64,000 nucleotides of DNA, from NCBI RefSeq assembly GCF_012720115.1, contig NZ_VNWN01000002.1, positions 310,001 through 374,000 on the forward strand, in the 5' to 3' direction. Source of the DNA: Sneathiella chinensis. GTDB taxonomy: Bacteria > Pseudomonadota > Alphaproteobacteria > Sneathiellales > Sneathiellaceae. Of the stretch, positions 1-64,000 are shown one piece after another; the first letter of the stretch is position 1; every line of letters begins with the position of its first letter. A program made the translations under genes and the position numbers. Under the pieces are notes generated by a model, which worked only from the letters and a program-made list of their open reading frames with translations, searched no databases and was not told where the DNA came from.

Positions 1-345
1 ACCCTGAATAATGTGGGCTATTTCCACCTGACGGAGGGGGACCCCCGCGAGGCCCTGAAGTTCTTCGAGGCCGCCAGCGAGCATGAGGGCTATGGCGATA
101 TTGCCCGGTCAAACATGGCGCGGGCCACGCTTGCCCTTGAAAATGAGGCAAGGGTCATGCAAGCTTCCTTAAGCAGTGTCGAAGCGGTGCCCGTTGAGGC
201 CCGGTTTCTGGAGAATGTCAGTCTGGAGCGGATGTCGCATTCCGTTTACATGCTGAATACCAAACGGAACCCGGTTTTCGAGAATGCAGTGGTCCATCTG
301 AAGCTGGACCCCCGCCTGATCGTACGGAGCGCCTATATGGAGTAA
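1..345 (+). CDS. Tetratricopeptide-repeat protein, C-terminal part
   Basis: The reading frame is open from the first base, so the N-terminus lies outside the window. The visible 114 residues begin with a TPR-like helix pair (LNNVGYFHLTEGDPREALKF), followed by a second helical pair and a non-repeat tail. The next gene carries a closely similar 'ALNNVGF' repeat, so the two are probably paralogous or co-functional TPR proteins. In Tad/Flp pilus clusters, TPR lipoproteins of this kind (TadD) stand near the end of the operon, which makes a pilus-assembly role likely. No pilus gene is visible here, so this is inference. It ends 43 bases before the next gene on the same strand and is probably co-transcribed with it. 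Confidence 0.75.
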   Translation, partial: TLNNVGYFHLTEGDPREALKFFEAASEHEGYGDIARSNMARATLALENEARVMQASLSSVEAVPVEARFLENVSLERMSHSVYMLNTKRNPVFENAVVHLKLDPRLIVRSAYME

Positions 346-388
346 CGGCGTGATCATGTCTGATGGCCGTCATTAAAAGGGATTGCGT

Positions 389-1360
389 ATGTTGTTGAAT
401 ATCCTGAACAAAACATCTTTTGTCCCCGTTGTTGTCCTGACCGGTTCCCTGTTGAGCGGTTGCGCTTCATTGGGGGGAGGCAATAGCGCGAGTGATCCGG
501 AAGGAACACTGGCCGCCCGCCTGATCCAGCCCGAACGGGCGCAAAAGGAAACCCAGCAGGCGTTGCAAACCGGTGATCTTGCGCTTCAGGCGGAACGGTA
601 TCTGGAAGCGGAAACCCTGTATCGGCGCGCATTGGAATTGCAACCGGATAATGTCCATGCCCGCTTTGGCATGGGCGAGGTGTTTTTGGCAACGGATCGG
701 GCCAGCAAGGCCTTGGGAGTGTTCAACGGCCTGATCCCGGACGAGGAATTGGGGGCCCGCGCCCTGCAGGGAAGTGGTTTGGCCTCCCTTGCCATCCGGG
801 ATCTGGAACAGGCAAGGGTGCAACTGGAAAAGGCCACGGCCATGGATGCAAATCTGTGGCGGGCGTGGAACGGGCTTGGGATTGTGTATGACGCGGCGCA
901 GGAATTTGCGATGGCTGGCAAGGCCTATGAAATGGCCATCGCCGTCAATCCGGGCAACGGCGTACTGCATAACAATTTCGGCATGTCCCTGATGTCGCAG
1001 GGGGAGTATGTGCAGGCGGAGCAGCAGTTTATTATGGCCTTGCGGCAGAATTCCGGTCTTCAGATTGCCGAGACCAATTTACGATTTGCGTTGGCATGGC
1101 AGGGCCGGTATCTGGATGCGCTGTCCGGCCTGAAAGAGGAGCAATGGCCGGAGGCCCTCAACAATGTGGGCTTTATCGCCTTGCAGCGGGAAGATCTGGT
1201 ACAGGCGGAAGCCTATCTGATCAGGGCCATTGAACTCAGCCCGAGTTTTCATACGGCAGCCCACCGAAATTTGCGCACCCTGCATGAAACCTATCCCGAT
1301 TTCCGGGGCGGAAGTGACCGGGCCATGGTGTACCCCGCGACCCAGCCCCGCCCGCAATAG
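389..1360 (+). CDS. TadD-like TPR lipoprotein
   Basis: A 323-residue protein with a lipoprotein signal: a hydrophobic stretch ends in the lipobox LLSGC about 25 residues in, so it is probably anchored to the outer membrane. Residues about 45-300 form TPR helix pairs, for example LYRRALELQPDNVHARFGMG and the 'ALNNVGF' unit near the end. This layout matches TadD, the TPR lipoprotein that assists the Tad/Flp pilus secretin. I chose the ATG at 389 because an AAAAGG box lies 8 bases upstream; a TTG two codons earlier is less likely. The role is inferred from family and from the adjacent TPR gene. It could also be a general outer-membrane assembly lipoprotein. Confidence 0.8.
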   Translation: MLLNILNKTSFVPVVVLTGSLLSGCASLGGGNSASDPEGTLAARLIQPERAQKETQQALQTGDLALQAERYLEAETLYRRALELQPDNVHARFGMGEVFLATDRASKALGVFNGLIPDEELGARALQGSGLASLAIRDLEQARVQLEKATAMDANLWRAWNGLGIVYDAAQEFAMAGKAYEMAIAVNPGNGVLHNNFGMSLMSQGEYVQAEQQFIMALRQNSGLQIAETNLRFALAWQGRYLDALSGLKEEQWPEALNNVGFIALQREDLVQAEAYLIRAIELSPSFHTAAHRNLRTLHETYPDFRGGSDRAMVYPATQPRPQ

Positions 1361-1384
1361 AAACACGGCCGGGTTGCTTGCCGG

Positions 1385-1414
1385 TTGTGGTGGGATGAAA
1401 AGCCGTCCTATACT
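1385..1414 (+). promoter_or_regulatory. Candidate sigma-70 promoter upstream of the MaoC-like gene
   Basis: TTGTGG (1385-1390) and TATACT (1409-1414) are separated by 18 bases. It lies about 160 bases before the MaoC-like gene. The -10 box is good and the -35 box is mediocre. Confidence 0.3.
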
Positions 1415-1577
1415 GTTCGGGAGGGCATGAGCAGGCCTGCCAAAGCGCTGGTTTCAACCGGAACCGGGTTTATCCAGACGGACATTTTCCCTGGGTCTAT
1501 GGACCCACGCTGTCCCGCGGCGGGAAGGCTCCCCCTGTTTGCTGTGACCGATAAAAAACAACAAGAAAGGCCAGAAA

Positions 1578-2039
1578 ATGGAAACAGTCGGACTCGGATT
1601 TTATTTTGAGGAACTGCCGCTTGGGCGTCAGTTCAAGACCATTGGCAGAACCGTGACCGAGGCGGATATTGTCACCTTCATCAATGCGACCGGGATGCAG
1701 GAAGTCCTGTTCATGAATATGGAATTTCTCAAGAACCATTCCGATATCAAGGGGCGGGTGGCGCCGGGGGCGCTGGTCTATTCCTTTGCCGAAGGGCTGC
1801 TGGTGCAATCCACCATGCAGCATACGGGATATGCTTTCCTGAATATGGAACTGAATGTTGAAGGCCCGGTTTTCGCCGGGGATACCATTCATGTGGAATG
1901 CGAGGTGATCGAAGCGCGCCTCACATCAAAGGGAAACCGGGGGCTGGTTCGGACCCGGAACCGGATTGTCAAACAGGACGGCACGGTGGCGATCACCTAT
2001 ACCCCGCTTCGCATGATCAAATGCAAATCAGCCGGGTAA
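1578..2039 (+). CDS. MaoC-like hot-dog dehydratase-family protein
   Basis: A 153-residue single hot-dog-fold protein of the MaoC/R-hydratase type. Family members act on CoA thioesters as (R)-specific enoyl-CoA hydratases or related enzymes. The N-terminal FEELPLGRQFKTIGRTVTEA segment and the central GRVAPGALVYSFAEGLLVQ helix, followed by GPVFAGDTIHVECEVIEAR, are typical. The canonical hydratase Asp/His pair is not obvious: an Asn (FINATG) stands near the expected Asp-x-Asn region, so the exact reaction is uncertain. It stands alone and is followed convergently by an AraC regulator, so neighbours do not define a pathway. A short AAGG ribosome-binding site precedes the ATG. Confidence 0.8.
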   Translation: METVGLGFYFEELPLGRQFKTIGRTVTEADIVTFINATGMQEVLFMNMEFLKNHSDIKGRVAPGALVYSFAEGLLVQSTMQHTGYAFLNMELNVEGPVFAGDTIHVECEVIEARLTSKGNRGLVRTRNRIVKQDGTVAITYTPLRMIKCKSAG

Positions 2040-2086
2040 GACGGCCAAAACCGGATCCGTCAGGGGCGGGTCCGGTCCGACCCTGA

Positions 2087-3058
2087 TCAGGCGTCCGGGC
2101 CGTTCGTTGTCCGCCGCAGGGTCCGGGCCGGGGGTTCGCCAAACCGGTCGCGATAGGCGCGGGAGAAATTGCTGACATGGGAATAGCCAACCGCAGAGGC
2201 AACCTCCTTGACGGACAGGCCGCCTTTTTCCAGAAGATGGTGGGCGGTTGTCAGGCGTTCCGTGCGGATGAAATTTGCACAGGTTGTCTCGAAATTGAGG
2301 CGGAAAAGCTGGTTCAGGCGGCTTTCTGTCAGGTTGACCTGTCCGGCCAGAAGCGGCACGGGCGGCAGGGTGCCGATATCGGACTGAATCTGGTTGACGA
2401 CGGTCAGAAAGGCCTCGCGTTCCCATTCCAGAATATCGTCGGGGACGGTGGTGTCCTCGCAATAGGCATCCACCATTTTTGAGAACATCAGGGCGCTGAT
2501 GCTTTCCAGATGCAGGGCGTGGGCGGGGCCGCGTCTTTGCGGTGAAAACAGACTGGTGGCAAGGGATCGGAGCTGGTTGCCAATCGGGAAGGTGTCGGTC
2601 CACAACACACCGTCTTCCGGTTCCAGATGGGGGCGCAAGCGGTCCGGCAGGGTACCGTCCAGACGGTATCGCAGGTTGCTGGCGGTGGTTGAGACCCCCA
2701 CATGGCGCAGCACCTGTCCGCCGGTCAGATGAAATTTGGTGCCGCCGGAATCGAACCGGCTGAAAGCGGCGGTTTGGGGGGAGACCTCAAAGGTCTGCCC
2801 GTTGGTCATCTCGATGATGGATCGGCCCTGAACATGCAGGGTGCCGCCAATCCAGGGTTCCTCGATGGCGCGGGCGAATTCCAGGGTGCAATCGTGATAG
2901 ATTTCCAGTTCCGCCTGAAACAGGGTGAAACCGTTTCGCAAATCCAGCCGCTTCAGATGCCCCAAAGCACCGGGGACCGCAAATTTCTGGCCCTTTCCCA
3001 AATCCACATGATGAATGGGGGCAGTATCTGAAATGTCAGGGCCTGCGTCTGTTTCCAT
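2087..3058 (-). CDS. AraC-family transcriptional regulator
   Basis: A 323-residue regulator with a long N-terminal sensing region (about 1-215) and a C-terminal AraC double helix-turn-helix. The second motif, SVKEVASAVGYSHVSNFSRA, followed by YRDRFGEPPARTLR, is the classic AraC signature. The first HTH is around residues 235-270 (LAGQVNLTESRLNQLFR). Family members bind DNA as activators in response to a small ligand. No divergent target gene exists immediately upstream; the gene faces the MaoC-like gene tail to tail, so its target is unknown. A long inverted repeat lies about 110 bases upstream of its start (3169-3200). Confidence 0.9.
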   Translation of the reverse strand: METDAGPDISDTAPIHHVDLGKGQKFAVPGALGHLKRLDLRNGFTLFQAELEIYHDCTLEFARAIEEPWIGGTLHVQGRSIIEMTNGQTFEVSPQTAAFSRFDSGGTKFHLTGGQVLRHVGVSTTASNLRYRLDGTLPDRLRPHLEPEDGVLWTDTFPIGNQLRSLATSLFSPQRRGPAHALHLESISALMFSKMVDAYCEDTTVPDDILEWEREAFLTVVNQIQSDIGTLPPVPLLAGQVNLTESRLNQLFRLNFETTCANFIRTERLTTAHHLLEKGGLSVKEVASAVGYSHVSNFSRAYRDRFGEPPARTLRRTTNGPDA

Positions 3059-3168
3059 GGTCCGTAACCGTACGTTACTGTCCCTTGCCGTGTCCAGTAG
3101 GTCGAGAGAGGTTCACGATCAGTAGTTGAATTTACGTCTTTATTATTTCCAATAATTCTACGGATTAT

Positions 3169-3200
3169 GGCCGGGTTGTAAAATTTTTTAGAACCCGGCC
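3169..3200. repeat. Inverted repeat between gntR and araC genes
   Basis: Perfect 9-base arms GGCCGGGTT / AACCCGGCC surround an A/T core that continues the dyad after one mismatch. It lies 87 bases downstream of the GntR stop and 111 bases upstream of the AraC start, so it could terminate the leftward GntR transcript or be an operator for the AraC protein. There is no T-run after the stem in the leftward direction, which weakens the terminator reading. Confidence 0.5.
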
Positions 3201-3286
3201 TACGGCCAGCCTTTTCTGTTCACTCCAGCCGTCAGGGCTGCGGGTGCCGGCGCCGCCTGATATTGTCGGGTTTCAAAAAGGCGGGA

Positions 3287-4045
3287 TTACATTTCCATGA
3301 CCCGGGCAAGATGCGGATGGGTGATGGGGCCATCCAGATCCTCGCCGGTGCGTTTCAGGCCCTTGATGAAGTCGCGGACATGTTTCGCCATCCACAGGGA
3401 GGCTTGCTCTGCATCGCGGTTGCGCAGGCTGTCCACCAGTCGCTGATGGGCTTCCAGCAACCGGGCGGGGCCTTCCGGCACGGCCTCGAAAATATGCTGG
3501 GTGGCCGGATAGATCAGGATGCCGGCCGGTTCGCGGGCCAGCATCAGAACCTTGTTGTTGGTGGCTTCGGCAATGATGGCATGAAATTCCGCATCCAGTT
3601 CGGAAATCCGTTTGGTGTGATTGAGGTGCCGTTCTGTCTGTTTCACATTTTCATCCAGACGGCGGATATGATCATCCGTGGCCCGTTCCACCGCCATCTC
3701 GATGGCGGCCGGTTCCAGAAAGGCAAGGGCGTCCACCAGTTCCCGAAACGAGACCTTGTTCAGAACCAGAGACCGGCTGATGCGGTTGGCCTCGTTTTCA
3801 TGGCGGGGCAGAGAGGCGAACAGGCAGCGTTTTTCGCCCCGTTGTAACATGCCACTTTGTTCCAGAAGTCGGATGCCTTCCCGGACAGTGGATCGGTTTA
3901 CGCCGAATTGTCGGACAAGATCACTTTCCGTTCCGATCGGTTCCCCCGGCTGTATTTTCCCGGTCATGATCTGATTTTGAATGGCATCGGCCACCTGTCG
4001 GTAAGCCGGTAAAACCTCAATCTTTTCAAATCTTTGCTGCTTCAT
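3287..4045 (-). CDS. GntR-family regulator, FadR/FCD subfamily
   Basis: A 252-residue repressor-type regulator. The N-terminal winged HTH includes IGTESDLVRQFGVNRSTVRE and GIRLLEQSGMLQ. The C-terminal all-helical FCD ligand domain (about 100-235) ends with EAHQRLVDSLRNRDAEQA, a segment typical of FCD proteins that bind carboxylic acids, often through a metal. The frame stays open far upstream, but the protein similarity starts at MKQQRFEKIEVLPAY, so I set the start at 4045. It is divergent from the ABC importer/acyl-CoA ligase operon, and a site matching the FadR/LldR-type consensus TNGTNNNACNA lies at the predicted transcript start of that operon. It therefore probably represses that operon until the substrate or its CoA ester is present. 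Confidence 0.9.
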   Translation of the reverse strand: MKQQRFEKIEVLPAYRQVADAIQNQIMTGKIQPGEPIGTESDLVRQFGVNRSTVREGIRLLEQSGMLQRGEKRCLFASLPRHENEANRISRSLVLNKVSFRELVDALAFLEPAAIEMAVERATDDHIRRLDENVKQTERHLNHTKRISELDAEFHAIIAEATNNKVLMLAREPAGILIYPATQHIFEAVPEGPARLLEAHQRLVDSLRNRDAEQASLWMAKHVRDFIKGLKRTGEDLDGPITHPHLARVMEM

Positions 4046-4090
4046 CCACGACTGCTCTGTTGGGGGCGCGGGAGGACGGGCCGGTTCATT

Positions 4091-4106
4091 AATATAAGCG
4101 TATATT
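4091..4106. promoter_or_regulatory. A/T-rich near-palindrome upstream of gntR
   Basis: AATATAAGCGTATATT is an 8+8 dyad with one mismatch, 46 bases upstream of the gntR start codon. It overlaps the region where the leftward gntR promoter should lie, so it is a candidate site for autoregulation or simply an A/T promoter segment. Confidence 0.35.
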
Positions 4107-4315
4107 GCCCTCACTATAGGAGGCCGTCCGGGTCTTGTCATCTGGAAGTTCAACCTCTGCGAGGAGGCCGATACGGCTTTTTTGATCTGCATTGGTTGGG
4201 CATGAAACAAAAACGACAGGGCCGTTTTGCAGGGCAACATGGAAAGGGACGTAGCGTCCCCTTCAAGGACGCAGTTTTCCTTGTGCGGCGCACAAATAAA
4301 TGTTGAATAAAATGC

Positions 4316-4342
4316 TTGATAAGTCTCCTTATTCGCTACAAT
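4316..4342 (+). promoter_or_regulatory. Candidate promoter of the ABC importer operon
   Basis: TTGATA (4316-4321) and TACAAT (4337-4342) each match the sigma-70 consensus at five of six positions, but the spacer is short at 15 bases. Transcription would start near 4349, directly before the GntR-type operator. Confidence 0.4.
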
Positions 4343-4351
4343 GATAGTCCA

Positions 4352-4364
4352 ATTGTCGGACAAT
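4352..4364. promoter_or_regulatory. FadR/LldR-type operator
   Basis: ATTGTCGGACAAT is a perfect 6-1-6 palindrome. Its core TTGTCGGACAA fits the TNGTNNNACNA consensus of FadR-subfamily GntR regulators. It begins 10 bases after the predicted -10 box, a position where a bound repressor would block initiation or clearance. Confidence 0.6.
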
Positions 4365-4528
4365 ATGATTTTCATGACATGTGAAAATTTACGGTCCAGA
4401 CAGGCAAAACAGGGAGCCATACGGGTCTGTTGCAGCCAGTGCCGGGGAGGAGGAACCCGGAGCTGGAAGGTTCTGCGTCTCAGGGTCTGTGTGGTCGTTA
4501 AAACAAAAAATATAGCGACGCGACGAGT

Positions 4529-5395
4529 ATGCACACTCAGGAAGTTACTCAAGATTCTCTCGCCGTGGGGCAAGGGACAACGGAGGGCAATGTTCTGTCG
4601 GTGGAGGGGGTCAGCCTTTCCTTTGGCGGTGTTCATGCCCTGAGGGATGTGTCTTTCTCGGTGAAGGAAGGATCGATTACCTCTGTGATCGGGCCGAACG
4701 GTGCCGGCAAGACCTCGCTGTTCAACTCCATATCCGGCTTTTACAAACCGAGCGCGGGCGAGGTTCGCTTTCTGGGCGAGTCGGTCAACGGCGTTCCGGC
4801 GCCGGAGCGGGCCCGGCGGGGCATGGCGCGGACCTTCCAGAATATTGCCCTGTTCAAGGGCATGACCGTTCTCGACAATATCAAGCTGGGGCGGCATGCC
4901 CATCTGAAGACCAACGCGCTGGACGCGCTGTTCTATATGGGCCGTGCCCGGCGCGAGGAAATGGAACTGCGCGCCGAGATCGAGGAACGCATCATCGATT
5001 TTCTGGAAATCGACCATATCCGCAAACAGTCTGTGGCGGCGCTGTCCTATGGCCTGCAAAAGCGGGTGGAACTGGCGCGGGCGCTGGCCATGCAGCCGAA
5101 AATCCTGCTTCTGGACGAGCCGGTGGCCGGCATGAACCGCGAGGAAACCGAGGATATGGCCCGGTTCATTCTGGATGTCCGGGAAGAATGGGGCGTGACG
5201 GTTCTGATGGTTGAGCATGACATGGGACTGGTCATGGACCTGTCCGACCATGTGGTCTGCCTGAATTTTGGCCAGATGATCACGCAGGGGCTGCCCAAGG
5301 AGGTTCAGGCGCACCCGGATGTGATCTCCGCCTATCTGGGGTCCGGTGACGTGGCGGCCTTGCGCCGTCAGTTCAAGGAAGGGAAGGGCGCATAA
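4529..5395 (+). CDS. Branched-chain-type ABC importer, ATPase subunit (LivG-like)
   Basis: A 288-residue cytoplasmic ATPase of the HAAT importer family. Walker A is GPNGAGKTS (residues 55-63), Walker B is KILLLDEP (191-198), and the switch histidine is H230 in VEHD. The signature motif is unusual: LSYGLQKR (172-179) replaces the usual LSGGQ-type sequence, as in many LivG homologues of aromatic or carboxylate importers. The insertion between Walker A and the signature, with ARTFQNIALFKGMTVLDN, is typical of LivG. It is first in an operon with both permeases, the binding protein, a second ATPase and an acyl-CoA ligase, so the cargo is probably a carboxylic acid rather than leucine. Confidence 0.92.
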   Translation: MHTQEVTQDSLAVGQGTTEGNVLSVEGVSLSFGGVHALRDVSFSVKEGSITSVIGPNGAGKTSLFNSISGFYKPSAGEVRFLGESVNGVPAPERARRGMARTFQNIALFKGMTVLDNIKLGRHAHLKTNALDALFYMGRARREEMELRAEIEERIIDFLEIDHIRKQSVAALSYGLQKRVELARALAMQPKILLLDEPVAGMNREETEDMARFILDVREEWGVTVLMVEHDMGLVMDLSDHVVCLNFGQMITQGLPKEVQAHPDVISAYLGSGDVAALRRQFKEGKGA

Positions 5396-5396
5396 G

Positions 5397-6278
5397 ATGA
5401 TTGATTGGCTGTTTTTCTCGGAAATCGGACTGGCGGGACTGGGGACCGGCGGACTGTACGCCCTGACCGCGCTGGGATTTGTCCTGATTTACAAGGCCAC
5501 GCGGGTGATCAACATGGCCATGGGCGAGATTCTCATGCTCGGGGCTTATGTTTTCATGGGCTTTACGGCCTCCACACTGTTGCCGATCTGGCTCAGCATT
5601 CTGCTGGCCATTGCCTGTACCGGCCTGATCGGGGGCGTGATCGAGCGGGTCATCATCCGGCCCATGCTGGGGGAAAGTGAAATCTCCGTCTTCATGGTGA
5701 CCATTGGCCTTGGCAGTGTTCTGGTCGGTCTGGTCGAACTGATCTGGGGGGCCAATCCCCAGCGTCTGATCGAATTTATCCCGAAAGAACCGATTTTCAT
5801 CGGGGAAGCTTATCTGTCGTCCAAGATCGGCTATGCCTTCGTGACAGCGGCTATTGTTCTGGCCGTATTCCTTGCCATTTTCCGCACCTGGCGGGGCGGG
5901 GTTGCCCTGCGGGCGACGGCAGGGGATCAGGCGGCGGCCTATTCCATGGGGATCAACGTGCCCATGGTGTTCTCTTCTGTCTGGGTGATCAGCGCCATGA
6001 TCGCCGCCGGTGCTGGCATTCTGGTCGGCTCCATCGGCGGTATTTCTCCGGAAATGGGGGTGTATGGCCTGTCGGTTCTGGTGGTGGTGATCGTCGGGGG
6101 ACTGGACAGCCTGCTGGGCGCCCTGATCGCCGGCTTGATGGTAGGACTGATCGAAACCTATGCGGGGGCCTATCTTGGCGGGGAATACAAACTTCTTGCC
6201 ACCTTCAGCCTGCTGGTTCTGGTCCTGATCCTGCGCCCCTATGGTCTTTTTGGCACTCACGAAATTGAACGGTTGTAA
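5397..6278 (+). CDS. Branched-chain-type ABC importer, permease (LivH-like)
   Basis: A 293-residue integral membrane permease with about eight hydrophobic segments. GTGGLYALTALGFVLIYKAT near the N-terminus and the conserved loop RATAGDQAAAYSMGINVP followed by GIGGISPEMG-type glycines are hallmarks of LivH permeases. I start it at the ATG at 5397, immediately after the ATPase stop codon, rather than at the upstream in-frame codon inside the ATPase gene. It pairs with the LivM-like subunit encoded next to form the membrane pore of the importer. Confidence 0.92.
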   Translation: MIDWLFFSEIGLAGLGTGGLYALTALGFVLIYKATRVINMAMGEILMLGAYVFMGFTASTLLPIWLSILLAIACTGLIGGVIERVIIRPMLGESEISVFMVTIGLGSVLVGLVELIWGANPQRLIEFIPKEPIFIGEAYLSSKIGYAFVTAAIVLAVFLAIFRTWRGGVALRATAGDQAAAYSMGINVPMVFSSVWVISAMIAAGAGILVGSIGGISPEMGVYGLSVLVVVIVGGLDSLLGALIAGLMVGLIETYAGAYLGGEYKLLATFSLLVLVLILRPYGLFGTHEIERL

Positions 6279-6281
6279 GTC

Positions 6282-7325
6282 ATGCGTATTGGCACGGTTA
6301 AAGAAAACTATGGCGCGGATGCGGCCCTGTTCGACACCCGGGTTCAACGGGGCTGGCTGGTTGTCCTTGCGGTCGCGCTGGTCCTGCTTCCTTTCGTTTC
6401 AGGGCAGTATGTCAGTTATCTGGCCTGTCTGGTGCTCATCAATGTGGCCAGTACCACGGGGCTGAATATCCTGACCGGGTTTACCGGGCTTGTCAGTCTG
6501 GGGCAGGCGGCCTTCATGGGGGTGGGTGCCTATATCGTGGCCCTGCTGGAAATGAAGGTCGGAACCCCGTTTATCCTGAACCTGTTGCTGGCCGGATTGG
6601 GGGCCGCACTGGTGGGCATGGTTGTCGGCCTGCCCAGCCTGCGGGTCAAGGGGCTGTATCTGGCCATTGCCACCATTGCGGCGTCGGTAATCCTGCATTT
6701 TGTTTTTGCCAACTGGACCGAGGTGACCGGTGGGGTGTCCGGCCTGACCATGCCGCCGGCGACCTTGTTCGGGATGGAACTGAACCAGCCCGGCGAGGTG
6801 TACTGGATTATCATGCCGGTGACGGTCCTGCTGCTGTTTGGCGCGGCCAACCTGTTTCGGACCCGCATTGGTCGGGCCTTCATCGCCATTCGGGACCGGG
6901 ATATCTCGGCCGAGGTGCTGGGCATCGACCTGCTGCGCTACAAGCTGCTCAGCTTTGCCATTTCGTCTTTTTACGCCGGGGTGGCCGGGGGTCTGTGGGC
7001 CTATTTCTTCCGGGTTATTACGCCCGAGAGCTTCCCGCTGATGATGTCCATCTTCTTTTTGGCGGCGGTCATTGTGGGCGGTATGGGCTCTATCCTGGGC
7101 GGAATCCTTGGGGCGATCTTCATGACCATGGTGCCGGAGGTTCTCAAGATGCTGGTGGGGGTTGTGACGCCCTTCTGGCCGGAAGCGGTGGCCGTGCTGT
7201 CGCCTGTCCGGATCATGGTCTTCGGTGGCCTGATTATTTTCTTCCTGATTTTTGAACCGGAAGGATTGGCCGAAATCTGGCGCAAAATCCGTCGGTTCTT
7301 CCATCTGTGGCCTTTTAAAACCTGA
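6282..7325 (+). CDS. Branched-chain-type ABC importer, permease (LivM-like)
   Basis: A 347-residue membrane protein with about nine or ten hydrophobic segments, the second pore subunit. LNILTGFTGLVSLGQAAFMG and the cytoplasmic loop RTRIGRAFIAIRDRDISAEV are diagnostic for LivM, the latter forming the coupling helix that contacts the ATPases. It starts only three bases after the LivH-like gene, consistent with tight co-translation. The N-terminus carries an additional hydrophilic stretch of about 25 residues before the first membrane segment, as is common in this family. Confidence 0.92.
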   Translation: MRIGTVKENYGADAALFDTRVQRGWLVVLAVALVLLPFVSGQYVSYLACLVLINVASTTGLNILTGFTGLVSLGQAAFMGVGAYIVALLEMKVGTPFILNLLLAGLGAALVGMVVGLPSLRVKGLYLAIATIAASVILHFVFANWTEVTGGVSGLTMPPATLFGMELNQPGEVYWIIMPVTVLLLFGAANLFRTRIGRAFIAIRDRDISAEVLGIDLLRYKLLSFAISSFYAGVAGGLWAYFFRVITPESFPLMMSIFFLAAVIVGGMGSILGGILGAIFMTMVPEVLKMLVGVVTPFWPEAVAVLSPVRIMVFGGLIIFFLIFEPEGLAEIWRKIRRFFHLWPFKT

Positions 7326-7356
7326 TAACGACAATCGAAAAATGGGAGTTGACGCG

Positions 7357-8529
7357 ATGTCTATACTGAAAATGACCAGGCGCACCGCCGCCGCCCTGTT
7401 GGCCGTTGGGCTGATGGGGGGTGCCGTACAGGCGCAGGAAAAGAAGGATATTGTTCTCGGGGGATCCATTCCGCTGACAGGGGTGTTTGCCTTTGCGGGT
7501 GTCGGGGTTCATGCCGGTATTACGGATGCCACTGAAATCATCAACAGCAATGGCGGGATCGAAGGCCACAAGCTGGTCTATGTGCCGGAAGACACCGGCT
7601 ACAAGGTGGACCAGTCCGTGGCGGTTTATAACAAGATCACCAGCCAGCATGACGTGAACCTGTATTATGGTGATTCCACTGCCTTCGCCAAGACCATTTC
7701 CCCGGAAGTGGAGCGGTCCGGCAAGATGATCATGGCCGGTGCGTCTTTTGCGTCCGAACTGGATGATCCAGAAAAATACTCGAAAATCTTTATTCCGGGG
7801 CCGACCTACACGGAAATGATCGGCATTCTGCTGAAATATATTGCCGAGGAAAAACCGGGCGCCAAGGTCGGACTGGTTCATTCCGATACGGAATTTGGCC
7901 GGGATCCGGTTGAAACAGCGCAGGTACAGGCCAAGGAACTGGGCCTGAACATGGATCTGGTGATTTCCACGGCGCCGGGCGGTGTGGATGTGTCCACCGA
8001 GGTTCTGAAAATCCGCCGCGCCCGTCCTGACTATGTGATCTTCCACGGCTATGTTCTGGCGCCGATCCCGGAATTCATCACACAGGCCCGCAGCATGGGG
8101 CTGGACACCAAGTTCATGGGAACCTTCTGGTCCATGGATAACTCCATGGTCATGAAGATGGGCGAGGTTGCCGAAGGCTTCATGGGTGTGAACCCCTATA
8201 ACTACTATTACAGCGACGTGGAAAACGCTCCGATGCTGGAGAAAATCCGCTCCATGCGGGATACCTACCAGTCCAACGCCTATATGCAGGGCTTCTTCAG
8301 CACCATGATGATGGCTGAAGCAACCCGGAACGCCATCAAGGCGGGCAAGGAAATCAACGGTGCCAATATCAAGGAAGGCCTGCAGGCCATTCAGGATTTC
8401 GACACTGGCGGCATCGTCGGTATTCCGGTCTCCGTCAAGGGGAACTCTGTTCCGGTTGGCCGGGTGTACCGGGCTGACGTGAAGCAGCAGAAGATGGTTC
8501 CGGCTTCCGACTGGATTCGTTTGGACTAA
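7357..8529 (+). CDS. Periplasmic binding protein of the ABC importer (type 1 fold)
   Basis: A 390-residue exported binding protein. A signal peptide (MTRRTAAALLAVGLMGGAVQ) is predicted to be cleaved after AVQA, followed by the family start KKDIVLGGSIPLTGVFAFAG. The fold is that of leucine/amide-binding proteins (Peripla_BP_6), which in related operons bind aromatic acids, short acids or amides. I chose the ATG at 7357 because GGGAG lies 8 bases upstream; in-frame codons further upstream overlap the LivM-like gene. Its position between the permeases and the second ATPase identifies it as the specificity determinant of this importer. Confidence 0.9.
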   Translation: MSILKMTRRTAAALLAVGLMGGAVQAQEKKDIVLGGSIPLTGVFAFAGVGVHAGITDATEIINSNGGIEGHKLVYVPEDTGYKVDQSVAVYNKITSQHDVNLYYGDSTAFAKTISPEVERSGKMIMAGASFASELDDPEKYSKIFIPGPTYTEMIGILLKYIAEEKPGAKVGLVHSDTEFGRDPVETAQVQAKELGLNMDLVISTAPGGVDVSTEVLKIRRARPDYVIFHGYVLAPIPEFITQARSMGLDTKFMGTFWSMDNSMVMKMGEVAEGFMGVNPYNYYYSDVENAPMLEKIRSMRDTYQSNAYMQGFFSTMMMAEATRNAIKAGKEINGANIKEGLQAIQDFDTGGIVGIPVSVKGNSVPVGRVYRADVKQQKMVPASDWIRLD

Positions 8530-8539
8530 GGAGTCGTTG

Positions 8540-9355
8540 ATGACAAACGCAGATCCAATTCTGGATATTCAGAATATTGAAGTCGTCTACAACAATACGA
8601 TTCAAGTTCTTCGCGGTTTGTCGCTATCCGTTCCGAGAGGGGCCATCGTCGCCCTTCTCGGTTCAAATGGCGCGGGAAAGTCGACCACGTTGAAGGCCAT
8701 TTCGCGCCTTCTGGAAATGGAAAAGGGCGAATTGAAATCGGGCGATATCCTGTTCGATGGCCAGTCCGTGCGGGCGGATACCCCCCATGGTCTGGTCCGC
8801 CGCGGCCTGTTCCATGTGATGGAGGGGCGCCGGATTTTCGAGGACCTGACGGTCGAGGAAAACATGATTGCCGCCACCTATGCGGGGTCGAACGCGGAAG
8901 CGAGAAAACGGTTCGATCTGGTTTATGAGTATTTTCCCCGTCTTTTTGAACGCAGGAAGGGGCTGGCCGGATATCTGTCCGGTGGGGAACAGCAGATGCT
9001 GGCCATTGGCCGGGCGCTGATCGCCAACCCCAAGATCATTTTGCTGGATGAGCCGTCACTGGGCCTGTCGCCCCTGCTGACCGAGGAAATCTTCAGCATC
9101 ATTGCCCGTATCAATAACGAGCAGAAAACATCCATGCTGATCGTCGAGCAAAACGCCGCCATGGCATTTGCCGTCGCCGATTATGGATACATCATGGAAA
9201 CGGGCCGGATCATGCTGGATGGTCCGACCAGTGTTCTGACCGATGACCCGGATGTTCAGGAATTTTATCTGGGCATGAGCGGCGGAGACGATGCAGGACA
9301 CAAGAGTTTCCGGGATATCAAACATTACAAGCGCCGCAAGCGCTGGCTTTCCTGA
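8540..9355 (+). CDS. Branched-chain-type ABC importer, second ATPase (LivF-like)
   Basis: A 271-residue ATPase completing the five-part importer. Walker A is GSNGAGKST (41-49), the signature is the canonical LSGGEQQ, and ILLDEPSLGLSP contains Walker B and the D-loop, all typical of LivF. GLFHVMEGRRIFEDLTVEEN is another family marker. The C-terminus is extended by about 30 basic residues (HYKRRKRW) beyond the usual end. The ATG at 8540 is preceded by AAGGAG at 6 bases. It is followed 19 bases later by the acyl-CoA ligase gene. Confidence 0.92.
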   Translation: MTNADPILDIQNIEVVYNNTIQVLRGLSLSVPRGAIVALLGSNGAGKSTTLKAISRLLEMEKGELKSGDILFDGQSVRADTPHGLVRRGLFHVMEGRRIFEDLTVEENMIAATYAGSNAEARKRFDLVYEYFPRLFERRKGLAGYLSGGEQQMLAIGRALIANPKIILLDEPSLGLSPLLTEEIFSIIARINNEQKTSMLIVEQNAAMAFAVADYGYIMETGRIMLDGPTSVLTDDPDVQEFYLGMSGGDDAGHKSFRDIKHYKRRKRWLS

Positions 9356-9374
9356 TACAGAGTAGTTCAATTCC

Positions 9375-11189
9375 ATGACCCAGAACACAGCATTGCCCGA
9401 ACTGACCATTCCGCAGATGTTGCGCCGTCATGCGCAGAACAACGGACAGGGGATCGCCATCCGCCAGAAACGGTTTGGTATCTGGACCCCGATGACCTGG
9501 GAAGAATATTACCGGACCAGCTGCTATCTTGCCCTTGGTCTGGCGGATCTTGGCCTGTCAAAAGGGGGGCATCTTGGCATTCTGTCCGAGAACCGCACGG
9601 AATGGGTCCTTTCCCAGGTGGGGGCGAATATTCTGGGGGCGGTGTCGGTCGGGGTGTATCCGACCAGCCCGGCGGACGAGATCGCCTATGTTCTGGAACA
9701 TGCGGATGTGGAATTTATCGTCTGTGAGGATCAGGAGCAGACAGACAAGGTGATTGAAAGCTGGGACCGGTTGCCAAAAATGCGCAAGGTTCTGGTTCTG
9801 GAAAAGAAGGGCTTTCGCAGTTATCCCGCTGACAAGGTGGTTCTGTTTGAGGATGTGATTGCCCGCGGCAAGGAATTGAGCGATAGCCGCCTTGCCGATC
9901 TGGAAGCGGCGCTGGACCAGCAGTCCCTCGAAGATGTGGGGCTGATGATCTATACCTCCGGCTCCACGGGGCGGCCCAAGGGGGCAATGATTTCCTATCG
10001 CAATATGCGGGCACAGGGCGAGGTGGTGATCCGCAGCCTGTCCGTCCGGCCCGACTATAAGTATCTGTCCTATCTGCCGCTGTGCCACGTGGCGGAACAA
10101 TTGCTGACCATGTATGGCGCGATTTATACCGGATATCAGGTGAATTTCGGCGAATCCATCCGCACCGTTCAGGAAGATGTGCGCGAGGTGGCCCCTGATT
10201 TCTTCCTGGGTGTTCCGCGCATCTGGGAAAAACTGCAGTCCGCCGTACATATCAAGATGGTTGAGGCCGGATCGCTGCGCCTGAAACTCTATCAGGCGGC
10301 GCTGGCCCAGTGCGAGCCCTTTGCGACCAAGGCCCCAAGCGAGCGGACCCTGATTGAGAAGCTGAAATTCCAGATATGCTATTGGGCCTTTTTCCGGGCG
10401 TTGCAGAATTTCGTTGGCTTGCGGAAGGCCAAAATTGCCCTCAGTGGGGCTGCGGCCATTTCCCCGTCCGTCCTGACCTTCTTCCGCACCATTGGCCTGC
10501 CGGTGGTGGAGGCCTATGGCCAGACGGAATCGACCGGGATCGTCACCGTCCAGTCCCTTGACGACTTGCGCCCCGGCACCGTGGGGGCCGCCGTGTATGG
10601 GGTGGACCTGAAGGCCGACCCGGAGACGGGTGAATTGCTGGTCCGGTCCGATCTGGTGTTTCCCGGATATTACAAGAATGAGGAAGCCACGCGGAACACG
10701 GTTGTGGACGGCTGGCTGCATACGGGGGATGTGGTTCGGATCGAGGATGGACAGGTGCGGATCGTGGATCGCCTGAAGGATATCATGATCACGGCGGGCG
10801 GCAAGAACCTGAGCCCGACCGAGATCGAGAACACCATGAAGGACAGCCCCTATATCAAGGAATGCATCGTGATCGGTGAAAAGCGGAAGTTTGTGTCCGC
10901 CCTGATCCAGATTGACCTTGAGACGGTGGGGCAATGGGCGGAAGGCCAAAATATCACCTATACCAATTTCCGAAACCTGACCGAGAACCCCGATGTGCTT
11001 TCCCTGATCCAGAAGGAAGTCTCGGTTGGAAACAGCAAGATGGCGACGGTTGCCAATATCCGGAAATTCCATCTGCTGACCAAGGAGCTGGATCATGATG
11101 ATGGTGAGGTTACCGCGACCATGAAGGTCAAGCGGCAAAGCATCACAGACAAATACATGGCGGAAATTGAAGCCATGTATGGCGCCTGA
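9375..11189 (+). CDS. AMP-dependent acyl-CoA synthetase (long-chain-type)
   Basis: A 604-residue adenylate-forming ligase that activates a carboxylic acid to its CoA thioester using ATP. The phosphate-binding motif IYTSGSTGRPKGAM is at 192-205. EAYGQTEST provides the A5 motif, and the C-terminal GWLHTGDVVRIEDGQ and RLKDIMITAGGKNLSPTEIE complete the set. The length and the LSYLPLCHVAEQ segment resemble long-chain (FadD15-like) synthetases. As the last gene of the importer operon, it probably activates the imported acid on arrival. The weak ribosome-binding site before its ATG suggests translational coupling. A strong double hairpin terminator follows. Confidence 0.9.
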   Translation: MTQNTALPELTIPQMLRRHAQNNGQGIAIRQKRFGIWTPMTWEEYYRTSCYLALGLADLGLSKGGHLGILSENRTEWVLSQVGANILGAVSVGVYPTSPADEIAYVLEHADVEFIVCEDQEQTDKVIESWDRLPKMRKVLVLEKKGFRSYPADKVVLFEDVIARGKELSDSRLADLEAALDQQSLEDVGLMIYTSGSTGRPKGAMISYRNMRAQGEVVIRSLSVRPDYKYLSYLPLCHVAEQLLTMYGAIYTGYQVNFGESIRTVQEDVREVAPDFFLGVPRIWEKLQSAVHIKMVEAGSLRLKLYQAALAQCEPFATKAPSERTLIEKLKFQICYWAFFRALQNFVGLRKAKIALSGAAAISPSVLTFFRTIGLPVVEAYGQTESTGIVTVQSLDDLRPGTVGAAVYGVDLKADPETGELLVRSDLVFPGYYKNEEATRNTVVDGWLHTGDVVRIEDGQVRIVDRLKDIMITAGGKNLSPTEIENTMKDSPYIKECIVIGEKRKFVSALIQIDLETVGQWAEGQNITYTNFRNLTENPDVLSLIQKEVSVGNSKMATVANIRKFHLLTKELDHDDGEVTATMKVKRQSITDKYMAEIEAMYGA

Positions 11190-11494
11190 GGAGCGCCCGG
11201 GAGCGGCGGTGTCGGGGAGGGCACCGCCCTCCTGACCTTTTTGCCGGGCCAGTCGGGGGGATTGGTCCGGCCTTTTTTTGGGTCGATGCCAAGGACGGAC
11301 AGGCGTTCCCACCCCCTTTTTTCATCCCTTTCCCGAACCGTGCCCTTCAGAAAGTGGCGGGCCGTATTGATTCACACCGCGTGGTGGAGTATGGGTTGTT
11401 CCGCCTTGACTGCCGGGGGCCGGAATTGATGACGCCGGACCAGCCCCGTTTCAGGCCGGGCCCATCATGATTCTGGACAACAGGAAATGTTTCG
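11190..11494. other. 305-bp intergenic stretch between the importer operon and purU
   Basis: The first 90 bases hold two hairpins: a weaker one at 11201-11231 (GGCGGTG / CACCGCC) with a T-run further downstream, and the main terminator at 11243-11279. The remaining 215 bases must hold the purU promoter. A TTGATT box followed 17 bases later by TATGGG (about 11369-11397) is the best candidate but is weak. I see no riboswitch that I recognise and no credible small ORF. Confidence 0.5.
11243..11279 (+). terminator. Rho-independent terminator of the importer/ligase operon
   Basis: Arms GCCGGGCCA and TGGTCCGGC pair over nine bases with one G-U, followed by CTTTTTTTG. Confidence 0.85.
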
Positions 11495-12379
11495 ATGACC
11501 AAATTCGCCCTGACAGTGACCTGCCAATCCCGGCGGGGTATTGTTGCCGCAATCTCTACTTTTCTGGCAGAGCATGGATGTAATATTACCGACAGTGCGC
11601 AGTTCGATGATCAGGAAACCGGCCGTTTCCTGACCCGTATCAGCTTCCAGAGCGAAACGGGTGGAACGCTGGACAGCCTGTCGGCTGAATTTGAGGAAAT
11701 CGGCCGGACCTTTGACATGACCTGGTCCTTCCATGACGAAAGCCAGAAAATGAAGGTCCTGATCATGGTGTCCCGCTTCGGGCATTGCCTGAACGATTTG
11801 CTGTATCGGTGGCGGATCGGGGCCCTGCCCATTGATATTGTCGGCGTGGTGTCAAACCATCTTGATTACCAGAAACTGGTCGTGAACCACGATATTCCGT
11901 TTCACTATGTCCCCGTGACAAAGGACACCAAGCCGGAAGCCGAAGCCCGGCAGTTGGCCATTATCGAGGAAACCGGGGCCGAACTGGTGGTACTGGCCCG
12001 CTATATGCAGGTTCTTTCCGATGAAATGTGCCGCCGCATGTCCGGTCGGATCATCAATATCCATCATTCCTTCCTGCCCAGCTTCAAGGGCGCCAACCCC
12101 TATAAACAGGCGTTCCAGCGGGGCGTGAAACTGATCGGGGCCACCTCGCATTATGTGACGGCGGATCTGGACGAGGGACCGATTATTGAACAGGACATTG
12201 TCCGCGTCACCCATGCCCAAAGCGCCGAAGATTATGTATCGCTTGGCCGCGATGTTGAAAGTCAGGTTCTGGCGCGGGCCATTCACGCCCATATTCACCG
12301 TCGGGTTTTCCTGAACGGCAACAAGACCGTGGTGTTCCCGGCAAGTCCGGGAAGTTATGCGTCTGAACGCATGGGATAA
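11495..12379 (+). CDS. purU: Formyltetrahydrofolate deformylase
   Basis: A 294-residue cytosolic enzyme that hydrolyses 10-formyl-THF to THF and formate, balancing one-carbon pools. An N-terminal ACT domain (about 1-80, starting FALTVTCQSRRGIVAAIST) is followed by the formyltransferase-fold domain. The catalytic residues are visible: Asn188 and His190 in RIINIHHSFLPSFKGA, and Asp226 in SHYVTADLDEGPII. Length and domain order match PurU. It is flanked by terminators on both sides and so is monocistronic. Such genes often accompany pathways that release methyl or formyl groups. The frmA/fghA pair elsewhere in the window handles the formaldehyde side of C1 metabolism, but a direct link is not shown. 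Confidence 0.95.
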   Translation: MTKFALTVTCQSRRGIVAAISTFLAEHGCNITDSAQFDDQETGRFLTRISFQSETGGTLDSLSAEFEEIGRTFDMTWSFHDESQKMKVLIMVSRFGHCLNDLLYRWRIGALPIDIVGVVSNHLDYQKLVVNHDIPFHYVPVTKDTKPEAEARQLAIIEETGAELVVLARYMQVLSDEMCRRMSGRIINIHHSFLPSFKGANPYKQAFQRGVKLIGATSHYVTADLDEGPIIEQDIVRVTHAQSAEDYVSLGRDVESQVLARAIHAHIHRRVFLNGNKTVVFPASPGSYASERMG

Positions 12380-12397
12380 GGATCACCCATTTCAGGA

Positions 12398-12432
12398 AAA
12401 ACGCTGAAGGCTCCGGTCTTCGGCGTTTTTTT
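12398..12432 (+). terminator. Rho-independent terminator after purU
   Basis: ACGCTGAAG and CTTCGGCGT pair with one G-U around an 8-base loop, followed by a run of seven T. Confidence 0.85.
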
Positions 12433-12498
12433 ATGCCTTTTTTCAGAGGGGAGCCCGATCGCACAATCTGGAATTTCATGATTATTCTATTTTCTAAA

Positions 12499-12527
12499 TT
12501 GACAAAAGCGGAATGTATGACAGTATT
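12499..12527 (+). promoter_or_regulatory. Candidate promoter of the first TRAP operon
   Basis: A perfect -35 box TTGACA (12499-12504) is followed after 17 bases by the poor -10 box AGTATT. A shared 39-bp element starts at the 3' end of this segment. The weak -10 suggests that the promoter may need an activator. Confidence 0.4.
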
Positions 12528-12565
12528 GTTCGAAAAACGGTACTTGATACGTAAAGAAGAACAAT
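12527..12565 (+). promoter_or_regulatory. 39-bp element shared with the SDR promoter region (copy 1)
   Basis: It begins TGTTCGAAAAAC and ends ACAAT, with TACGTAAA in the middle. It matches the copy at 20068-20106 at 29 of 39 positions without gaps. In this copy, flanking ATTGTTC (12525-12531) and GAACAAT (12559-12565) form a perfect 7-base dyad. IclR-family sites often begin with TGTTCG-like halves, and the only regulator in the cluster is an IclR protein (18203-19060), so this is a candidate IclR operator. Confidence 0.55.
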
Positions 12566-12650
12566 AAGAAGCCGTGTTGTGCATATCGTTGTCCAAGAGT
12601 TCCCACCAGAAGGAACGGGACAGGGGCAGCGGATCAGAGGGAGGAAAAAT

Positions 12651-13721
12651 ATGAAATTTTCAGTAAAGACAGGACTGGTGGCTTTGGCGACGGTCATGAC
12701 CATGACCGCCGCAGGTGTCAGTCACGCCGGCAAGACGTTGACCTGGACGGACGGCAGTCCCAACCGGGGCACGCGGGCGGAAGCCAGCATGTGGTTTGCG
12801 GATCAGCTTGAACAGCGAACCAATGGCGACTTGAAAATCGAATTTCACTGGGGCGGTGCCCTCCTCAAGGCGAAAGCGGCACCGAAGGGTATCGGCGCCG
12901 GTGCAGCCGATATGGGCCTTGTCCTTGGGGTGTATAACCCGAAATTCCACCATGGCCTGACGCTGGGCGACCTGCCGACCCAATATTCCGATCCGTGGGT
13001 CAGCACCCGCGCCATGTATGAACTGATCCAGACCAACAAGGATTTGCAGGACGAGTTCGACAAGCTGAACCTGCAGTTCATTGCCAATGTGACTGCCACA
13101 GAAATCCAGTTGATCTGTAAGGGCGATCCCGTTCGGACCCTGGAGGATATCAAGGGGAAGAAAGTGCGCGGTATCGGGGTTTATGGCAAGATCTTCAAGG
13201 ATCTGGGCGCGACCCCTGTCAGCATGACCGTGTACAAGTCCTATCAGGGGCTGGATACGGGGCTGCTGGATTGCTCGCAGATCTATACCTATGCCATCCC
13301 GGCGTTCAAGCTTCAGGAAGTGGCCAGCGAGGTCACATTGCTGGACTGGGGTGCCTTGCTGGGCCTTGCCTATGTGATGAACAAGGACACTTATGAGGCC
13401 CTGCCGCAGGAACAGAAAGACATCATCAACCAGCTTGGGTCCGATTATGTGGATCACTTTGCGGAAAAGGCCCGGCAGGGCAACATGGATGCGCTGGCGG
13501 AACTGGAAAAGGCAGCCGATGGCAACAAGGTCAACATTCACACCCTGTCGCCTGCCGACAAGGAAAAGCTGCTGGAAGCCTCGGGCCCCTATCTGGCCGA
13601 GTGGCAGGCAGAGGCCGAGAAACTGGGCATGGACGGTGCTGCCATGCACAAGCAGTTCCTCGCCCTTCTCAAGAAGTATGAGGACGAACGGCTGAGTGCA
13701 GGCTATCCATGGACGCGTTAA
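12651..13721 (+). CDS. TRAP transporter solute-binding protein (DctP type)
   Basis: A 356-residue periplasmic binding protein with a signal peptide cleaved near GVSHA (residue 26). The mature start TLTWTDGSPNRGTRAEASMW, the KGKKVRGIG motif and the following VYKSYQGLDTGLLD segment are typical of DctP-like TRAP receptors (TAXI is excluded by fold signature). The ATG at 12651 is preceded by GGGAGG. An in-frame ATG 24 codons upstream would destroy the signal peptide. It overlaps the small permease gene by 13 bases. Such receptors bind carboxylate-containing solutes, which agrees with the CoA-dependent catabolic genes encoded opposite. Confidence 0.92.
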   Translation: MKFSVKTGLVALATVMTMTAAGVSHAGKTLTWTDGSPNRGTRAEASMWFADQLEQRTNGDLKIEFHWGGALLKAKAAPKGIGAGAADMGLVLGVYNPKFHHGLTLGDLPTQYSDPWVSTRAMYELIQTNKDLQDEFDKLNLQFIANVTATEIQLICKGDPVRTLEDIKGKKVRGIGVYGKIFKDLGATPVSMTVYKSYQGLDTGLLDCSQIYTYAIPAFKLQEVASEVTLLDWGALLGLAYVMNKDTYEALPQEQKDIINQLGSDYVDHFAEKARQGNMDALAELEKAADGNKVNIHTLSPADKEKLLEASGPYLAEWQAEAEKLGMDGAAMHKQFLALLKKYEDERLSAGYPWTR

Positions 13722-14266
13722 GGTCTGCGGACGGCCCGGACAGCCCGGACAGTCAGGACATGACCGGCAGGCCCTTGTGGCTTGCCGGTCTGGAACGCGG
13801 ATTGCTGACGATCTCGGTGATCTGCATTCTTGCCATGGGGGCGTTGATTACCCTGAACATCCTGACCCGGACGTTTTTCGGCTGGTCCTTTCCGGATTCG
13901 GTCATCATCGTTCGGGAATTGATGATGGGGGCGGTTGTCCTGCCACTGGCCTATGTGACGGCAGGCCGGGCCCACATCATGGTCGAGGTGTTTACATCGC
14001 GCATGTCTCCCGGCGCCCAGCTCTGGCTGAACATTCTCAGTTCGGCGGTTGGCAGCCTGACCCTGTTGCCCATTGTTTATGGGGGTTACCTTGACCTGAC
14101 AGGTGTCTGGGAGGATGAGGCCTATTTCTTCGGCGATCTGGGATTACCGGAATGGCCCGGACGACTGGCCTTTTTCCTGGGCTATACCTTCTTTGTGGTC
14201 CGGCTGGTTGTGCTGACCCTGCAGGATGTCCGGGAACTCATGATTTTCAAAAACAAGAACAAGTAA
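13709..14266 (+). CDS. TRAP transporter small permease (DctQ type)
   Basis: A 185-residue membrane protein with four hydrophobic segments, the usual DctQ count. A hydrophilic N-terminus of about 25 residues precedes the first. The segments ITLNILTRTFFGWSFPDSVI and RELMMGAVVLPLAYVTAGRA contain the typical Arg-Glu pair and the small-residue turn of DctQ proteins. It overlaps the receptor gene by 13 bases and precedes the large permease by 15 bases, giving the standard PQM order. Confidence 0.9.
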   Translation: MDALRSADGPDSPDSQDMTGRPLWLAGLERGLLTISVICILAMGALITLNILTRTFFGWSFPDSVIIVRELMMGAVVLPLAYVTAGRAHIMVEVFTSRMSPGAQLWLNILSSAVGSLTLLPIVYGGYLDLTGVWEDEAYFFGDLGLPEWPGRLAFFLGYTFFVVRLVVLTLQDVRELMIFKNKNK

Positions 14267-14281
14267 AAGGAAAATCTGATC

Positions 14282-15625
14282 ATGGATCCTGGTGTTATCG
14301 GTTTATCCGGTTTTGCTGTGGCGATGGTCCTGATTGCGCTGCGCGTGCCCATCGGGTTTGCGCTGGCGGGGCTTGCCATCATCTGTACCTATCTTTTTTT
14401 CGGGTTCCGCGGCGGAGAGGAATTCCAGGCCGTTCGGGCGGTCTATCCGACCATGGCCCTGATTTCCTCGAACGTGTTCGAGTTCCTGCATTCCTATCCG
14501 TTAAGCATGGTACCGCTGTTCATCGCGCTCGGGCATGTGGCGTTTCACGCCGGCATCACCACCGAGATTTACTTTGCGGTGCGGGTCTGGTTGTCCCGTA
14601 TTCCGGGTGGGTTGGCCATGGCCTCTGTTGTGGGGTGCGGCGGCTTTTCCGCCATTACCGGGTCCAGCGTTGCCTGTGCCTCGGCCATGGGGCGGATCTG
14701 CATTCCTGAGATGACACGCTTTAAATACAGTCCGTCCCTTGCGACCTCCACGGTGGCTGTGGGCGGCACTTTGGGGGCACTGATCCCGCCAAGCGTGTTG
14801 TTCATCATGTATGGCCTGTTTACCGAACAGTCTGTGAACAAGCTGTTTCTGGCCGGGGTTATTCCGGGTCTTCTGTCGCTTCTCGGGTTTATGACGGTCA
14901 TCTATATCTGGGCGCGTCTGCGGCCAGAGGCGGGGCCTGTTCCCGATGAGACCTATACGGTGAAGGAACGCTGGATCGCGACGGCGCGGGCGTGGCCTGC
15001 CCTGTTGCTGTTTGTGGTGATCATTGGCGGTATTTATGGCGGTATCTTCACAGCGACCGAGGCGGCCGCCGTGTGTCTGTCCGTTGCCATTGGCTATGGG
15101 GTTCTCGCCAGAAAGCTGGACTGGGACAAATTCCTTCAGGCCATGAAGGACACCGCCGTTCAAAGCGCGTCCATCTTCTTTATTGCTGTCTGTGCCAAGA
15201 TGTTTGTGGCCTTCGTGTCCCTGACAGGCCTGACGCAGGATGTATTGGGCCTGACGGAATATTACCAGATGCCCAATTGGGCCATTCTGGTGGTGATTGT
15301 CCTGCTCTATTTGCTGATGGGGATGTTTCTGGACCCGCTCGGGATCATGCTGCTGACATTGCCGTTTGTCATTCCGCTGGTGGAAGGCATGGGGCTGGAC
15401 CTGATCTGGTTTGGTGTTGTGGTCGTAAAACTGCTGGAAATCGGCCTGATCACCCCGCCTGTGGGCCTGAACGTCTTTATCATCAGCAGTGTCGTGGAAA
15501 AAACCGTCCCGGTTCACACCATTTTCCGGGGGGTTATCAATTTTCTGGCAATGGACCTGTTTGTCTTTGCCCTGATTGTCATTTTCCCGGTGCTGTCGCT
15601 TTTCCTGCCCAACTCGCAGTTCTAG
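14282..15625 (+). CDS. TRAP transporter large permease (DctM type)
   Basis: A 447-residue sodium-coupled transport subunit with about twelve hydrophobic segments. GCGGFSAITGSSVACASAMG is the characteristic conserved region, followed by GGTLGALIPPSVLFIMYGL, and a C-terminal repeat contains LITPPVGLNVFIIS. The Asn/Ser/Thr-rich hairpins bind sodium in this family. It completes the transporter and ends at a strong terminator that abuts the convergent CaiB gene. Confidence 0.92.
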   Translation: MDPGVIGLSGFAVAMVLIALRVPIGFALAGLAIICTYLFFGFRGGEEFQAVRAVYPTMALISSNVFEFLHSYPLSMVPLFIALGHVAFHAGITTEIYFAVRVWLSRIPGGLAMASVVGCGGFSAITGSSVACASAMGRICIPEMTRFKYSPSLATSTVAVGGTLGALIPPSVLFIMYGLFTEQSVNKLFLAGVIPGLLSLLGFMTVIYIWARLRPEAGPVPDETYTVKERWIATARAWPALLLFVVIIGGIYGGIFTATEAAAVCLSVAIGYGVLARKLDWDKFLQAMKDTAVQSASIFFIAVCAKMFVAFVSLTGLTQDVLGLTEYYQMPNWAILVVIVLLYLLMGMFLDPLGIMLLTLPFVIPLVEGMGLDLIWFGVVVVKLLEIGLITPPVGLNVFIISSVVEKTVPVHTIFRGVINFLAMDLFVFALIVIFPVLSLFLPNSQF

Positions 15626-15637
15626 TTGGGGAGGAGG

Positions 15638-15680
15638 GGTCCCAGCCGCGATTTGAGGGGGGCGGCTGGGACCTTTTTTT
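15638..15680 (+). terminator. Rho-independent terminator of the first TRAP operon
   Basis: Perfect 12-base arms GGTCCCAGCCGC / GCGGCTGGGACC are followed by seven T. The last T bases overlap the stop codon of the convergent CaiB gene. Confidence 0.92.
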
Positions 15681-16881
15681 ATTCGGCTTTCAGGGTTACG
15701 CCCGTATCGGCAAGGGCCTTGATCCGGGCATCGTCATAGCCGATTTCCCGCAAAATTTCCGCACTATGCTCTGAAAGACGGGGGGCCGGCCGTGACGGCG
15801 ATGGCTGGGTTTCCGACCATGTGGCCGGATAGGCCATATCCCGCAGCCGCCCTTCTGACGGGTGATCAATCACAGAGAAAAAGCCCGTGGCTTGCAGATG
15901 CGGATCTTCCAGCAGGTCATCCGGGCTTTGCAGGCGCATGGCAGGGATATCCGCTTCGTCAAACAGGGCGATCCATTCATCCGTGGTGCGGGTTTTCATG
16001 ATGTTCGACAGATCGGCATAGATGGACGCGATGTTTTCTGTCCGCGTGGTCATGTTGAGGAACCGCGGATCAGAGGTCATGGTCTCTTCCTGCCCCAGTG
16101 CCTTGAAAAAGGCCTGCCAGTGCTTGTCCGTATAGACCATGGCGCAGACATACCCGTCCTTGGAGCGGAAAGGACGTCTGTGGGGGTTCAGCATGCGCGC
16201 ATATCCAAGCGGCCCTTCGCTGGGTTCGAAGGTAGCCCCTGCCATATGATCGGCCAAAACGAAGCTGGCCATCATCTCGAACATGGGCATGTCCAGTTTC
16301 TGGCCCTTGCCGGTTCGGGACTGATGGAACAGCGCCCCCAGAATTTGCCCCACGGCCCACAGGCCAACGCCGCGGTCGACAATGGCGGTGGGCGTATAGG
16401 CCGGGTCACTGCCGTCGGCCATATGGGACAGCCATGGAATGGAGACCGCCCCCTGTATCAGGTCGTCGAAGGCGGGCTTTTTCTCGTAAGGGCCGCCCTG
16501 ACCATAGCCATACAGCCCCGCATAGATAATGCGGGGGTTCAGTTCGGAGATCATTTCGTAGGACAGGCCAAGGCGCTCCATAACCTGCGGGCGGCGGTTA
16601 TAGACGAAGATATCCGCGTCCTTCAGCAGATCGAGAAGGGTGGCCAGTCCCTCGGGCTTTTTAAGGTCAAGCTGAATGCTGCGCTTGCTGCGGTTGCAGT
16701 TCAGGAAAATGGCCCCCATACCGGGGTTGCGAAAGGGACCGATCCCGCGAACCGGGTCTCCGCCGGGGGCTTCGACCTTGATAACGTCGGCGCCCATATC
16801 CCCCAAAATCTGGGTGGTATAGGGCCCCATCAGCATGTTGGAAAGGTCGATGACCTTCACATTTTCCAGTGGTCTGTTCAT
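15679..16881 (-). CDS. CaiB/BaiF-family CoA-transferase (class III)
   Basis: A 400-residue enzyme that moves CoA between carboxylic acids. The N-terminal KVIDLSNMLMGPYTTQILGD, followed by MGADVIKVEAPGGDPVRGIG, and the later NRSKRSIQLDLK are family hallmarks. The catalytic aspartate is expected in the PAFDDLIQG motif (about residues 137-144). It is last in a leftward gene set with an acyl-CoA dehydrogenase, an IclR regulator and an SDR, and lies tail to tail with the TRAP operon. I infer that it activates the imported acid. It is similar in length and motifs to the second CaiB gene at 61756 but clearly distinct. Confidence 0.93.
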   Translation of the reverse strand: MNRPLENVKVIDLSNMLMGPYTTQILGDMGADVIKVEAPGGDPVRGIGPFRNPGMGAIFLNCNRSKRSIQLDLKKPEGLATLLDLLKDADIFVYNRRPQVMERLGLSYEMISELNPRIIYAGLYGYGQGGPYEKKPAFDDLIQGAVSIPWLSHMADGSDPAYTPTAIVDRGVGLWAVGQILGALFHQSRTGKGQKLDMPMFEMMASFVLADHMAGATFEPSEGPLGYARMLNPHRRPFRSKDGYVCAMVYTDKHWQAFFKALGQEETMTSDPRFLNMTTRTENIASIYADLSNIMKTRTTDEWIALFDEADIPAMRLQSPDDLLEDPHLQATGFFSVIDHPSEGRLRDMAYPATWSETQPSPSRPAPRLSEHSAEILREIGYDDARIKALADTGVTLKAE

Positions 16882-16945
16882 TCAGGTTGTTCCTTTTTTT
16901 CTTGTTCTTGGAATGACAGGGGCGACCCGGAGGCCGCCCACCGGG

Positions 16946-18106
16946 TCAATAGGATTTGGGCAAATCCAGCGCATGTTCCGCCAGATAGCTGAGGATAAGT
17001 TGCGGGCTGATGGGGGCCAGACGGTGGATCAGGCTTTCTCGCAGGTATCGTTCCACATGGAATTCCTTGGCATATCCCATGCCGCCATGGGTCATGACCG
17101 CATTGGTACAGGCCTTGAAGGTGGCTTCGGCGGCCAGATACTTGGCTGCGTTTGCCTGAAGACCGCACTCCTGCCCGGAATCATACAGGCGCGCCGCCTG
17201 AAAGGCCATCAGGTTGGCCGCTTCCAGTTCGGCCCAGGATTCGGCCAGTGGATGCTGGATCGCCTGATTCATGCCGATCTGGCGGCCAAACACGACCCGG
17301 TCGCGGGCATAATCCGCGCCTTTTTTCAGGGCACAGCGCCCCAACCCGACCATGGACGCCGCAATCAGGATCCGTTCCGCGTTCAGGCCGTGCAGAAGAT
17401 AGCGAAAGCCCTTGCCTTCTTCGCCGATCAGGTGCTCTTTGGGGATCGGCAGGTCCTCAATGAACAGCTGGTTTGAATCCACGCATTTCCGGCCCATCTT
17501 CTCGATCGGCCGAATATCCACATAATCCCGGTTCAGGTCTGTATAGAACAGGGAAAGCCCGTCGATGGGTCGTTCGGTATCATTTTGGGTGCGGGCGATC
17601 AGCAGCATCTTGTTGGATCTGAGCGCGGTTGAGGTCCAGACCTTTTCGCCGTTGGCAATATAGTGGCTGCCATCCCAGACGGCGCGGGTTTTCAGGCGGG
17701 TCGTATCAAGGCCGGTATTGGGTTCGGTAACCGCGAAACAGGCCACATCCTCGCGCCGGATGACCCGCGGAAGCCATTCTTTCTTCTGTTCGTCCGTGCC
17801 GAAAACCACCACCGGGTTCAGCCCGAAAATGCCGATGATCAGGGCGGCGAAGCCTGCGTTTCCTGCGCCGGATTCGGTAATGGCCTGCGCCATCACGGCG
17901 GCGTCGGCAATGCCAAGGCCGCTGCCCCCATATTCCTCGGGCATGGCGATGCCCATGAAGCCCTCGCTGACAATTGCCTGACAGAATTCTTCGGGGAACT
18001 GCCCGTCGGTGTCCCGATCAAGCCAGTATTGGTCGTCAAACCGGGAACAAAGCCTCAGGACGCTGTCCCGGATCTGCTGTTGTTCTTCCGTAAGATGCAT
18101 GTTCAT
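16946..18106 (-). CDS. Acyl-CoA dehydrogenase
   Basis: A 386-residue flavoenzyme that forms an alpha,beta double bond in a CoA thioester. CFAVTEPNTGLDTTRLKT (about 123-140) and NGEKVWTS are FAD- and substrate-contact motifs. GGMGYAKEFHVERYLRES is the C-terminal signature. The usual catalytic YEG near the C-terminus is missing: the region reads IHRLAPISPQ. Instead a glutamate (E244 in LNAERILIA) stands at the place used by isovaleryl- and long-chain-type enzymes, so it is probably active with a branched or unusual substrate. GGAGGA lies 7 bases before the ATG. It probably acts directly after the adjacent CaiB enzyme. Confidence 0.93.
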   Translation of the reverse strand: MNMHLTEEQQQIRDSVLRLCSRFDDQYWLDRDTDGQFPEEFCQAIVSEGFMGIAMPEEYGGSGLGIADAAVMAQAITESGAGNAGFAALIIGIFGLNPVVVFGTDEQKKEWLPRVIRREDVACFAVTEPNTGLDTTRLKTRAVWDGSHYIANGEKVWTSTALRSNKMLLIARTQNDTERPIDGLSLFYTDLNRDYVDIRPIEKMGRKCVDSNQLFIEDLPIPKEHLIGEEGKGFRYLLHGLNAERILIAASMVGLGRCALKKGADYARDRVVFGRQIGMNQAIQHPLAESWAELEAANLMAFQAARLYDSGQECGLQANAAKYLAAEATFKACTNAVMTHGGMGYAKEFHVERYLRESLIHRLAPISPQLILSYLAEHALDLPKSY

Positions 18107-18202
18107 TCTGGTGTCCTCCCACCTTTTTGTCTGTTTTTTTTATGGTTCGACTGAAGGACACCCGGAGCCGGTCAGCGACCGGACAGAAACATGATACTCA
18201 GG

Positions 18203-19060
18203 TTAGGGCCGGTTCCCCGGCTTTTGGGGGGCAGGCAACCCGCCTGCCAGAAGGGTGCATTCAGTCGCGGCTTTTACCAGGTACTTTTCATGTATTTTCA
18301 CATTGGCAATGAACCGTTCCGTTGGCCCGGCCACCGCAAGGGCGCCGATAACCGTTCCGTCTGACGACAGGATCGGGGCCGCGATGCCACTGGCGCCGAT
18401 GAACAGTTCATCCTGTGTATGCGCGATCCCTTCATCGCGAATGCGCTTCAATTCCTGCTCAAGCGCGGCCCTGTCCGTCAGGGTATTGTCCGTGTGTTGC
18501 CGAAGCAGGGTCTTTTCAAGATAGGCTTGCCTCTGGTCTGCCGGGAAATGGGCCAGCAGAACCTTGCCAAGGGCCGTGCAGTAAAGTTCGCGGCGTTCGC
18601 CAACCGTCACGGCATAGCGGATCGGGTTGCTGCTTTCCACCTTGGCCACATAGTTGACCAGATCCCCTTCCTGATCGAGCACGGCAAACACGGCGGTTTC
18701 CCCCGTTTGCTCCACCAGTTCCTCCATCACCGGCTTTAACAGGGTGACAAGTTCCCGCCCGGAAACGGTTTTCATGGCAAGGGCGATGAAGCGCGGACCA
18801 ACAAAATACCGCCCCGCTTCGTTGCGGATCAGGCAGCGTTCGGCGACAAGCCCGGCCAGCAGGCCCACAAGACTGGTCTTGGGGGCACCGGTGGTCGATG
18901 CCAGTTCGGACAGGGTCGCCCCGGCCCGGGAGCTGGACAGCACCTCAAGGATCGAAAAGATTCGGCCAACGGATTGTGGTCCGCTTCTTGCCGTCTGACC
19001 CTTGTCGGTTTCTTTGTCGCTACGCATTGTGTTGTTCATTCCCATTTTCCCGCCTGCCAT
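18203..19060 (-). CDS. IclR-family transcriptional regulator
   Basis: A 285-residue regulator with an N-terminal winged HTH (about 25-90, containing ATLSELASTTGAPKTSLVGL) and a C-terminal IclR effector domain (YCTALGKVLLAHFPADQR and the later SSDGTVIGALAVAGPTERF). Start alternatives at the Met codons 6 and 8 residues further in are possible. It lies inside the catabolic set of the first TRAP cluster, so it very likely controls both that set and the TRAP operon. The shared 39-bp element upstream of dctP and of the SDR gene is the best candidate binding site. Confidence 0.92.
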   Translation of the reverse strand: MAGGKMGMNNTMRSDKETDKGQTARSGPQSVGRIFSILEVLSSSRAGATLSELASTTGAPKTSLVGLLAGLVAERCLIRNEAGRYFVGPRFIALAMKTVSGRELVTLLKPVMEELVEQTGETAVFAVLDQEGDLVNYVAKVESSNPIRYAVTVGERRELYCTALGKVLLAHFPADQRQAYLEKTLLRQHTDNTLTDRAALEQELKRIRDEGIAHTQDELFIGASGIAAPILSSDGTVIGALAVAGPTERFIANVKIHEKYLVKAATECTLLAGGLPAPQKPGNRP

Positions 19061-19230
19061 TAATCGTCAATTCCGCTTTGCTGACAGCGTCGGCATCCCT
19101 TTTCTGCCGGTTCTGTCCTCCCCTTGAAGCGGAGCGCCTGTACTTTGATTCCAGTGGGGGCGCCTGTCAATGAGGCGTCCCCATCAAATCCGGAAAAGCG
19201 GGCGTGACGGCAGGGTCTGCCCGTATCCGC

Positions 19231-20004
19231 CTATACGCCGATGGTGTATCCACCGTTCACGGACAGATGCTGACCGGTGATGTAGCTGGCCGCGTTGGAC
19301 AGCAGGAAGCAAACCGGCTGAGAGACCTCTTCCGGGGTGGCAAAGCGTTTCATGGGCACCTGCGCCATGACGCCATCGCGGAACTTGTCAGAGCGGATGG
19401 TTTCCGTCATTTCCGTTTCCACCACGCCGAAGCAGACGGTGTTCACGCGGATCTGTTTGGCGGACCATTCACGGGCGGCGCTCATGGTCAGGCCCATGAC
19501 GCCGGACTTGGCCGCGCCATAGTTGATCTGGCCAATGGTGCCGCGACGACCGGCATCGGATGAAATATTGACGATGGAGGCGGGGGATGTGTCGCCATCC
19601 TCGGCCCGCTCGTTCATGTGCCGGCCAACAGCCTGCAGGCAATAGAACACACCGGACAGGTTGACGTCGATCACCTGCTGCCATGTTTCGATCGGCATCT
19701 TGACGGCCATGGCGGCGCGCACGATACCGGCATTATTGACCAGACCGTGTACGGCGCCATTGTTGCGAACCGTCTCGTCAACCATACGCTGGACAAATCC
19801 CGGATCAGCAACGGACCCCACATGGACTTCCGTCTTGTCGGCGCCCAGACTTTCTGAAAGACGGGCCAGCTTGTCTTCCTGCAGGTCGACAAGAATGGCC
19901 TTGCCGCCCAGATCCACGACCAGACGGGAAACGGCTTCGCCAATCCCCTGACCGGCACCGGTTACAATAATATTCTGACCCTCAAGGCTCATTGGGTTAA
20001 TCAT
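19231..20004 (-). CDS. Short-chain dehydrogenase/reductase
   Basis: A 257-residue SDR with the nucleotide motif TGAGQGIG (15-22), NNAG at 90-93, and the catalytic Ser148/149, Tyr162 and Lys166 (INYGAAK). An aspartate at the end of the second strand (VDL, residue 40) favours NAD over NADP. The ATG at 20004 is preceded by AGGAG at 6 bases. It is first in the leftward set (SDR, IclR, acyl-CoA dehydrogenase, CaiB). A 3-hydroxyacyl-CoA dehydrogenase role would fit downstream of the acyl-CoA dehydrogenase, but no hydratase is visible in the cluster, so the substrate is open. Confidence 0.92.
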   Translation of the reverse strand: MINPMSLEGQNIIVTGAGQGIGEAVSRLVVDLGGKAILVDLQEDKLARLSESLGADKTEVHVGSVADPGFVQRMVDETVRNNGAVHGLVNNAGIVRAAMAVKMPIETWQQVIDVNLSGVFYCLQAVGRHMNERAEDGDTSPASIVNISSDAGRRGTIGQINYGAAKSGVMGLTMSAAREWSAKQIRVNTVCFGVVETEMTETIRSDKFRDGVMAQVPMKRFATPEEVSQPVCFLLSNAASYITGQHLSVNGGYTIGV

Positions 20005-20067
20005 GGCTTCTCCTTTTGTTGCTTGCCTGCCTGACTTGGAGGGACAGACAGGGCGTCCACTTTTTAA

Positions 20068-20106
20068 TGTTCGAAAAACCGAATGGTGTACGTAAATAAA
20101 TACAAT
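20068..20106 (+). promoter_or_regulatory. 39-bp element shared with the TRAP promoter region (copy 2)
   Basis: It shares 29 of 39 positions with 12527-12565, including the identical first 12 bases, the central TACGTAAA and the terminal ACAAT. It lies 64 bases upstream of the leftward SDR start codon. Both copies read the same way on the + strand although the genes point in opposite directions, which suits a dyad operator rather than a core promoter. Confidence 0.55.
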
Positions 20107-20171
20107 CCTTGGGGAGGGCGGTCAACAGGTTTCTCAGGGGTCTGTGAGGTGATTTTCCCGCCGGGTGCCCC

Positions 20172-20864
20172 TTAAGGGGTGGGGACAATCCGGCCATCGA
20201 CCAGATGGATATTGCGGTCGGCATGGGCGGCAAGGGCCGGGTCGTGGGTGACCATGATAACACTGGTATTACCGGCATCCACCAGACTTCGCAGAATATC
20301 CTGAACAACCTCGCTGTTCTTGGTGTCCAGATTGCCGGTGGGCTCGTCTGCCAGAATGACTTCCGGCTCGTTGGCAAGGGCGCGGGCGACGGCGACGCGC
20401 TGGCGCTGTCCGCCAGACAGTTGCGACGGATATTTGTCCAGATGATCGGCAAGCCCGATGCTGCCAAGCAGGCTTTCCGCCCTCTCTGTTCGTTGACGGA
20501 GGGAGAGGACCCCCAGCTTGTGCATGGGAACCATGACATTTTCCCGGACCGTGAATTCGGCCAGCAGAAAATGGAACTGGAAGACAAATCCCAGTTTTCG
20601 AAGTCTGAGGTCGCACAGGGCCACATCGGACAAGGGGCCGGTGGGCTGTCCGTTGACCAGAACCTCCCCCTTGGTGGGGCGGTCCAGCAGGCCGAGAAGA
20701 TACAGCAGGGAGGATTTCCCGGAACCGGACGGACCGGTGACCGAGACGAACTCTCCCGCCTGGACGGTCAGGGAGATGTCTTTGACAAGGGTGACCGGCA
20801 CCTCAAGGGGAAGAATGCGGGTGACCTCCCGTGTTTCAATTAGCGGCGGGCGAGAGGCGGTCAT
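20172..20864 (-). CDS. ABC exporter ATPase (LolD/MacB type)
   Basis: A 230-residue ATPase with Walker A GPSGSGKS, signature LSGGQRQR and Walker [13 protein letters not shown], the last being characteristic of the LolD/MacB/FtsE group that drives mechanotransmission rather than direct transport. I start it at the ATG at 20864, which overlaps the permease stop codon as ATGA; an upstream extension would lie entirely within the permease gene. With the FtsX-like permease and the HlyD-like adaptor it makes a three-gene tripartite exporter, read adaptor, permease, ATPase. Confidence 0.93.
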
Positions 20865-22123
20865 CCGGCCCCTCCGCGAATGATATCGACAGGTTTGAGG
20901 GCGGCTGCGCGGCGGGCGGGCATCCATGCGGCGAAGGCCGCGGCCAGCAGGCAGGCCGCGCCGCCGGTCAGGTAATGGATCGGGTCATACACGATGAACA
21001 GATACTGGGTGGCGATGATGGCTTCCATGTCGATGCGGATGGCGCCCAGCCCGCGGGACATGGCATAGCCAAGCCCCCAGCCAAGTATCATGCCCACAAG
21101 GCCGATGATCATGCCCTGTATCAGGAAAACCCGCTGGATATCAGCCGGGGTGAAGCCCATGGATTTCAGAATGGCGATATCGCGGACCTTTTCATTGATC
21201 AGGGTCGAGATAATATTGAAGATGCCGAAACAGGCGACCAGAAGAATGGCACTGCTGGTGGCGTAGCGGACAATATCCTGCACGATAAAGACCGAGATGA
21301 TCCCCTCGTTCGCCTCCTGCCAGGAAACGGTCTTGTAGCCAAAGCGGTTTTCCAGTTGCCGGGCGATCTCGACGGCATTGTCGGGGATGTCCAGCGAGAA
21401 GCGGATGGCGTTGATCACATTCGGCCGGTTTTGCAGGATCTGGGCGTCTTTCAGCAGGGCATAGGAAACGGTCTTGTCCAGATCGACGATGCCGGTGTGG
21501 AAAATGCCCACGACCTTCAGGACCTTGACGGTGCCAGAGACAGAAATGGCCGTCACCCGGTCGCCAAGATCGGCGTTCAGTTCGTCCGCCAGTTCGCTGC
21601 CCAGAATGACACTTCCCGAATAGGCCTGCAGGTCGTCCAGCGTGCCCTTCACCATATCCCGCGCCAGTTTTGTGACCTGCTTTTCCCGTTCGGGATCAAT
21701 GCCGACAAGGGTTGCCGCCAGATCCTTGAGGCCATACCGGAAGACAACCTGCCCCTCCAGTGTGGGGGCTGTCTTCAGTCCCGGCATCCGCGAGGTGGTC
21801 CGCACGATCCTGTCGGCGTTCTTGATGCCGCGGATTTCCTCTTTCGGTTTGATGCTGGACAGGGAAATGGCCCCCTCTGCCCGGTTATACAGATGGTCCA
21901 GTGGCTGGACCGGGCGGGCGCGATATTCGTCCTTCATCTCGATATGGGGGGAAACATCAATGATTTTCTGGATGAAGTAGCCTTGAAACCCTTCCATCAT
22001 GGCGGTCATGGCAATGTAAAACGCGACCCCGAGCGCCACCCCCAGCGTGGCAGTGATCGTGGGTTTCAGGCGGCCTGTCAGATGGGTGAGCGCGATATTC
22101 AGGGACAGGTTGCCGGTTCGCAT
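20861..22123 (-). CDS. FtsX/MacB-type ABC exporter permease
   Basis: A 420-residue membrane protein with an N-terminal segment (TATLGVALGVAFYIAMTAMM), a large periplasmic domain (about 45-285) and three C-terminal membrane segments. The C-terminal region contains ILKSMGFTPADIQRVFLIQG, the coupling-helix signature of FtsX-like permeases. The periplasmic part has the MacB-type sequence SVILGSELADELNADLGDRV. Start and stop codons overlap those of its neighbours (1 base with the adaptor, 4 with the ATPase), which indicates strict co-translation. The exported substrate cannot be told from sequence; lipid, peptide or siderophore export are known for relatives. Confidence 0.92.
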   Translation of the reverse strand: MRTGNLSLNIALTHLTGRLKPTITATLGVALGVAFYIAMTAMMEGFQGYFIQKIIDVSPHIEMKDEYRARPVQPLDHLYNRAEGAISLSSIKPKEEIRGIKNADRIVRTTSRMPGLKTAPTLEGQVVFRYGLKDLAATLVGIDPEREKQVTKLARDMVKGTLDDLQAYSGSVILGSELADELNADLGDRVTAISVSGTVKVLKVVGIFHTGIVDLDKTVSYALLKDAQILQNRPNVINAIRFSLDIPDNAVEIARQLENRFGYKTVSWQEANEGIISVFIVQDIVRYATSSAILLVACFGIFNIISTLINEKVRDIAILKSMGFTPADIQRVFLIQGMIIGLVGMILGWGLGYAMSRGLGAIRIDMEAIIATQYLFIVYDPIHYLTGGAACLLAAAFAAWMPARRAAALKPVDIIRGGAG

Positions 22124-23145
22124 TATCGCTGCCTCCGGATTTCCTGACCGTCTTCAAGGGCACCAAACGGCGGCAGCAGAACCGGGTCGCCCTCTGACAG
22201 GCCGCTGCTGATTTCCACAAATTGTTCACCCCGGATACCGGTGGTGACCGGGGCTTTTCGGGCCCGCGTCTTTTCATCCTGCTGTCCGACCGTCCAGACG
22301 GCCCCGCCTTCCAGCAACGCGTCGACCGGGATCAACAGGGCCTGTCCGTTTTCGCGGACGATGGTGTTGGTTTCCACTGTCATGCCGATCATGAGCGGGA
22401 TGGTGTCTGGCAAGGACACATACATGCGGTAGCTTTTGGTTAGCGGGTCGCCCTTGGGACTGATCCAGCGAACGGACCCTTTCATGACCTTGCCGGGGAA
22501 GGCATCGGCAGTGATCAGGACCGTCTGGCCGGGAGTGATCTTCGGGATATCCTCTTCGTCCACCTCGGCCTCAAGGCGGAGGGAGCCGGGCAGGCCCACC
22601 CAGAACAGGGCGGTGCCGGCCTGTTTTACTTCGCCCAGTTCCACATCCCGCCACAGGACGGTGCCATCCATGGGCGCGGTCAGGGCAAGCTGGCGGATTT
22701 TTTCCCGGTACAGGCTGACGCGGGCCTTGGCGCGGGCCAGATCGGTTTCGCGGATGTCGTGCTGCTCCTCTGATTCAAAGCCTTTCTTCAGCAGGGTTTC
22801 CAGCCGCTGCAGGGTTTTTTCGTAAAACTCCACCAAGGCCTCAGCCTCGGCCAGTTGGGCCCGCAGGTCCGCATCATCAATACGGGCAAGAACCTGCCCC
22901 TTGCGGACGGTCTCGCCTTCCTGAACGTTGATTTCCACAATACGTCCGGTGGTGATGGGGGCAATCTTGGCCCATTCCACCGGCTCGACAACAGCGGTGG
23001 CATAAACAGCCTCGACGGCGGGGCCAAGATGGGCCGGGGCCGTTCGATAGGCCGGGGGCAGGGCATTCCACCACAGCAGACCGCCGCCCGTTGCCAGCGC
23101 CGCCACGATCAGAAGGGATGTCAAAAAGGTTTTCTTGCCTGCCAC
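22123..23145 (-). CDS. HlyD/MacA-type periplasmic adaptor
   Basis: A 340-residue membrane-fusion protein: one N-terminal membrane anchor (FLTSLLIVAALATGGGLLWW), a lipoyl/barrel-sandwich half (GRIVEINVQEGETVRKGQVL), a short helical hairpin (about 100-165), the second lipoyl half ending TAPMDGTVLWRDVELGEVKQ, and a beta-barrel domain. The start codon is GTG. It is the first gene of the exporter operon and links the inner-membrane pump to an outer-membrane channel not encoded here. Confidence 0.92.
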   Translation of the reverse strand: MAGKKTFLTSLLIVAALATGGGLLWWNALPPAYRTAPAHLGPAVEAVYATAVVEPVEWAKIAPITTGRIVEINVQEGETVRKGQVLARIDDADLRAQLAEAEALVEFYEKTLQRLETLLKKGFESEEQHDIRETDLARAKARVSLYREKIRQLALTAPMDGTVLWRDVELGEVKQAGTALFWVGLPGSLRLEAEVDEEDIPKITPGQTVLITADAFPGKVMKGSVRWISPKGDPLTKSYRMYVSLPDTIPLMIGMTVETNTIVRENGQALLIPVDALLEGGAVWTVGQQDEKTRARKAPVTTGIRGEQFVEISSGLSEGDPVLLPPFGALEDGQEIRRQR

Positions 23146-23243
23146 GTTCCCCTTGCCCTTTCAAACCTCGCCAGAAACAACCCTAAACCATAAAAGATTG
23201 ATATAGAAAATTTTAATGCAAGGGGCGCGGCGGGCGGAAAGGA

Positions 23244-24146
23244 TCAGCGGGGTCCTGTTTTCTCGTTGATCAGGGCGTCTGCCAGCAGCGGGGCAAGGGG
23301 CAGGGCGTTGCTGGGGGCGGGAACACTGTCGGTGGAGCGAAGGCGGGCGATGCCGTCCTTTTGCAATTTGTCCCGAACCGCACTGTCTCCCAGATCGTGA
23401 ACGACGATCACCTCCACCTTTCTGGCACCCGCCTTCAGGACGGCATTGGCGCACCGGGAAAGGGTTCCGCCACTGGACAGGATATCATCGATCAGGATGG
23501 CGTGGACGTTGTGCAGTGGCGGTGTTTCGGGCAGGGAAACGGCCACATCCCGATCATTGAACCGTTGCTTGGTGGCAACCGTAAAGGGAAGGCCCGCCCG
23601 GTCGGCGATGGCCCGGACCCATTGTTCGGATTCGCTGTCCGGTCCGACCAGTATTCGCGGCCCGGATGCCGGTTCCGCTGCCAGCAGGTCGGCGATCAGC
23701 GGCGCGGCGCCAAGGGCGTCGGTCTCGCAGTCAGGAAAGATTTCCCGCAGCGAATGGATGCGGTGCAGGTGGGGGTCGACCGTGACAATGCGGTCAAAAA
23801 AGCCGGACAGAATGCCCGCCATCAGGCGCTGGCTAACGGCGTCACCAGCCTCGAAGGCGGTATCCTGCCGCATATAGCAGAGATAGGGCGCGACCAGCAC
23901 AATCCGGTCCGCGCCATTTTCCTTCAGGGCCCCGGCGGCGAACAGGGTCTGGATCAGCTTTTCGTTGGGACGATCCAGTGACACGAACAACAGCGCCGTG
24001 CCTGTGACCGGGTGGATCCGCACCCGGCTTTCCCCGTCCGGGAAGGTATGGATATGGATGGGATGGCAGGGCACGTCCAGATGCGCAGCCAGTTGCCGGG
24101 CGGGGGCCTCGCTTGCAGGGTGGAAATGCAGGCTGACCGGGGTCAC
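23244..24146 (-). CDS. Ribose-phosphate pyrophosphokinase (PRPP synthetase) homologue
   Basis: A 300-residue protein with both phosphoribosyl folds. Recognisable sites are [10 protein letters not shown] (35-44), [12 protein letters not shown] (87-98), the catalytic-loop histidine region DPHLHR (124-129), the KQR loop (193-195) and the PRPP loop [11 protein letters not shown] (220-230). It is shorter than housekeeping Prs (about 315 residues), and several loops differ (for instance YMRQDT for YARQDR), which resembles the divergent archaeal-like class. Its start overlaps the stop of the AMP-phosphorylase-like gene by 4 bases. I infer a dedicated partner of that enzyme rather than the cell's main PRPP synthetase. 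Confidence 0.85.
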
Positions 24147-25639
24147 GGGTGACCCCCGATGGTATAGCCGGACGCCTCGGTGGCAAAGTCGGCGGCAAAA
24201 TGATGGTCGGACTGGAAGCAGGCATGAATCCGGTACAGCGGATCGCCCTTGCGGACTGTGTCGCCCACTTTTTTGAATAACCGGATACCGGCACCCGTAT
24301 CCATGGGGGCCCCGGCATAGCGGGCAATCCGGGCAAGGCGGAAACAGTCAATGGCGGAAATCACCCCGTTGGCGGGCGCTGTAATTTCCGAGGTCAGGGG
24401 CCCAAGCTCCTGTTGGCTGGTATTCCGGCCCTGCGCATCAATGATTTTGTTCATGGTTTCAAGGGCGGCGCCACTGTCCAGAAGGTGCCGGGCGCGGGCA
24501 TATCCGGTGCCGCCGTGAAGGGCCGGGTCATTTTCCAGAATGGTGCCGGCCATGCGCAGGGATTTTTCCCGAAGGTCCGCCGGGGCACCGGACGCACCTT
24601 CCAGAACGGCCATGACGTCCAGTGCCTCCAGAACCGGGCCGATGCCGTTGCCGATCGGCTGGGTGCCATCGGTGACGGTGACACTGACATCCAGTCCGAT
24701 TTTTCCGCCCACATATTCAAACAGTTTGCGAAGCCGCATGGCATCGGTGGGGGTGCGAATTTTGGCCGATGATCCGATGGGAATATCGATCAGCAGATGG
24801 GTGGACCCTGCCGCCGCTTTCTTTGACATGATCGAGGCAACCATCTGTTCGCGGGTGTCGATCATCAGCGGGCGTTCCACGGATATCAGGATGTCATCCG
24901 CCGGGGACAGGTTCACATGCCCGCCCCAGACAATGCAGCCGTTGCAATCCTCGACCACCTTCTGCATCTGCCGGGTGGACAGGTCCACCTTGGCCAGAAC
25001 CTCCATGGTGTCGGCGGTTCCGGCGGGGGATGTGATGGCCCGGGACGAGGTCTTGGGGATGGTCAGGCCGTGAGCGGCCACAATCGGCACCACAATCATG
25101 GAGGTCCGGTTTCCCGGAATGCCGCCAATACAGTGCTTGTCAACGACGATCGGGGCCTTCCAGGACAGACGGTTCCCGACCTTGGCCATGGCCTGTGTCA
25201 GGGACAGCATTTCGTCCGTGGTCATGAAGCCGGCGCAGGACACCAGAAAGGCGGCGATTTCCATTTCCGAATATCGGAAGGCGGCAATATCGCTGATCAC
25301 CTGCTCGATCTGGCCGGGATCAAGGGTATGGCCGTGGATCTTGCTGCGGACATGGTCAAGGCTTTGCGGCGGGACGGCCGGACGGATGGAGACAGATGCC
25401 CCCGCTGCCAGCCCCAGACGGTGAAAGGCCTGTTCCGACAGGCCCAGTTCATTGGGGCCGACGATGGCCGGATCATCAACGATCAGCAATTTGGCCTGCA
25501 GGCAGTTACAGCCGTTGTTCAGTACCTCCACCTTCTTGAAGGCCTGATATTCCTCGGGTCTGTAGAGATCGCAGTTTCGGGCCAGAAAGGCCACATTGTC
25601 CCGATAGGTATCGATCTCGATTTTCTTGAGCGTCAGCAT
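24143..25639 (-). CDS. AMP phosphorylase / thymidine phosphorylase-family protein
   Basis: A 498-residue protein of the long, archaeal-type branch of the thymidine phosphorylase family. It has an extra N-terminal domain (about 1-90), the glycosyltransferase helical domain and a C-terminal domain. The phosphate-binding motif reads [16 protein letters not shown] (166-181). This is the AMP-phosphorylase version, not the STGG-GDK form of thymidine phosphorylase. Archaeal relatives convert AMP and phosphate to adenine and ribose-1,5-bisphosphate. The ATG at 25639 has AGGAG 7 bases upstream. It overlaps the PRPP-synthetase-like gene by 4 bases. Bacterial examples are sporadic, so lateral acquisition is possible. 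Confidence 0.88.
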
Positions 25640-25735
25640 GAGCTTTCTCCTCACCAGCGGGGAGGCGAGACGGAAACCTCATGGTAAACGACAGTCATGC
25701 CGTTTGGCAAATGGCCTTTTTGGGAAGGGCGGGGG

Positions 25736-26614
25736 TCAGGAGGGCGCAGGCTTCAGCGCCTTGCCAAGATAATCCAGAAGATGGCGAATTTTCGGGGACA
25801 GGTGGCGGTTATGGGGGTAAAGCGCCCAGATCCCCTCGTTGACCGGCTGGTAGTGATCCAGAAGGGCGATCAGGCGCCCGGCATCCAGCGCGGACTGGAC
25901 GTAATAATCGGGGAGCTGGATAATGCCGATTCCTTTCAGCGCAGCATCCACAAGCGCCCGGCCGCTGCTGCTGCGAAGGGTGCCGGTGATGCGCACCGTG
26001 CGGGCCTTGCCGTTTTCCTGAAACCGCCAATAATCCTGATTGCCCCGCAGGCAGTTATGGTGATCCAGCTCGGTCAGGGAATGGGGGGTGCCGCAGCGCG
26101 ACAGATAGGCGGGAGAGGCGCAGACATACTGTATCCGGGTTGACAGGCGCTTGGCCATCAGGCGCGATTGCTCCAGCGTACCAAGACGAATGGCAAGATC
26201 GAACCCTTCGGCCACGATATCGACAACCCGGTTGGACAGATGCAGGTCCAGTGTCACGTCGGGATAGTGTAGCAGAAAATTGTTCAGAAGCGGGGCAAGG
26301 GTGCGTTCGCCATAGGTAATTGGCGCGGTCAGCTTGATGGTGCCCTTGGGGGTTTGCTGCAGGTCCGTGATCAGGCGCTCCGCCTCTTCCAGACTGTCCA
26401 GAACCTGCCTGCAATGCTGATAATAGAGCTGCCCGGCCTCGGTGGCGGTGACGCGCCGGGTGGTGCGGTGAAACAATCGGGTGGAAAGCCGGGCCTCAAG
26501 CGCGCTGACCTGTCGGCTGACCTGCGCGGTGGAAATGCCAAGCCGCTTGGCCGCTGCGGTAAAGCTTTGCAATTCCGCCACGGCCACAAATTCAACAACG
26601 CCTTCCCACTGCAT
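25736..26614 (-). CDS. LysR-family transcriptional regulator
   Basis: A 292-residue regulator with an N-terminal HTH (about 1-60; SFTAAAKRLGISTAQVSRQV, then LEARLSTRLFHRTTRRVTAT) and a C-terminal substrate-binding domain of the CrgA/PBP2 type (GFDLAIRLGTLEQS). It is divergent from frmA with 183 bases between the start codons, which is the standard arrangement for a LysR regulator and its target. It may therefore respond to formaldehyde or S-hydroxymethylglutathione, though LysR proteins can also act elsewhere. Confidence 0.92.
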   Translation of the reverse strand: MQWEGVVEFVAVAELQSFTAAAKRLGISTAQVSRQVSALEARLSTRLFHRTTRRVTATEAGQLYYQHCRQVLDSLEEAERLITDLQQTPKGTIKLTAPITYGERTLAPLLNNFLLHYPDVTLDLHLSNRVVDIVAEGFDLAIRLGTLEQSRLMAKRLSTRIQYVCASPAYLSRCGTPHSLTELDHHNCLRGNQDYWRFQENGKARTVRITGTLRSSSGRALVDAALKGIGIIQLPDYYVQSALDAGRLIALLDHYQPVNEGIWALYPHNRHLSPKIRHLLDYLGKALKPAPS

Positions 26615-26632
26615 GATTGTGTTCTACCTCTA

Positions 26633-26704
26633 TGATTATCCGGGGTTTGGTCAGGATATTGTTACTGTCCTGCAAAAGTAAATTTCAAAAATGGGTGATT
26701 ATCC
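26633..26704. promoter_or_regulatory. Candidate LysR sites between lysR and frmA
   Basis: TGATTATCC occurs twice in direct orientation, at 26633-26641 and 26696-26704, exactly 63 bases (about six helical turns) apart. The first copy also begins a dyad TATCC-N12-GGATA (26637-26658). This spacing fits a LysR tetramer contacting two sites, but no motif for this regulator is known to me. Confidence 0.35.
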
Positions 26705-26707
26705 TAA

Positions 26708-27916
<1,209 letters not shown>

Positions 27917-27992
27917 GACAGTTCTTCCTGTCTCCGCCCCCCTCGGTATTGTGGGGGCGGGTCTGATGAGCAGGGCCGTAAAGAGGAATGAG

Positions 27993-28829
27993 ATGACCAT
28001 CGAGCATTTGAGTTCAAATAAAAGTTTCGGGGGCTGGCACAAGCGTTACAGCCACCCGTCGGAAGTGCTGAATTGCAATATGCAGTTCGCCATTTATCTG
28101 CCGCCGCAGGCATCCGAGGGACAGGCCGTCCCGGTTGTCTACTGGCTGTCCGGGCTGACCTGTACGGATGAAAATTTCATGCAAAAGGCAGGCGCCCACC
28201 GGATTGCTGCGGAACTCGGGATTGCCATCGTGGCGCCGGATACCAGCCCTCGCGGCGATCAGGTTGCCAATGATGACGGCTATGATCTGGGGCAGGGGGC
28301 GGGCTTCTATGTCAATGCCACCGAAGCACCGTGGAATCGCCATTACAGAATGTATGATTATGTTCTGACGGAATTGCCCGCCCTGATAGAAAATCTGTTC
28401 CCGGTTTCAAACAAGCGATCCCTTGCCGGTCATTCCATGGGTGGGCACGGGGCGCTGGTTCTGGCGCTTCGGAACCCGGACCGATATCAGTCCGTTTCCG
28501 CCTTCAGCCCGATCAGTCGCCCGACCGATTGCCCGTGGGGGGAAAAGGCCTTTTCCGCCTATCTGGGAGACGATCGAAGCCATTGGGAGGCCTATGATGC
28601 CAGCCTGTTGATGAGCGGCGCGACTGCGTTCGTGCCGGCATTGGTGGATCAGGGCAGTGCAGATGATTTTCTGGCAGAACAATTGAAGCCGGAAGCCCTT
28701 GTCAGCGCCGCGAAGGAAAGCGGTTATCCACTGCATCTCAATATGCGGGACGGATACGACCATAGCTATTATTTCATCGCTTCTTTTATCGAGGATCACT
28801 TGCGGTTCCATGCCGCTCATCTGGTATGA
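27993..28829 (+). CDS. fghA: S-formylglutathione hydrolase
   Basis: A 278-residue esterase-D-type alpha/beta hydrolase that releases formate and glutathione from S-formylglutathione. The nucleophile Ser148 lies in [27 protein letters not shown] and APDTSPRG are the oxyanion and substrate motifs, and the catalytic histidine is in GYDHSYYF near the C-terminus. I start it at the ATG at 27993, which follows AAGAGG; a long upstream extension lacks similarity. It lies 76 bases after frmA and completes formaldehyde oxidation to formate. Confidence 0.95.
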
Positions 28830-28983
28830 CTTTATTGATATAGCCCGTCGCTACCGGTTTACACTTGTTTAAGAGGCTAGTGGTATAAGGGGAATGCACC
28901 AACCGGCGGAGAGGCGTGGTTTTTCCCTCTGTCCACCGGGATTCCAACGTCCTGAATGACCCCTTGCAGGAGTATCAATATAT

Positions 28984-29523
28984 ATGGCAACGATGGTCAA
29001 AGCCCCTTTGACAGGGGTGGAAAGAACCTTTGATCCGAATGAGCTGATTGTGTCCAAGACGGACCTCACAGGTAAAATCGTCTACGGAAACAGGCTGTTC
29101 TTCCAGTTGGCAGGATATACGGAACAGGAATGTTTGGGGAAACAGCATAATGTGGTTCGGCACCCGGATATGCCGCGGGCGGTTTTTGACCTTCTTTGGG
29201 AAACCATCAAGGCGGGGCGGGAAATCTTCGCCTATGTTGTCAATCGCAGCTCAAACGGTGATCATTACTGGGTCTTTGCCCATATTACCCCCAGCCTGTC
29301 ATCCGATGGGGCGATCAACGGTTATCATTCCAACCGGCGGACCGTGAACCGGTCTGTTCTGGAACAGCATATTATCCCGCTGTATCGAAAGTTGCGGGAA
29401 ATCGAGGCCTCAGCCGACAGCCCGAAGGCGGGTCTGGCCAATTCAAGAAAGTTCCTCACCGATCTGCTGGCGGAAAAAGGCCAGTCGTTCAATCAGTTCA
29501 TGTTTTCACTGGAGCAGGCATGA
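28984..29523 (+). CDS. Aer-like PAS-domain protein
   Basis: A 179-residue soluble protein that is almost entirely one PAS domain (about 15-125) with a C-terminal helix. The sequences [19 protein letters not shown] and [14 protein letters not shown] closely resemble the FAD-binding PAS of the aerotaxis receptor Aer. It has no membrane segment and no signalling domain. Its stop codon overlaps the start of a soluble chemoreceptor gene (ATGA), so the two look like an Aer receptor split into separate sensor and signalling proteins. Aer-like flavin binding is inferred from similarity and cannot be confirmed by eye. Confidence 0.88.
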
Positions 29524-30752
29524 TGGCTTTTTTATCTTTTGGAAATCGCCGTCAGGCGGATGCAGAGGAACGATCGACCGCCGAGCAGGCTGCAGAACTG
29601 GAAGCTGCCCGTCTGAATGACGCGGAAATTGCCAAGGCCCTGACTGTCGTCGGCAAGCTCATCAATGGTGATTTTAGCGAGCGGATCACGAATATTACCG
29701 TGCCCGGCGCGCTTGGGGACCTGTTGCACGGGATCAACGATCTGGCAGACCGCTGCGATGCCTATATCCGGGAATCGTCAGCCTGTCTGGAACATGTCAG
29801 CGAGAATAAATACTATCGCAAGATTGTCGAAACCAGCATGGTGGGTGATTACCTGATGGCCGCGCGGAAGGTTAACGCGGCGCTGGAAACCATGCAGGCA
29901 AAGGTCAGCGATTTCTCGGCCGTGACTGCCGCCTTCGAACAGGAAATCGGAAGCGTTGTCGAGACGGTGAGCAATTCGGCAAATCATCTGGAGGAATCCT
30001 CCGGCAACATGCAGAAGATTGCCGATAACACCACATCGGAAGCCACCGCCGTGACCGCCGCTGCCGAGGAAGCCTCGCTCAGCGTACAGACGGTGGCCGC
30101 CGCCGGTGAGGAACTGACCGCGTCTATCAATGAAATCAGCCAGCAGGTCATTCATGCGTCCGAACTGGCCAACGAGACAACCCATGTTTCCGAGGCTCTG
30201 GGAGGCCGGATCGGGGATCTTGAAAAGGCCTCCGAGGAGATTTTCTCGGCGGTGGAACTGATCAACAGTATTTCCGAACAGACCCGCCTGTTGGCCCTGA
30301 ACGCCACCATCGAGGCTGCCCGGGCCGGTGAAGCCGGCAAGGGGTTTGCAGTTGTGGCAAGCGAGGTCAAAAGCCTTGCCGGGCAGGTGGCGAAAGCAAC
30401 CGATCAGGTGACACTGGTTGTACAGTCAATCCAGACGTCCGTATCGCACACGGCGGATGATATTCGGGATATTTCCGATAAATCCACCAAAACCATGCAC
30501 GCCTTCAATTCCATTTCTGCCGCAGTCGAGGAACAGACCGCTGCCACCAATGAAATTTCGCAAAGCATCCTTCGCGCCAGCGACGGCGCCAACGAGGTGA
30601 CACAGAGAATTTCGCTGGTCTCGCAGGCGTCGCAGGAAACCGGGGCCACGGCGTCCGAACTGAATATGGCGGCCAGCGATTTGTTTGGGCAATCCATCAG
30701 CCTGAAGCAGGCGGTTCAGCAGTTCCTTGAAAAGGCAAGAAACGTCATCTAG
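29520..30752 (+). CDS. Soluble methyl-accepting chemotaxis protein
   Basis: A 410-residue protein without membrane segments. The N-terminal half contains HAMP-like helices ([17 protein letters not shown], then [20 protein letters not shown]). The C-terminal half is a chemoreceptor coiled coil with the kinase-contact tip [20 protein letters not shown] and flanking helices. It overlaps the PAS gene by 4 bases. I infer that it relays redox or oxygen signals from that PAS protein to CheW/CheA. No che genes are in the window. Confidence 0.92.
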
Positions 30753-30797
30753 GATTTCAGTCCAGAGGATATCGGTTTCTTGACCCGGGAGACAGGG

Positions 30798-30989
30798 ATG
30801 GACACGCAACTTCCGATCTGGCAACGGCTTGGGCTGACGATTGTTGCCATACTGGTTTTCAGCTATGTGGCGGGGCTGATCTGGGCGCAAGTGACCGGCT
30901 TTGCCCTGCCTGCCTATGCGGCGGGTGTGGTGGGCGGCCTGACGGCCCTGCCGGTCTGGGAACTTCTGAAACGTTTCAAGGCGAAATAG
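30798..30989 (+). CDS. Small membrane protein of unknown function
   Basis: A 63-residue protein with two predicted membrane helices (LGLTIVAILVFSYVAGLIWA and the next segment AYAAGVVGGLTALPVWEL) and a basic C-terminus (LKRFKAK). The ATG at 30798 has a GGGAG-rich region upstream; a TTG six codons earlier is possible. I recognise no family. It lies between the chemoreceptor and a universal stress protein, 45 bases from the receptor, and may be co-transcribed with it. Confidence 0.65.
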   Translation: MDTQLPIWQRLGLTIVAILVFSYVAGLIWAQVTGFALPAYAAGVVGGLTALPVWELLKRFKAK

Positions 30990-31116
30990 GGCCCCGTGTT
31001 GTGCCGGATCATGGCGTCCGGCCAAACCACAGTTGACGCAGGTCAATCCGGCATTTTGCAAATCCCATAAGCTCATCATCTTATTTCTTCTTCCCTCTAA
31101 AATGGCGGAGGACCGG

Positions 31117-31641
31117 ATGATTGAAAAAATTCTTATTCCCCTTGATGGCTCCAGCCATGCGGACCGGGCGGCGGCCCTTGGGCTTGATCTGGCCGCCAAA
31201 TATCAGGCCCGTGTAATCCTGTTGAACGTGTTTTCCCGAACCGACGAGGACGCCATTCGCCATCTGGCAGAGGGGGAGCATATGATCGAGGCTCACCGGG
31301 GGGCGTATGGGGATGCCCTCAGCACCCTGCCGGTGGAGGGGGTGTTCCGGTCTTCCTATCTGGAACAGGAATGGTTGCCGGTGTCTGTCTATGAGCAGAT
31401 CGGGAACGCGATCATGGAACATGCCAGACAGGAAGCCCTGAAAAAAGGCGTGGCGGACCTTGAAACCCGGGTTGAGGGCGGCAATCCGGCGGACAGGATT
31501 GTTGAACTTGCCAAAAGTGAAGGGGCAGACCTGATTGTCATGGGATGCCGGGGGCTTGGCCGGTTGAAATCCCTGATCATGGGCAGTGTTTCCCACAAGG
31601 TCAGTCAGGTATCGCCCTGTTCCTATCTGGTTGTTAAATAG
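31117..31641 (+). CDS. Universal stress protein (UspA family)
   Basis: A 174-residue single-domain Usp protein. It starts MIEKILIPLDGSSHADRA and carries the C-terminal nucleotide motif as MGCRGLGRLKSLIMGSVSHK (the G-2x-G-9x-G-S/T pattern), so it probably binds ATP. A GGAGGA box precedes the ATG at 31117; an upstream extension is unlikely. It is last in a short rightward series and its regulation is unknown. Confidence 0.93.
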   Translation: MIEKILIPLDGSSHADRAAALGLDLAAKYQARVILLNVFSRTDEDAIRHLAEGEHMIEAHRGAYGDALSTLPVEGVFRSSYLEQEWLPVSVYEQIGNAIMEHARQEALKKGVADLETRVEGGNPADRIVELAKSEGADLIVMGCRGLGRLKSLIMGSVSHKVSQVSPCSYLVVK

Positions 31642-31799
31642 GGAAAATAAAATATAAGCGGGTGCGCTTGCAGCCTTGCCCCGGCCTTGCGGTGCCCTGT
31701 CCGGTCCGATTGCCAGTTTGAAGGGATCCAGCGTCCGGATTTTGCCCGTGCTTCTGGACAGCGGGGCTGGAAGACACTACGTTTGAGGAATGGCGTTTG

Positions 31800-31832
31800 T
31801 TTATCCGCTCCCTTGCTGGGGAGGGGGATAAA
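31800..31832 (+). repeat. Inverted repeat upstream of tamA
   Basis: TTTATCCGCTCCC pairs with GGGAGGGGGATAAA with one mismatch and one bulge around a short loop, 38 bases before the tamA start. No T-run follows, so it is a leader structure or a weak terminator of the upstream transcript. Confidence 0.4.
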
Positions 31833-31870
31833 GGCCCTTTCCTGTTTTCATCGGTTCCGAGATCTTGCTT

Positions 31871-33670
31871 GTGTCACCAATCAGAAAAATTTCCGGCACT
31901 TTTTTCGTTCTTCTGATTTTGGCGCTTTTTCCCGCTTCCCTCCCGCTTGCCGAGGAAGCCCCCCGGAAGGGTATCGATTACACGGTAGCGATCGAGGGGG
32001 ACGCGCCCGATGACCTTCAGGACCTTCTGGAACAATCCTCGCGCCTGATCCAGCTTCAATCCAAGCCACCTTTCAGCATTCGCGCCCTCAGACGACGGAC
32101 CGAGGAGGATGTGGACGGCCTTGTGAAGGTGCTGCGGGCGGAAGGGTATTATGATGGCCGGGTGACGTCCCGGATTGATCCGGCGGCGGAACCGAACACG
32201 GTTCGTTTGCAGGTAGAGGTGGGGCCGCGATACACGATTTCAGGGTTCAGGATTGCCTATGCCCCCCGCACCACCAGCCCTGACCCGATCCGGCCAGAGG
32301 AACTGGGCATTACGCTGGGCATGGCGGCCCGTTCCGAAGCGGTGGCAACGGCACAGAAGCTGGCCATCTTGAAGCTGGGATATCGGGGCTTTCCGCAAAG
32401 TAGGCTGGTGGATCAAGACATTGTTGTGGATTACGCCACCAAGAAAATGGATGTGGCCCTGACCATTGACGCGGGTCCCCGGCTGACTGTTGGTTCCCTG
32501 AATCTTGAAGGCCTGACGGCGGTCGAGGAAGCCTATGTGCGGACGGTGGCCAACTGGCCGGAAGGGGCGCTCTATGACACAAGGGCGATGGATCAGGTGC
32601 GCCGCGATCTGGTTCGGACCGGCCTGTTCGAGGCGGTGCGGATGAAGCCTTTGCCGTCCCATACAGGGGATGGTGCCGCCCCGGTGACGCTGGTCCTTGT
32701 GGAACGTGAACACCGCTCCATCGGGGCAGGCACGTCATGGTCCACAAGCGAAGGGTTGGGCGCCGAGCTTTTCTGGGAGCATCGGAATTTCTTTGGCGCG
32801 GGCGAAAAACTGCGGGCGGATATTGCGGTTGGGGAAATCCGGCAGGAAATGAAGGCAGGCTTTGCCAAACCCAATTTTGGCCGTCTGGATCAGAACCTGA
32901 AGGCCGAGATATCCTATGCCCATGAAAATAACGATGCCTATACGGAGGATACGATCCATTCTGTCGTTGGTGTGGATCGCCGGGTGGGGGATCACTGGAT
33001 TATCGGCGGCGGATTGTCCCTTGAGTTTTCGCAGATTGACGAGATGGGCAAGGTGGATGAATTTGCCTTGCTGGGCCTGCCTTTGGCGGCGCGCTACGAT
33101 TCTACCGATGACCTGCTGGACCCGACACGGGGGATCCGGTTTGGGGCGGAAGTCACCCCCTATCTGGGACTGAACGGGGAAGCGCCGGACTTTATCCGCT
33201 CGGAACTGTTCGGATCGGCCTATTATGATGCTCTGGATAATGGCCGGGTGGTGCTGGCCGCACGTGGCAAGATTGGCGCCATGGCCGGAGACAGCACGGA
33301 TGACATTCCGGCATCGAAACGGTTTTATTCGGGTGGCGGTGGATCGATCCGGGGCTATCAGTATCAGGCCGTCGGGCCGCTGGATGCCAACAACGATCCG
33401 GCAGGCGGCCGATCCCTGGTCGAGATCGGGGCCGAGGCCCGCATTCGGATCACGGACGCCATCGGGGTGGTTCCCTTCATCGAGGGGGGGAATGTTTATG
33501 AGAGCATGGCCCCCGACTTTTCGGAAGCCTTCCAGTGGGGGGCCGGTCTTGGGGTTCGCTATCACACAGCGGTCGGGCCGATCCGGTTTGACGTGGCCGT
33601 TCCCCTGAACAAGCGGGACGGCGTGGACGACGCCTTTCAATTCTATATCAGTATCGGGCAGGCCTTCTAG
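31871..33670 (+). CDS. tamA: Outer-membrane translocation module subunit TamA
   Basis: An Omp85-family protein of about 599 residues: signal peptide (FFVLLILALFPASLPLAEE), three POTRA-type domains (about 30-275; for example FSIRALRRRTEEDVDGLVKV) and a C-terminal 16-strand barrel. The barrel has the lid-loop motif GGGGSIRGYQYQAVGP and ends FQFYISIGQAF with a terminal Phe. It inserts certain outer-membrane proteins or lipids together with TamB, encoded directly after it with no gap. No ATG is available; I chose the GTG at 31871, and a TTG two codons upstream is equally possible. Confidence 0.92.
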   Translation: MSPIRKISGTFFVLLILALFPASLPLAEEAPRKGIDYTVAIEGDAPDDLQDLLEQSSRLIQLQSKPPFSIRALRRRTEEDVDGLVKVLRAEGYYDGRVTSRIDPAAEPNTVRLQVEVGPRYTISGFRIAYAPRTTSPDPIRPEELGITLGMAARSEAVATAQKLAILKLGYRGFPQSRLVDQDIVVDYATKKMDVALTIDAGPRLTVGSLNLEGLTAVEEAYVRTVANWPEGALYDTRAMDQVRRDLVRTGLFEAVRMKPLPSHTGDGAAPVTLVLVEREHRSIGAGTSWSTSEGLGAELFWEHRNFFGAGEKLRADIAVGEIRQEMKAGFAKPNFGRLDQNLKAEISYAHENNDAYTEDTIHSVVGVDRRVGDHWIIGGGLSLEFSQIDEMGKVDEFALLGLPLAARYDSTDDLLDPTRGIRFGAEVTPYLGLNGEAPDFIRSELFGSAYYDALDNGRVVLAARGKIGAMAGDSTDDIPASKRFYSGGGGSIRGYQYQAVGPLDANNDPAGGRSLVEIGAEARIRITDAIGVVPFIEGGNVYESMAPDFSEAFQWGAGLGVRYHTAVGPIRFDVAVPLNKRDGVDDAFQFYISIGQAF

Positions 33671-36600
33671 ATGAAGACACGGCTTTTCCGGGCAATCGCA
33701 TGGGGCGCGGGGGCGCTTTTCATGCTGCTTGTGGTTCTGCTGGGGGGCGCGGGCCTGTTCCTGCAGACCGACAGTGGGCGCGGTTTTCTGACACGGCAGG
33801 TTTCCGATCTGGTCAGCGAGGAAGATGGCCTGACGCTGGAACTTTCCGGCCTGCGGGGCAATATTTTCGGACAATTTTCCGTCGAACGGATCGCCCTGTC
33901 GGACCCGGCGGGGCTGTGGGCCGAGGCGGGGAACCTGTCCGCCCGCTGGTCCCCGGTATCCCTGCTGGCGGGCCGCCTGAACGTGGAGTATCTGGGCGCT
34001 GAAACGCTGAATGTGTGGCGTCAGCCGGACCTGCCCGCTGCAGAGGTGGAGACAGACGCGCCGTCCGGCGGTCCGGTCTTTCCGCTGCCGATTAAAATCA
34101 GGCTGTCCGGTCTGGATGTGAAGACCCTGACCCTGGGCGAAACTTTGCTGGGGCGCGCCGCCATATTGTCCGTATTCGCGACCCTGAATTCACGGCAGGA
34201 TGGCAGCCTGCAATCGACGGTTCGGGTGGTTCATCTGGACGGGCAGGAAGGCGAGATCGCCGGCATCGCTGAATTCTGGCCGGGATCACAGGAACTGGCG
34301 ATTGATTTTCAACTGATGGAACCGCCGGGGGGGCTGCTGGGCCGGGCCTTGGCCCTGCCGGGAAATCCGGCCCTGTCGGCCAGTCTTGTCGGGGCGGGAA
34401 CCCTGAACGACTGGCAGGGGCAGGTGTTGGCCCGAGCCGAGGGCCTGATCGAGGCGGACCTGTTGCTGTTATCGGGGCCAAAGCCGTCGCTGGACCTTGT
34501 CATTTCCGGTGGGGTGCGCATTGCGGAAGCCCTGAGCGGCCCCATCCCGTTTCTGGATGACCGCCGGGTTACGCTGGATGCTGTTCTTGCGTTGGAGGAT
34601 GACAACGACCTTCTGGTTGTGGACAGCCTGTCTGTCGAGAACCCCGTTCTTCATCTGACCGGGGGCGGTCGGTTGGGGCTTGGCTCCGGGACGACGGACA
34701 GCCGGTTGAACCTTGCCTTCAAGGATTTGACGGAATTGCAGCACCTGATGGGGCCGGCAAGCCTGCAGGCCCTTTCAGGGACAGTGCAGGCGGCGGGCGC
34801 GTTGGAGGACCTGACGGTGCAGGCCACAGTTCTGGCCGATGGGGTGGTGGTTGATGGCGGCCCCGCGATCCCCGCCCTGAAACTGACGGCGACAGCCGAT
34901 TACCCCGGCACGGCGGCATCTTCAATTCCGGTAAGTCTCAGCCTGTCGGCCGCAGGGGTGACAGGGTTGCCCGCGCCCCTTCAGGACCTTCTGGGGGCAG
35001 ATATTGACCTGTCCGGGGCCGGGGTTTTTGATCCGGAAACGAGCCTGCTTGATGTGGGCGGCCTGACAGTCAATACGGCCCATGCCGCCCTTTCAGCAGA
35101 GGGGCAGTTTTCAGCCCGTGACTTTACGCTGGCCTCAAACCTGACGCTGACAATTGACGATCTGGGGGTGGTGGCCCCCATTGCCGGGACAACGAGGCTG
35201 CTCGCCCGGATCGACAGCCCGGATGTCCGAAACAGGATTGCCGCAGACCTGACCCTTCAGGCAGAAGGTCTTGATACGGGAGTGCCCGGTCTGGGTCCGG
35301 TTGTCGGTAAAGCACCGCTCCTGAAGGCGCGGGCTAACTGGTCGGCCGAGGGGCTGGCCCTTTCCAATACGGTTCTGGAATTCCCATCCGGAAAGGTCTC
35401 CATGGAAGGGAAAATTCCCGCGACCTTTGACCGGATCGCGGCGCAGCTTGAAGGCAATTTTCCGGCGCTTGCGCCCCTGACAGATTTGGTCGGGATGCCG
35501 CTTTCGGGGTCGGGGCGGGTCACGGCGGAGATCACCGGGCCTTTGGCGGACCCGGATCTTGCGGGGCGGATTGCGCTGCAGGGGGTGTCCCTGTCTGACC
35601 AGAAGGTCGGAAACGTGGATGTGACGGTTCAGGCCGCCCATACGGGAACCTCGCCTGCGGGAAGGGTGGCCCTGTCCGTTGAAGGCGGGCCGGTCCCCCT
35701 GACGGCAAGCAGTGATATTGCCGTACCGGATTTTTCCCGGCTTGACGCCCGGACGATAGAGGTGCAGCAGGGGGAAAACCGGATAACGGGGGGCCTGAGC
35801 GTTCCATTTGACGGCAGTCCGCCGCAAGGACAGTTTGAGGGGGCCCTGTCCGACTGGCGCGCCTTGGCCGCGCTCACAGGGCAGGACTTATCCGGCAGCC
35901 TGACGGCCCGCGCCCTGATAGAGGACCGGTCGGGGATAATGGCCCTCCGTTTGTCTGCTGAAGGCAAGGATGTGCGGCAAGGACCGGAGACCGGGCTGGA
36001 GACGATCACACTGGTGGCCGCCCTTGGGGGCGATATGGCTGACCCGGACCTTGAATTTGACCTTCGGGCGGGCGGTGCTGAGGCTGGCACCTTCCGCCTT
36101 GACCGGATCGAGGCAAGCGGCGCCGGCCGGTTATCCGCACTGGACCTTCGCTTTGATTTGCAGCGCCCGGAAGCGCCGTCCCTGTCCCTGTCGGGAGCGG
36201 GGCAACTGGCCCTGAAGGAGCAGGGGGTATCCGTTCTGATGTCCCGTCTGGAGGGGGCGCTTGGCGATCGGCAGGTGCAGCTTCTTGCGCCGCTGCAGGT
36301 GCAACAGTCGGCGGCGGGGCTTTCCGTCTTGCCGTTCTCGCTGGGGCTTGGGGATGGAACCGTGGGCCTTGAGGCCGACCTTGGCGGGGCGAACAGCCGC
36401 GCTGCCCTGTCCCTGACGGCGGTGCCGGTAGACCTTGTAACGGTTTTCCAGCCCGATTTCCCCGTATCGGGGCGTCTGGACGGCACGGCCGAGATTGGGA
36501 TGGAACAGGGCCGGGGGGCCGGGACATTCCGGTTTGATGCCACCGGGATCAGGATCGAGGATGCGGATCTTGCCGACCTGCCCCCGATCGAGGCCCGGCT

Positions 36601-38035
36601 TGAAGGCTCTTTGGCGGCGGGACGGTTGGCGACATCGGCCCGTATTTCAGGCATTGAGGCCAGTGGCCTCTCCGCCGAGGCAACCCTGCCCGTTGCCCTG
36701 ACCCTGTCTCCCTTCTCTTTTGACATGGATGGCGGGGCACCGATCTCCGGGCGGTTTGACGCGGTCAGTGACCTTGGCCGCCTGATCCCGCTGCTGGGGC
36801 TGGATACCCACAGTGCCTCCGGTCGCTTGCAGGCGGAAGGTCAGATGTCCGGTACGATGGATCAGCCCCTGTTCGATGGTCAGGGTAGCCTGTCGGATGG
36901 CCGCTACGAGAATATGGAAACCGGCACCATTCTGGAGGCCCTGTCGCTGCAGGGCGAGGTTCGCCAGTCGGATCAGGTGGCGTTTCGTCTGTCCGCAAGC
37001 GATGGCCGGGCGGGAACAGTCAACGGCAACGGTACGCTGCGTCTGACGGATCTTGGCCGTCCGGCGCTGGATATTGTTGTGGCGCTGGAAAATTTCATGG
37101 CGGCGGATCGGGATGATGTGGCCATTGTCACCGATGCGGATATTGCCGTGAACGGGCAGCTTCCCGACCTTGCGACCCGGGGCACGGTGACCACCCGCAC
37201 CGTCGAGATCAATATCGGCGGCTCCCTCGCGCCGCAGATCACCGAGCTGGAGGTCACGGAAATCAACAGGCCGGGGGCAAGCGATGCGGGCAGGGAGCCG
37301 GACGCCAAACAGGCGGGCACACGCATTGCCCTTGATCTTGGCATTTCCTTGCCGCAACGGGTTTTCATTCGGGGGCGGGGGCTTGAATCCGAATGGGCCG
37401 GGGATTTCACCGTCAAGGGAACGGCTGCCGCCCCGCTGGTGGAGGGAAGCCTGCGCCCGGTTCGGGGGCAATTCTCGTTTGCCGGTAAGGATTTCAAGCT
37501 GGACAAGGGGGCCATCACCCTGATCGGCGGAAAGGAAATCAATCCTGAACTGGACTTGTCCGCCATATACGAGGCGCGGGATGTGACCGCCGTTGTGTCC
37601 ATCACGGGCACGGCGTCGGCCCCTGAAATCAGCTTTTCCTCGCCCGATGGCCTGCCGGAAGATGAAGTCCTGTCCCATGTCCTGTTTGGCAAGTCTGCGG
37701 GCAAGCTGTCTGCGGTCGAGGCCCTGCAACTGGCCAATGCGGTGGCAACGGTTTCCGGGACGACGGGGGCGGGCGGCGGCCTTATGGGGTTTGCCCGCGA
37801 TGCCCTTGGTGTGGATGTCCTGACCGCCGGAACCGACGAGGAAACCGGCAAGGCCGAGGTCAGTGTGGGCAAATATATCAATGACAATATTTATGTGGGC
37901 GTGGATCAGGGCACCGAGGCAGGCAGCACCCGCGCCCGTGTGGAAATCGAACTGACCCCCAACATCACGGTGGAAAGCGAAACCAGCCAGTCTTCAGACA
38001 GTTCGGTCGGGGTGTTCTGGAAGTGGGACTATTAG
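33671..38035 (+). CDS. tamB: Translocation and assembly module protein TamB
   Basis: A 1454-residue protein anchored by one N-terminal membrane helix, with a very long repetitive beta-rich periplasmic part and the C-terminal TamB domain (formerly DUF490). The last 300 residues contain PLVEGSLRPVRGQFSFAGKD, the NPELDLSAIYEARD segment and LPEDEVLSHVLFGKSAG, and the protein ends in FWKWDY. Relatives span the periplasm as a hydrophobic groove that moves lipids or supports outer-membrane protein insertion. It begins on the base after the tamA stop codon, so the pair is co-translated. Confidence 0.95.
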   Translation: MKTRLFRAIAWGAGALFMLLVVLLGGAGLFLQTDSGRGFLTRQVSDLVSEEDGLTLELSGLRGNIFGQFSVERIALSDPAGLWAEAGNLSARWSPVSLLAGRLNVEYLGAETLNVWRQPDLPAAEVETDAPSGGPVFPLPIKIRLSGLDVKTLTLGETLLGRAAILSVFATLNSRQDGSLQSTVRVVHLDGQEGEIAGIAEFWPGSQELAIDFQLMEPPGGLLGRALALPGNPALSASLVGAGTLNDWQGQVLARAEGLIEADLLLLSGPKPSLDLVISGGVRIAEALSGPIPFLDDRRVTLDAVLALEDDNDLLVVDSLSVENPVLHLTGGGRLGLGSGTTDSRLNLAFKDLTELQHLMGPASLQALSGTVQAAGALEDLTVQATVLADGVVVDGGPAIPALKLTATADYPGTAASSIPVSLSLSAAGVTGLPAPLQDLLGADIDLSGAGVFDPETSLLDVGGLTVNTAHAALSAEGQFSARDFTLASNLTLTIDDLGVVAPIAGTTRLLARIDSPDVRNRIAADLTLQAEGLDTGVPGLGPVVGKAPLLKARANWSAEGLALSNTVLEFPSGKVSMEGKIPATFDRIAAQLEGNFPALAPLTDLVGMPLSGSGRVTAEITGPLADPDLAGRIALQGVSLSDQKVGNVDVTVQAAHTGTSPAGRVALSVEGGPVPLTASSDIAVPDFSRLDARTIEVQQGENRITGGLSVPFDGSPPQGQFEGALSDWRALAALTGQDLSGSLTARALIEDRSGIMALRLSAEGKDVRQGPETGLETITLVAALGGDMADPDLEFDLRAGGAEAGTFRLDRIEASGAGRLSALDLRFDLQRPEAPSLSLSGAGQLALKEQGVSVLMSRLEGALGDRQVQLLAPLQVQQSAAGLSVLPFSLGLGDGTVGLEADLGGANSRAALSLTAVPVDLVTVFQPDFPVSGRLDGTAEIGMEQGRGAGTFRFDATGIRIEDADLADLPPIEARLEGSLAAGRLATSARISGIEASGLSAEATLPVALTLSPFSFDMDGGAPISGRFDAVSDLGRLIPLLGLDTHSASGRLQAEGQMSGTMDQPLFDGQGSLSDGRYENMETGTILEALSLQGEVRQSDQVAFRLSASDGRAGTVNGNGTLRLTDLGRPALDIVVALENFMAADRDDVAIVTDADIAVNGQLPDLATRGTVTTRTVEINIGGSLAPQITELEVTEINRPGASDAGREPDAKQAGTRIALDLGISLPQRVFIRGRGLESEWAGDFTVKGTAAAPLVEGSLRPVRGQFSFAGKDFKLDKGAITLIGGKEINPELDLSAIYEARDVTAVVSITGTASAPEISFSSPDGLPEDEVLSHVLFGKSAGKLSAVEALQLANAVATVSGTTGAGGGLMGFARDALGVDVLTAGTDEETGKAEVSVGKYINDNIYVGVDQGTEAGSTRARVEIELTPNITVESETSQSSDSSVGVFWKWDY

Positions 38036-38053
38036 GACAGGCGTGTCCGTTTT
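38035..38053 (+). terminator. Short candidate terminator at the tamB stop
   Basis: GGACA-GGCG-TGTCC forms a 5-base hairpin followed by GTTTT. It is short, so termination may be partial. Confidence 0.35.
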
Positions 38054-38163
38054 CCCAACCGCCGGGGCTGGAACTTTCTTCCAAACGTCATATTTGCAAG
38101 ACAGGAAGGATGATAGACTGGCCTTCTTTCAAAGTGCGGTTTTCAAAAAGTGGGGCAGGTGCC

Positions 38164-38700
38164 ATGCCAAGATTGACATTGCTACGTCACGCCAAATCCA
38201 GTTGGGAGGATCTCTCCCTCGGGGATATTGACAGGCCGCTGGCGCCGCGGGGAAAGCGGGATGCGGTCACCATGGGGAAATTCCTGCTGCAACAGGAACT
38301 GGCCCCTGAACTGGTGATCTGCTCGCCAGCCCTTCGAACACGGGAAACACTGGCGCGCCTGCATCCCTTCATGCCAAAGGATGTTGAAGTCCGGTTTGAC
38401 AAGATGGTCTATTCCGCCGGGATGGGCAGCGGATTGATCACTCTTGCGAAAGGGCTGGAAGACGCGGTCCGTCACGTGATGATCATCGGGCATAATCCAA
38501 CCATGCACGAACTGGCATTGTCACTGGTGGACTGGACATCGGAAGAATTGGCCCTGCAGCAGAAAGTGCGGCGGAAATTCCCGACGGCGGCGCTGGCCTG
38601 TATCGAATTTTCCGGTTCTGATTGGTCGTCCCTTGAACGGGGACAGGGGCGTCTGGTTTGCTATGGGACACCCAAGATGATTGCGAGGGATGGGACCTGA
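38164..38700 (+). CDS. SixA-type histidine phosphatase family protein
   Basis: A 178-residue phosphatase of the histidine phosphatase (phosphoglycerate-mutase-like) superfamily. The catalytic histidine is His9 in LTLLRHAKSSW, and the second catalytic region is IIGHNPTMHEL. In E. coli, SixA removes phosphate from phosphohistidine of ArcB or PtsO-like proteins. I start it at the ATG at 38164, where family similarity begins. It follows tamB by 128 bases; no two-component partner is next to it. Confidence 0.88.
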   Translation: MPRLTLLRHAKSSWEDLSLGDIDRPLAPRGKRDAVTMGKFLLQQELAPELVICSPALRTRETLARLHPFMPKDVEVRFDKMVYSAGMGSGLITLAKGLEDAVRHVMIIGHNPTMHELALSLVDWTSEELALQQKVRRKFPTAALACIEFSGSDWSSLERGQGRLVCYGTPKMIARDGT

Positions 38701-38829
38701 GCTGAGCCGGGAATTGTCGCGGAGTCATTAACACACAAATATTTTGTAATATAAAATTCAATTTACAAGTCATGTGTAAAATGCTACTCAGGCTGCCCCG
38801 TCCCGCGATTTACCGAGTGATTTCAAGCC

Positions 38830-39360
38830 GTGACCGAACAGACCAACCTTGCATTCAGCCCAGCAAAAGGGGCGGATTCCAAACCTTCCGACCGGATGTT
38901 TCGAATATTTGTCTGTGGGATTGGCGCGATTCTGACCATCGGCGGTCTGGGGGCCATTGGCGAATTTACCCAGATGTCGCTGTTGATGGCGCCGCTTGGG
39001 GCCAGTGCGGTGTTGCTGTTTGCCGTCCCGAATTCACCGCTGGCCCAGGTCAAGAACCAGTTGGGCGGGCACCTGATTGCCGCGATCATTGGCTTGTTTG
39101 CCATTTTGCTCCCCTATGAGGGGATTTGGCTGAATGCGGCTGCGGTGGGATTGACGGTAATGCTGATGATGCTGTTTTCCGTGGAGCATCCCCCCGCAGG
39201 GGCCGTGCCGTTGGTCATGGTGCTGGGGGATGTGGAGCCGGGATTTGTTCTTGGGCCGGTCCTGTTCGGCACCTTCTTCTTGGGAGCGGTCACCGGCATT
39301 TTCCATTTTGTCCTGTCGTGGCATGAAGGGCGGCGGCTCAGAAAGCGTTGCCTTCAGTAA
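38830..39360 (+). CDS. HPP-family membrane protein
   Basis: A 176-residue protein with about four hydrophobic segments and the family-naming motif in FSVEHPPAGAVPLVM. The preceding APLGASAVLLFAVPNSPLAQ, then KNQLGGHLIAAIIG, are also conserved. Cyanobacterial members transport nitrite; for most others the substrate is unknown. The start codon is GTG at 38830. It is preceded by an A/T-rich promoter region (38720-38780) and is probably transcribed alone or with the small gene after it. Confidence 0.88.
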   Translation: MTEQTNLAFSPAKGADSKPSDRMFRIFVCGIGAILTIGGLGAIGEFTQMSLLMAPLGASAVLLFAVPNSPLAQVKNQLGGHLIAAIIGLFAILLPYEGIWLNAAAVGLTVMLMMLFSVEHPPAGAVPLVMVLGDVEPGFVLGPVLFGTFFLGAVTGIFHFVLSWHEGRRLRKRCLQ

Positions 39361-39443
39361 AGCCTGATCCTTGCGCCTGTTCGGGGCAAGGGGATTGCGA
39401 CAGACCCTTATTCATATTAGATTGTTGTCATTCTTTGTTGAGG

Positions 39444-39689
39444 ATGATGACGGCCATGACAGACGGGAAAAAATCCTCCCTGCCGCCGGAAAAGGCCGAG
39501 CGGCCCGCATCGCCCGTGCAGGACGTCCGGGAATTTTCCTCCCCTCCCTGCCGGTTGCATGAAGTGGATCGCCACTGGCTGTGGTCCGAGAAGGGCGAGC
39601 AGATAGCGCCGCCCGCTGCGACAGGGGTAGGGGATGGGGGAACGGCGCGTGATGCGCCATCGGACCCGGAAAGCCGGAAAGACGATTGA
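39444..39689 (+). CDS. Small protein with SPPCxxHEVD motif, function unknown
   Basis: An 81-residue hydrophilic protein; starts at 39447 and 39456 are equally possible. It has a low-complexity Pro/Ala/Glu/Lys N-terminus followed by FSSPPCRLHEVDRHWLW and a disordered tail. The SPPCxxHEVD motif recurs, as far as I remember, in short uncharacterised proteobacterial proteins, where the Cys and His could bind a metal. That is inference. GTTGAGG precedes the first ATG. It converges with the TetR gene, only 10 bases between the stops. Confidence 0.55.
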   Translation: MMTAMTDGKKSSLPPEKAERPASPVQDVREFSSPPCRLHEVDRHWLWSEKGEQIAPPAATGVGDGGTARDAPSDPESRKDD

Positions 39690-39699
39690 TTCGGGCCGC

Positions 39700-40338
39700 T
39701 TATCGAGGGCGGGCCCCGTTCAGGAAGAGGGTGACGGCCCCCTGAACCTGTTTTCGGATTTCATCCTCGGTCAGGGTGACAAGGCTGTCAGGATTGATCA
39801 GGTAGGACATGATCTGTCCTTGCAGCATGGCCATAAGCATTTCTGCCGCCCGGGACGGGTCCGTCAGGGTCAGCCGGTTCATGTGGATTTGTTTTTGCAG
39901 GTAATCGGCCAGCATTCGGCGGGTGCGATCAGGACCGAGAGCGTCAAATTTCTCCATGATGGAGGGAAATTTATGCCCTTCGGCAGCGATCAGGCGAATG
40001 ATCCGAACACCTTCGGTCGAGATGATGCCATGCAGCAGCTTGTTGCAAAAGCCGGTCAGGGCCTCCTCAAGGGGGCGGTGCGGGTCCAGCGAGATGAGCA
40101 GTTCATCGGCAAACAGTTCGCAATGTTCCGCGAGAACGGTTTCGATCAGGCCCTTCTTGCTGCCGAACTCTTCATAGACGGTTGTCCGCGAGCCGCCGGA
40201 CCGTTCAATGATGGCGTCCAGCGTCAGGGCGGAAAAGCCCTGTTCGATCAGGATGGACCATGTGGCATCCAGAAAGGCGCGCCGTCTGGCAAGGCTGCGT
40301 TCCTCTTGAGTGTATTTTTTGCTGCGCTGCAACGACAT
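39700..40338 (-). CDS. TetR/AcrR-family repressor of the RND pump
   Basis: A 212-residue regulator with an N-terminal HTH (about 15-60: GFSALTLDAIIERSGGSRTT, then VYEEFGSKKGLI) and an all-helical C-terminal ligand domain with the TetR_C-type sequence SPSRAAEMLMAMLQGQ-like region. I start it at the ATG at 40338, since the open frame upstream lacks similarity. It is divergent from the efflux adaptor gene with 119 bases between, in which three GTAC sequences form a probable operator. It most likely represses the pump and itself. Confidence 0.92.
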   Translation of the reverse strand: MSLQRSKKYTQEERSLARRRAFLDATWSILIEQGFSALTLDAIIERSGGSRTTVYEEFGSKKGLIETVLAEHCELFADELLISLDPHRPLEEALTGFCNKLLHGIISTEGVRIIRLIAAEGHKFPSIMEKFDALGPDRTRRMLADYLQKQIHMNRLTLTDPSRAAEMLMAMLQGQIMSYLINPDSLVTLTEDEIRKQVQGAVTLFLNGARPR

Positions 40339-40355
40339 CCTGTGTTCCAGATCAC

Positions 40356-40391
40356 TTGATTGTCTTAAGTACGATATGTACTTTACCGTAC
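40356..40391 (+). promoter_or_regulatory. Efflux promoter with overlapping TetR-type operator
   Basis: TTGATT (40356-40361) and TACTTT (40379-40384) are 17 bases apart. Over them lies AAGTAC-GATAT-GTACTT (40367-40383), a perfect 6-base dyad. A third GTAC follows at 40388-40391, giving GTAC units at a 9-10 base period. A repressor bound here would cover the -10 box. Confidence 0.5.
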
Positions 40392-40457
40392 ACAAATTCA
40401 ATGGGCATGCCTGAACCCTGTCAGGCCCTTGGCCCCGTTTTAGAAGGAATATGGTTG

Positions 40458-41651
40458 GTGTCCATTCGTAATTGGAAAATTCTTGCGACTTTTTCCGCAA
40501 CGCTTCTGCTGGTCTCCGCATGCGGGGATGGCAGTGAAGGACAGAACGGTCAGGCATCGGCGCAGGCCCAGACACCGCCCGCCGCACAGGTCGGTTTTGT
40601 CTCGCTGCAGCCGGAAAGCATTGACCTTGTCGCCGAAATGCCGGGCCGCACGGTTGCCTATCGCAAGGCGGACGTCCGCCCGCAGGTCGATGGCATCATC
40701 AACGAGCGCAACTTCCGCGAAGGCGGCTTTGTCGAGGCTGGCCAGCAGCTATACCTGATCGATCAGGATCGCTATCTGGCCAATCTGGCCGCAGCACAGG
40801 CGGAATTGGCCCGGCAACAGGCCAACCTGTCCCTCGCCACGAAAACCCGCGCCCGCTATGAAAAGCTGTTGAAATCCAGCGCCGCCAGCGAACAGCGCTA
40901 TGACGATGCCGTCGCCGCCGAGGCGCAGGGCCGTGCCGCCGTGGCCGCTGCCCGTGCCAATGTGGACCGGGCGCGGATCGATCTGGACTATACCAAGGTG
41001 ACGGCCCCCATTTCCGGCCAGATTGGTGCCTCCTCCTATACCGAGGGGGCGCTTGTTACGGCAAGCCAGTCCAGTGCCCTTGCCACCATCACCCAACTGG
41101 ACCCGATCTATGTGGATGTGACGCAGGCGGGCGGAAAGCTGCTGCGGATCAAGGACGCGATTGCCTCGGGCCGGATTACGGGACTGGATGATCACGAAAT
41201 TGACGTGCGGCTGATTCTGGATGCGTCCGGGCAGGAATATGCCCATACCGGCAAACTTCAGTTTTCCGAGGTAACGGTCAATGAAACCACGGGAACGGTT
41301 CGCTTGCGGGCGGTCTTCCCCAATCCTGACAAGGTGCTTCTGCCCGGCATGTTCGTTCGCGGATTTGTTGAGCAGGGCCGTGTGGAAAGCGGGTTTCTGG
41401 TGCCGCACCGGGCTGTCATGCGCCGCCCGGATGGCAGTGCCTATGCCTATGTGATTGGCGAGGGCGACAAGGTTGCCACCGCAGACCTGCAGATCGAGCA
41501 GTCCCTTGGGGCAAACTGGGTTGTTACGGCCGGCCTCAAGGCGGGCGATCGCCTGATTGTCGATGGCCTGCAACGGATTGCCCCCGGCGCGCCGGTAACC
41601 CCGCTTGATGTGGGTGTGGCCACCAAAACACCTAACCCGACTGCCGGATAA
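40458..41651 (+). CDS. RND efflux periplasmic adaptor (AcrA/MexA type)
   Basis: A 397-residue membrane-fusion lipoprotein. The signal ends in the lipobox LLVSAC (Cys22). It is followed by the lipoyl half [20 protein letters not shown], a helical hairpin (about 105-170), the second lipoyl half with [20 protein letters not shown], and beta-barrel and membrane-proximal domains. The start is the GTG at 40458, which gives the proper signal peptide and has AGAAGGA upstream. It forms the adaptor for the inner-membrane pump encoded next. No outer-membrane channel gene follows, so a TolC-like protein from elsewhere must be used. Confidence 0.94.
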
Positions 41652-41662
41652 GGAAACGGTTC

Positions 41663-44600
41663 ATGGCAAAGTTTTTCATTGATCGCCCGGTATTTGCCTG
41701 GGTGATTGCATTGGTGATCATGCTCGCCGGTGCCTTGTCCATCCTGCAGTTGCCGGTGGAGCAATACCCCTCCATCGCGCCGCCCAAGGTGGAAATCCAG
41801 GCAATGTATCCGGGGGCATCGGCCCAAACGGTCGAGAATACGGTTACCCAGTTGATCGAGCAGGAAATGAACGGGCTGGATAATCTCCGCTATATCTCTG
41901 CGGTGAGTGATTCCACCGGTTCCGTGACCATTACCCTGACCTTCAACCCCGAGGCGGACCCGGATATTGCCCAGGTGCAGGTCCAGAACAAGTTGCAGGC
42001 GGCCATGTCCTCTCTGCCAACCGAGGTCCAGCAGCAGGGGATTACGGTCTCCAAATCAACGGGAACCTTCCTGATGGTTGTCGGCTTTGTGTCCAAGGAC
42101 CAGGCCATGAACCCGGAAGACCTGGCGGATTTTGTCGTCAATACGGTAAAGGACCCGCTGGCCCGTGTGAACGGGGTTGGCACCGTGACCGTGTTTGGCG
42201 CCCAGCACGCCATGCGGATCTGGCTGGATCCCAACAAGATGATCAGCTATGGCCTGACCGTCAATGACGTCAGCAGTGCCATCCGCGCCCAGAATACCGA
42301 GGTAACAGCCGGACAGATTGGCGGCGCACCGTCCCTGCCGGGGCAGCAGATCAACGCCACCATTACGGCCCAAAGCCGCCTGCAAACCACCGAGCAGTTC
42401 TCGAACATCCTGCTGCGCATCAACACCGACGGGTCGCAGATCCGCCTTGGCGATGTGGCCCGTGTTGAAATCGGCAAGGAAAACTATTCCACCGTTGCCC
42501 GCTATAACGGGCAGGATGCGGTGGGGGTTGCCGTCAATCTGGCAACCGGGGCCAACGCCCTTGATACGGCCGCCGCTGTCGAGGCGCGCCTTGACGAATT
42601 GCAGGCCTTCTTCCCGGCCGGGGTTGAGGTTGTCTATCCCTATGACACAACACCGTTCGTCAAGATTTCCATCAAGGAGGTTGTCAAAACCCTGTTCGAG
42701 GCAGTGCTCCTTGTATTCCTTGTGATGCTGGTCTTCCTGCAGAATTTCCGGGCCACCCTGATCCCGACCATTGCGGTTCCGGTTGTTCTTCTGGGAACCT
42801 TCGGGGTTCTGGCGGTCTTTGGATACTCGATCAATACCCTGACCATGTTCGCCATGGTGCTGGCGATCGGCCTGTTGGTGGATGACGCCATTGTGGTGGT
42901 TGAAAATGTGGAGCGGGTCATGGCCGAGGATGGCCTGTCCCCCCGCGAGGCAACCCGAAAATCCATGGGCCAGATCACCGGGGCACTGGTGGGGATCGCG
43001 CTGGTCCTGTCGGCGGTGTTTATACCGATGGCCTTTTTCTCCGGCTCGACGGGGGCGATCTATCGCCAGTTTTCCATCACCATTGTGTCGGCCATGGTGC
43101 TGTCCGTGGTCGTGGCGGTGGTCCTGACACCGGCCTTGTGTGCCACCATGTTGAAACCCGCCCATGGGGACCCCCATTCCAAGCGCGGCTTCTTTGGCTG
43201 GTTCAACCGGGGCTTCGATTGGCTGAACCGGTTCTATCAGGGCAGCGTGGGTCATATTGTCGGTCGCAAATGGCGCTATCTGGCCCTTTATGTTGTGCTG
43301 ATCGGCGGGCTGGTCTTCCTGTTCGCGCGGTTGCCCGCCTCGTTCCTGCCGGAAGAGGATCAGGGGATCATGTTCTCCATGGTGCAGTTGCCCGCAGGGG
43401 CTTCGCAGGAGCGGACGGTTGATGTCCTGAAAAAGCTGGAAAACCATTTCCTTGAAAATGAAAAGGATACGGTCGAAGGCATGTTCACCGTTGCCGGCTT
43501 CAGTTTCGCGGGCAGTGGCCAGAATGCGGGTATCGCCTTTATCAACATGAAGGATTGGTCCGAACGCAAGGAACCGTCGCAATCGGTTGGCGCGGTTGTC
43601 GGCCGGGCCTATGCGGCGTTCGCTGGCATTCGCGAGGCCATGGCCTTTGCCTTTGCCCCGCCCGCCATTATCGAGCTTGGTACGGCCAACGGGTTTGACA
43701 TGCAGCTCGTGGATCGCGGCGGTATTGGTCACAATGCCCTGATGGCGGCCCGGAACCAGTTGCTGGGCATGGCCGCCCAGAACCCGAACGTGGTCGGCGT
43801 GCGCCCCAACGGCATGAATGACACCCCGCAGTTCGATATCAATATCGATCATGAGAAAGCCGGTGCCCTTGGCGTCAATATCGCCGAGATCAACCAGACA
43901 CTGGCGACCGCGTGGGGGTCTTCCTATGTGAACGACTTCATGGAAAAAGGCCGGGTCAAGAAGGTCTATGTTCAGGCGGACGCCCCGTTCCGTATGATGC
44001 CGGAGGATCTGGAATACTGGTATGTGCGCAACACGATGGGTGAAATGGTTCCCATTTCCGCTTTTGCCTCGACAAGTTGGAGCTTTGGCTCCCCCCGTCT
44101 GGAGCGGTTCAATGGCCTGTCGTCCCTGAACATTCAGGGTGCGGCGGCACCGGGCGTCAGTTCCGGTGAGGCCATGGCCACCATGGAGCAACTGGTCAGC
44201 CAGTTGCCGCCGGGTGTCGGCGTCGAATGGACCGGCCTGTCCTATGAGGAGCGGGCCGCCGGTGAGCAGGCACCTGCCCTCTATGCCCTGTCCATTGTGG
44301 TGGTGTTCCTGTGTCTGGCCGCGCTCTATGAAAGCTGGTCAATCCCGTTCTCCGTCATGATGGTGGTGCCCCTTGGGGTACTGGGGGCGGTGATTGCGGC
44401 CTTGCTGCGCGGGTTGCCCGATGACGTGTATTTCCAGGTGGCGATCCTGACCACGATCGGGTTGTCGGCCAAGAACGCCATCCTGATTGTCGAGTTCGCC
44501 CGCGACCTTTACGATCAGGGGGAAAACCTGCTGGCAGCCACCGTTGAGGCGGCGCGTCAGCGGCTGCGCCCGATCATCATGACGTCCATGGCGTTTTCAC

Positions 44601-44812
44601 TTGGGGTGTTGCCGCTGGCCATCAGTACAGGGGCCGGTGCCGGTGCCCGTGTGGCCGTGGGCACCGGGGTGATGGGCGGTATGATTGCCGCCACGGTTCT
44701 GGCGATCTTCTTTGTGCCGCTGTTCTTTGTGGTGATCGTCAGCCTGTTTTCCCGAAAGAAAGTCCCGGACGCCTCTCAGCCTGTAACGGCGGAGCCCCCC
44801 GCCGCCGAGTAA
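41663..44812 (+). CDS. RND multidrug efflux pump, inner-membrane subunit (AcrB type)
   Basis: A 1049-residue HAE1-family proton-driven exporter. The start [20 protein letters not shown] is diagnostic, and twelve membrane segments with two large periplasmic loops follow. The proton-relay aspartates lie in [19 protein letters not shown] (around residue 405), as in AcrB Asp407/Asp408. The second half repeats the architecture ([16 protein letters not shown]). It lies 11 bases after the adaptor gene and is followed by a strong terminator. TetR control is inferred from the divergent regulator. Confidence 0.96.
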
Positions 44813-44840
44813 TTGGCAGCGGACAGCTCTTTTGAGAAGA

Positions 44841-44888
44841 GCCGCAGCTTTCCTCTCCCATATGGGGGAGGGGCTGCGGCTTTTTTTT
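44841..44888 (+). terminator. Rho-independent terminator of the RND efflux operon
   Basis: GCCGCAGC / GCTGCGGC arms with a further inner CCTCTCCC / GGGGGAGG stem, followed by eight T. Confidence 0.93.
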
Positions 44889-44980
44889 ATGGCGGATTGG
44901 CCGGGCCGCTTCTGGTTGGCCGGAAAATCCGCTACAACGGGGGCTGGTTGATTTGGGTGCCGTGTCTTGAAGGGGGAATT

Positions 44981-45814
44981 GTGATCCGTCAATTAGGGAT
45001 ATTTTTGCTGGTCGGGTGGGTCCTTGCGGCCTGCGCCGGGGTGCCCTCGCCGGAGGACAGGTCCGCCGCCATGCGCGCCATGGCCAAGGCCGCCGATTGG
45101 CGCGTTCAGGCGGTGTCAGGCGGTGATTTTTCCTTGCTGGTTTCCTATCCGGCAGGCCTGACATCGGCACAGACACTGGCTGTTTATGTGGAAGGGGACG
45201 GGTTTGCCTGGGTGACGTCGTCCTCGCCGTCCCTTGATCCGACCCCGATCACCCCCATGGGGCTGAAATTGGCCGTACAGGATGCCCGCCCGGCCGTTTA
45301 TCTGGGCCGACCGTGCCAGTATGTGCGAACCGGCGGAAGCCGTGACTGCGGCCGGAAATACTGGACCAGCCACCGTTTCGCGCCCGAGGTGGTGTCCGCC
45401 ACCCATACGGCGCTTGACCGGCTGAAGGCCCATTTCAAGGTGCAGCAGTTTGAACTGGTCGGATATTCGGGCGGGGCGGCGGTTGCGGCGCTGGTGGCAG
45501 CCCGGCGGACGGATGTGGCGCGTCTGGTCACGGTTGCCGGCAATCTGGATCATGCGACATGGACACGGGATTTGCGGCTGTCGCCTCTGTCAGGCTCCCT
45601 CAATCCGGCGGATGCGTGGCAGTCCCTTGCCCGTCTGCCGCAGGTTCATTTCGTTGGCGGGCAGGACCGGGTGATCGGCAAGAAGGTGGCACCAGCCTAT
45701 TTGCGGCGGTTTCCGGCAGGCAGTGATGTGCGCCTGATCCAAAAGGCGGCTTTTGATCATGCCTGTTGCTGGGCGGAAAACTGGCCGGATTTGTTGCAAG
45801 AGGTGAGCCGATAG
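44981..45814 (+). CDS. Lipoprotein with alpha/beta-hydrolase fold, unknown substrate
   Basis: A 277-residue predicted lipoprotein: hydrophobic signal ending in VLAAC (Cys18). The nucleophile elbow GYSGGA places Ser163 where an alpha/beta hydrolase serine is expected. Asp229 (GGQDR) and His260 (AFDHACC) complete a plausible triad, so it looks like an active esterase or protease-like hydrolase at the outer membrane. Four to six cysteines (PCQYV, RDCGRKY, ACCW) suggest disulfides. No precise family comes to mind. The start is GTG at 44981, with AGGGGG just upstream. It stands alone between a terminator and a convergent methyltransferase gene. Confidence 0.75.
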   Translation: MIRQLGIFLLVGWVLAACAGVPSPEDRSAAMRAMAKAADWRVQAVSGGDFSLLVSYPAGLTSAQTLAVYVEGDGFAWVTSSSPSLDPTPITPMGLKLAVQDARPAVYLGRPCQYVRTGGSRDCGRKYWTSHRFAPEVVSATHTALDRLKAHFKVQQFELVGYSGGAAVAALVAARRTDVARLVTVAGNLDHATWTRDLRLSPLSGSLNPADAWQSLARLPQVHFVGGQDRVIGKKVAPAYLRRFPAGSDVRLIQKAAFDHACCWAENWPDLLQEVSR

Positions 45815-45873
45815 GCACGTTGCCGCGCTGATCCATGTTGTCCGGCTCTGTTTCCCTTGTGGGACTTGCCGGA

Positions 45874-46989
45874 TCAGGGCAAGGCCGGACAGGTATAGAG
45901 CCGGACCGGAATACCGCCGTGGGAAAATTTCGTGCTTTCCGCATCAAACGGCAGGCCTGTTGCCTTGGCAAGGCTGTCATTGTTGGTGACAAGCCCGACC
46001 CGCCAGCCTGAAAACCCGTCCTTCAGGGTTTTGCCGAGCGACTGGTAAAGGGGCAGCAACTTTTTGGTTTCGCCGATCCGGACCCCATAGGGCGGATTGA
46101 CAATGACCAGTCCGGCGGGGCCGTCTGGCGGTGTCAGGGCACTGACGGCTTGCTGCTGGAACTGGACAAGGTCTTCCACCCCGGCGCGCTTGGCGTTGGC
46201 CTTTGCGAAGGAGATGGCCCCTCCATCGCGGTCAAATCCGTAAAAGCGGCTTTCCGGGATATGGGGGTTTGCCCGACTTTTCAGGTTGTCCCATGCCTGC
46301 CGATCAAAGGTGGTCAGTTGCTCGAACGCAAAGGATCGGGACCGGCCCGGATTGAGGCGGGCCGCGATTTCTGCCGCTTCAAGGACAAAGGTGCCGGACC
46401 CGCACATGGGATCGACAACCGGCTCCTTGCCGCGATAGCCGCATTCGCGCAGCAAAAGTGCGGCAAGGGTTTCCCGCATGGGGGCCTTGTTGACTGCTTC
46501 CTTGTGGCCGCGCTTGTGCAGCCCCTCCCCCGAGGTGTCGATGCTGATGGTGCAGACATCCCGGTAGAGGCGGGCCTTGATACACAGCGTCGCCTCGGCC
46601 GAGATGGTGAGGCCCAGTTCCTGCTCAAGCGCCTGTTCAAGGCGTTGGGCGGCGGCTTTCTGGTGATAGATCTTGGATTTGACGCAGGCGACTTCCACCC
46701 GGACCGGAATGCCGGGACGCAGGAATTCGGCCCACGGAAACTGGCGGGCCCGCTTGTCCAGTTGGGCCAGATGGGTCACCCGGAAGGATCCGATCCGGGC
46801 AAGGACGCGGCTGGCCCCACAGAGTTCCAGATTGGCTCTCCAGACCTGCTGCCAGTCGCCCTTGATGGTGACGCCGCCTTTGACAATTTTTGGGGCCTTG
46901 AAGCCTTTCTCCATCGCCTCGGCGCGAAGGGGGGCCTCCAGACCGGGGGCCGCCACAAGGAGAATTTCCAGCTGAGTATCCATGTTCAT
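45874..46989 (-). CDS. THUMP-domain RNA methyltransferase (RlmL-type, class I SAM-dependent)
   Basis: A 371-residue enzyme: N-terminal ferredoxin-like/THUMP RNA-binding region (about 1-160) and a Rossmann methyltransferase domain. SAM-binding is at DPMCGSGTFVLEAAEIAA, and the catalytic motif IVNPPYGVRIGE is typical of N2-guanine methylation as in RlmL/RlmG-type 23S rRNA enzymes. DTSGEGLHKRGHK is a family marker. The start is either the first ATG (46989) or the next one two codons later. It lies 88 bases downstream of the chemoreceptor gene on the same strand. Confidence 0.92.
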   Translation of the reverse strand: MNMDTQLEILLVAAPGLEAPLRAEAMEKGFKAPKIVKGGVTIKGDWQQVWRANLELCGASRVLARIGSFRVTHLAQLDKRARQFPWAEFLRPGIPVRVEVACVKSKIYHQKAAAQRLEQALEQELGLTISAEATLCIKARLYRDVCTISIDTSGEGLHKRGHKEAVNKAPMRETLAALLLRECGYRGKEPVVDPMCGSGTFVLEAAEIAARLNPGRSRSFAFEQLTTFDRQAWDNLKSRANPHIPESRFYGFDRDGGAISFAKANAKRAGVEDLVQFQQQAVSALTPPDGPAGLVIVNPPYGVRIGETKKLLPLYQSLGKTLKDGFSGWRVGLVTNNDSLAKATGLPFDAESTKFSHGGIPVRLYTCPALP

Positions 46990-47077
46990 CCGGCATATCT
47001 AGCCTGTTGTTGCCGGCAGGTCGATCTCTTTGTTGTGTCGGCGCTGGTCCTTGGGGCGGTCTTTTCCCGGCGGAAGG

Positions 47078-49150
47078 CTATGCGGTTTCGGACAGTTTCC
47101 TGATCCGGGCACTGATTTCCTGCACGGCGCGAGAGGCTTCCTTTGTATTGCTGAAAATCTGCGATGTCATTTCGCTTTGGGTATTGGTGGTTTCCACTGC
47201 GTTGCTGACATAGTCATCCACGGATTTCGCCGCCTCCATGATATCTGCCGTGTTGGCCGATACCTCTTTTGACAGTTCCTGTACGGCGCTGATTTTCTGC
47301 GCAATCTCGTCCGTTGCATTGGCGGTCTGGTTGGCCAGATTCTTCACCTCGCTGGCCACCACGGCAAAGCCTTTGCCGGCTTCCCCGGCGCGGGCGGCCT
47401 CGATGGTGGCGTTCAGCGCCAGAAGATTGACGTGACCCGCAATGTCATGGATCAGTTCAACAATGCCTTCCATGGACCCCATGGTTTCAATCAGGCGGTG
47501 ATTGGTTTCCTGTGAGGTGCTGATCTTGGTGGAAATGTTGTCTGCGGCCTGTTTCGAGCGTTCCATATTCTGACCGATATGATGGATGGAGGTGACCATC
47601 TCCTCAATGGCATCGGTGACGCAATCCATTTTGCCGGTTGTCACCTGCGTCAGGTCCACCGTATTCATCAGATCGGTGACTTCGATGGCGTATTTGACCA
47701 CCTTGAAGGGCCGTCCCTCCATATCCAGAATCGGGTTGTAGGAGGCTTGTATCCAGACTTCGCGTCCGCCCTTGCCAATCCGTTTGTAGACACGGGATTC
47801 ATATTCCCCGTTTCTAAGGCGTTGCCAGAAATCGCTGTATTGCTCGCTGGCGGCGGTTTCGCGCGAGACAAACATCTTGTGGTGTTTCCCCTGAACCTCG
47901 TCCAGATGATATCCCATGACGGACAGGAAGTTTTCGTTGGCGGTCAGGACGGTGCCGTTCAGGTCAAACTCGATCACCGCCTGTGATTTTCCGATGGCTT
48001 CCAGTTGACCCCGGTAGTCGGCTTCGCGAAGCCGGCGCTTGGTTACATCGACTGCGTGTTTGACAATCCGGAACGGTTTTCCTCGGGTATCCAGAATGGG
48101 GTTATAGGAGGCTTGGATCCAGACTTCGCGCCCATCCTTGCCAATCCGTTTATACTCGGCCGCCTGAAACTCGCCGCGTCCCAGTTTTTCCCAGAATTCG
48201 GCATATTCCTGACTGTCCGCATGGTCGGGTGTCACGAAAAGGCTGTGGTGCTGGCCCTTGATTTCGTCCAGAGACTCATATCCCATCGCAGACAGGAAAT
48301 TCCGGTTTGCCGACAGAATGGTGCCGGACAGGTCAAATTCGATCACGGCTTGCGAGCTGTTGATGGCCTTGATCTGTCCCTTGTAATAGGCGTTCTTGAG
48401 TTTTCTTTCAGTAATGTCCGTGGCGTATTTGACAATGCGGATCGGTTTTCCGTCCGGATCAAGAATGGGGTTGTAGGAAGCCTGAATCCAGACTTCCCGG
48501 CCGTCCCTGGCAACGCGCCTGTATTCCTGACACTCGAAATTACCCGCTTTCAGACTGGCCCAGAATTGCGCGTATTCGCTGCTGCTGGCCTCTGCTGGCT
48601 TGACAAACAGGCTGTGATGTCTGCCGACGATTTCCTCGCGGGTATAGCCCATGGTTGACAGGAAGGCGTCGTTGGCCTCAAGGATCGTACCCTCAAGATC
48701 AAACTCGATCACGGCTTGCGAGCGGCCGATTGCCTCCACCCGGCTTTTGTAGAAGGCGGCCTGACGTTTCAGGTCGGTGATGTCGGTCACCAGTTCGACA
48801 AAGCCATACAGGCGCCCTTTTTTGTCCAGCAGCGGGGTTGCGGATGCCTTGAGCCAGATGTCCGCCCCGGCGGCATCCTTATGCTTGAACTCCCGTTCGT
48901 GACAAAGACCCTGCTGCAGGCGTTCCCAAAAGGCGTCGTAATCGGTGCTGTTTGAAAGCGCCGGCCCGGCAAATTCGCGGTGATGTTTTCCGGTAATGTC
49001 CTCGGTCGTATATCCCAGCATGTCCAGAAAATTCTGGTTTGCAAAGACGACCTCGCCATCGAGGGAGAATTCAATAATGGCGCGAGACCGGTTGATGGAG
49101 GAGAAAATATCTGATTTTTTCCGGTCTTTGGAGCGTTTCAACGTCAACAT
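47078..49150 (-). CDS. Soluble chemoreceptor with four tandem PAS domains
   Basis: A 690-residue cytosolic protein. Four PAS/PAC units follow one another at residues about 14-130, 135-250, 257-373 and 379-496. Units 2 to 4 are very similar: each contains SQAVIEFDL and [14 protein letters not shown], at a period of about 122-124 residues. The first unit is more divergent ([11 protein letters not shown]). The C-terminus (about 500-690) is a chemoreceptor signalling domain with [20 protein letters not shown] as the CheA/CheW contact tip. There is no membrane helix, so it senses an internal state such as redox, oxygen or energy. GGGAG precedes the ATG by about 7 bases. A strong ligand prediction is not possible, but similar PAS arrays bind haem or flavin. 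Confidence 0.94.
47660..48750 (-). repeat. Three in-gene repeats encoding PAS units 2-4
   Basis: The segments coding for PAS units 2, 3 and 4 repeat at 366-372 bases. The DNA itself is similar in the stretches encoding [11 protein letters not shown] (around 47760, 48130 and 48490), which points to duplication within the gene. Confidence 0.7.
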
Positions 49151-49576
49151 ACAGGTTCTCCCGGTTGAACAGAAAACAAAAAAGGTACTTCGAAATTAGC
49201 GATCTCTAAAGCGAGAGGGGCGCTGGATATCGCTGAAATTTCTTAAAATTGTATGAATATCAAAGGGCTAAGTGCATTGACCGGTGGTATTGACATTTGT
49301 CGAAAAATGTGAAAATCGCACATTTTTTCAGTAAGTTGCTGATTTATATTATTTATAATTTTTTTGTAAAATTCATGCGAGAGCGGTGTTTTTTCTCGGC
49401 CCCGAACGCCCGCTCTTTCGGGCTAGCCCGTTTTTCCCGAATCTGCCGATAATCCCGCACAATACCCGGCAGTGGTGTCAGGCGATTGAAGGTTGTTCTT
49501 CTTTTCACGCTGCCATCATCCTAACAGGGTTTCAGTTGCTGCTACCTAGATCTGTCCAGCAAATTGTACTGATGCT
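49151..49576. other. 426-bp A+T-rich intergenic region
   Basis: No credible gene. It holds the leftward promoter region of the four-PAS chemoreceptor (49151-49260), the A/T-rich hairpin at 49303-49327 and a stretch of almost pure A/T (49335-49375). It also holds a perfect 12-base palindrome CGGGCTAGCCCG (about 49418-49429). The base composition change continues into the two genes to the right. Confidence 0.5.
49303..49327 (-). terminator. A/T-rich hairpin downstream of the sulfotransferase-like gene
   Basis: AAAAATGTG and CACATTTTT form a perfect 9-base stem with a 7-base loop, about 250 bases after the stop of the leftward pair of genes. The stem is weak and distant, so termination is tentative. 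Confidence 0.3.
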
Positions 49577-50623
49577 TCAGGAGACCGGAAAAAATTCGGT
49601 AGACCGTTTCTTCTGAGGGGGGGAGTCAAAAAAGTTACTGGGTCCGTAGGGCTTTTCGTCGAACAATCGACCATCAGAAATATTGAGATACTGCCGGGCG
49701 ATTTCAGCATTCGACTTGCTGAATTGGCTCATGAATTCGGAATGGTTTTCCTGACTGATTGTCAGGGGTCGACCGTCAGAGATAGATTCCATAAACGTCA
49801 CGACACCGCGCCGATGGGGGTTGATCCCTTGGGGGCTAACCAATGGACCAAGATGGGGGTTCAGTTTCCTCAGAACCTCTACAGTTTCCGGATCCAGACT
49901 TTGATTGAGTGAAGCGTTCTTGAGGGAAGCTGCTTTCGGTATCCGGCCCAAGGTATGTAGGAAGTCATCCACGATATTGTTGTTGAGCAGTCGGGATTTT
50001 TGGAAAACACGCACAATGAGGTTTTCTTTGCCAAAGACGCGTCCCCATCGATCCAGAAGCTTCTGATAGTCATATCGGTCAAAATCGTCGTCCGCAGGGG
50101 TTGGGAAAGAAAATGGCTTTGTTCTTTGCCCTGTTTTCACCTGCGTAGAATACCAGCTTGTCAGATACTCAGTTTGGGGTCTGAGATAGACAATGATCTT
50201 TGTCGTCTTTGCGATGGATTGAAAAAGATGTGCGATTTTCTCAAGTTCGGTCTGGTCGTTCAGTCTTGAAGACAATTGCTCAAGAGAGAGAACAATATCC
50301 ATACCCTTGTGAGCATGGGCTTCGTCAAGAATGCCTTGTTTGAAGGTTTCCTGAAGGGCAGCTACTTTATTCGGGTCGGTCAGTTTACGTGCAAACTTGA
50401 TCCTGTCCTCCCGTTCGGCTGCCATGGCATAGACGAGAAGGCCCCAATGGTTCTTCTTGCACCCGGAAACGGGATACAGAATTTTTTGGTTTTTCAGGTC
50501 ATTCCGCTCTTGCTCTAGATAATGCTGTAGTGTTGTCGTGCCTGTTTTCTCGGTCCCAATATGTAAATAGGCCGTTTCGACAGGTTTGTAGCCAGGTATC
50601 ATTGTGCGAAGTGAAGTCAGCAT
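49577..50623 (-). CDS. Sulfotransferase-like protein
   Basis: A 348-residue cytosolic protein. The N-terminal HIGTEKTGTTTLQHYLEQ matches the 5'-phosphosulfate-binding P-loop of PAPS-dependent sulfotransferases. KIIVYLRPQTEYLTSWYS resembles the following 3'-phosphate motif (R-x3-Y/S-x4-Y). Such bacterial proteins modify surface polysaccharides or lipids. It starts 3 bases after the glycosyltransferase gene, so they are co-transcribed. Both genes are visibly richer in A+T than their neighbours, which suggests horizontal transfer. The acceptor is unknown, and a kinase-like or deacetylase function cannot be excluded by eye. Confidence 0.75.
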   Translation of the reverse strand: MLTSLRTMIPGYKPVETAYLHIGTEKTGTTTLQHYLEQERNDLKNQKILYPVSGCKKNHWGLLVYAMAAEREDRIKFARKLTDPNKVAALQETFKQGILDEAHAHKGMDIVLSLEQLSSRLNDQTELEKIAHLFQSIAKTTKIIVYLRPQTEYLTSWYSTQVKTGQRTKPFSFPTPADDDFDRYDYQKLLDRWGRVFGKENLIVRVFQKSRLLNNNIVDDFLHTLGRIPKAASLKNASLNQSLDPETVEVLRKLNPHLGPLVSPQGINPHRRGVVTFMESISDGRPLTISQENHSEFMSQFSKSNAEIARQYLNISDGRLFDEKPYGPSNFFDSPPQKKRSTEFFPVS

Positions 50624-50626
50624 TGG

Positions 50627-51412
50627 TCAGACAGTGGTTTCATATTCCGCTTTCAGGAATTCCCGCTGTGGCAAGGTCGCCCGAAATACTTTCGAGATAA
50701 GGGCATCGCTGTTATAGAGTTTGTCGATACTCCACCCTTTCAAGGTTGTATCAAAAACCGAGTGAAATAACATCAAGGTCAGGGTTTTCTCATCCAGAAA
50801 ATCCTCTGGTTCATGAATTTTGCTGGCAAGAATTCTTGGCGCATTGAAAGGTATGGGTTGTATGTCACGTTCCGGCAGAACCCGGTTGGGGAGGCCACTA
50901 TCGATGATCGGAGTGAGCGTGAACGCTCCAACCTCTCCCCATTTGAATGCAGTGCGTTGGGCGATATGGTCCCTAAGGGCGTTGGCATAGGAGGTGATAA
51001 CCTCGCCATTTGCTATCGAACCATACAGGCCAATTGAAATATGCCGTGTTGGTGCAGAAACTTTCCGCATACTGATAAAATGATCTTTCCGGATCATTTC
51101 GAACAGTCCTTTTAGGGATTGCAGTACAATGGCGTCTGAATCGATGTATAGACCCCCAAATTTCTCCAGAAGGAAGGCTCGAATGAAGTCTGTCTTGGTC
51201 GCAAGACAGGGCTCATCCGGGTTGTCCTGAACGGTGATATTGTGAATTTCTGGAGGTAAGTCTGGTAAAAATTCGGACAGGTTTTCTGGCGTAACCAATT
51301 GGATCCTAAGGTCACGGCACTGGTATCTGAGAACCTGACGACAAAGGGTGATATGGGGAGGTTCTGTTCGCCCTGGCAGGTTTTCCCAATAAATCCAGAT
51401 TGTATCATTCAT
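50627..51412 (-). CDS. DXD-containing glycosyltransferase (capsular/OCH1 type)
   Basis: A 261-residue protein. The signature KTDFIRAFLLEKFGGLYIDS, continuing into DAIVLQSL, contains the DXD-like Asp-Ser-Asp that holds the metal and nucleotide sugar in the 'sugar-binding region containing DXD' family (relatives of OCH1 and capsule glycosyltransferases). N-terminal IWIYWENLPGRTEPPHI is also typical. It is the first gene of a two-gene A+T-rich unit with the sulfotransferase-like gene, which suggests making and sulfating a surface glycan. The start is the ATG at 51412 with a poor ribosome-binding site. The region 51413-51640 upstream holds only presumed promoter DNA. Confidence 0.85.
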   Translation of the reverse strand: MNDTIWIYWENLPGRTEPPHITLCRQVLRYQCRDLRIQLVTPENLSEFLPDLPPEIHNITVQDNPDEPCLATKTDFIRAFLLEKFGGLYIDSDAIVLQSLKGLFEMIRKDHFISMRKVSAPTRHISIGLYGSIANGEVITSYANALRDHIAQRTAFKWGEVGAFTLTPIIDSGLPNRVLPERDIQPIPFNAPRILASKIHEPEDFLDEKTLTLMLFHSVFDTTLKGWSIDKLYNSDALISKVFRATLPQREFLKAEYETTV

Positions 51413-51644
51413 GCTCAGGACCCTTTAAATCAATCCCCGGAATTTGCCTGCTTTTGAAGGAAATAGTTGCTTCCATATACAGGGTTCGCAGTACTAACCG
51501 GATTTGGCAATACACAGTGCTGATAGGGTACTCCTACATGTCTTTGCGGTATTTATCAAGTTTCCAGAATCTGCCCCCGCTGTGTTGCACAGGGCACTGT
51601 TTCAAGTACGGCCATGGTAAAGGGAATGGTTGTGAAGAAAGGGG

Positions 51645-51684
51645 TGAAACGGCCTGCAGGGGGAGAGAGGGGCAGGCCGTTTCA
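51645..51684 (-). terminator. Terminator of the D-amino-acid-type operon
   Basis: Perfect 13-base arms TGAAACGGCCTGC / GCAGGCCGTTTCA around a 14-base purine-rich loop, 13 bases past the stop of the last gene. In the leftward direction CACCCCTTTCTTC follows, a modest U-tract. Confidence 0.7.
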
Positions 51685-51697
51685 AGGGAGCAGGATG

Positions 51698-52675
51698 TCA
51701 GAAGCTGACGTCCTGCCCGATATTGTTTTGGATGGCCTTGTTCAGGACATGATGGGCGGCGGCGAGGTCTTGTGCCGCGACGCCGAGAGAGCGGTAAAAG
51801 GTGATTTGATCCGCATCGGTGCGGCCCGGCAGGTCGCCGGAATAAACAGCCCCGATTTCGCCCTGCAGGTAATCGGTTGTGAGGGTGCCGGCGGCGACCA
51901 TATCCACGATTTCACCGGCTTGTGCCTCCCATGACGGGCGATAATCCACCCAGATGGAGGATTTGAGGACGGTTGCGTCATCCACTTCCCGCATGCTCGG
52001 GATGGAGGAGCCGACCACATTCAGGTGGGTTCCGGGGCGCACCCAGTCCCCGTTCAGAAGCGGGGTCGGCGAGGCGGTGACCGTACAGACAATATGGGCG
52101 CTCTGGACGGCGGACTGAATGTCTGTCCCGGCTGTGATCTCAAGATCCGGGTATCGGGTTTTGGCCCGGTCGGCAAAGGCGGCGGCTTTTTCTGTGGACC
52201 GACCGACAACCTGCACCCGGGAAATGGGGCGAACCGCACAGATGGCATCCAGATGATGCTCTGCCTGTTCCCCGTAGCCAACCAGTGTCAGGGTGGTGGC
52301 ATCCTTGCGGGCAAGGGCGCGGGTGGCAGCCCCGCTTGCAGCGGCGGTTCGAACCGCTGTCAGAAGACCCGCATCCATCATGGCGATGGCGCCGCCGGTT
52401 TCCGCTTCGAACAGGACAATGGCCCCGCGATGGGACGACAGCCCCTTGTCCGGGTTTCCGGGAAACAGGCTGACCAGCTTGACGCCGAAGCAGGCCGGAT
52501 CGGAAATGGCACCGGGCATGACGCCCATCATGTTGCCGCCGCCAACGGGAATGGCCGTGCGAAGGGGCAGGGTTTCCGTGCCCCGCGCTACGGCGATCAT
52601 GGTTTTCTCGACCACGTCGATGGCCTCCGTCATGGGAAGCAGGCTGGCCACATTTTCGGTACTTAGAATTCTCAT
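51698..52675 (-). CDS. Ornithine cyclodeaminase / mu-crystallin family enzyme
   Basis: A 325-residue NAD(P)-dependent enzyme. The family start MRILSTENVASLLPMTEAID, the substrate-contact lysine (GVKLVSLFPG) and the Rossmann motif LVGYGEQAEHHLDA are present. Family members include ornithine cyclodeaminase, ectoine-pathway EutC, imine/ketimine reductases and L-arginine dehydrogenase DauB. With a DauA-like D-amino acid dehydrogenase in the same operon, a DauB-like role (reductive amination of the 2-oxo acid to the L-amino acid) is my preferred inference. Its start overlaps the preceding stop by 4 bases (52672-52675). It is the last gene, followed by a terminator hairpin. Confidence 0.9.
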   Translation of the reverse strand: MRILSTENVASLLPMTEAIDVVEKTMIAVARGTETLPLRTAIPVGGGNMMGVMPGAISDPACFGVKLVSLFPGNPDKGLSSHRGAIVLFEAETGGAIAMMDAGLLTAVRTAAASGAATRALARKDATTLTLVGYGEQAEHHLDAICAVRPISRVQVVGRSTEKAAAFADRAKTRYPDLEITAGTDIQSAVQSAHIVCTVTASPTPLLNGDWVRPGTHLNVVGSSIPSMREVDDATVLKSSIWVDYRPSWEAQAGEIVDMVAAGTLTTDYLQGEIGAVYSGDLPGRTDADQITFYRSLGVAAQDLAAAHHVLNKAIQNNIGQDVSF

Positions 52676-53520
52676 TGTTCCACCATGGTTCCCGGTCCCC
52701 AATCCGGTCCGGGTATGTCAAGGTTCAGTTCGCGGGCCAGAATGGCCGTGTAAAGCGCCGGGCGAACGCAATAGGGGAAATGCCCTCCCCACAGGAAATG
52801 ATAGGCGGTTTGCGGGCGGAGGCGATCCCGCACCGCCTCTCGCATTGCTTGCGGGATCAGGGGGTCATCCGCAGAATCGATTGTCACCACCCGGCCCGTA
52901 AAGGTGGGGAGTTCCGGCCCGTGCTTGAGGGCGGCAAGGCGGGCCCGGAGTTCCGGTTCCAGAATGCGTCCGCCTGCTTCCTCCAGCAGAAGTTCGACGA
53001 GGTCCTTCTGGTCGGGATGACTGTCGGCCCATGCGGTCAGCCCCCGGCCAAATCCGGCCCTGAGGTGATCAATGGGGGCCGTTTCCAGATCGAGGGAGTA
53101 GGGCGGGTTTGCGTCCAACCCGTTCACCGTATGGAGCGTGTTGGCCGCGAACAGGGTGCCCACCTTTTCCGGGTGGGTGCCGGCAAAATACTGGGCCAGA
53201 TACCCCCCGAGGGAGGAGCCGAGAACATGAACTGATGTCAGCCCTTTCTGATCAAGCAGGCTGACCAGATCCTCGGTCCATTCCCGGATGCCGCCTGTGT
53301 CCGGGTAGCTGATCGCGAGAATGCGCAGATGGCCGGACAGGGCCTCAATCTGTTGCCAGAAAATGTCCCCGCGCCCCAGTGTTCCCGGAATCAGGAGCAG
53401 GGCGGGCCGATCCGGGGTACCAGTATCCCGGATCCCCCAGTCGCGACCGTTCAGGAGGAGCCTTTCCTCTGGCGCGGCAGCGGCAAACCGATTGCGATCG
53501 GTGATCAGTGAATTTGTCAT
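52672..53520 (-). CDS. Alpha/beta hydrolase
   Basis: A 282-residue hydrolase. ALLLIPGTLGRGDIFWQQIE gives the oxyanion region, GSSLGG gives the nucleophile Ser103, and DSADDPLIP and WGGHFPY supply the acid and His. It resembles maspardin-like and haloperoxidase-like hydrolases. It lies between the OCD-family gene and the M81 metallopeptidase gene, overlapping both by 4 bases. A role in opening an ester or amide of the imported compound fits, but the substrate is not predictable. Confidence 0.88.
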   Translation of the reverse strand: MTNSLITDRNRFAAAAPEERLLLNGRDWGIRDTGTPDRPALLLIPGTLGRGDIFWQQIEALSGHLRILAISYPDTGGIREWTEDLVSLLDQKGLTSVHVLGSSLGGYLAQYFAGTHPEKVGTLFAANTLHTVNGLDANPPYSLDLETAPIDHLRAGFGRGLTAWADSHPDQKDLVELLLEEAGGRILEPELRARLAALKHGPELPTFTGRVVTIDSADDPLIPQAMREAVRDRLRPQTAYHFLWGGHFPYCVRPALYTAILARELNLDIPGPDWGPGTMVEQ

Positions 53521-54968
53521 GCAAACGGGTCCTCAATCCGGGGCCAGTAGTTCGGGGACCGCTTGGTGTAGGGAATATTGGCATAATCGGGCGTGATGGC
53601 CCCCGGGGTTGCCACGGGGATGACCTTGTGGGCGATCGGGGTAAAGCCGGCCTGATAGTGGTTCGAGGATTTGACGCAGACAATCTTGCGTTCTGACAGG
53701 TTGATCCCCAGTTTTTCGAAGGCTTCCGGGTGGAAGGTCTGGGTGCGGTTGTCGTTAATGATGATATCGACGCCCTCGGTCTCAACCCACACGGTTTCCC
53801 CCATCGGGCAGGGGAGGGAGCCGAAACGCTGGGTCAGGCCGGTGGCGCATTTGCGGACCGTGACAACCAGATCCAGCGGGTCCCCGGACATGGGGCCGCA
53901 TTTCCCGCCAAGGCGAAGGGGCAGGGTCGCGCCCTCGCCGGCTTCACGGCACAGCCGGACCGCGATCGGGTCCCAGAAAATTCCGGTGGCGACGTTCTTG
54001 AGGCCCCGCTCCAGAATGGCGCGCAGCAGGAATGTGGCATCGCTTGGGGCGCCGCCGCCTGCATTATCGGACATGTCCGCCAGTACAACGGGGCCTTCCG
54101 TTTCGGCTTCGGCAAGGTCCAGTGCCTGATCAATATCGGCGATGGGTTTGTGCAGCTCGTGACGGAGGGCGTAGAGCTTTTCGCCAATATCCTGCGCCGT
54201 TGCGGCGGCAAGATCGGCGTCGCCGTCGGTAATGGCGACGGCCCGGGCCCCGGTTCTGGGGTGATCCCCCCACGGGAAGCCATGCCCGATGGACAGGGAC
54301 AGGATACCGGGTTCGTTCTCCCGCTCCTGCAGGGCATCGACAAAGTCGCGCATGGGGGAGGTCATGGTCGGCATGGCGATAATCATGCGGATATCAAAAT
54401 CCCGCATGACAGGTTTCGTGCGCTCTTCGGCGGCATCCACGGCAAGGCGGAACAGGTCGTTGGCCCGTTCGGGAATATCCACATGGGGGTATTCCTTGAA
54501 CGCAACCAGCAAGGTTGCCTTGTCCAGCATGGTGTCGGTGATATGGCAATGGGGGTCCAGCAGGCCGCCGATGATGGCAGTTGGCGCGACGGATCGGCAA
54601 TGGGCGATCAGGTCCCCTTCGCAGTCGTCATATCCATCGGCAATCATGCCGCCATGCAGGGCCAGCAGGATGATGTCGGCACCGCCGTCCGCCTTGAGAT
54701 CGGCGACGATTTCATCCCGAAAGGCTTCATAGACAGGGCGGACGGTCAGGCCACCCGGCTGGGCATGGGCGGACAGGCTTTCCACCACGGTCCAGTTTTT
54801 CGCCTCGGCCTTTTCCCGCCAGATATGAAGCGGGCCGGTCCAGTACTGGATTTCGTCGGCTGTTGCATTCCCGTGATGAATTGAGCCGTCCTCGAAACTT
54901 TGCAGGCCGGTGGGAAGGGGCGAGAAGGAGTTCGTTTCCGTACTCAGCCCGGCAATGAACACTTTCAT
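53517..54968 (-). CDS. M81 family metallopeptidase (MlrC-like)
   Basis: A 483-residue protein of the MlrC/DUF1485 family. The N-terminal KVFIAGLSTETNSFSPLPTG is the family hallmark. LLALHGGMIADGYDDCEGDL and LLDPHCHITD carry probable metal-binding histidines, and ADMSDNAGGGAPSDATFLL begins the C-terminal MlrC domain. The type member cleaves linearised microcystin, a peptide containing D-amino acids; most homologues are uncharacterised amidohydrolase-like enzymes. I start it at the ATG at 54968, which overlaps the DctQ stop by 4 bases. In this operon it probably hydrolyses an amide or peptide bond of the imported solute. Confidence 0.92.
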   Translation of the reverse strand: MKVFIAGLSTETNSFSPLPTGLQSFEDGSIHHGNATADEIQYWTGPLHIWREKAEAKNWTVVESLSAHAQPGGLTVRPVYEAFRDEIVADLKADGGADIILLALHGGMIADGYDDCEGDLIAHCRSVAPTAIIGGLLDPHCHITDTMLDKATLLVAFKEYPHVDIPERANDLFRLAVDAAEERTKPVMRDFDIRMIIAMPTMTSPMRDFVDALQERENEPGILSLSIGHGFPWGDHPRTGARAVAITDGDADLAAATAQDIGEKLYALRHELHKPIADIDQALDLAEAETEGPVVLADMSDNAGGGAPSDATFLLRAILERGLKNVATGIFWDPIAVRLCREAGEGATLPLRLGGKCGPMSGDPLDLVVTVRKCATGLTQRFGSLPCPMGETVWVETEGVDIIINDNRTQTFHPEAFEKLGINLSERKIVCVKSSNHYQAGFTPIAHKVIPVATPGAITPDYANIPYTKRSPNYWPRIEDPFA

Positions 54969-55516
54969 TCCATTACATCCTTTTGTTTTTGTTCTTCGGC
55001 TTGTTCCAGATTTGCCAGCCTGGTCACCACCCCGGCAATCATGTGGATCATGATCAGGGTAAAGGCGATTGGAACGGCAGAGGTAAACCACGCCATGGAC
55101 ACGGGGATCATGTCAGCCTGACGCCCGAGGCTGCGTCCGATAAAGCCCAGATTGATCATCATGTTGGGGCCAAATACGGAATACCAGATCACGGGGATGG
55201 CAAAAATGGCAACGCCTGTCCCGCGAAGCACGGCAAGCAGCTTGCCAAGGTTGCCCCCCACCGCCAGCATGCCCGGAAACAGGGTTGGGTCGGCGCGATA
55301 GCGGAACGCGGCGGATGCCCCGAGCATGCCCGCCCAGACCATGGCCCGGCGGGCCAGTTCCTCGGTCCAGACCGGCGGGGCATCAAACAGGTAGCGCGTT
55401 ATAACCTGCCAGCTTGCGGCGAAAACCATGACCAGCACGGCAAGGACCGCCCCGGACAGGGCGATCCTGTTCAGGGCGAAAGAAATCCGGTCAAGGAAAA
55501 GCGCCGCAGCCTTCAT
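54965..55516 (-). CDS. TRAP transporter small permease (DctQ type), second system
   Basis: A 183-residue membrane protein with four hydrophobic segments. ITRYLFDAPPVWTEELARRA is the DctQ signature. The ATG at 55516 lies 4 bases after the receptor stop. Its end overlaps the M81 gene by 4 bases, so transporter and hydrolase synthesis are coupled. Confidence 0.9.
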   Translation of the reverse strand: MKAAALFLDRISFALNRIALSGAVLAVLVMVFAASWQVITRYLFDAPPVWTEELARRAMVWAGMLGASAAFRYRADPTLFPGMLAVGGNLGKLLAVLRGTGVAIFAIPVIWYSVFGPNMMINLGFIGRSLGRQADMIPVSMAWFTSAVPIAFTLIMIHMIAGVVTRLANLEQAEEQKQKDVME

Positions 55517-55520
55517 CGGT

Positions 55521-56498
55521 TCAGTTTCCTTTTGCCTTTTCCCATTCGGCAATCTGTTCCTTGCTCAGAAGGCCGCTGTCATAGGTGGGGGCGGAGGCTG
55601 CCCGGAAGGCTTCCCGCGCTGCAGGATCAAGATAGGAAATGCTGACGCCTGCCTCTTCCAGCTTTTTGAGGACAGCTTGCTGGTTTTTCAGCCAGTTGCG
55701 GTTGGCCTCGTTGGCGGCAACAGCAGCGGCATCCACGGTCCGGCGTTCCTTGTCGCTCAGGCCCTGATACCAGATTTCGGAAACGATGGTGATCCGAAGG
55801 GCGGGGGAGACCGCCGCGTCCGTATAATATTTGATGAAGTCCGTATGCCCGAACAGCAGCGGCACAAAGGCCGGGTTCATATACCCGTCGGCAACGCCGG
55901 TCTGCAAGGCGTTGGGAACTTCCGCCCAGCTTACGATGGTGCCGGTGGCACCCCATGACTTGTAAAGCGCGATCTGGCTTTCATCCAGTGCCCGCATGCG
56001 AAGTCCGGCCATATCCGCGACCGAATTGACGGCACGCTTTGTATTGAAGATGCCCGTTGCCTGTCCAACGTGGTTGATGGCCAGAACCCGGACGCCGCCC
56101 GGTGTGGTGGCCTCGTTGATGCGGGCCAGCATGCCGCCTTCATACAGGGTGCGGTCCACCTGATCATGATTGTCAAAGAAATAGGGCAGGCGCAGGCCGT
56201 AAATCAGGTTGTCCAGCGACCCCACAATGTTCAGCGGTGACATGGACACTTCCAGAAGTCCCTGACTGACCTGATCGAACAGTTCGTCATCGCCGCCAAG
56301 GGCACCGCGCTGGTATTCCTCGGCTGCCATGCCGTTTTCGTTCAGATAGGTGCTGAAGGTATGGGCCCACACATAGCTGCCGGATCCTTCAAGATTGGCC
56401 GGACTGTCGAGGGCAATCTTGACCTCTGCCGCGGCGGTCCCTGTAAAGGCCAGCAGGGCGGCCATGGCCGCACTCAATAGATGTTTTTTATAGTTCAT
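55521..56498 (-). CDS. TRAP transporter solute-binding protein (DctP type), second system
   Basis: A 325-residue periplasmic receptor. The signal peptide (LLSAAMAALLAFTGTAAA) is followed by mature EVKIALDSPANLEGSGSYVW. VNSVADMAGLRMRALDESQI contains the conserved arginine that binds the solute carboxylate in DctP proteins, and NALQTGVADGYMNP is typical. AGGAG precedes the ATG. It shares little detail with the first TRAP receptor (12651), so a different ligand is expected; a carboxylate such as an N-acyl or peptide-like amino acid derivative would suit the operon. Confidence 0.92.
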   Translation of the reverse strand: MNYKKHLLSAAMAALLAFTGTAAAEVKIALDSPANLEGSGSYVWAHTFSTYLNENGMAAEEYQRGALGGDDELFDQVSQGLLEVSMSPLNIVGSLDNLIYGLRLPYFFDNHDQVDRTLYEGGMLARINEATTPGGVRVLAINHVGQATGIFNTKRAVNSVADMAGLRMRALDESQIALYKSWGATGTIVSWAEVPNALQTGVADGYMNPAFVPLLFGHTDFIKYYTDAAVSPALRITIVSEIWYQGLSDKERRTVDAAAVAANEANRNWLKNQQAVLKKLEEAGVSISYLDPAAREAFRAASAPTYDSGLLSKEQIAEWEKAKGN

Positions 56499-56538
56499 TG
56501 ATCCTCTCCTTGTTTGCCAGACGGTTTTTTACCAACCG

Positions 56539-57828
56539 CTAGCCTCCTCCCATAAAGCCAAACGCACGGGGTAGAAACAGGCTGATTTCCGGTACCTGTA
56601 CCAGCAGGATCAGCACACCGACCTGTACCAATACAAACGGCAGAATGGCCCGCGCCAACCGCCAGTAATTCACACCTGTTACGGTTGAAACCACCAGAAG
56701 GCATCCGCCAAGCGGGGGGGACACCAGTCCGATACACAAATTGAAACACAGGATAATGCCAAGATGCACCGGGTCCGCGCCGTGGGCCAGTGCCACCGGG
56801 GCCAGCAGCGGCACCAGCAGGGCCAGCGCCACCGGGATGTCCAGCACCATGCCGGCAATCAGGAAAATGACATTAAGAACCAGCATATATCCGGCAGGCC
56901 CAAGCCCGAGCGCATCAACGGCGCTGGAAATGGCCTCCGGGATACGTTCCAGTGCGCCAAGATACCCAAGGGCGGAAACGGCACAGATGATGATGAAGAT
57001 CGACCCGGACAGCATGGCGGTCCGGCGAAGGCCTTCCAGAATGGCGTCCCGCTTCAACCCGTCATAGAACCATCCCGCCGCGAGGGCGGTAAAGACGGCC
57101 ACGGCGGCGGCCTCTGTCGGGGTCATCCACCCGAACACAATGCCGCCGATAATGATGATCGGCAGGCACAGGGCGGGCAAGGATCGCAACAGGGTTGGCG
57201 CAAGGGCGGGCGCTTCCTCGGCGCTTATTCTGGGGTGGTCCTCTTTCCACGCGTAGAACGCATTCAGGGCGATCAGGGAGGCCGCCAGAATAAGGCCCGG
57301 AATGATGCCGGCAAGAAACAGCGAGGTGACCGACGTGCCCATGATCGCGCCATAGAAGATCAGGATGATCGAGGGCGGGACAATGGGTCCGATGATGGAG
57401 GATGCGGCCGTAATCACACTGGCATAGGACAGGGAATATCCCCGCTCCCGCATGGCGGGGACAAGGGTATTGGACAGGGCGGCGGCATCGGCGATGGCCG
57501 ATCCGGAAATACCGGCGAAAAAGACGCTGGTCAGGACATTCACATGCCCAAGCCCGCCCCGAAGGCGCCCGACAAGGGCGATGGACAGATTGATCAGGGC
57601 CTTGGTCACACCGCCCCGGTTCATGAATTCACCGGCCAGAATGAACAGCGGCATAGCCATCAGCGCAAAGACATCGATCTTGGAAAAGATCTGTTGCGGC
57701 AGAATGGCCAGATAGCGGCCCTTGTCCGCCGCCAGAAACGCCAGAACAGCGCCGCCGCCAATGACATAGGCAATGGCGAGGCCGGATCCCAGAAGAAGCA
57801 GGGCGATGATCGGGACAAGTGGCATCAT
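56539..57828 (-). CDS. TRAP transporter large permease (DctM type), second system
   Basis: A 429-residue transport subunit with about twelve hydrophobic segments. The N-terminal AMPLFILAGEFMNRGGVTKA, FAGISGSAIADAAALSNTLV and IIGPIVPPSIILIFYGAIMG are characteristic DctM sequences. The gene order here is M-P-Q, not the usual P-Q-M of the first cluster. Its start overlaps the stop of the DauA-like gene by 4 bases. Confidence 0.92.
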   Translation of the reverse strand: MMPLVPIIALLLLGSGLAIAYVIGGGAVLAFLAADKGRYLAILPQQIFSKIDVFALMAMPLFILAGEFMNRGGVTKALINLSIALVGRLRGGLGHVNVLTSVFFAGISGSAIADAAALSNTLVPAMRERGYSLSYASVITAASSIIGPIVPPSIILIFYGAIMGTSVTSLFLAGIIPGLILAASLIALNAFYAWKEDHPRISAEEAPALAPTLLRSLPALCLPIIIIGGIVFGWMTPTEAAAVAVFTALAAGWFYDGLKRDAILEGLRRTAMLSGSIFIIICAVSALGYLGALERIPEAISSAVDALGLGPAGYMLVLNVIFLIAGMVLDIPVALALLVPLLAPVALAHGADPVHLGIILCFNLCIGLVSPPLGGCLLVVSTVTGVNYWRLARAILPFVLVQVGVLILLVQVPEISLFLPRAFGFMGGG

Positions 57829-58955
57829 GGGTTCAGGTCTGCCCGTGTTCTGGACAGGGCTTCGGCGGTAACGCCTTCATCCTGAATGTCTTGTGGAAGA
57901 GGGGTTCCAAGGACCAGTGCCGCCGCAGTGCGGGACAGGGCGGGGGCGGACTGGATGCCATAACCACCTTGCCCGGCCAGCCAGAAAAAGCCGTCCCTGC
58001 CGGGCTCAAATCCGGCGATGGGGCATTTGTCGGCAAAGAAACTGCGAAGTCCGGCCCATTTATGGTCAATCCGCCGGATCGGCAGGTCAAAGGCCTGCTG
58101 GATCCTGTCCACGCAGACGGCCACATCCAGATCCTCCGGCTGGGCATCACACGGGGCAGAAGGGGTCTCATCCGCAGGGGAGATCAGAAGTTTTCCCGCA
58201 TCCGGCTTCAGGTAAAATTCCTCGTCCACATCCACGGTCATGGGCAGGCTTTCCGTCTCAACCCCATCCGGCGGGGAGACAAGAAGCGCTGTGCGCCGCT
58301 TTGGCACCAGACCGGCCGGCGCGATACCCGCCAGTGCGGCGATTTCATCCGCCCATGCCCCGGCGGCGTTGACGACGATGCCAGCGCGGAATTCACCGTG
58401 CGGTGTTGTGACGGTCCACGCGGAACCGGATTGGTCCAGCCCGGTGATTTCCGTGGCGGTCTTGAGGGTGTCGCCTGCGGCCCGGTATGTTTTCAGGTAA
58501 TGCTGGTGCAGGGCATCCACGTCGATATCGGCGGAACTGCTGTCAAATAGGGTGTGGGCCAGATAGTCGGCTTTCAGCAGGGGCTGGATTTCACGGGCCT
58601 GTGTCAGGGGAATGCGGCTCACCGCGTCTCCCAGTTCCTCGTGCAAAGCCTCAAGGGAGGCGCTCTGGTCCGCCCGGGCGGCAAACAGCAGGCCGCGCGG
58701 TTTTAACAGCGGATGCGGTGTAAATTCAGAACGGGGATCGTTGAAAAACCGTTCCGAAGCGCGGGACAGGGCGCGAATGACCGGGGGGCCGTAGGTGCTG
58801 GAAAAGACGGCGGCAGATCGACCGGTGGTATGATATCCGGGCTGGCTTTCGCGTTCCAGCAGCAACACCTTCGCGTCGGCAGACAGTTCCGCCGCGATGG
58901 ATGCGCCCGCAATACCGGCACCGATAACAACAATATCATACAGTTCAGACGACAC
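57825..58955 (-). CDS. FAD-dependent D-amino acid dehydrogenase (DauA-like DAO family)
   Basis: A 376-residue flavoenzyme with the FAD motif IVVIGAGIAGASIAAELS (about 8-25). It resembles D-arginine dehydrogenase DauA along its length. By my recollection of that protein, substrate-binding residues are kept at Arg221 (VPKRRTAL), Tyr248 (EEFYLKPDAG), Arg304 (WAGLRSFF) and Gln335 (GGYGIQS), while DauA His48 corresponds to Val50 here. A different side-chain preference is therefore likely. It oxidises a D-amino acid to the 2-oxo acid. The start is GTG at 58955 with GGGGAG upstream. It is first in the leftward operon, directly behind the XRE operator. Confidence 0.88.
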   Translation of the reverse strand: MSSELYDIVVIGAGIAGASIAAELSADAKVLLLERESQPGYHTTGRSAAVFSSTYGPPVIRALSRASERFFNDPRSEFTPHPLLKPRGLLFAARADQSASLEALHEELGDAVSRIPLTQAREIQPLLKADYLAHTLFDSSSADIDVDALHQHYLKTYRAAGDTLKTATEITGLDQSGSAWTVTTPHGEFRAGIVVNAAGAWADEIAALAGIAPAGLVPKRRTALLVSPPDGVETESLPMTVDVDEEFYLKPDAGKLLISPADETPSAPCDAQPEDLDVAVCVDRIQQAFDLPIRRIDHKWAGLRSFFADKCPIAGFEPGRDGFFWLAGQGGYGIQSAPALSRTAAALVLGTPLPQDIQDEGVTAEALSRTRADLNP

Positions 58956-58996
58956 GAATGGCTCCCCGTTTATTTTTTTGCAGACCGTAGCATTAA

Positions 58997-59034
58997 TTTT
59001 CCGATAGGAAAAGGATGTTTTTCCTATCGGAAAA
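58997..59034. promoter_or_regulatory. Nested palindromic operator of the XRE-cupin regulator
   Basis: TTTTCCGATAGGAAAA (58997-59012) and its exact reverse complement TTTTCCTATCGGAAAA (59019-59034) are separated by 6 bases. Each half is itself a TTTTCC-N4-GGAAAA dyad, so the 38-bp site offers four equal half-sites. It lies between the two divergent starts, just upstream of the -35 box of the regulator gene. Confidence 0.8.
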
Positions 59035-59038
59035 TCTG

Positions 59039-59067
59039 TTGGCAGGGGGCGGAAGGTTTCCTATAAT
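59039..59067 (+). promoter_or_regulatory. Sigma-70 promoter of the XRE-cupin gene
   Basis: TTGGCA (59039-59044), a 17-base spacer and a perfect TATAAT (59062-59067). The expected start of transcription, seven bases further on, is the A of the ATG start codon at 59074. Confidence 0.75.
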
Positions 59068-59073
59068 CGGGGT

Positions 59074-59667
59074 ATGAAACATTCCCCTCTCCCCGATACG
59101 CAGCGGATCGAATTCGGACGCCGCCTTCGCGACCTTCGCAAGGAACGGGGCTGGACGTTGTCGGAAGTGGCCGAAAAGTCCGGTCTGGCCATTTCCACGG
59201 TTTCCAAGGTGGAACGGGGCATGATGTCCCTGACCTATGACCGGCTGAACCTGCTGGCGAACGGGCTTGGCGTGGATATGGCCACTTTTTTCACCACCGA
59301 AGGGCAGAATTTTGAACCCGGTGGCTTTGCCGTTGCCCGTAAGGGCCAGTTCCAGCGGCAGGAAACCAAGAACTACGTTTATGAAATGCTGTTCCCGGAA
59401 ATGTGGCACAAGGCCATGACCCCGATGATGGGAACGCTGAAGGCCCATGATATTCTGGATTTCGATGAATTCGTCCGCCATCCGGGGCAGGAATTCCTGA
59501 TGGTTCTGGACGGGGCGGTGACCGTGCATATCGAGGGGCGGGACCCGGTCGTTCTGGAACAGGGGGACAGCATCTATTTCGATAGCGCCCAGGGGCATCT
59601 TTATGCGTCGGCCGGGGATCAGGATGCCCGCATTCTGGTCGTCTGTGCCCTGACCGAAATGGTCTAG
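59074..59667 (+). CDS. XRE-family regulator with C-terminal cupin domain
   Basis: A 197-residue regulator: an N-terminal XRE helix-turn-helix (about 11-66; WTLSEVAEKSGLAISTVSKV, then ERGMMSLTYDRLNLLANGLG) and a C-terminal cupin (about 120-195; RHPGQEFLMVLDGAVTVHIE) that probably binds the pathway's ligand. PuuR-type proteins of this architecture repress amino acid and polyamine catabolism genes. It is divergent from the seven-gene operon, and the nested palindrome between them is its likely binding site. No ribosome-binding site is present, and the promoter spacing predicts a leaderless mRNA. Confidence 0.94.
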   Translation: MKHSPLPDTQRIEFGRRLRDLRKERGWTLSEVAEKSGLAISTVSKVERGMMSLTYDRLNLLANGLGVDMATFFTTEGQNFEPGGFAVARKGQFQRQETKNYVYEMLFPEMWHKAMTPMMGTLKAHDILDFDEFVRHPGQEFLMVLDGAVTVHIEGRDPVVLEQGDSIYFDSAQGHLYASAGDQDARILVVCALTEMV

Positions 59668-59673
59668 GGTCAG

Positions 59674-59708
59674 GGCGTCCTGCCTGCTTTCAAGCCAGAC
59701 AGGACGCC
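59674..59708 (+). terminator. Stem-loop after the XRE-cupin gene
   Basis: GGCGTCCTGCCTG pairs with CAGACAGGACGCC with one mismatch and a 9-base loop, 7 bases after the stop codon. It lacks a T-run, so termination strength is uncertain. Confidence 0.45.
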
Positions 59709-59747
59709 TGGCGGTATCCCGGCGTGTCGTGTCTGGCTCAGGTTAAA

Positions 59748-61514
59748 TCAGTTAATGGCCTTGGCCGGCTGAGTAGCGAACACTTCCTTTGGATAGATGA
59801 GTTCAACCGTCGTCCCTTCGTTGATGGCACTTTTCACTTTGACTTCACCGCCCCGGGCTTCAACCATTGATTTCGTGATGTAAAAACCAAGGCCGATGCC
59901 TTCGTCATTTGAACGCGCCAGATACTCCCCCTTATGGCTGACAAAGGGCTGTCCAAGTTGTTCCAGCGTCTCTGGAGACATGCCGCAGCCAGTATCGGAG
60001 ACAATCAGGGCAAAATGATTTTCCCTGCTTTCCCAGCGAACTGAAATTTCACCGTTTTTTCTGGAGGCTTTAACGCTGTTGGAGATCAGGTTATTCAGTA
60101 TGTGGATAAGCACTTTTCTGTCGGTGTAGAGAGATTTTGGAAAATCCTCTGAGGCGGAAAACTTGAACTTTATCCCTGATCCTTCGGCCAGATGCTGAAA
60201 ACGCGAAACGACTTCCCGGGTGGCAGACGTCACATCCCAGGATTCACTTTTAAACTCGAATGACTTCAGGTCCAGCCGGGTTAGATCCAGAATGTCATCC
60301 ACCATTTGTTTAAGGTGATTGCCGCTTGCATTGATGTCTTCGATATATTCTTTGTATTTTTCGTTGCCGATGCTTCCGAACGCTTCCATTTTGATGATAT
60401 CCGAGAAGCCAATGATGGCATTCAGCGGTGTTCTGAGTTCATGGCTCATGGTTGCGATAAACCGGGACTTTGCCGCATTGGCCTCAAGGGCTTCATTCTT
60501 TGCCTCTGTTGCCTCGCTCTCGCGTTTTATATCTTCGGTCACATCCGTGCGGATAGACGCATATCCGATAATGTTCCCGTTGATATCAAGGCGCGGACTA
60601 ATGGTGGATTTGACCCAGTAAGCCTCTCCATCCTTTCGGTGATTCTTCAGATCACCGCGCCACGTTCTGCCGCTCCTTATTGTGCGCCAAAGGTCACTGA
60701 ACAGAGAGCGGGGGTGCTCTCTGGAATTCAGTATTCTGTGATTTTGCCCGATAAGTTCTGCTTCGCTATAGCCCGAGATTTCACAGAAAAGACGGTTCAC
60801 AAAGGTGATATTCCCCTTGATATCCGTCTCACTGTAAATTGCGTGATCATCAATCAGGTTTTGCTTTTGCTTCAGATTGTACAGAAGTGCATCGCTTTTT
60901 TGCTGTGCATCCAAAGTCTCGCGCGTTTTTTTTGCAAGATCAGAAGCAAGTTGTACGGTTCTTTCATTATCCCGCAACAACAAGCCCAACAGAATAATCC
61001 CCGGGACCAGTATGAGGTAAAAGGGAACGATTACAGAACTGAGCACACTGGAGGACATGTCGTTCGGGAGCAGGGTTATGAGGCATAACTCTGCTGTATG
61101 AAGGAGGAAGCCGTAGACCAGCAGATGGGTGAAGGAAACCTTCAGCTTCTTGAGGTGAATAAGCCTGCTGTATAGGAGGCTGGAGAGGGCACAAATCAGA
61201 ATAAACGAGATACCGAGGAGATATCCCTCGCCCGATATAAAGATCCGATAAACAATCGCAATGGTTGCCGTGGCAATCGCACCAATAACCCCGGAGAAAA
61301 TACCGGATAGCCCCAGAACAAGGGACCGCGCATCAAAGATAACGCCCTCTACGGGCATGACTGGTACAGACATCACAAAGATGCACATAACGCCAAACAG
61401 CACGCCAATGGCAAACTGCCGTTTATACCCATCCGCACCGCAAAATCTCAGGATGTATCGATGGAGTAGGGCAATCGACAGAACGACGGTTACCTGTTCA
61501 ATGAACTGAATCAA
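59748..61514 (-). CDS. Membrane PAS sensor histidine kinase (5TMR-LYT type)
   Basis: A 588-residue kinase. The N-terminal region (1-185) has about six hydrophobic segments. VEGVIFDARSLVLGLSGIFS and the following GVIGAIATATIAIVYR match the 5TM receptor domain of LytS-type kinases. A short linker and a PAS/PAC unit (about 220-335) follow, then the HisKA helix with His358 (SHELRTPLNAIIGFSD) and a HATPase domain (LIHILNNLISNSVKA, DTGCGMSPETLE, NDEGIGLGFYI). No response regulator gene is adjacent, so it is an orphan kinase. No ATG fits; the frame starts with TTG at 61514, with a TTAGGTG box upstream. It is A+T-richer than the flanking operons. Confidence 0.92.
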   Translation of the reverse strand: MIQFIEQVTVVLSIALLHRYILRFCGADGYKRQFAIGVLFGVMCIFVMSVPVMPVEGVIFDARSLVLGLSGIFSGVIGAIATATIAIVYRIFISGEGYLLGISFILICALSSLLYSRLIHLKKLKVSFTHLLVYGFLLHTAELCLITLLPNDMSSSVLSSVIVPFYLILVPGIILLGLLLRDNERTVQLASDLAKKTRETLDAQQKSDALLYNLKQKQNLIDDHAIYSETDIKGNITFVNRLFCEISGYSEAELIGQNHRILNSREHPRSLFSDLWRTIRSGRTWRGDLKNHRKDGEAYWVKSTISPRLDINGNIIGYASIRTDVTEDIKRESEATEAKNEALEANAAKSRFIATMSHELRTPLNAIIGFSDIIKMEAFGSIGNEKYKEYIEDINASGNHLKQMVDDILDLTRLDLKSFEFKSESWDVTSATREVVSRFQHLAEGSGIKFKFSASEDFPKSLYTDRKVLIHILNNLISNSVKASRKNGEISVRWESRENHFALIVSDTGCGMSPETLEQLGQPFVSHKGEYLARSNDEGIGLGFYITKSMVEARGGEVKVKSAINEGTTVELIYPKEVFATQPAKAIN

Positions 61515-61674
61515 ACTTTACACCTAAGAACGACGTTGAATTGAATTTTCTCCTTTTATAATAAAATTGGTAAATGACTAATTAAATCTTTGCTATCTGC
61601 GGCTTGAGAAAGGGTTAACCAAGCTGGGGACCCGCCGCTTCAGTCCCGGCGACAGGTTGGGGCAACACAGTTCT

Positions 61675-61702
61675 TTGCGCCCCTCATAAAAACCTATATA
61701 AC
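61675..61702 (+). promoter_or_regulatory. Candidate promoter of the CaiB/crotonase operon
   Basis: TTGCGC (61675-61680) and TATAAC (61697-61702) with a 16-base spacer, about 50 bases upstream of the CaiB start codon. Confidence 0.4.
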
Positions 61703-61755
61703 GATCTTTAAGATTAAAAAATGGGAAAACCTGTCGGAGAATAGGGGATAAAACA

Positions 61756-62958
61756 ATGTATAAATTTCTGGACGGCGTGCGCATTCTTGAACTTGGCCAT
61801 ATCCTGATGGCGCCCTACGCAACCCAGTTCATGGGGGATATGGGGGCGGATGTGATCAAGGTGGAATCCCTTGACGGAGACTATTACCGGTCCCTTGGCC
61901 TGTCGAAGGATCCGGGGATGAGCGCCCAGTGGATGGCCGTCAACCGGAACAAGCGCAGCATTGCGCTGGACCTGAAATCCGAGGAAGGGCGGGAAACCCT
62001 GAAAGACCTGATCCGGCAATCGGACCTGCTGGTTCACAACATGCGGGCGCAGGCGATTGAGCGGCTGGGCTTTGGGTATGAGGCGGTGCGGGACATTAAT
62101 CCGGGGATTGTCTATTGCGCTGCCATTGGCTTTGGTCAGGACGGCCCCTATGCCGAATTCCCGGCCTTTGACGATGTGATTCAGGCCTGGTCCGGGCTGG
62201 CCGATGTAAACGGCCGGTTGCGCGGCCGTCCCACCTTTGTGCCGGTTGCCATTGCCGACAAGGTGGTCGGGTTGATGCTGGGGCAGGCCATGCTGGCAGG
62301 ATTGCATCGCCAGCAAAGCACCGGCGAGGGCAGCTATATCGAGACCCCCATGTTCGAGGCCATGGTATCCGTGGTCCTGAACCAGCATCTGAACGGCCAT
62401 ACCTTTCAGCCCCCGATTGATGATCTGGGATACAAGCGGGTGATGAGCCCGCATCGTCATCCGTCCCCGACCAAGGACGGGTTTCTGGTGCATGGGGTGT
62501 ATAAATTTGAACACTGGCAGAAATTCCTGGAGGCGGTGGACAGGCACGACATCCTGAACGGCCCGCTGATGGAAAGCCGGGCGGCCATGGCCTCGGGCAT
62601 CACCGAGTTATATGCCCTTGCCGCCAACGAAATCATGCCGACCCGGACCACCGCTGAATGGCAGGGTTTGCTGGAGGAACTGGATATCCCTTCCGCGCCG
62701 GTTAAAACGCTGGAGGATCTGGAGGAGGACCCGCATCTTCAGGCGGTTGGCCTGTTCGAGGATTACGAGCATCCAACACGGGGACCCATGCGGCAGGTAC
62801 GCTCCCCCGTCACCGCCCGGGATGTGGAGCAGGGGCCGGACCGCTATCCGCCGGAACTGGGCCAGCACGGGGCGGAAATCCTGTCAGAGTTCGGCTATTC
62901 CGAGGAGCGGATCAGCGACCTTGAAAACCGCGGTATCGTTGGCCGCTTTTCGGCTTGA
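61756..62958 (+). CDS. CaiB/BaiF-family CoA-transferase (second copy)
   Basis: A 400-residue class III CoA-transferase. VRILELGHILMAPYATQFMG, MGADVIKVESLDGDYYRSLG and NRNKRSIALDLKSEEG are family hallmarks, and the catalytic Asp is expected in PAFDDVIQAWSG (about 137-148). It has the same length as the copy at 15679 and similar motifs, so the two are paralogues that probably differ in acyl group. It is followed 17 bases later by a crotonase-fold gene and then a GntR regulator, which makes a small acyl-CoA catabolic operon continuing past the window. Confidence 0.93.
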   Translation: MYKFLDGVRILELGHILMAPYATQFMGDMGADVIKVESLDGDYYRSLGLSKDPGMSAQWMAVNRNKRSIALDLKSEEGRETLKDLIRQSDLLVHNMRAQAIERLGFGYEAVRDINPGIVYCAAIGFGQDGPYAEFPAFDDVIQAWSGLADVNGRLRGRPTFVPVAIADKVVGLMLGQAMLAGLHRQQSTGEGSYIETPMFEAMVSVVLNQHLNGHTFQPPIDDLGYKRVMSPHRHPSPTKDGFLVHGVYKFEHWQKFLEAVDRHDILNGPLMESRAAMASGITELYALAANEIMPTRTTAEWQGLLEELDIPSAPVKTLEDLEEDPHLQAVGLFEDYEHPTRGPMRQVRSPVTARDVEQGPDRYPPELGQHGAEILSEFGYSEERISDLENRGIVGRFSA

Positions 62959-62975
62959 GGCAGGAGGACAGGATC

Positions 62976-63746
62976 ATGACGTCCGTATCCGGTTCCGACA
63001 TTCTGGTAGAGCGCGACGGGTATCTCGGGATTGTCACCCTGAACCGTCCGCCCCACAATTTCTTCAGTACCGAAATGTTTGCGGCGCTGGAGGCGGCATT
63101 CCGCGATCTTGCGGCCTCGCCGGATTGCCGTGCGATTGTCCTGCAGGCCAGCGGCCGCAGTTTCTGTGCCGGGGCCGATTTCAACGGGTCCGGCCTTAAT
63201 CTGGATCAGGTGTTTGCTGTCTATCAGGCCGCTGTTGGCTTGTTTTCATTGCCCCTTCCCATTGTGGCCAGAATTCAGGGCCCGGCGGTTGGCGGCGGGC
63301 TGGGGCTGGCCTTGCTGGCGGACTTCCGCATTGCCGGGCCGGGGGCACGGTTTTCTGCCAATTTTTCCCGGCTGGGCCTGCATTGTGGTTTCGGTATCAG
63401 CGCCACCCTGCCCCGGGTTGTCGGACGTCAGGCGGCGGCGGATTTACTTTTGACCGGCCGTCGTATAAAACCGGATGAAGCCAAGGCCATGGGACTGGTT
63501 GACCGTCTGGTGGAGGACGAGGCACTGGAGCGTGTGACCCTGGATTTCGCCGGGGAAATTGCCGCCGGTGCCCCGCTTGCGGTTCAATCCATGCGGCAGG
63601 CCCTGTTTGGAGATCGGGCAGAGCATGTCCAGAAGGCGGTCCAGCGGGAATTGGCGGAACAGAAGGTACAGATACAGACAGAGGATTTCCGGGAAGGGGT
63701 GCGGGCATATGCCGAAAGGCGCGCTGCGAACTTCACCGGTCGATAA
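62976..63746 (+). CDS. Enoyl-CoA hydratase/isomerase (crotonase) family protein
   Basis: A 256-residue crotonase-fold protein. The oxyanion-hole segments are GRSFCAGADFNGSG (60-73) and GPAVGGGLGLALLADFRIAG (102-121). The two glutamates that classical hydratases use are not at their usual places: the GGGxEL position reads GGGLGLALL, and the PEI position reads ANFSRLGL. Hydration is therefore doubtful; isomerase, decarboxylase or thioester hydrolase activity is possible. I start it at the ATG at 62976, which has CAGGAGGA 7 bases upstream. It probably acts on the product of the preceding CoA-transferase. Confidence 0.9.
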   Translation: MTSVSGSDILVERDGYLGIVTLNRPPHNFFSTEMFAALEAAFRDLAASPDCRAIVLQASGRSFCAGADFNGSGLNLDQVFAVYQAAVGLFSLPLPIVARIQGPAVGGGLGLALLADFRIAGPGARFSANFSRLGLHCGFGISATLPRVVGRQAAADLLLTGRRIKPDEAKAMGLVDRLVEDEALERVTLDFAGEIAAGAPLAVQSMRQALFGDRAEHVQKAVQRELAEQKVQIQTEDFREGVRAYAERRAANFTGR

Positions 63747-63750
63747 CCAT

Positions 63751-64000
63751 ATGACAGACAAGGTTTCTTCTCTTCCCGGGCAGGATGGGCATTCTTTGCG
63801 CTCTGGCGATGGAATCCCGTTGTACCTGAAACTGGCCAGTGTCTTTCGTGAAAAGATCACGAGAGGGGAATGGCCCGCCGGCGAACAGATCGCAACCCTG
63901 CCTGACCTGAAGCAGCAATATGGCGTGGCCCGGGCCACGGTCCAGCAGGCCATCCGTATCCTGAGCGAAGAGGGCTTGCTGTCCAGCTCGCGCGGGCGGG
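63751..64000 (+). CDS. GntR-family regulator (HutC-like), N-terminal part
   Basis: The frame is open from the ATG at 63751 to the window edge, giving 83 residues without a stop. After a short leader it has the winged HTH of GntR proteins: IPLYLKLASVFREKITRGEW, TLPDLKQQYGVARATVQQAI and RILSEEGLLSSSRGR. The spacing and the 'YLKLA' start suggest the HutC/UTRA branch rather than the FCD branch seen at 3287, but the effector domain is outside the window. It starts 4 bases after the crotonase stop codon and is probably the regulator of that operon. Confidence 0.85.
   Translation, partial: MTDKVSSLPGQDGHSLRSGDGIPLYLKLASVFREKITRGEWPAGEQIATLPDLKQQYGVARATVQQAIRILSEEGLLSSSRGR

Follow-up and report, generated by a model that had tools for sequence, protein, structure and literature searches.

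An NMP-phosphorylase-like gene overlapping a PRPP-synthetase-like gene in Sneathiella chinensis: candidate core of a probably undescribed bacterial route for ribose reuse from nucleotides

The window analysed here, a stretch of 64,000 nucleotides from Sneathiella chinensis, carries on its minus strand two genes that overlap by four bases, one coding for an NMP-phosphorylase-like protein (TP2) and the other for a PRPP-synthetase-like protein:

24143..25639, minus strand: TP2, NMP-phosphorylase-like gene, 498 aa (families NF003338/TIGR02645)
23244..24146, minus strand: PRPP-synthetase-like gene of the PRK07199 subfamily by profile match, 300 aa, GTG start
24143..24146, minus strand: four-base overlap GTGA, with the stop of TP2 and the start of the synthetase-like gene
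25647..25652, minus strand: GAGGAG, likely ribosome-binding site of TP2, read off the sequence
25640..25735, minus strand: gap between the LysR gene and TP2, upstream of TP2
20172..23145, minus strand: neighbouring HlyD, FtsX/LolCE-like and LolD-like ABC exporter genes, downstream of the pair

TP2 starts with the ATG at 25639 and ends at 24143, and the synthetase-like gene starts with the GTG at 24146, inside the GTGA, and ends at 23244. The initial annotation had described genes fused by this overlap: the overlap is present where it was placed, on the minus strand, but these are two overlapping genes and not one fusion. Exactly the same overlap is found in 19 of the 25 homologous pairs examined, which argues against a chance pairing of TP2 with the synthetase-like gene. 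The HlyD-FtsX-ABC exporter was considered as a core part of the module and rejected, as its support comes from a few loci only; exporters similar to those of the window also lie downstream of the pair at L048 and L074. Elsewhere in the window (26798-28829), a glutathione-dependent formaldehyde dehydrogenase gene (TIGR02818) followed by an S-formylglutathione hydrolase gene (TIGR02821) forms an ordinary formaldehyde-removal pair.

The distribution of the pair was surveyed in 397 Pseudomonadota genomes using curated profile cut-offs, with near-cut-off matches included in the neighbour counts. Over the curated cut-offs, TP2 occurs in 46 genomes (about 12%) and PRK07199 in 42, and, near-cut-off matches counted, PRK07199 lies directly downstream of TP2 on the same strand for 42 of the 50 TP2 genes. 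Co-occurrence of both families in these genomes has a p-value of about 1e-48, to be taken, as all p-values of this survey, as a guide only, since the genomes are related and not independent. The pair is thus conserved, and not rare and unconserved, the outcome that had been named beforehand as speaking against the first reading of this locus. Its nearest relatives were found in Sneathiella, Kordiimonas and other alphaproteobacteria. In several loci (L049, L050, L052, L053, L055, L066, L070) the module lies amid stress and metal-resistance genes (P-type ATPases, Hsp20, FtsH and others), and in many cases it is carried by plasmids typed as conjugative or mobilizable.

TP2 (P0001) scores 680 bits against NF003338 (cut-off 434) and 626 bits against TIGR02645, a putative thymidine phosphorylase family (cut-off 434.6); with 481.1 bits against the AMP-phosphorylase equivalog TIGR03327, it falls under the cut-off of 535 for membership of that family. 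Its best solved relative by sequence is the AMP phosphorylase of T. kodakarensis (PDB 4ga5, deposited as a putative thymidine phosphorylase), and TP2 shares 44.4% identity over 417 residues with this enzyme (TK0352), and 26.3% with the DeoA of its own genome. Among TP2-invariant positions, 27 match the T. kodakarensis enzyme and not DeoA, and 2 the reverse, so that the substrate-pocket segments of TP2 are archaeal rather than DeoA-like. Judged from these residues, the pocket is of the archaeal AMP/NMP phosphorylase type and not of the type of the genome's own DeoA, in agreement with the archaeal AMP-phosphorylase motif that had been pointed out in the protein, which is present, and with its designation as AMP-phosphorylase-like, which the 27 positions against 2 favour. 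As TK0352/4ga5 has the same pocket segments, we infer that the bacterial TP2 would cleave NMPs by phosphorolysis, and ribose-1,5-bisphosphate (R15P) would be the product.

The synthetase-like protein (P0002) scores 343.4 bits against NF005537/PRK07199 (cut-off 322) and 162.9 bits against the PRPP-synthetase subfamily TIGR01251 (cut-off 113), thus falling within the PRPP-synthetase family profile, and its best solved relative by sequence is a ribose-phosphate pyrophosphokinase (1u9y); a separate canonical PrsA is present in the genome. The SPDxGG loop of PRPP synthetases holds the pyrophosphate of PRPP, and is replaced by GPDxES in all 30 PRK07199 members (30/30), none having the canonical DxGG. 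The K-x-R, H and D residues and most ribose-5-phosphate (R5P) residues are kept in PRK07199. With residue roles taken from the E. coli PRPP synthetase structure (PMC9232217), the protein of the window retains F35, D37, the Mg/alpha-phosphate His (H126 in the window protein), D170, D220, D221 and T228, and T225 of the E. coli enzyme is a Ser. R99, which contacts the beta-phosphate in E. coli (PMC9232217), corresponds to T96 in the window protein and to a variable position across PRK07199, the beta-phosphate Arg/Lys being lost in many members. Compared with canonical PrsA, the PRK07199 enzyme therefore shares the fold family and the adenine, Mg and most R5P residues, but has GPDxES instead of SPDxGG, DPHLHR instead of DLHAGQIQGFF, and a beta-phosphate Arg that is not kept, as befits the divergent PRPP synthetase initially recognized here. 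Because its pyrophosphate loop is invariantly changed, this enzyme may not simply make PRPP; it would take R5P or R15P as substrate together with an adenine nucleotide, presumably treating the C1 phosphate differently.

What could become of R15P in such a bacterium? The absence of RuBisCO and R15P isomerase, initially noted in the window, extends to the whole genome, in which no PF00016 match (RuBisCO large subunit) was found and the only e2b2-type match is MtnA. R15P isomerase is also over its cut-off in none of the 397 Pseudomonadota genomes (0/397), and a RuBisCO or R15P isomerase link was ruled out on these three grounds. The module thus differs from the archaeal pentose bisphosphate pathway in that TP2 is bacterial, is coupled to a PRPP-synthetase-like gene, and has neither RuBisCO nor R15P isomerase at its side. 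Bacteria also use R15P through the ribosyl bisphosphate phosphokinase PhnN, in the C-P lyase route; this use of R15P would be common to both systems, but the best PhnN match in the genome of the window reaches 37 bits for a cut-off of 156. R15P metabolism without RuBisCO has been described in halophilic archaea as the non-carboxylating pentose bisphosphate pathway, whose starting point is guanosine, taken through R1P kinase, and which depends on R15P isomerase (PMC9700705). The module resembles that pathway in dispensing with RuBisCO, and differs from it in the absence of the isomerase from the window's genome.

A third gene recurs beside the pair in relatives. On annotated plasmid loci, an MBL-fold hydrolase gene adjoins the pair in Bradyrhizobium, Acidovorax, Criblamydia, Methylophaga, Leisingera, Legionella and Sphingobium, and adjoins TP2 in Azospirillum, Niveispirillum and Pseudorhizobium. 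Lactamase_B, Beta-Casp and RMMBL domains are all found in P0003, P0004 and the unlinked homologue of the window's genome, the domain make-up of beta-CASP RNases, and an RNase role is predicted on this basis. In the survey, 21 of 50 cases have the RNase gene alongside on the same strand, in the order MBL-TP2-PRS or TP2-PRS-MBL, and the enrichment of this gene in genomes with TP2 (odds 10, p 3e-12, a guide only as the genomes are related) is accompanied by the absence of a match in 12 of 47 TP2 genomes. The closest relatives of the window show TP2-PRS-MBL (L006-L011, L014) or TP2-MBL (L012). No RNase gene lies beside the pair of the window, the homologue being located elsewhere in the genome (G000:C12:25893-27257), adjoining a LonB-like protease. 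Among curated models, those closest to the RNase partner (P0003, P0004, P0006, L058:7894-9261) are Cas14 (type VII CRISPR, beta-CASP) and aCPSF1, both below cut-off, and this partner may be close to the family that gave rise to type VII Cas14.

In several relatives, the module looks to be switched on at low oxygen. A perfect TTGA-N6-TCAA box of the FNR/FixK type is located 69-90 bases before TP2 in 8 of 9 near relatives, for a background of 2.4% of random 130-base stretches from the same loci, and the box ATGATCTGGGTCAA occurs at -74 in L030 and L032. The same ATGATCTGGGTCAA motif and -74 position are listed for bll3117-bll3116-bll3115 of Bradyrhizobium diazoefficiens (PMC9104804), a FixK2-controlled operon that combines thymidine-phosphorylase-family, ribose-phosphate pyrophosphokinase and MBL genes, and that was matched to the module by annotation, gene order and box rather than by direct sequence comparison. 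Deletion of fixK2 lowers bll3117 6.6-fold, bll3115 30.6-fold, and a phosphoketolase-acetate kinase operon (bll2518-bll2517) about 10-fold (PMC9104804), and microoxia raises all three products of bll3117-bll3116-bll3115 (PMC6515984). The papers reporting this FixK2 control and microoxic induction give no description of the function of the operon. Compared with it, the window's copy has no RNase gene in the operon and no FNR/FixK-type box in the gap before TP2 (25640..25735). The box was rejected as a universal feature, since it is present in the near relatives and in Bradyrhizobium-like, Azospirillum and Niveispirillum loci, and absent in most other survey loci. A single perfect FNR-type box, TTGACGCAGGTCAA, is found in the window, at 31033-31046, where 0.22 would be expected.

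Genes for phosphoketolase and acetate kinase also appear around the module. Five survey loci have phosphoketolase at most 3 kb from TP2, and L050, L051, L066 and L074 carry acetate kinase family genes close to the module. Phosphoketolase adjoins the RNase gene in 12 of the 29 genomes having both, and 8 of these 12 genomes are without TP2, the two genes being separated by about 1.4-1.8 kb and oppositely oriented. In these eight (G023, G058, G062, G139, G214, G244, G318, G352), the phosphoketolase is low-scoring (divergent). At the genome level, phosphoketolase and TP2 are weakly associated (odds 2.4, p 0.029, a guide only, given related genomes). No phosphoketolase was found in the genome of the window, in which, with the RNase gene unlinked and the FNR box absent, only the genes of the two core enzymes have stayed linked.

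Taken together, the pair has about an even chance (roughly 0.5) of forming the core of a bacterial module for nucleotide breakdown, a reading built on pocket residues and gene neighbourhoods, in which TP2 would make R15P from 5'-NMPs and its partner would move the pentose onward. In relatives, the co-operonic beta-CASP RNase, whose association is observed, could supply the 5'-NMPs from RNA. TP2 would then convert NMP and Pi into base and R15P, like its archaeal relative, and the synthetase-like enzyme would link R15P to the R5P/PRPP pool, perhaps by R15P + AMP -> R5P + ADP, a one-phosphate, reversed form of the PRPP-synthetase reaction, or else by PRPP formation. The pentose would then enter ordinary sugar metabolism, in some relatives possibly via phosphoketolase and acetate kinase at low oxygen. 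The analysis leans to the one-phosphate reaction for two reasons: the gamma-phosphate left aside, it has the geometry of the synthetase reaction run backwards, and the changed residues lie on the pyrophosphate side. The more specific proposal, that PRK07199 is a ribose-1,5-bisphosphate:AMP (or ADP) phosphotransferase by which RNA would be turned into R5P at a saving of one phosphate bond, for use by phosphoketolase and acetate kinase in bacteria short of oxygen, is speculative and on balance unlikely.

The initial annotation had suggested that the pair recycles the AMP made by PRPP synthesis or turns R15P into PRPP; it is partly supported, being right on the enzyme types and on the absence of RuBisCO, and had left out the RNase as third partner, the association with phosphoketolase and acetate kinase and, in relatives, the control by low oxygen. 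These features speak for a breakdown of RNA/NMP pentose and not for a closed PRPP-AMP loop. It is possible, if on the doubtful side, that the second enzyme is an ordinary PRPP synthetase, ATP-dependent and separately controlled, whose AMP the phosphorylase would remove and whose PRPP would serve base salvage: the TIGR01251 score (162.9 against 113 bits) and the retention of K-x-R, H, D and most R5P residues speak for it, but this reading would have to accommodate an invariantly changed pyrophosphate loop, a beta-phosphate Arg/Lys that many members have lost and the canonical PrsA already in the genome, and the RNase and phosphoketolase links fit breakdown better. Enzymes of the PRPP-synthetase fold need a free C1 hydroxyl to accept the diphosphoryl group that they transfer, and R15P has none, so that direct conversion (R15P + ATP -> PRPP + ADP) in replacement of PhnN would need new chemistry; this makes it quite improbable, even though PhnN is under its cut-off and TP2 would yield R15P.

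The same low standing applies to TP2 as a thymidine or pyrimidine nucleoside phosphorylase, with the pair serving deoxynucleoside salvage. This very unlikely reading follows the database names ("thymidine phosphorylase family protein"), but the archaeal AMP phosphorylase was itself formerly misannotated as a thymidine phosphorylase (PMC8376864), and the DeoA segments are replaced in TP2 by AMP-phosphorylase ones. Moreover, a canonical deoA, adjoining what reads as deoB, is present elsewhere in the genome, so that the genome can do without TP2 as a nucleoside phosphorylase, and it was on the pocket residues and this separate deoA-deoB that the reading was set aside.

In the nucleotide-breakdown reading, the pair is probably an undescribed route by which bases are stripped from nucleotides and the ribose is reused without RuBisCO. 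No description of the module was found in the open-licence literature, where NMP phosphorolysis to R15P is reported from archaea, mostly together with RuBisCO. If this holds, a new ribose-recovery route would be common in bacteria, without RuBisCO or R15P isomerase, with a PRPP-synthetase-like partner of its own and, in relatives, control by low oxygen; the "thymidine phosphorylase" annotation would be corrected in about 12% of the sampled Pseudomonadota genomes (46/397), and the fate of R15P in bacteria would become directly testable through the module. A divergent TP2 clade is found apart from any PRK07199 partner in four loci (L060, L061, L062 and L063, in G328, G254, G206 and G338, respectively). 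A QPRTase-family gene precedes TP2 in all four, the two tested scoring as nadC over cut-off, and the TP2 of this clade may have a pyridine nucleotide as its phosphorylase substrate.
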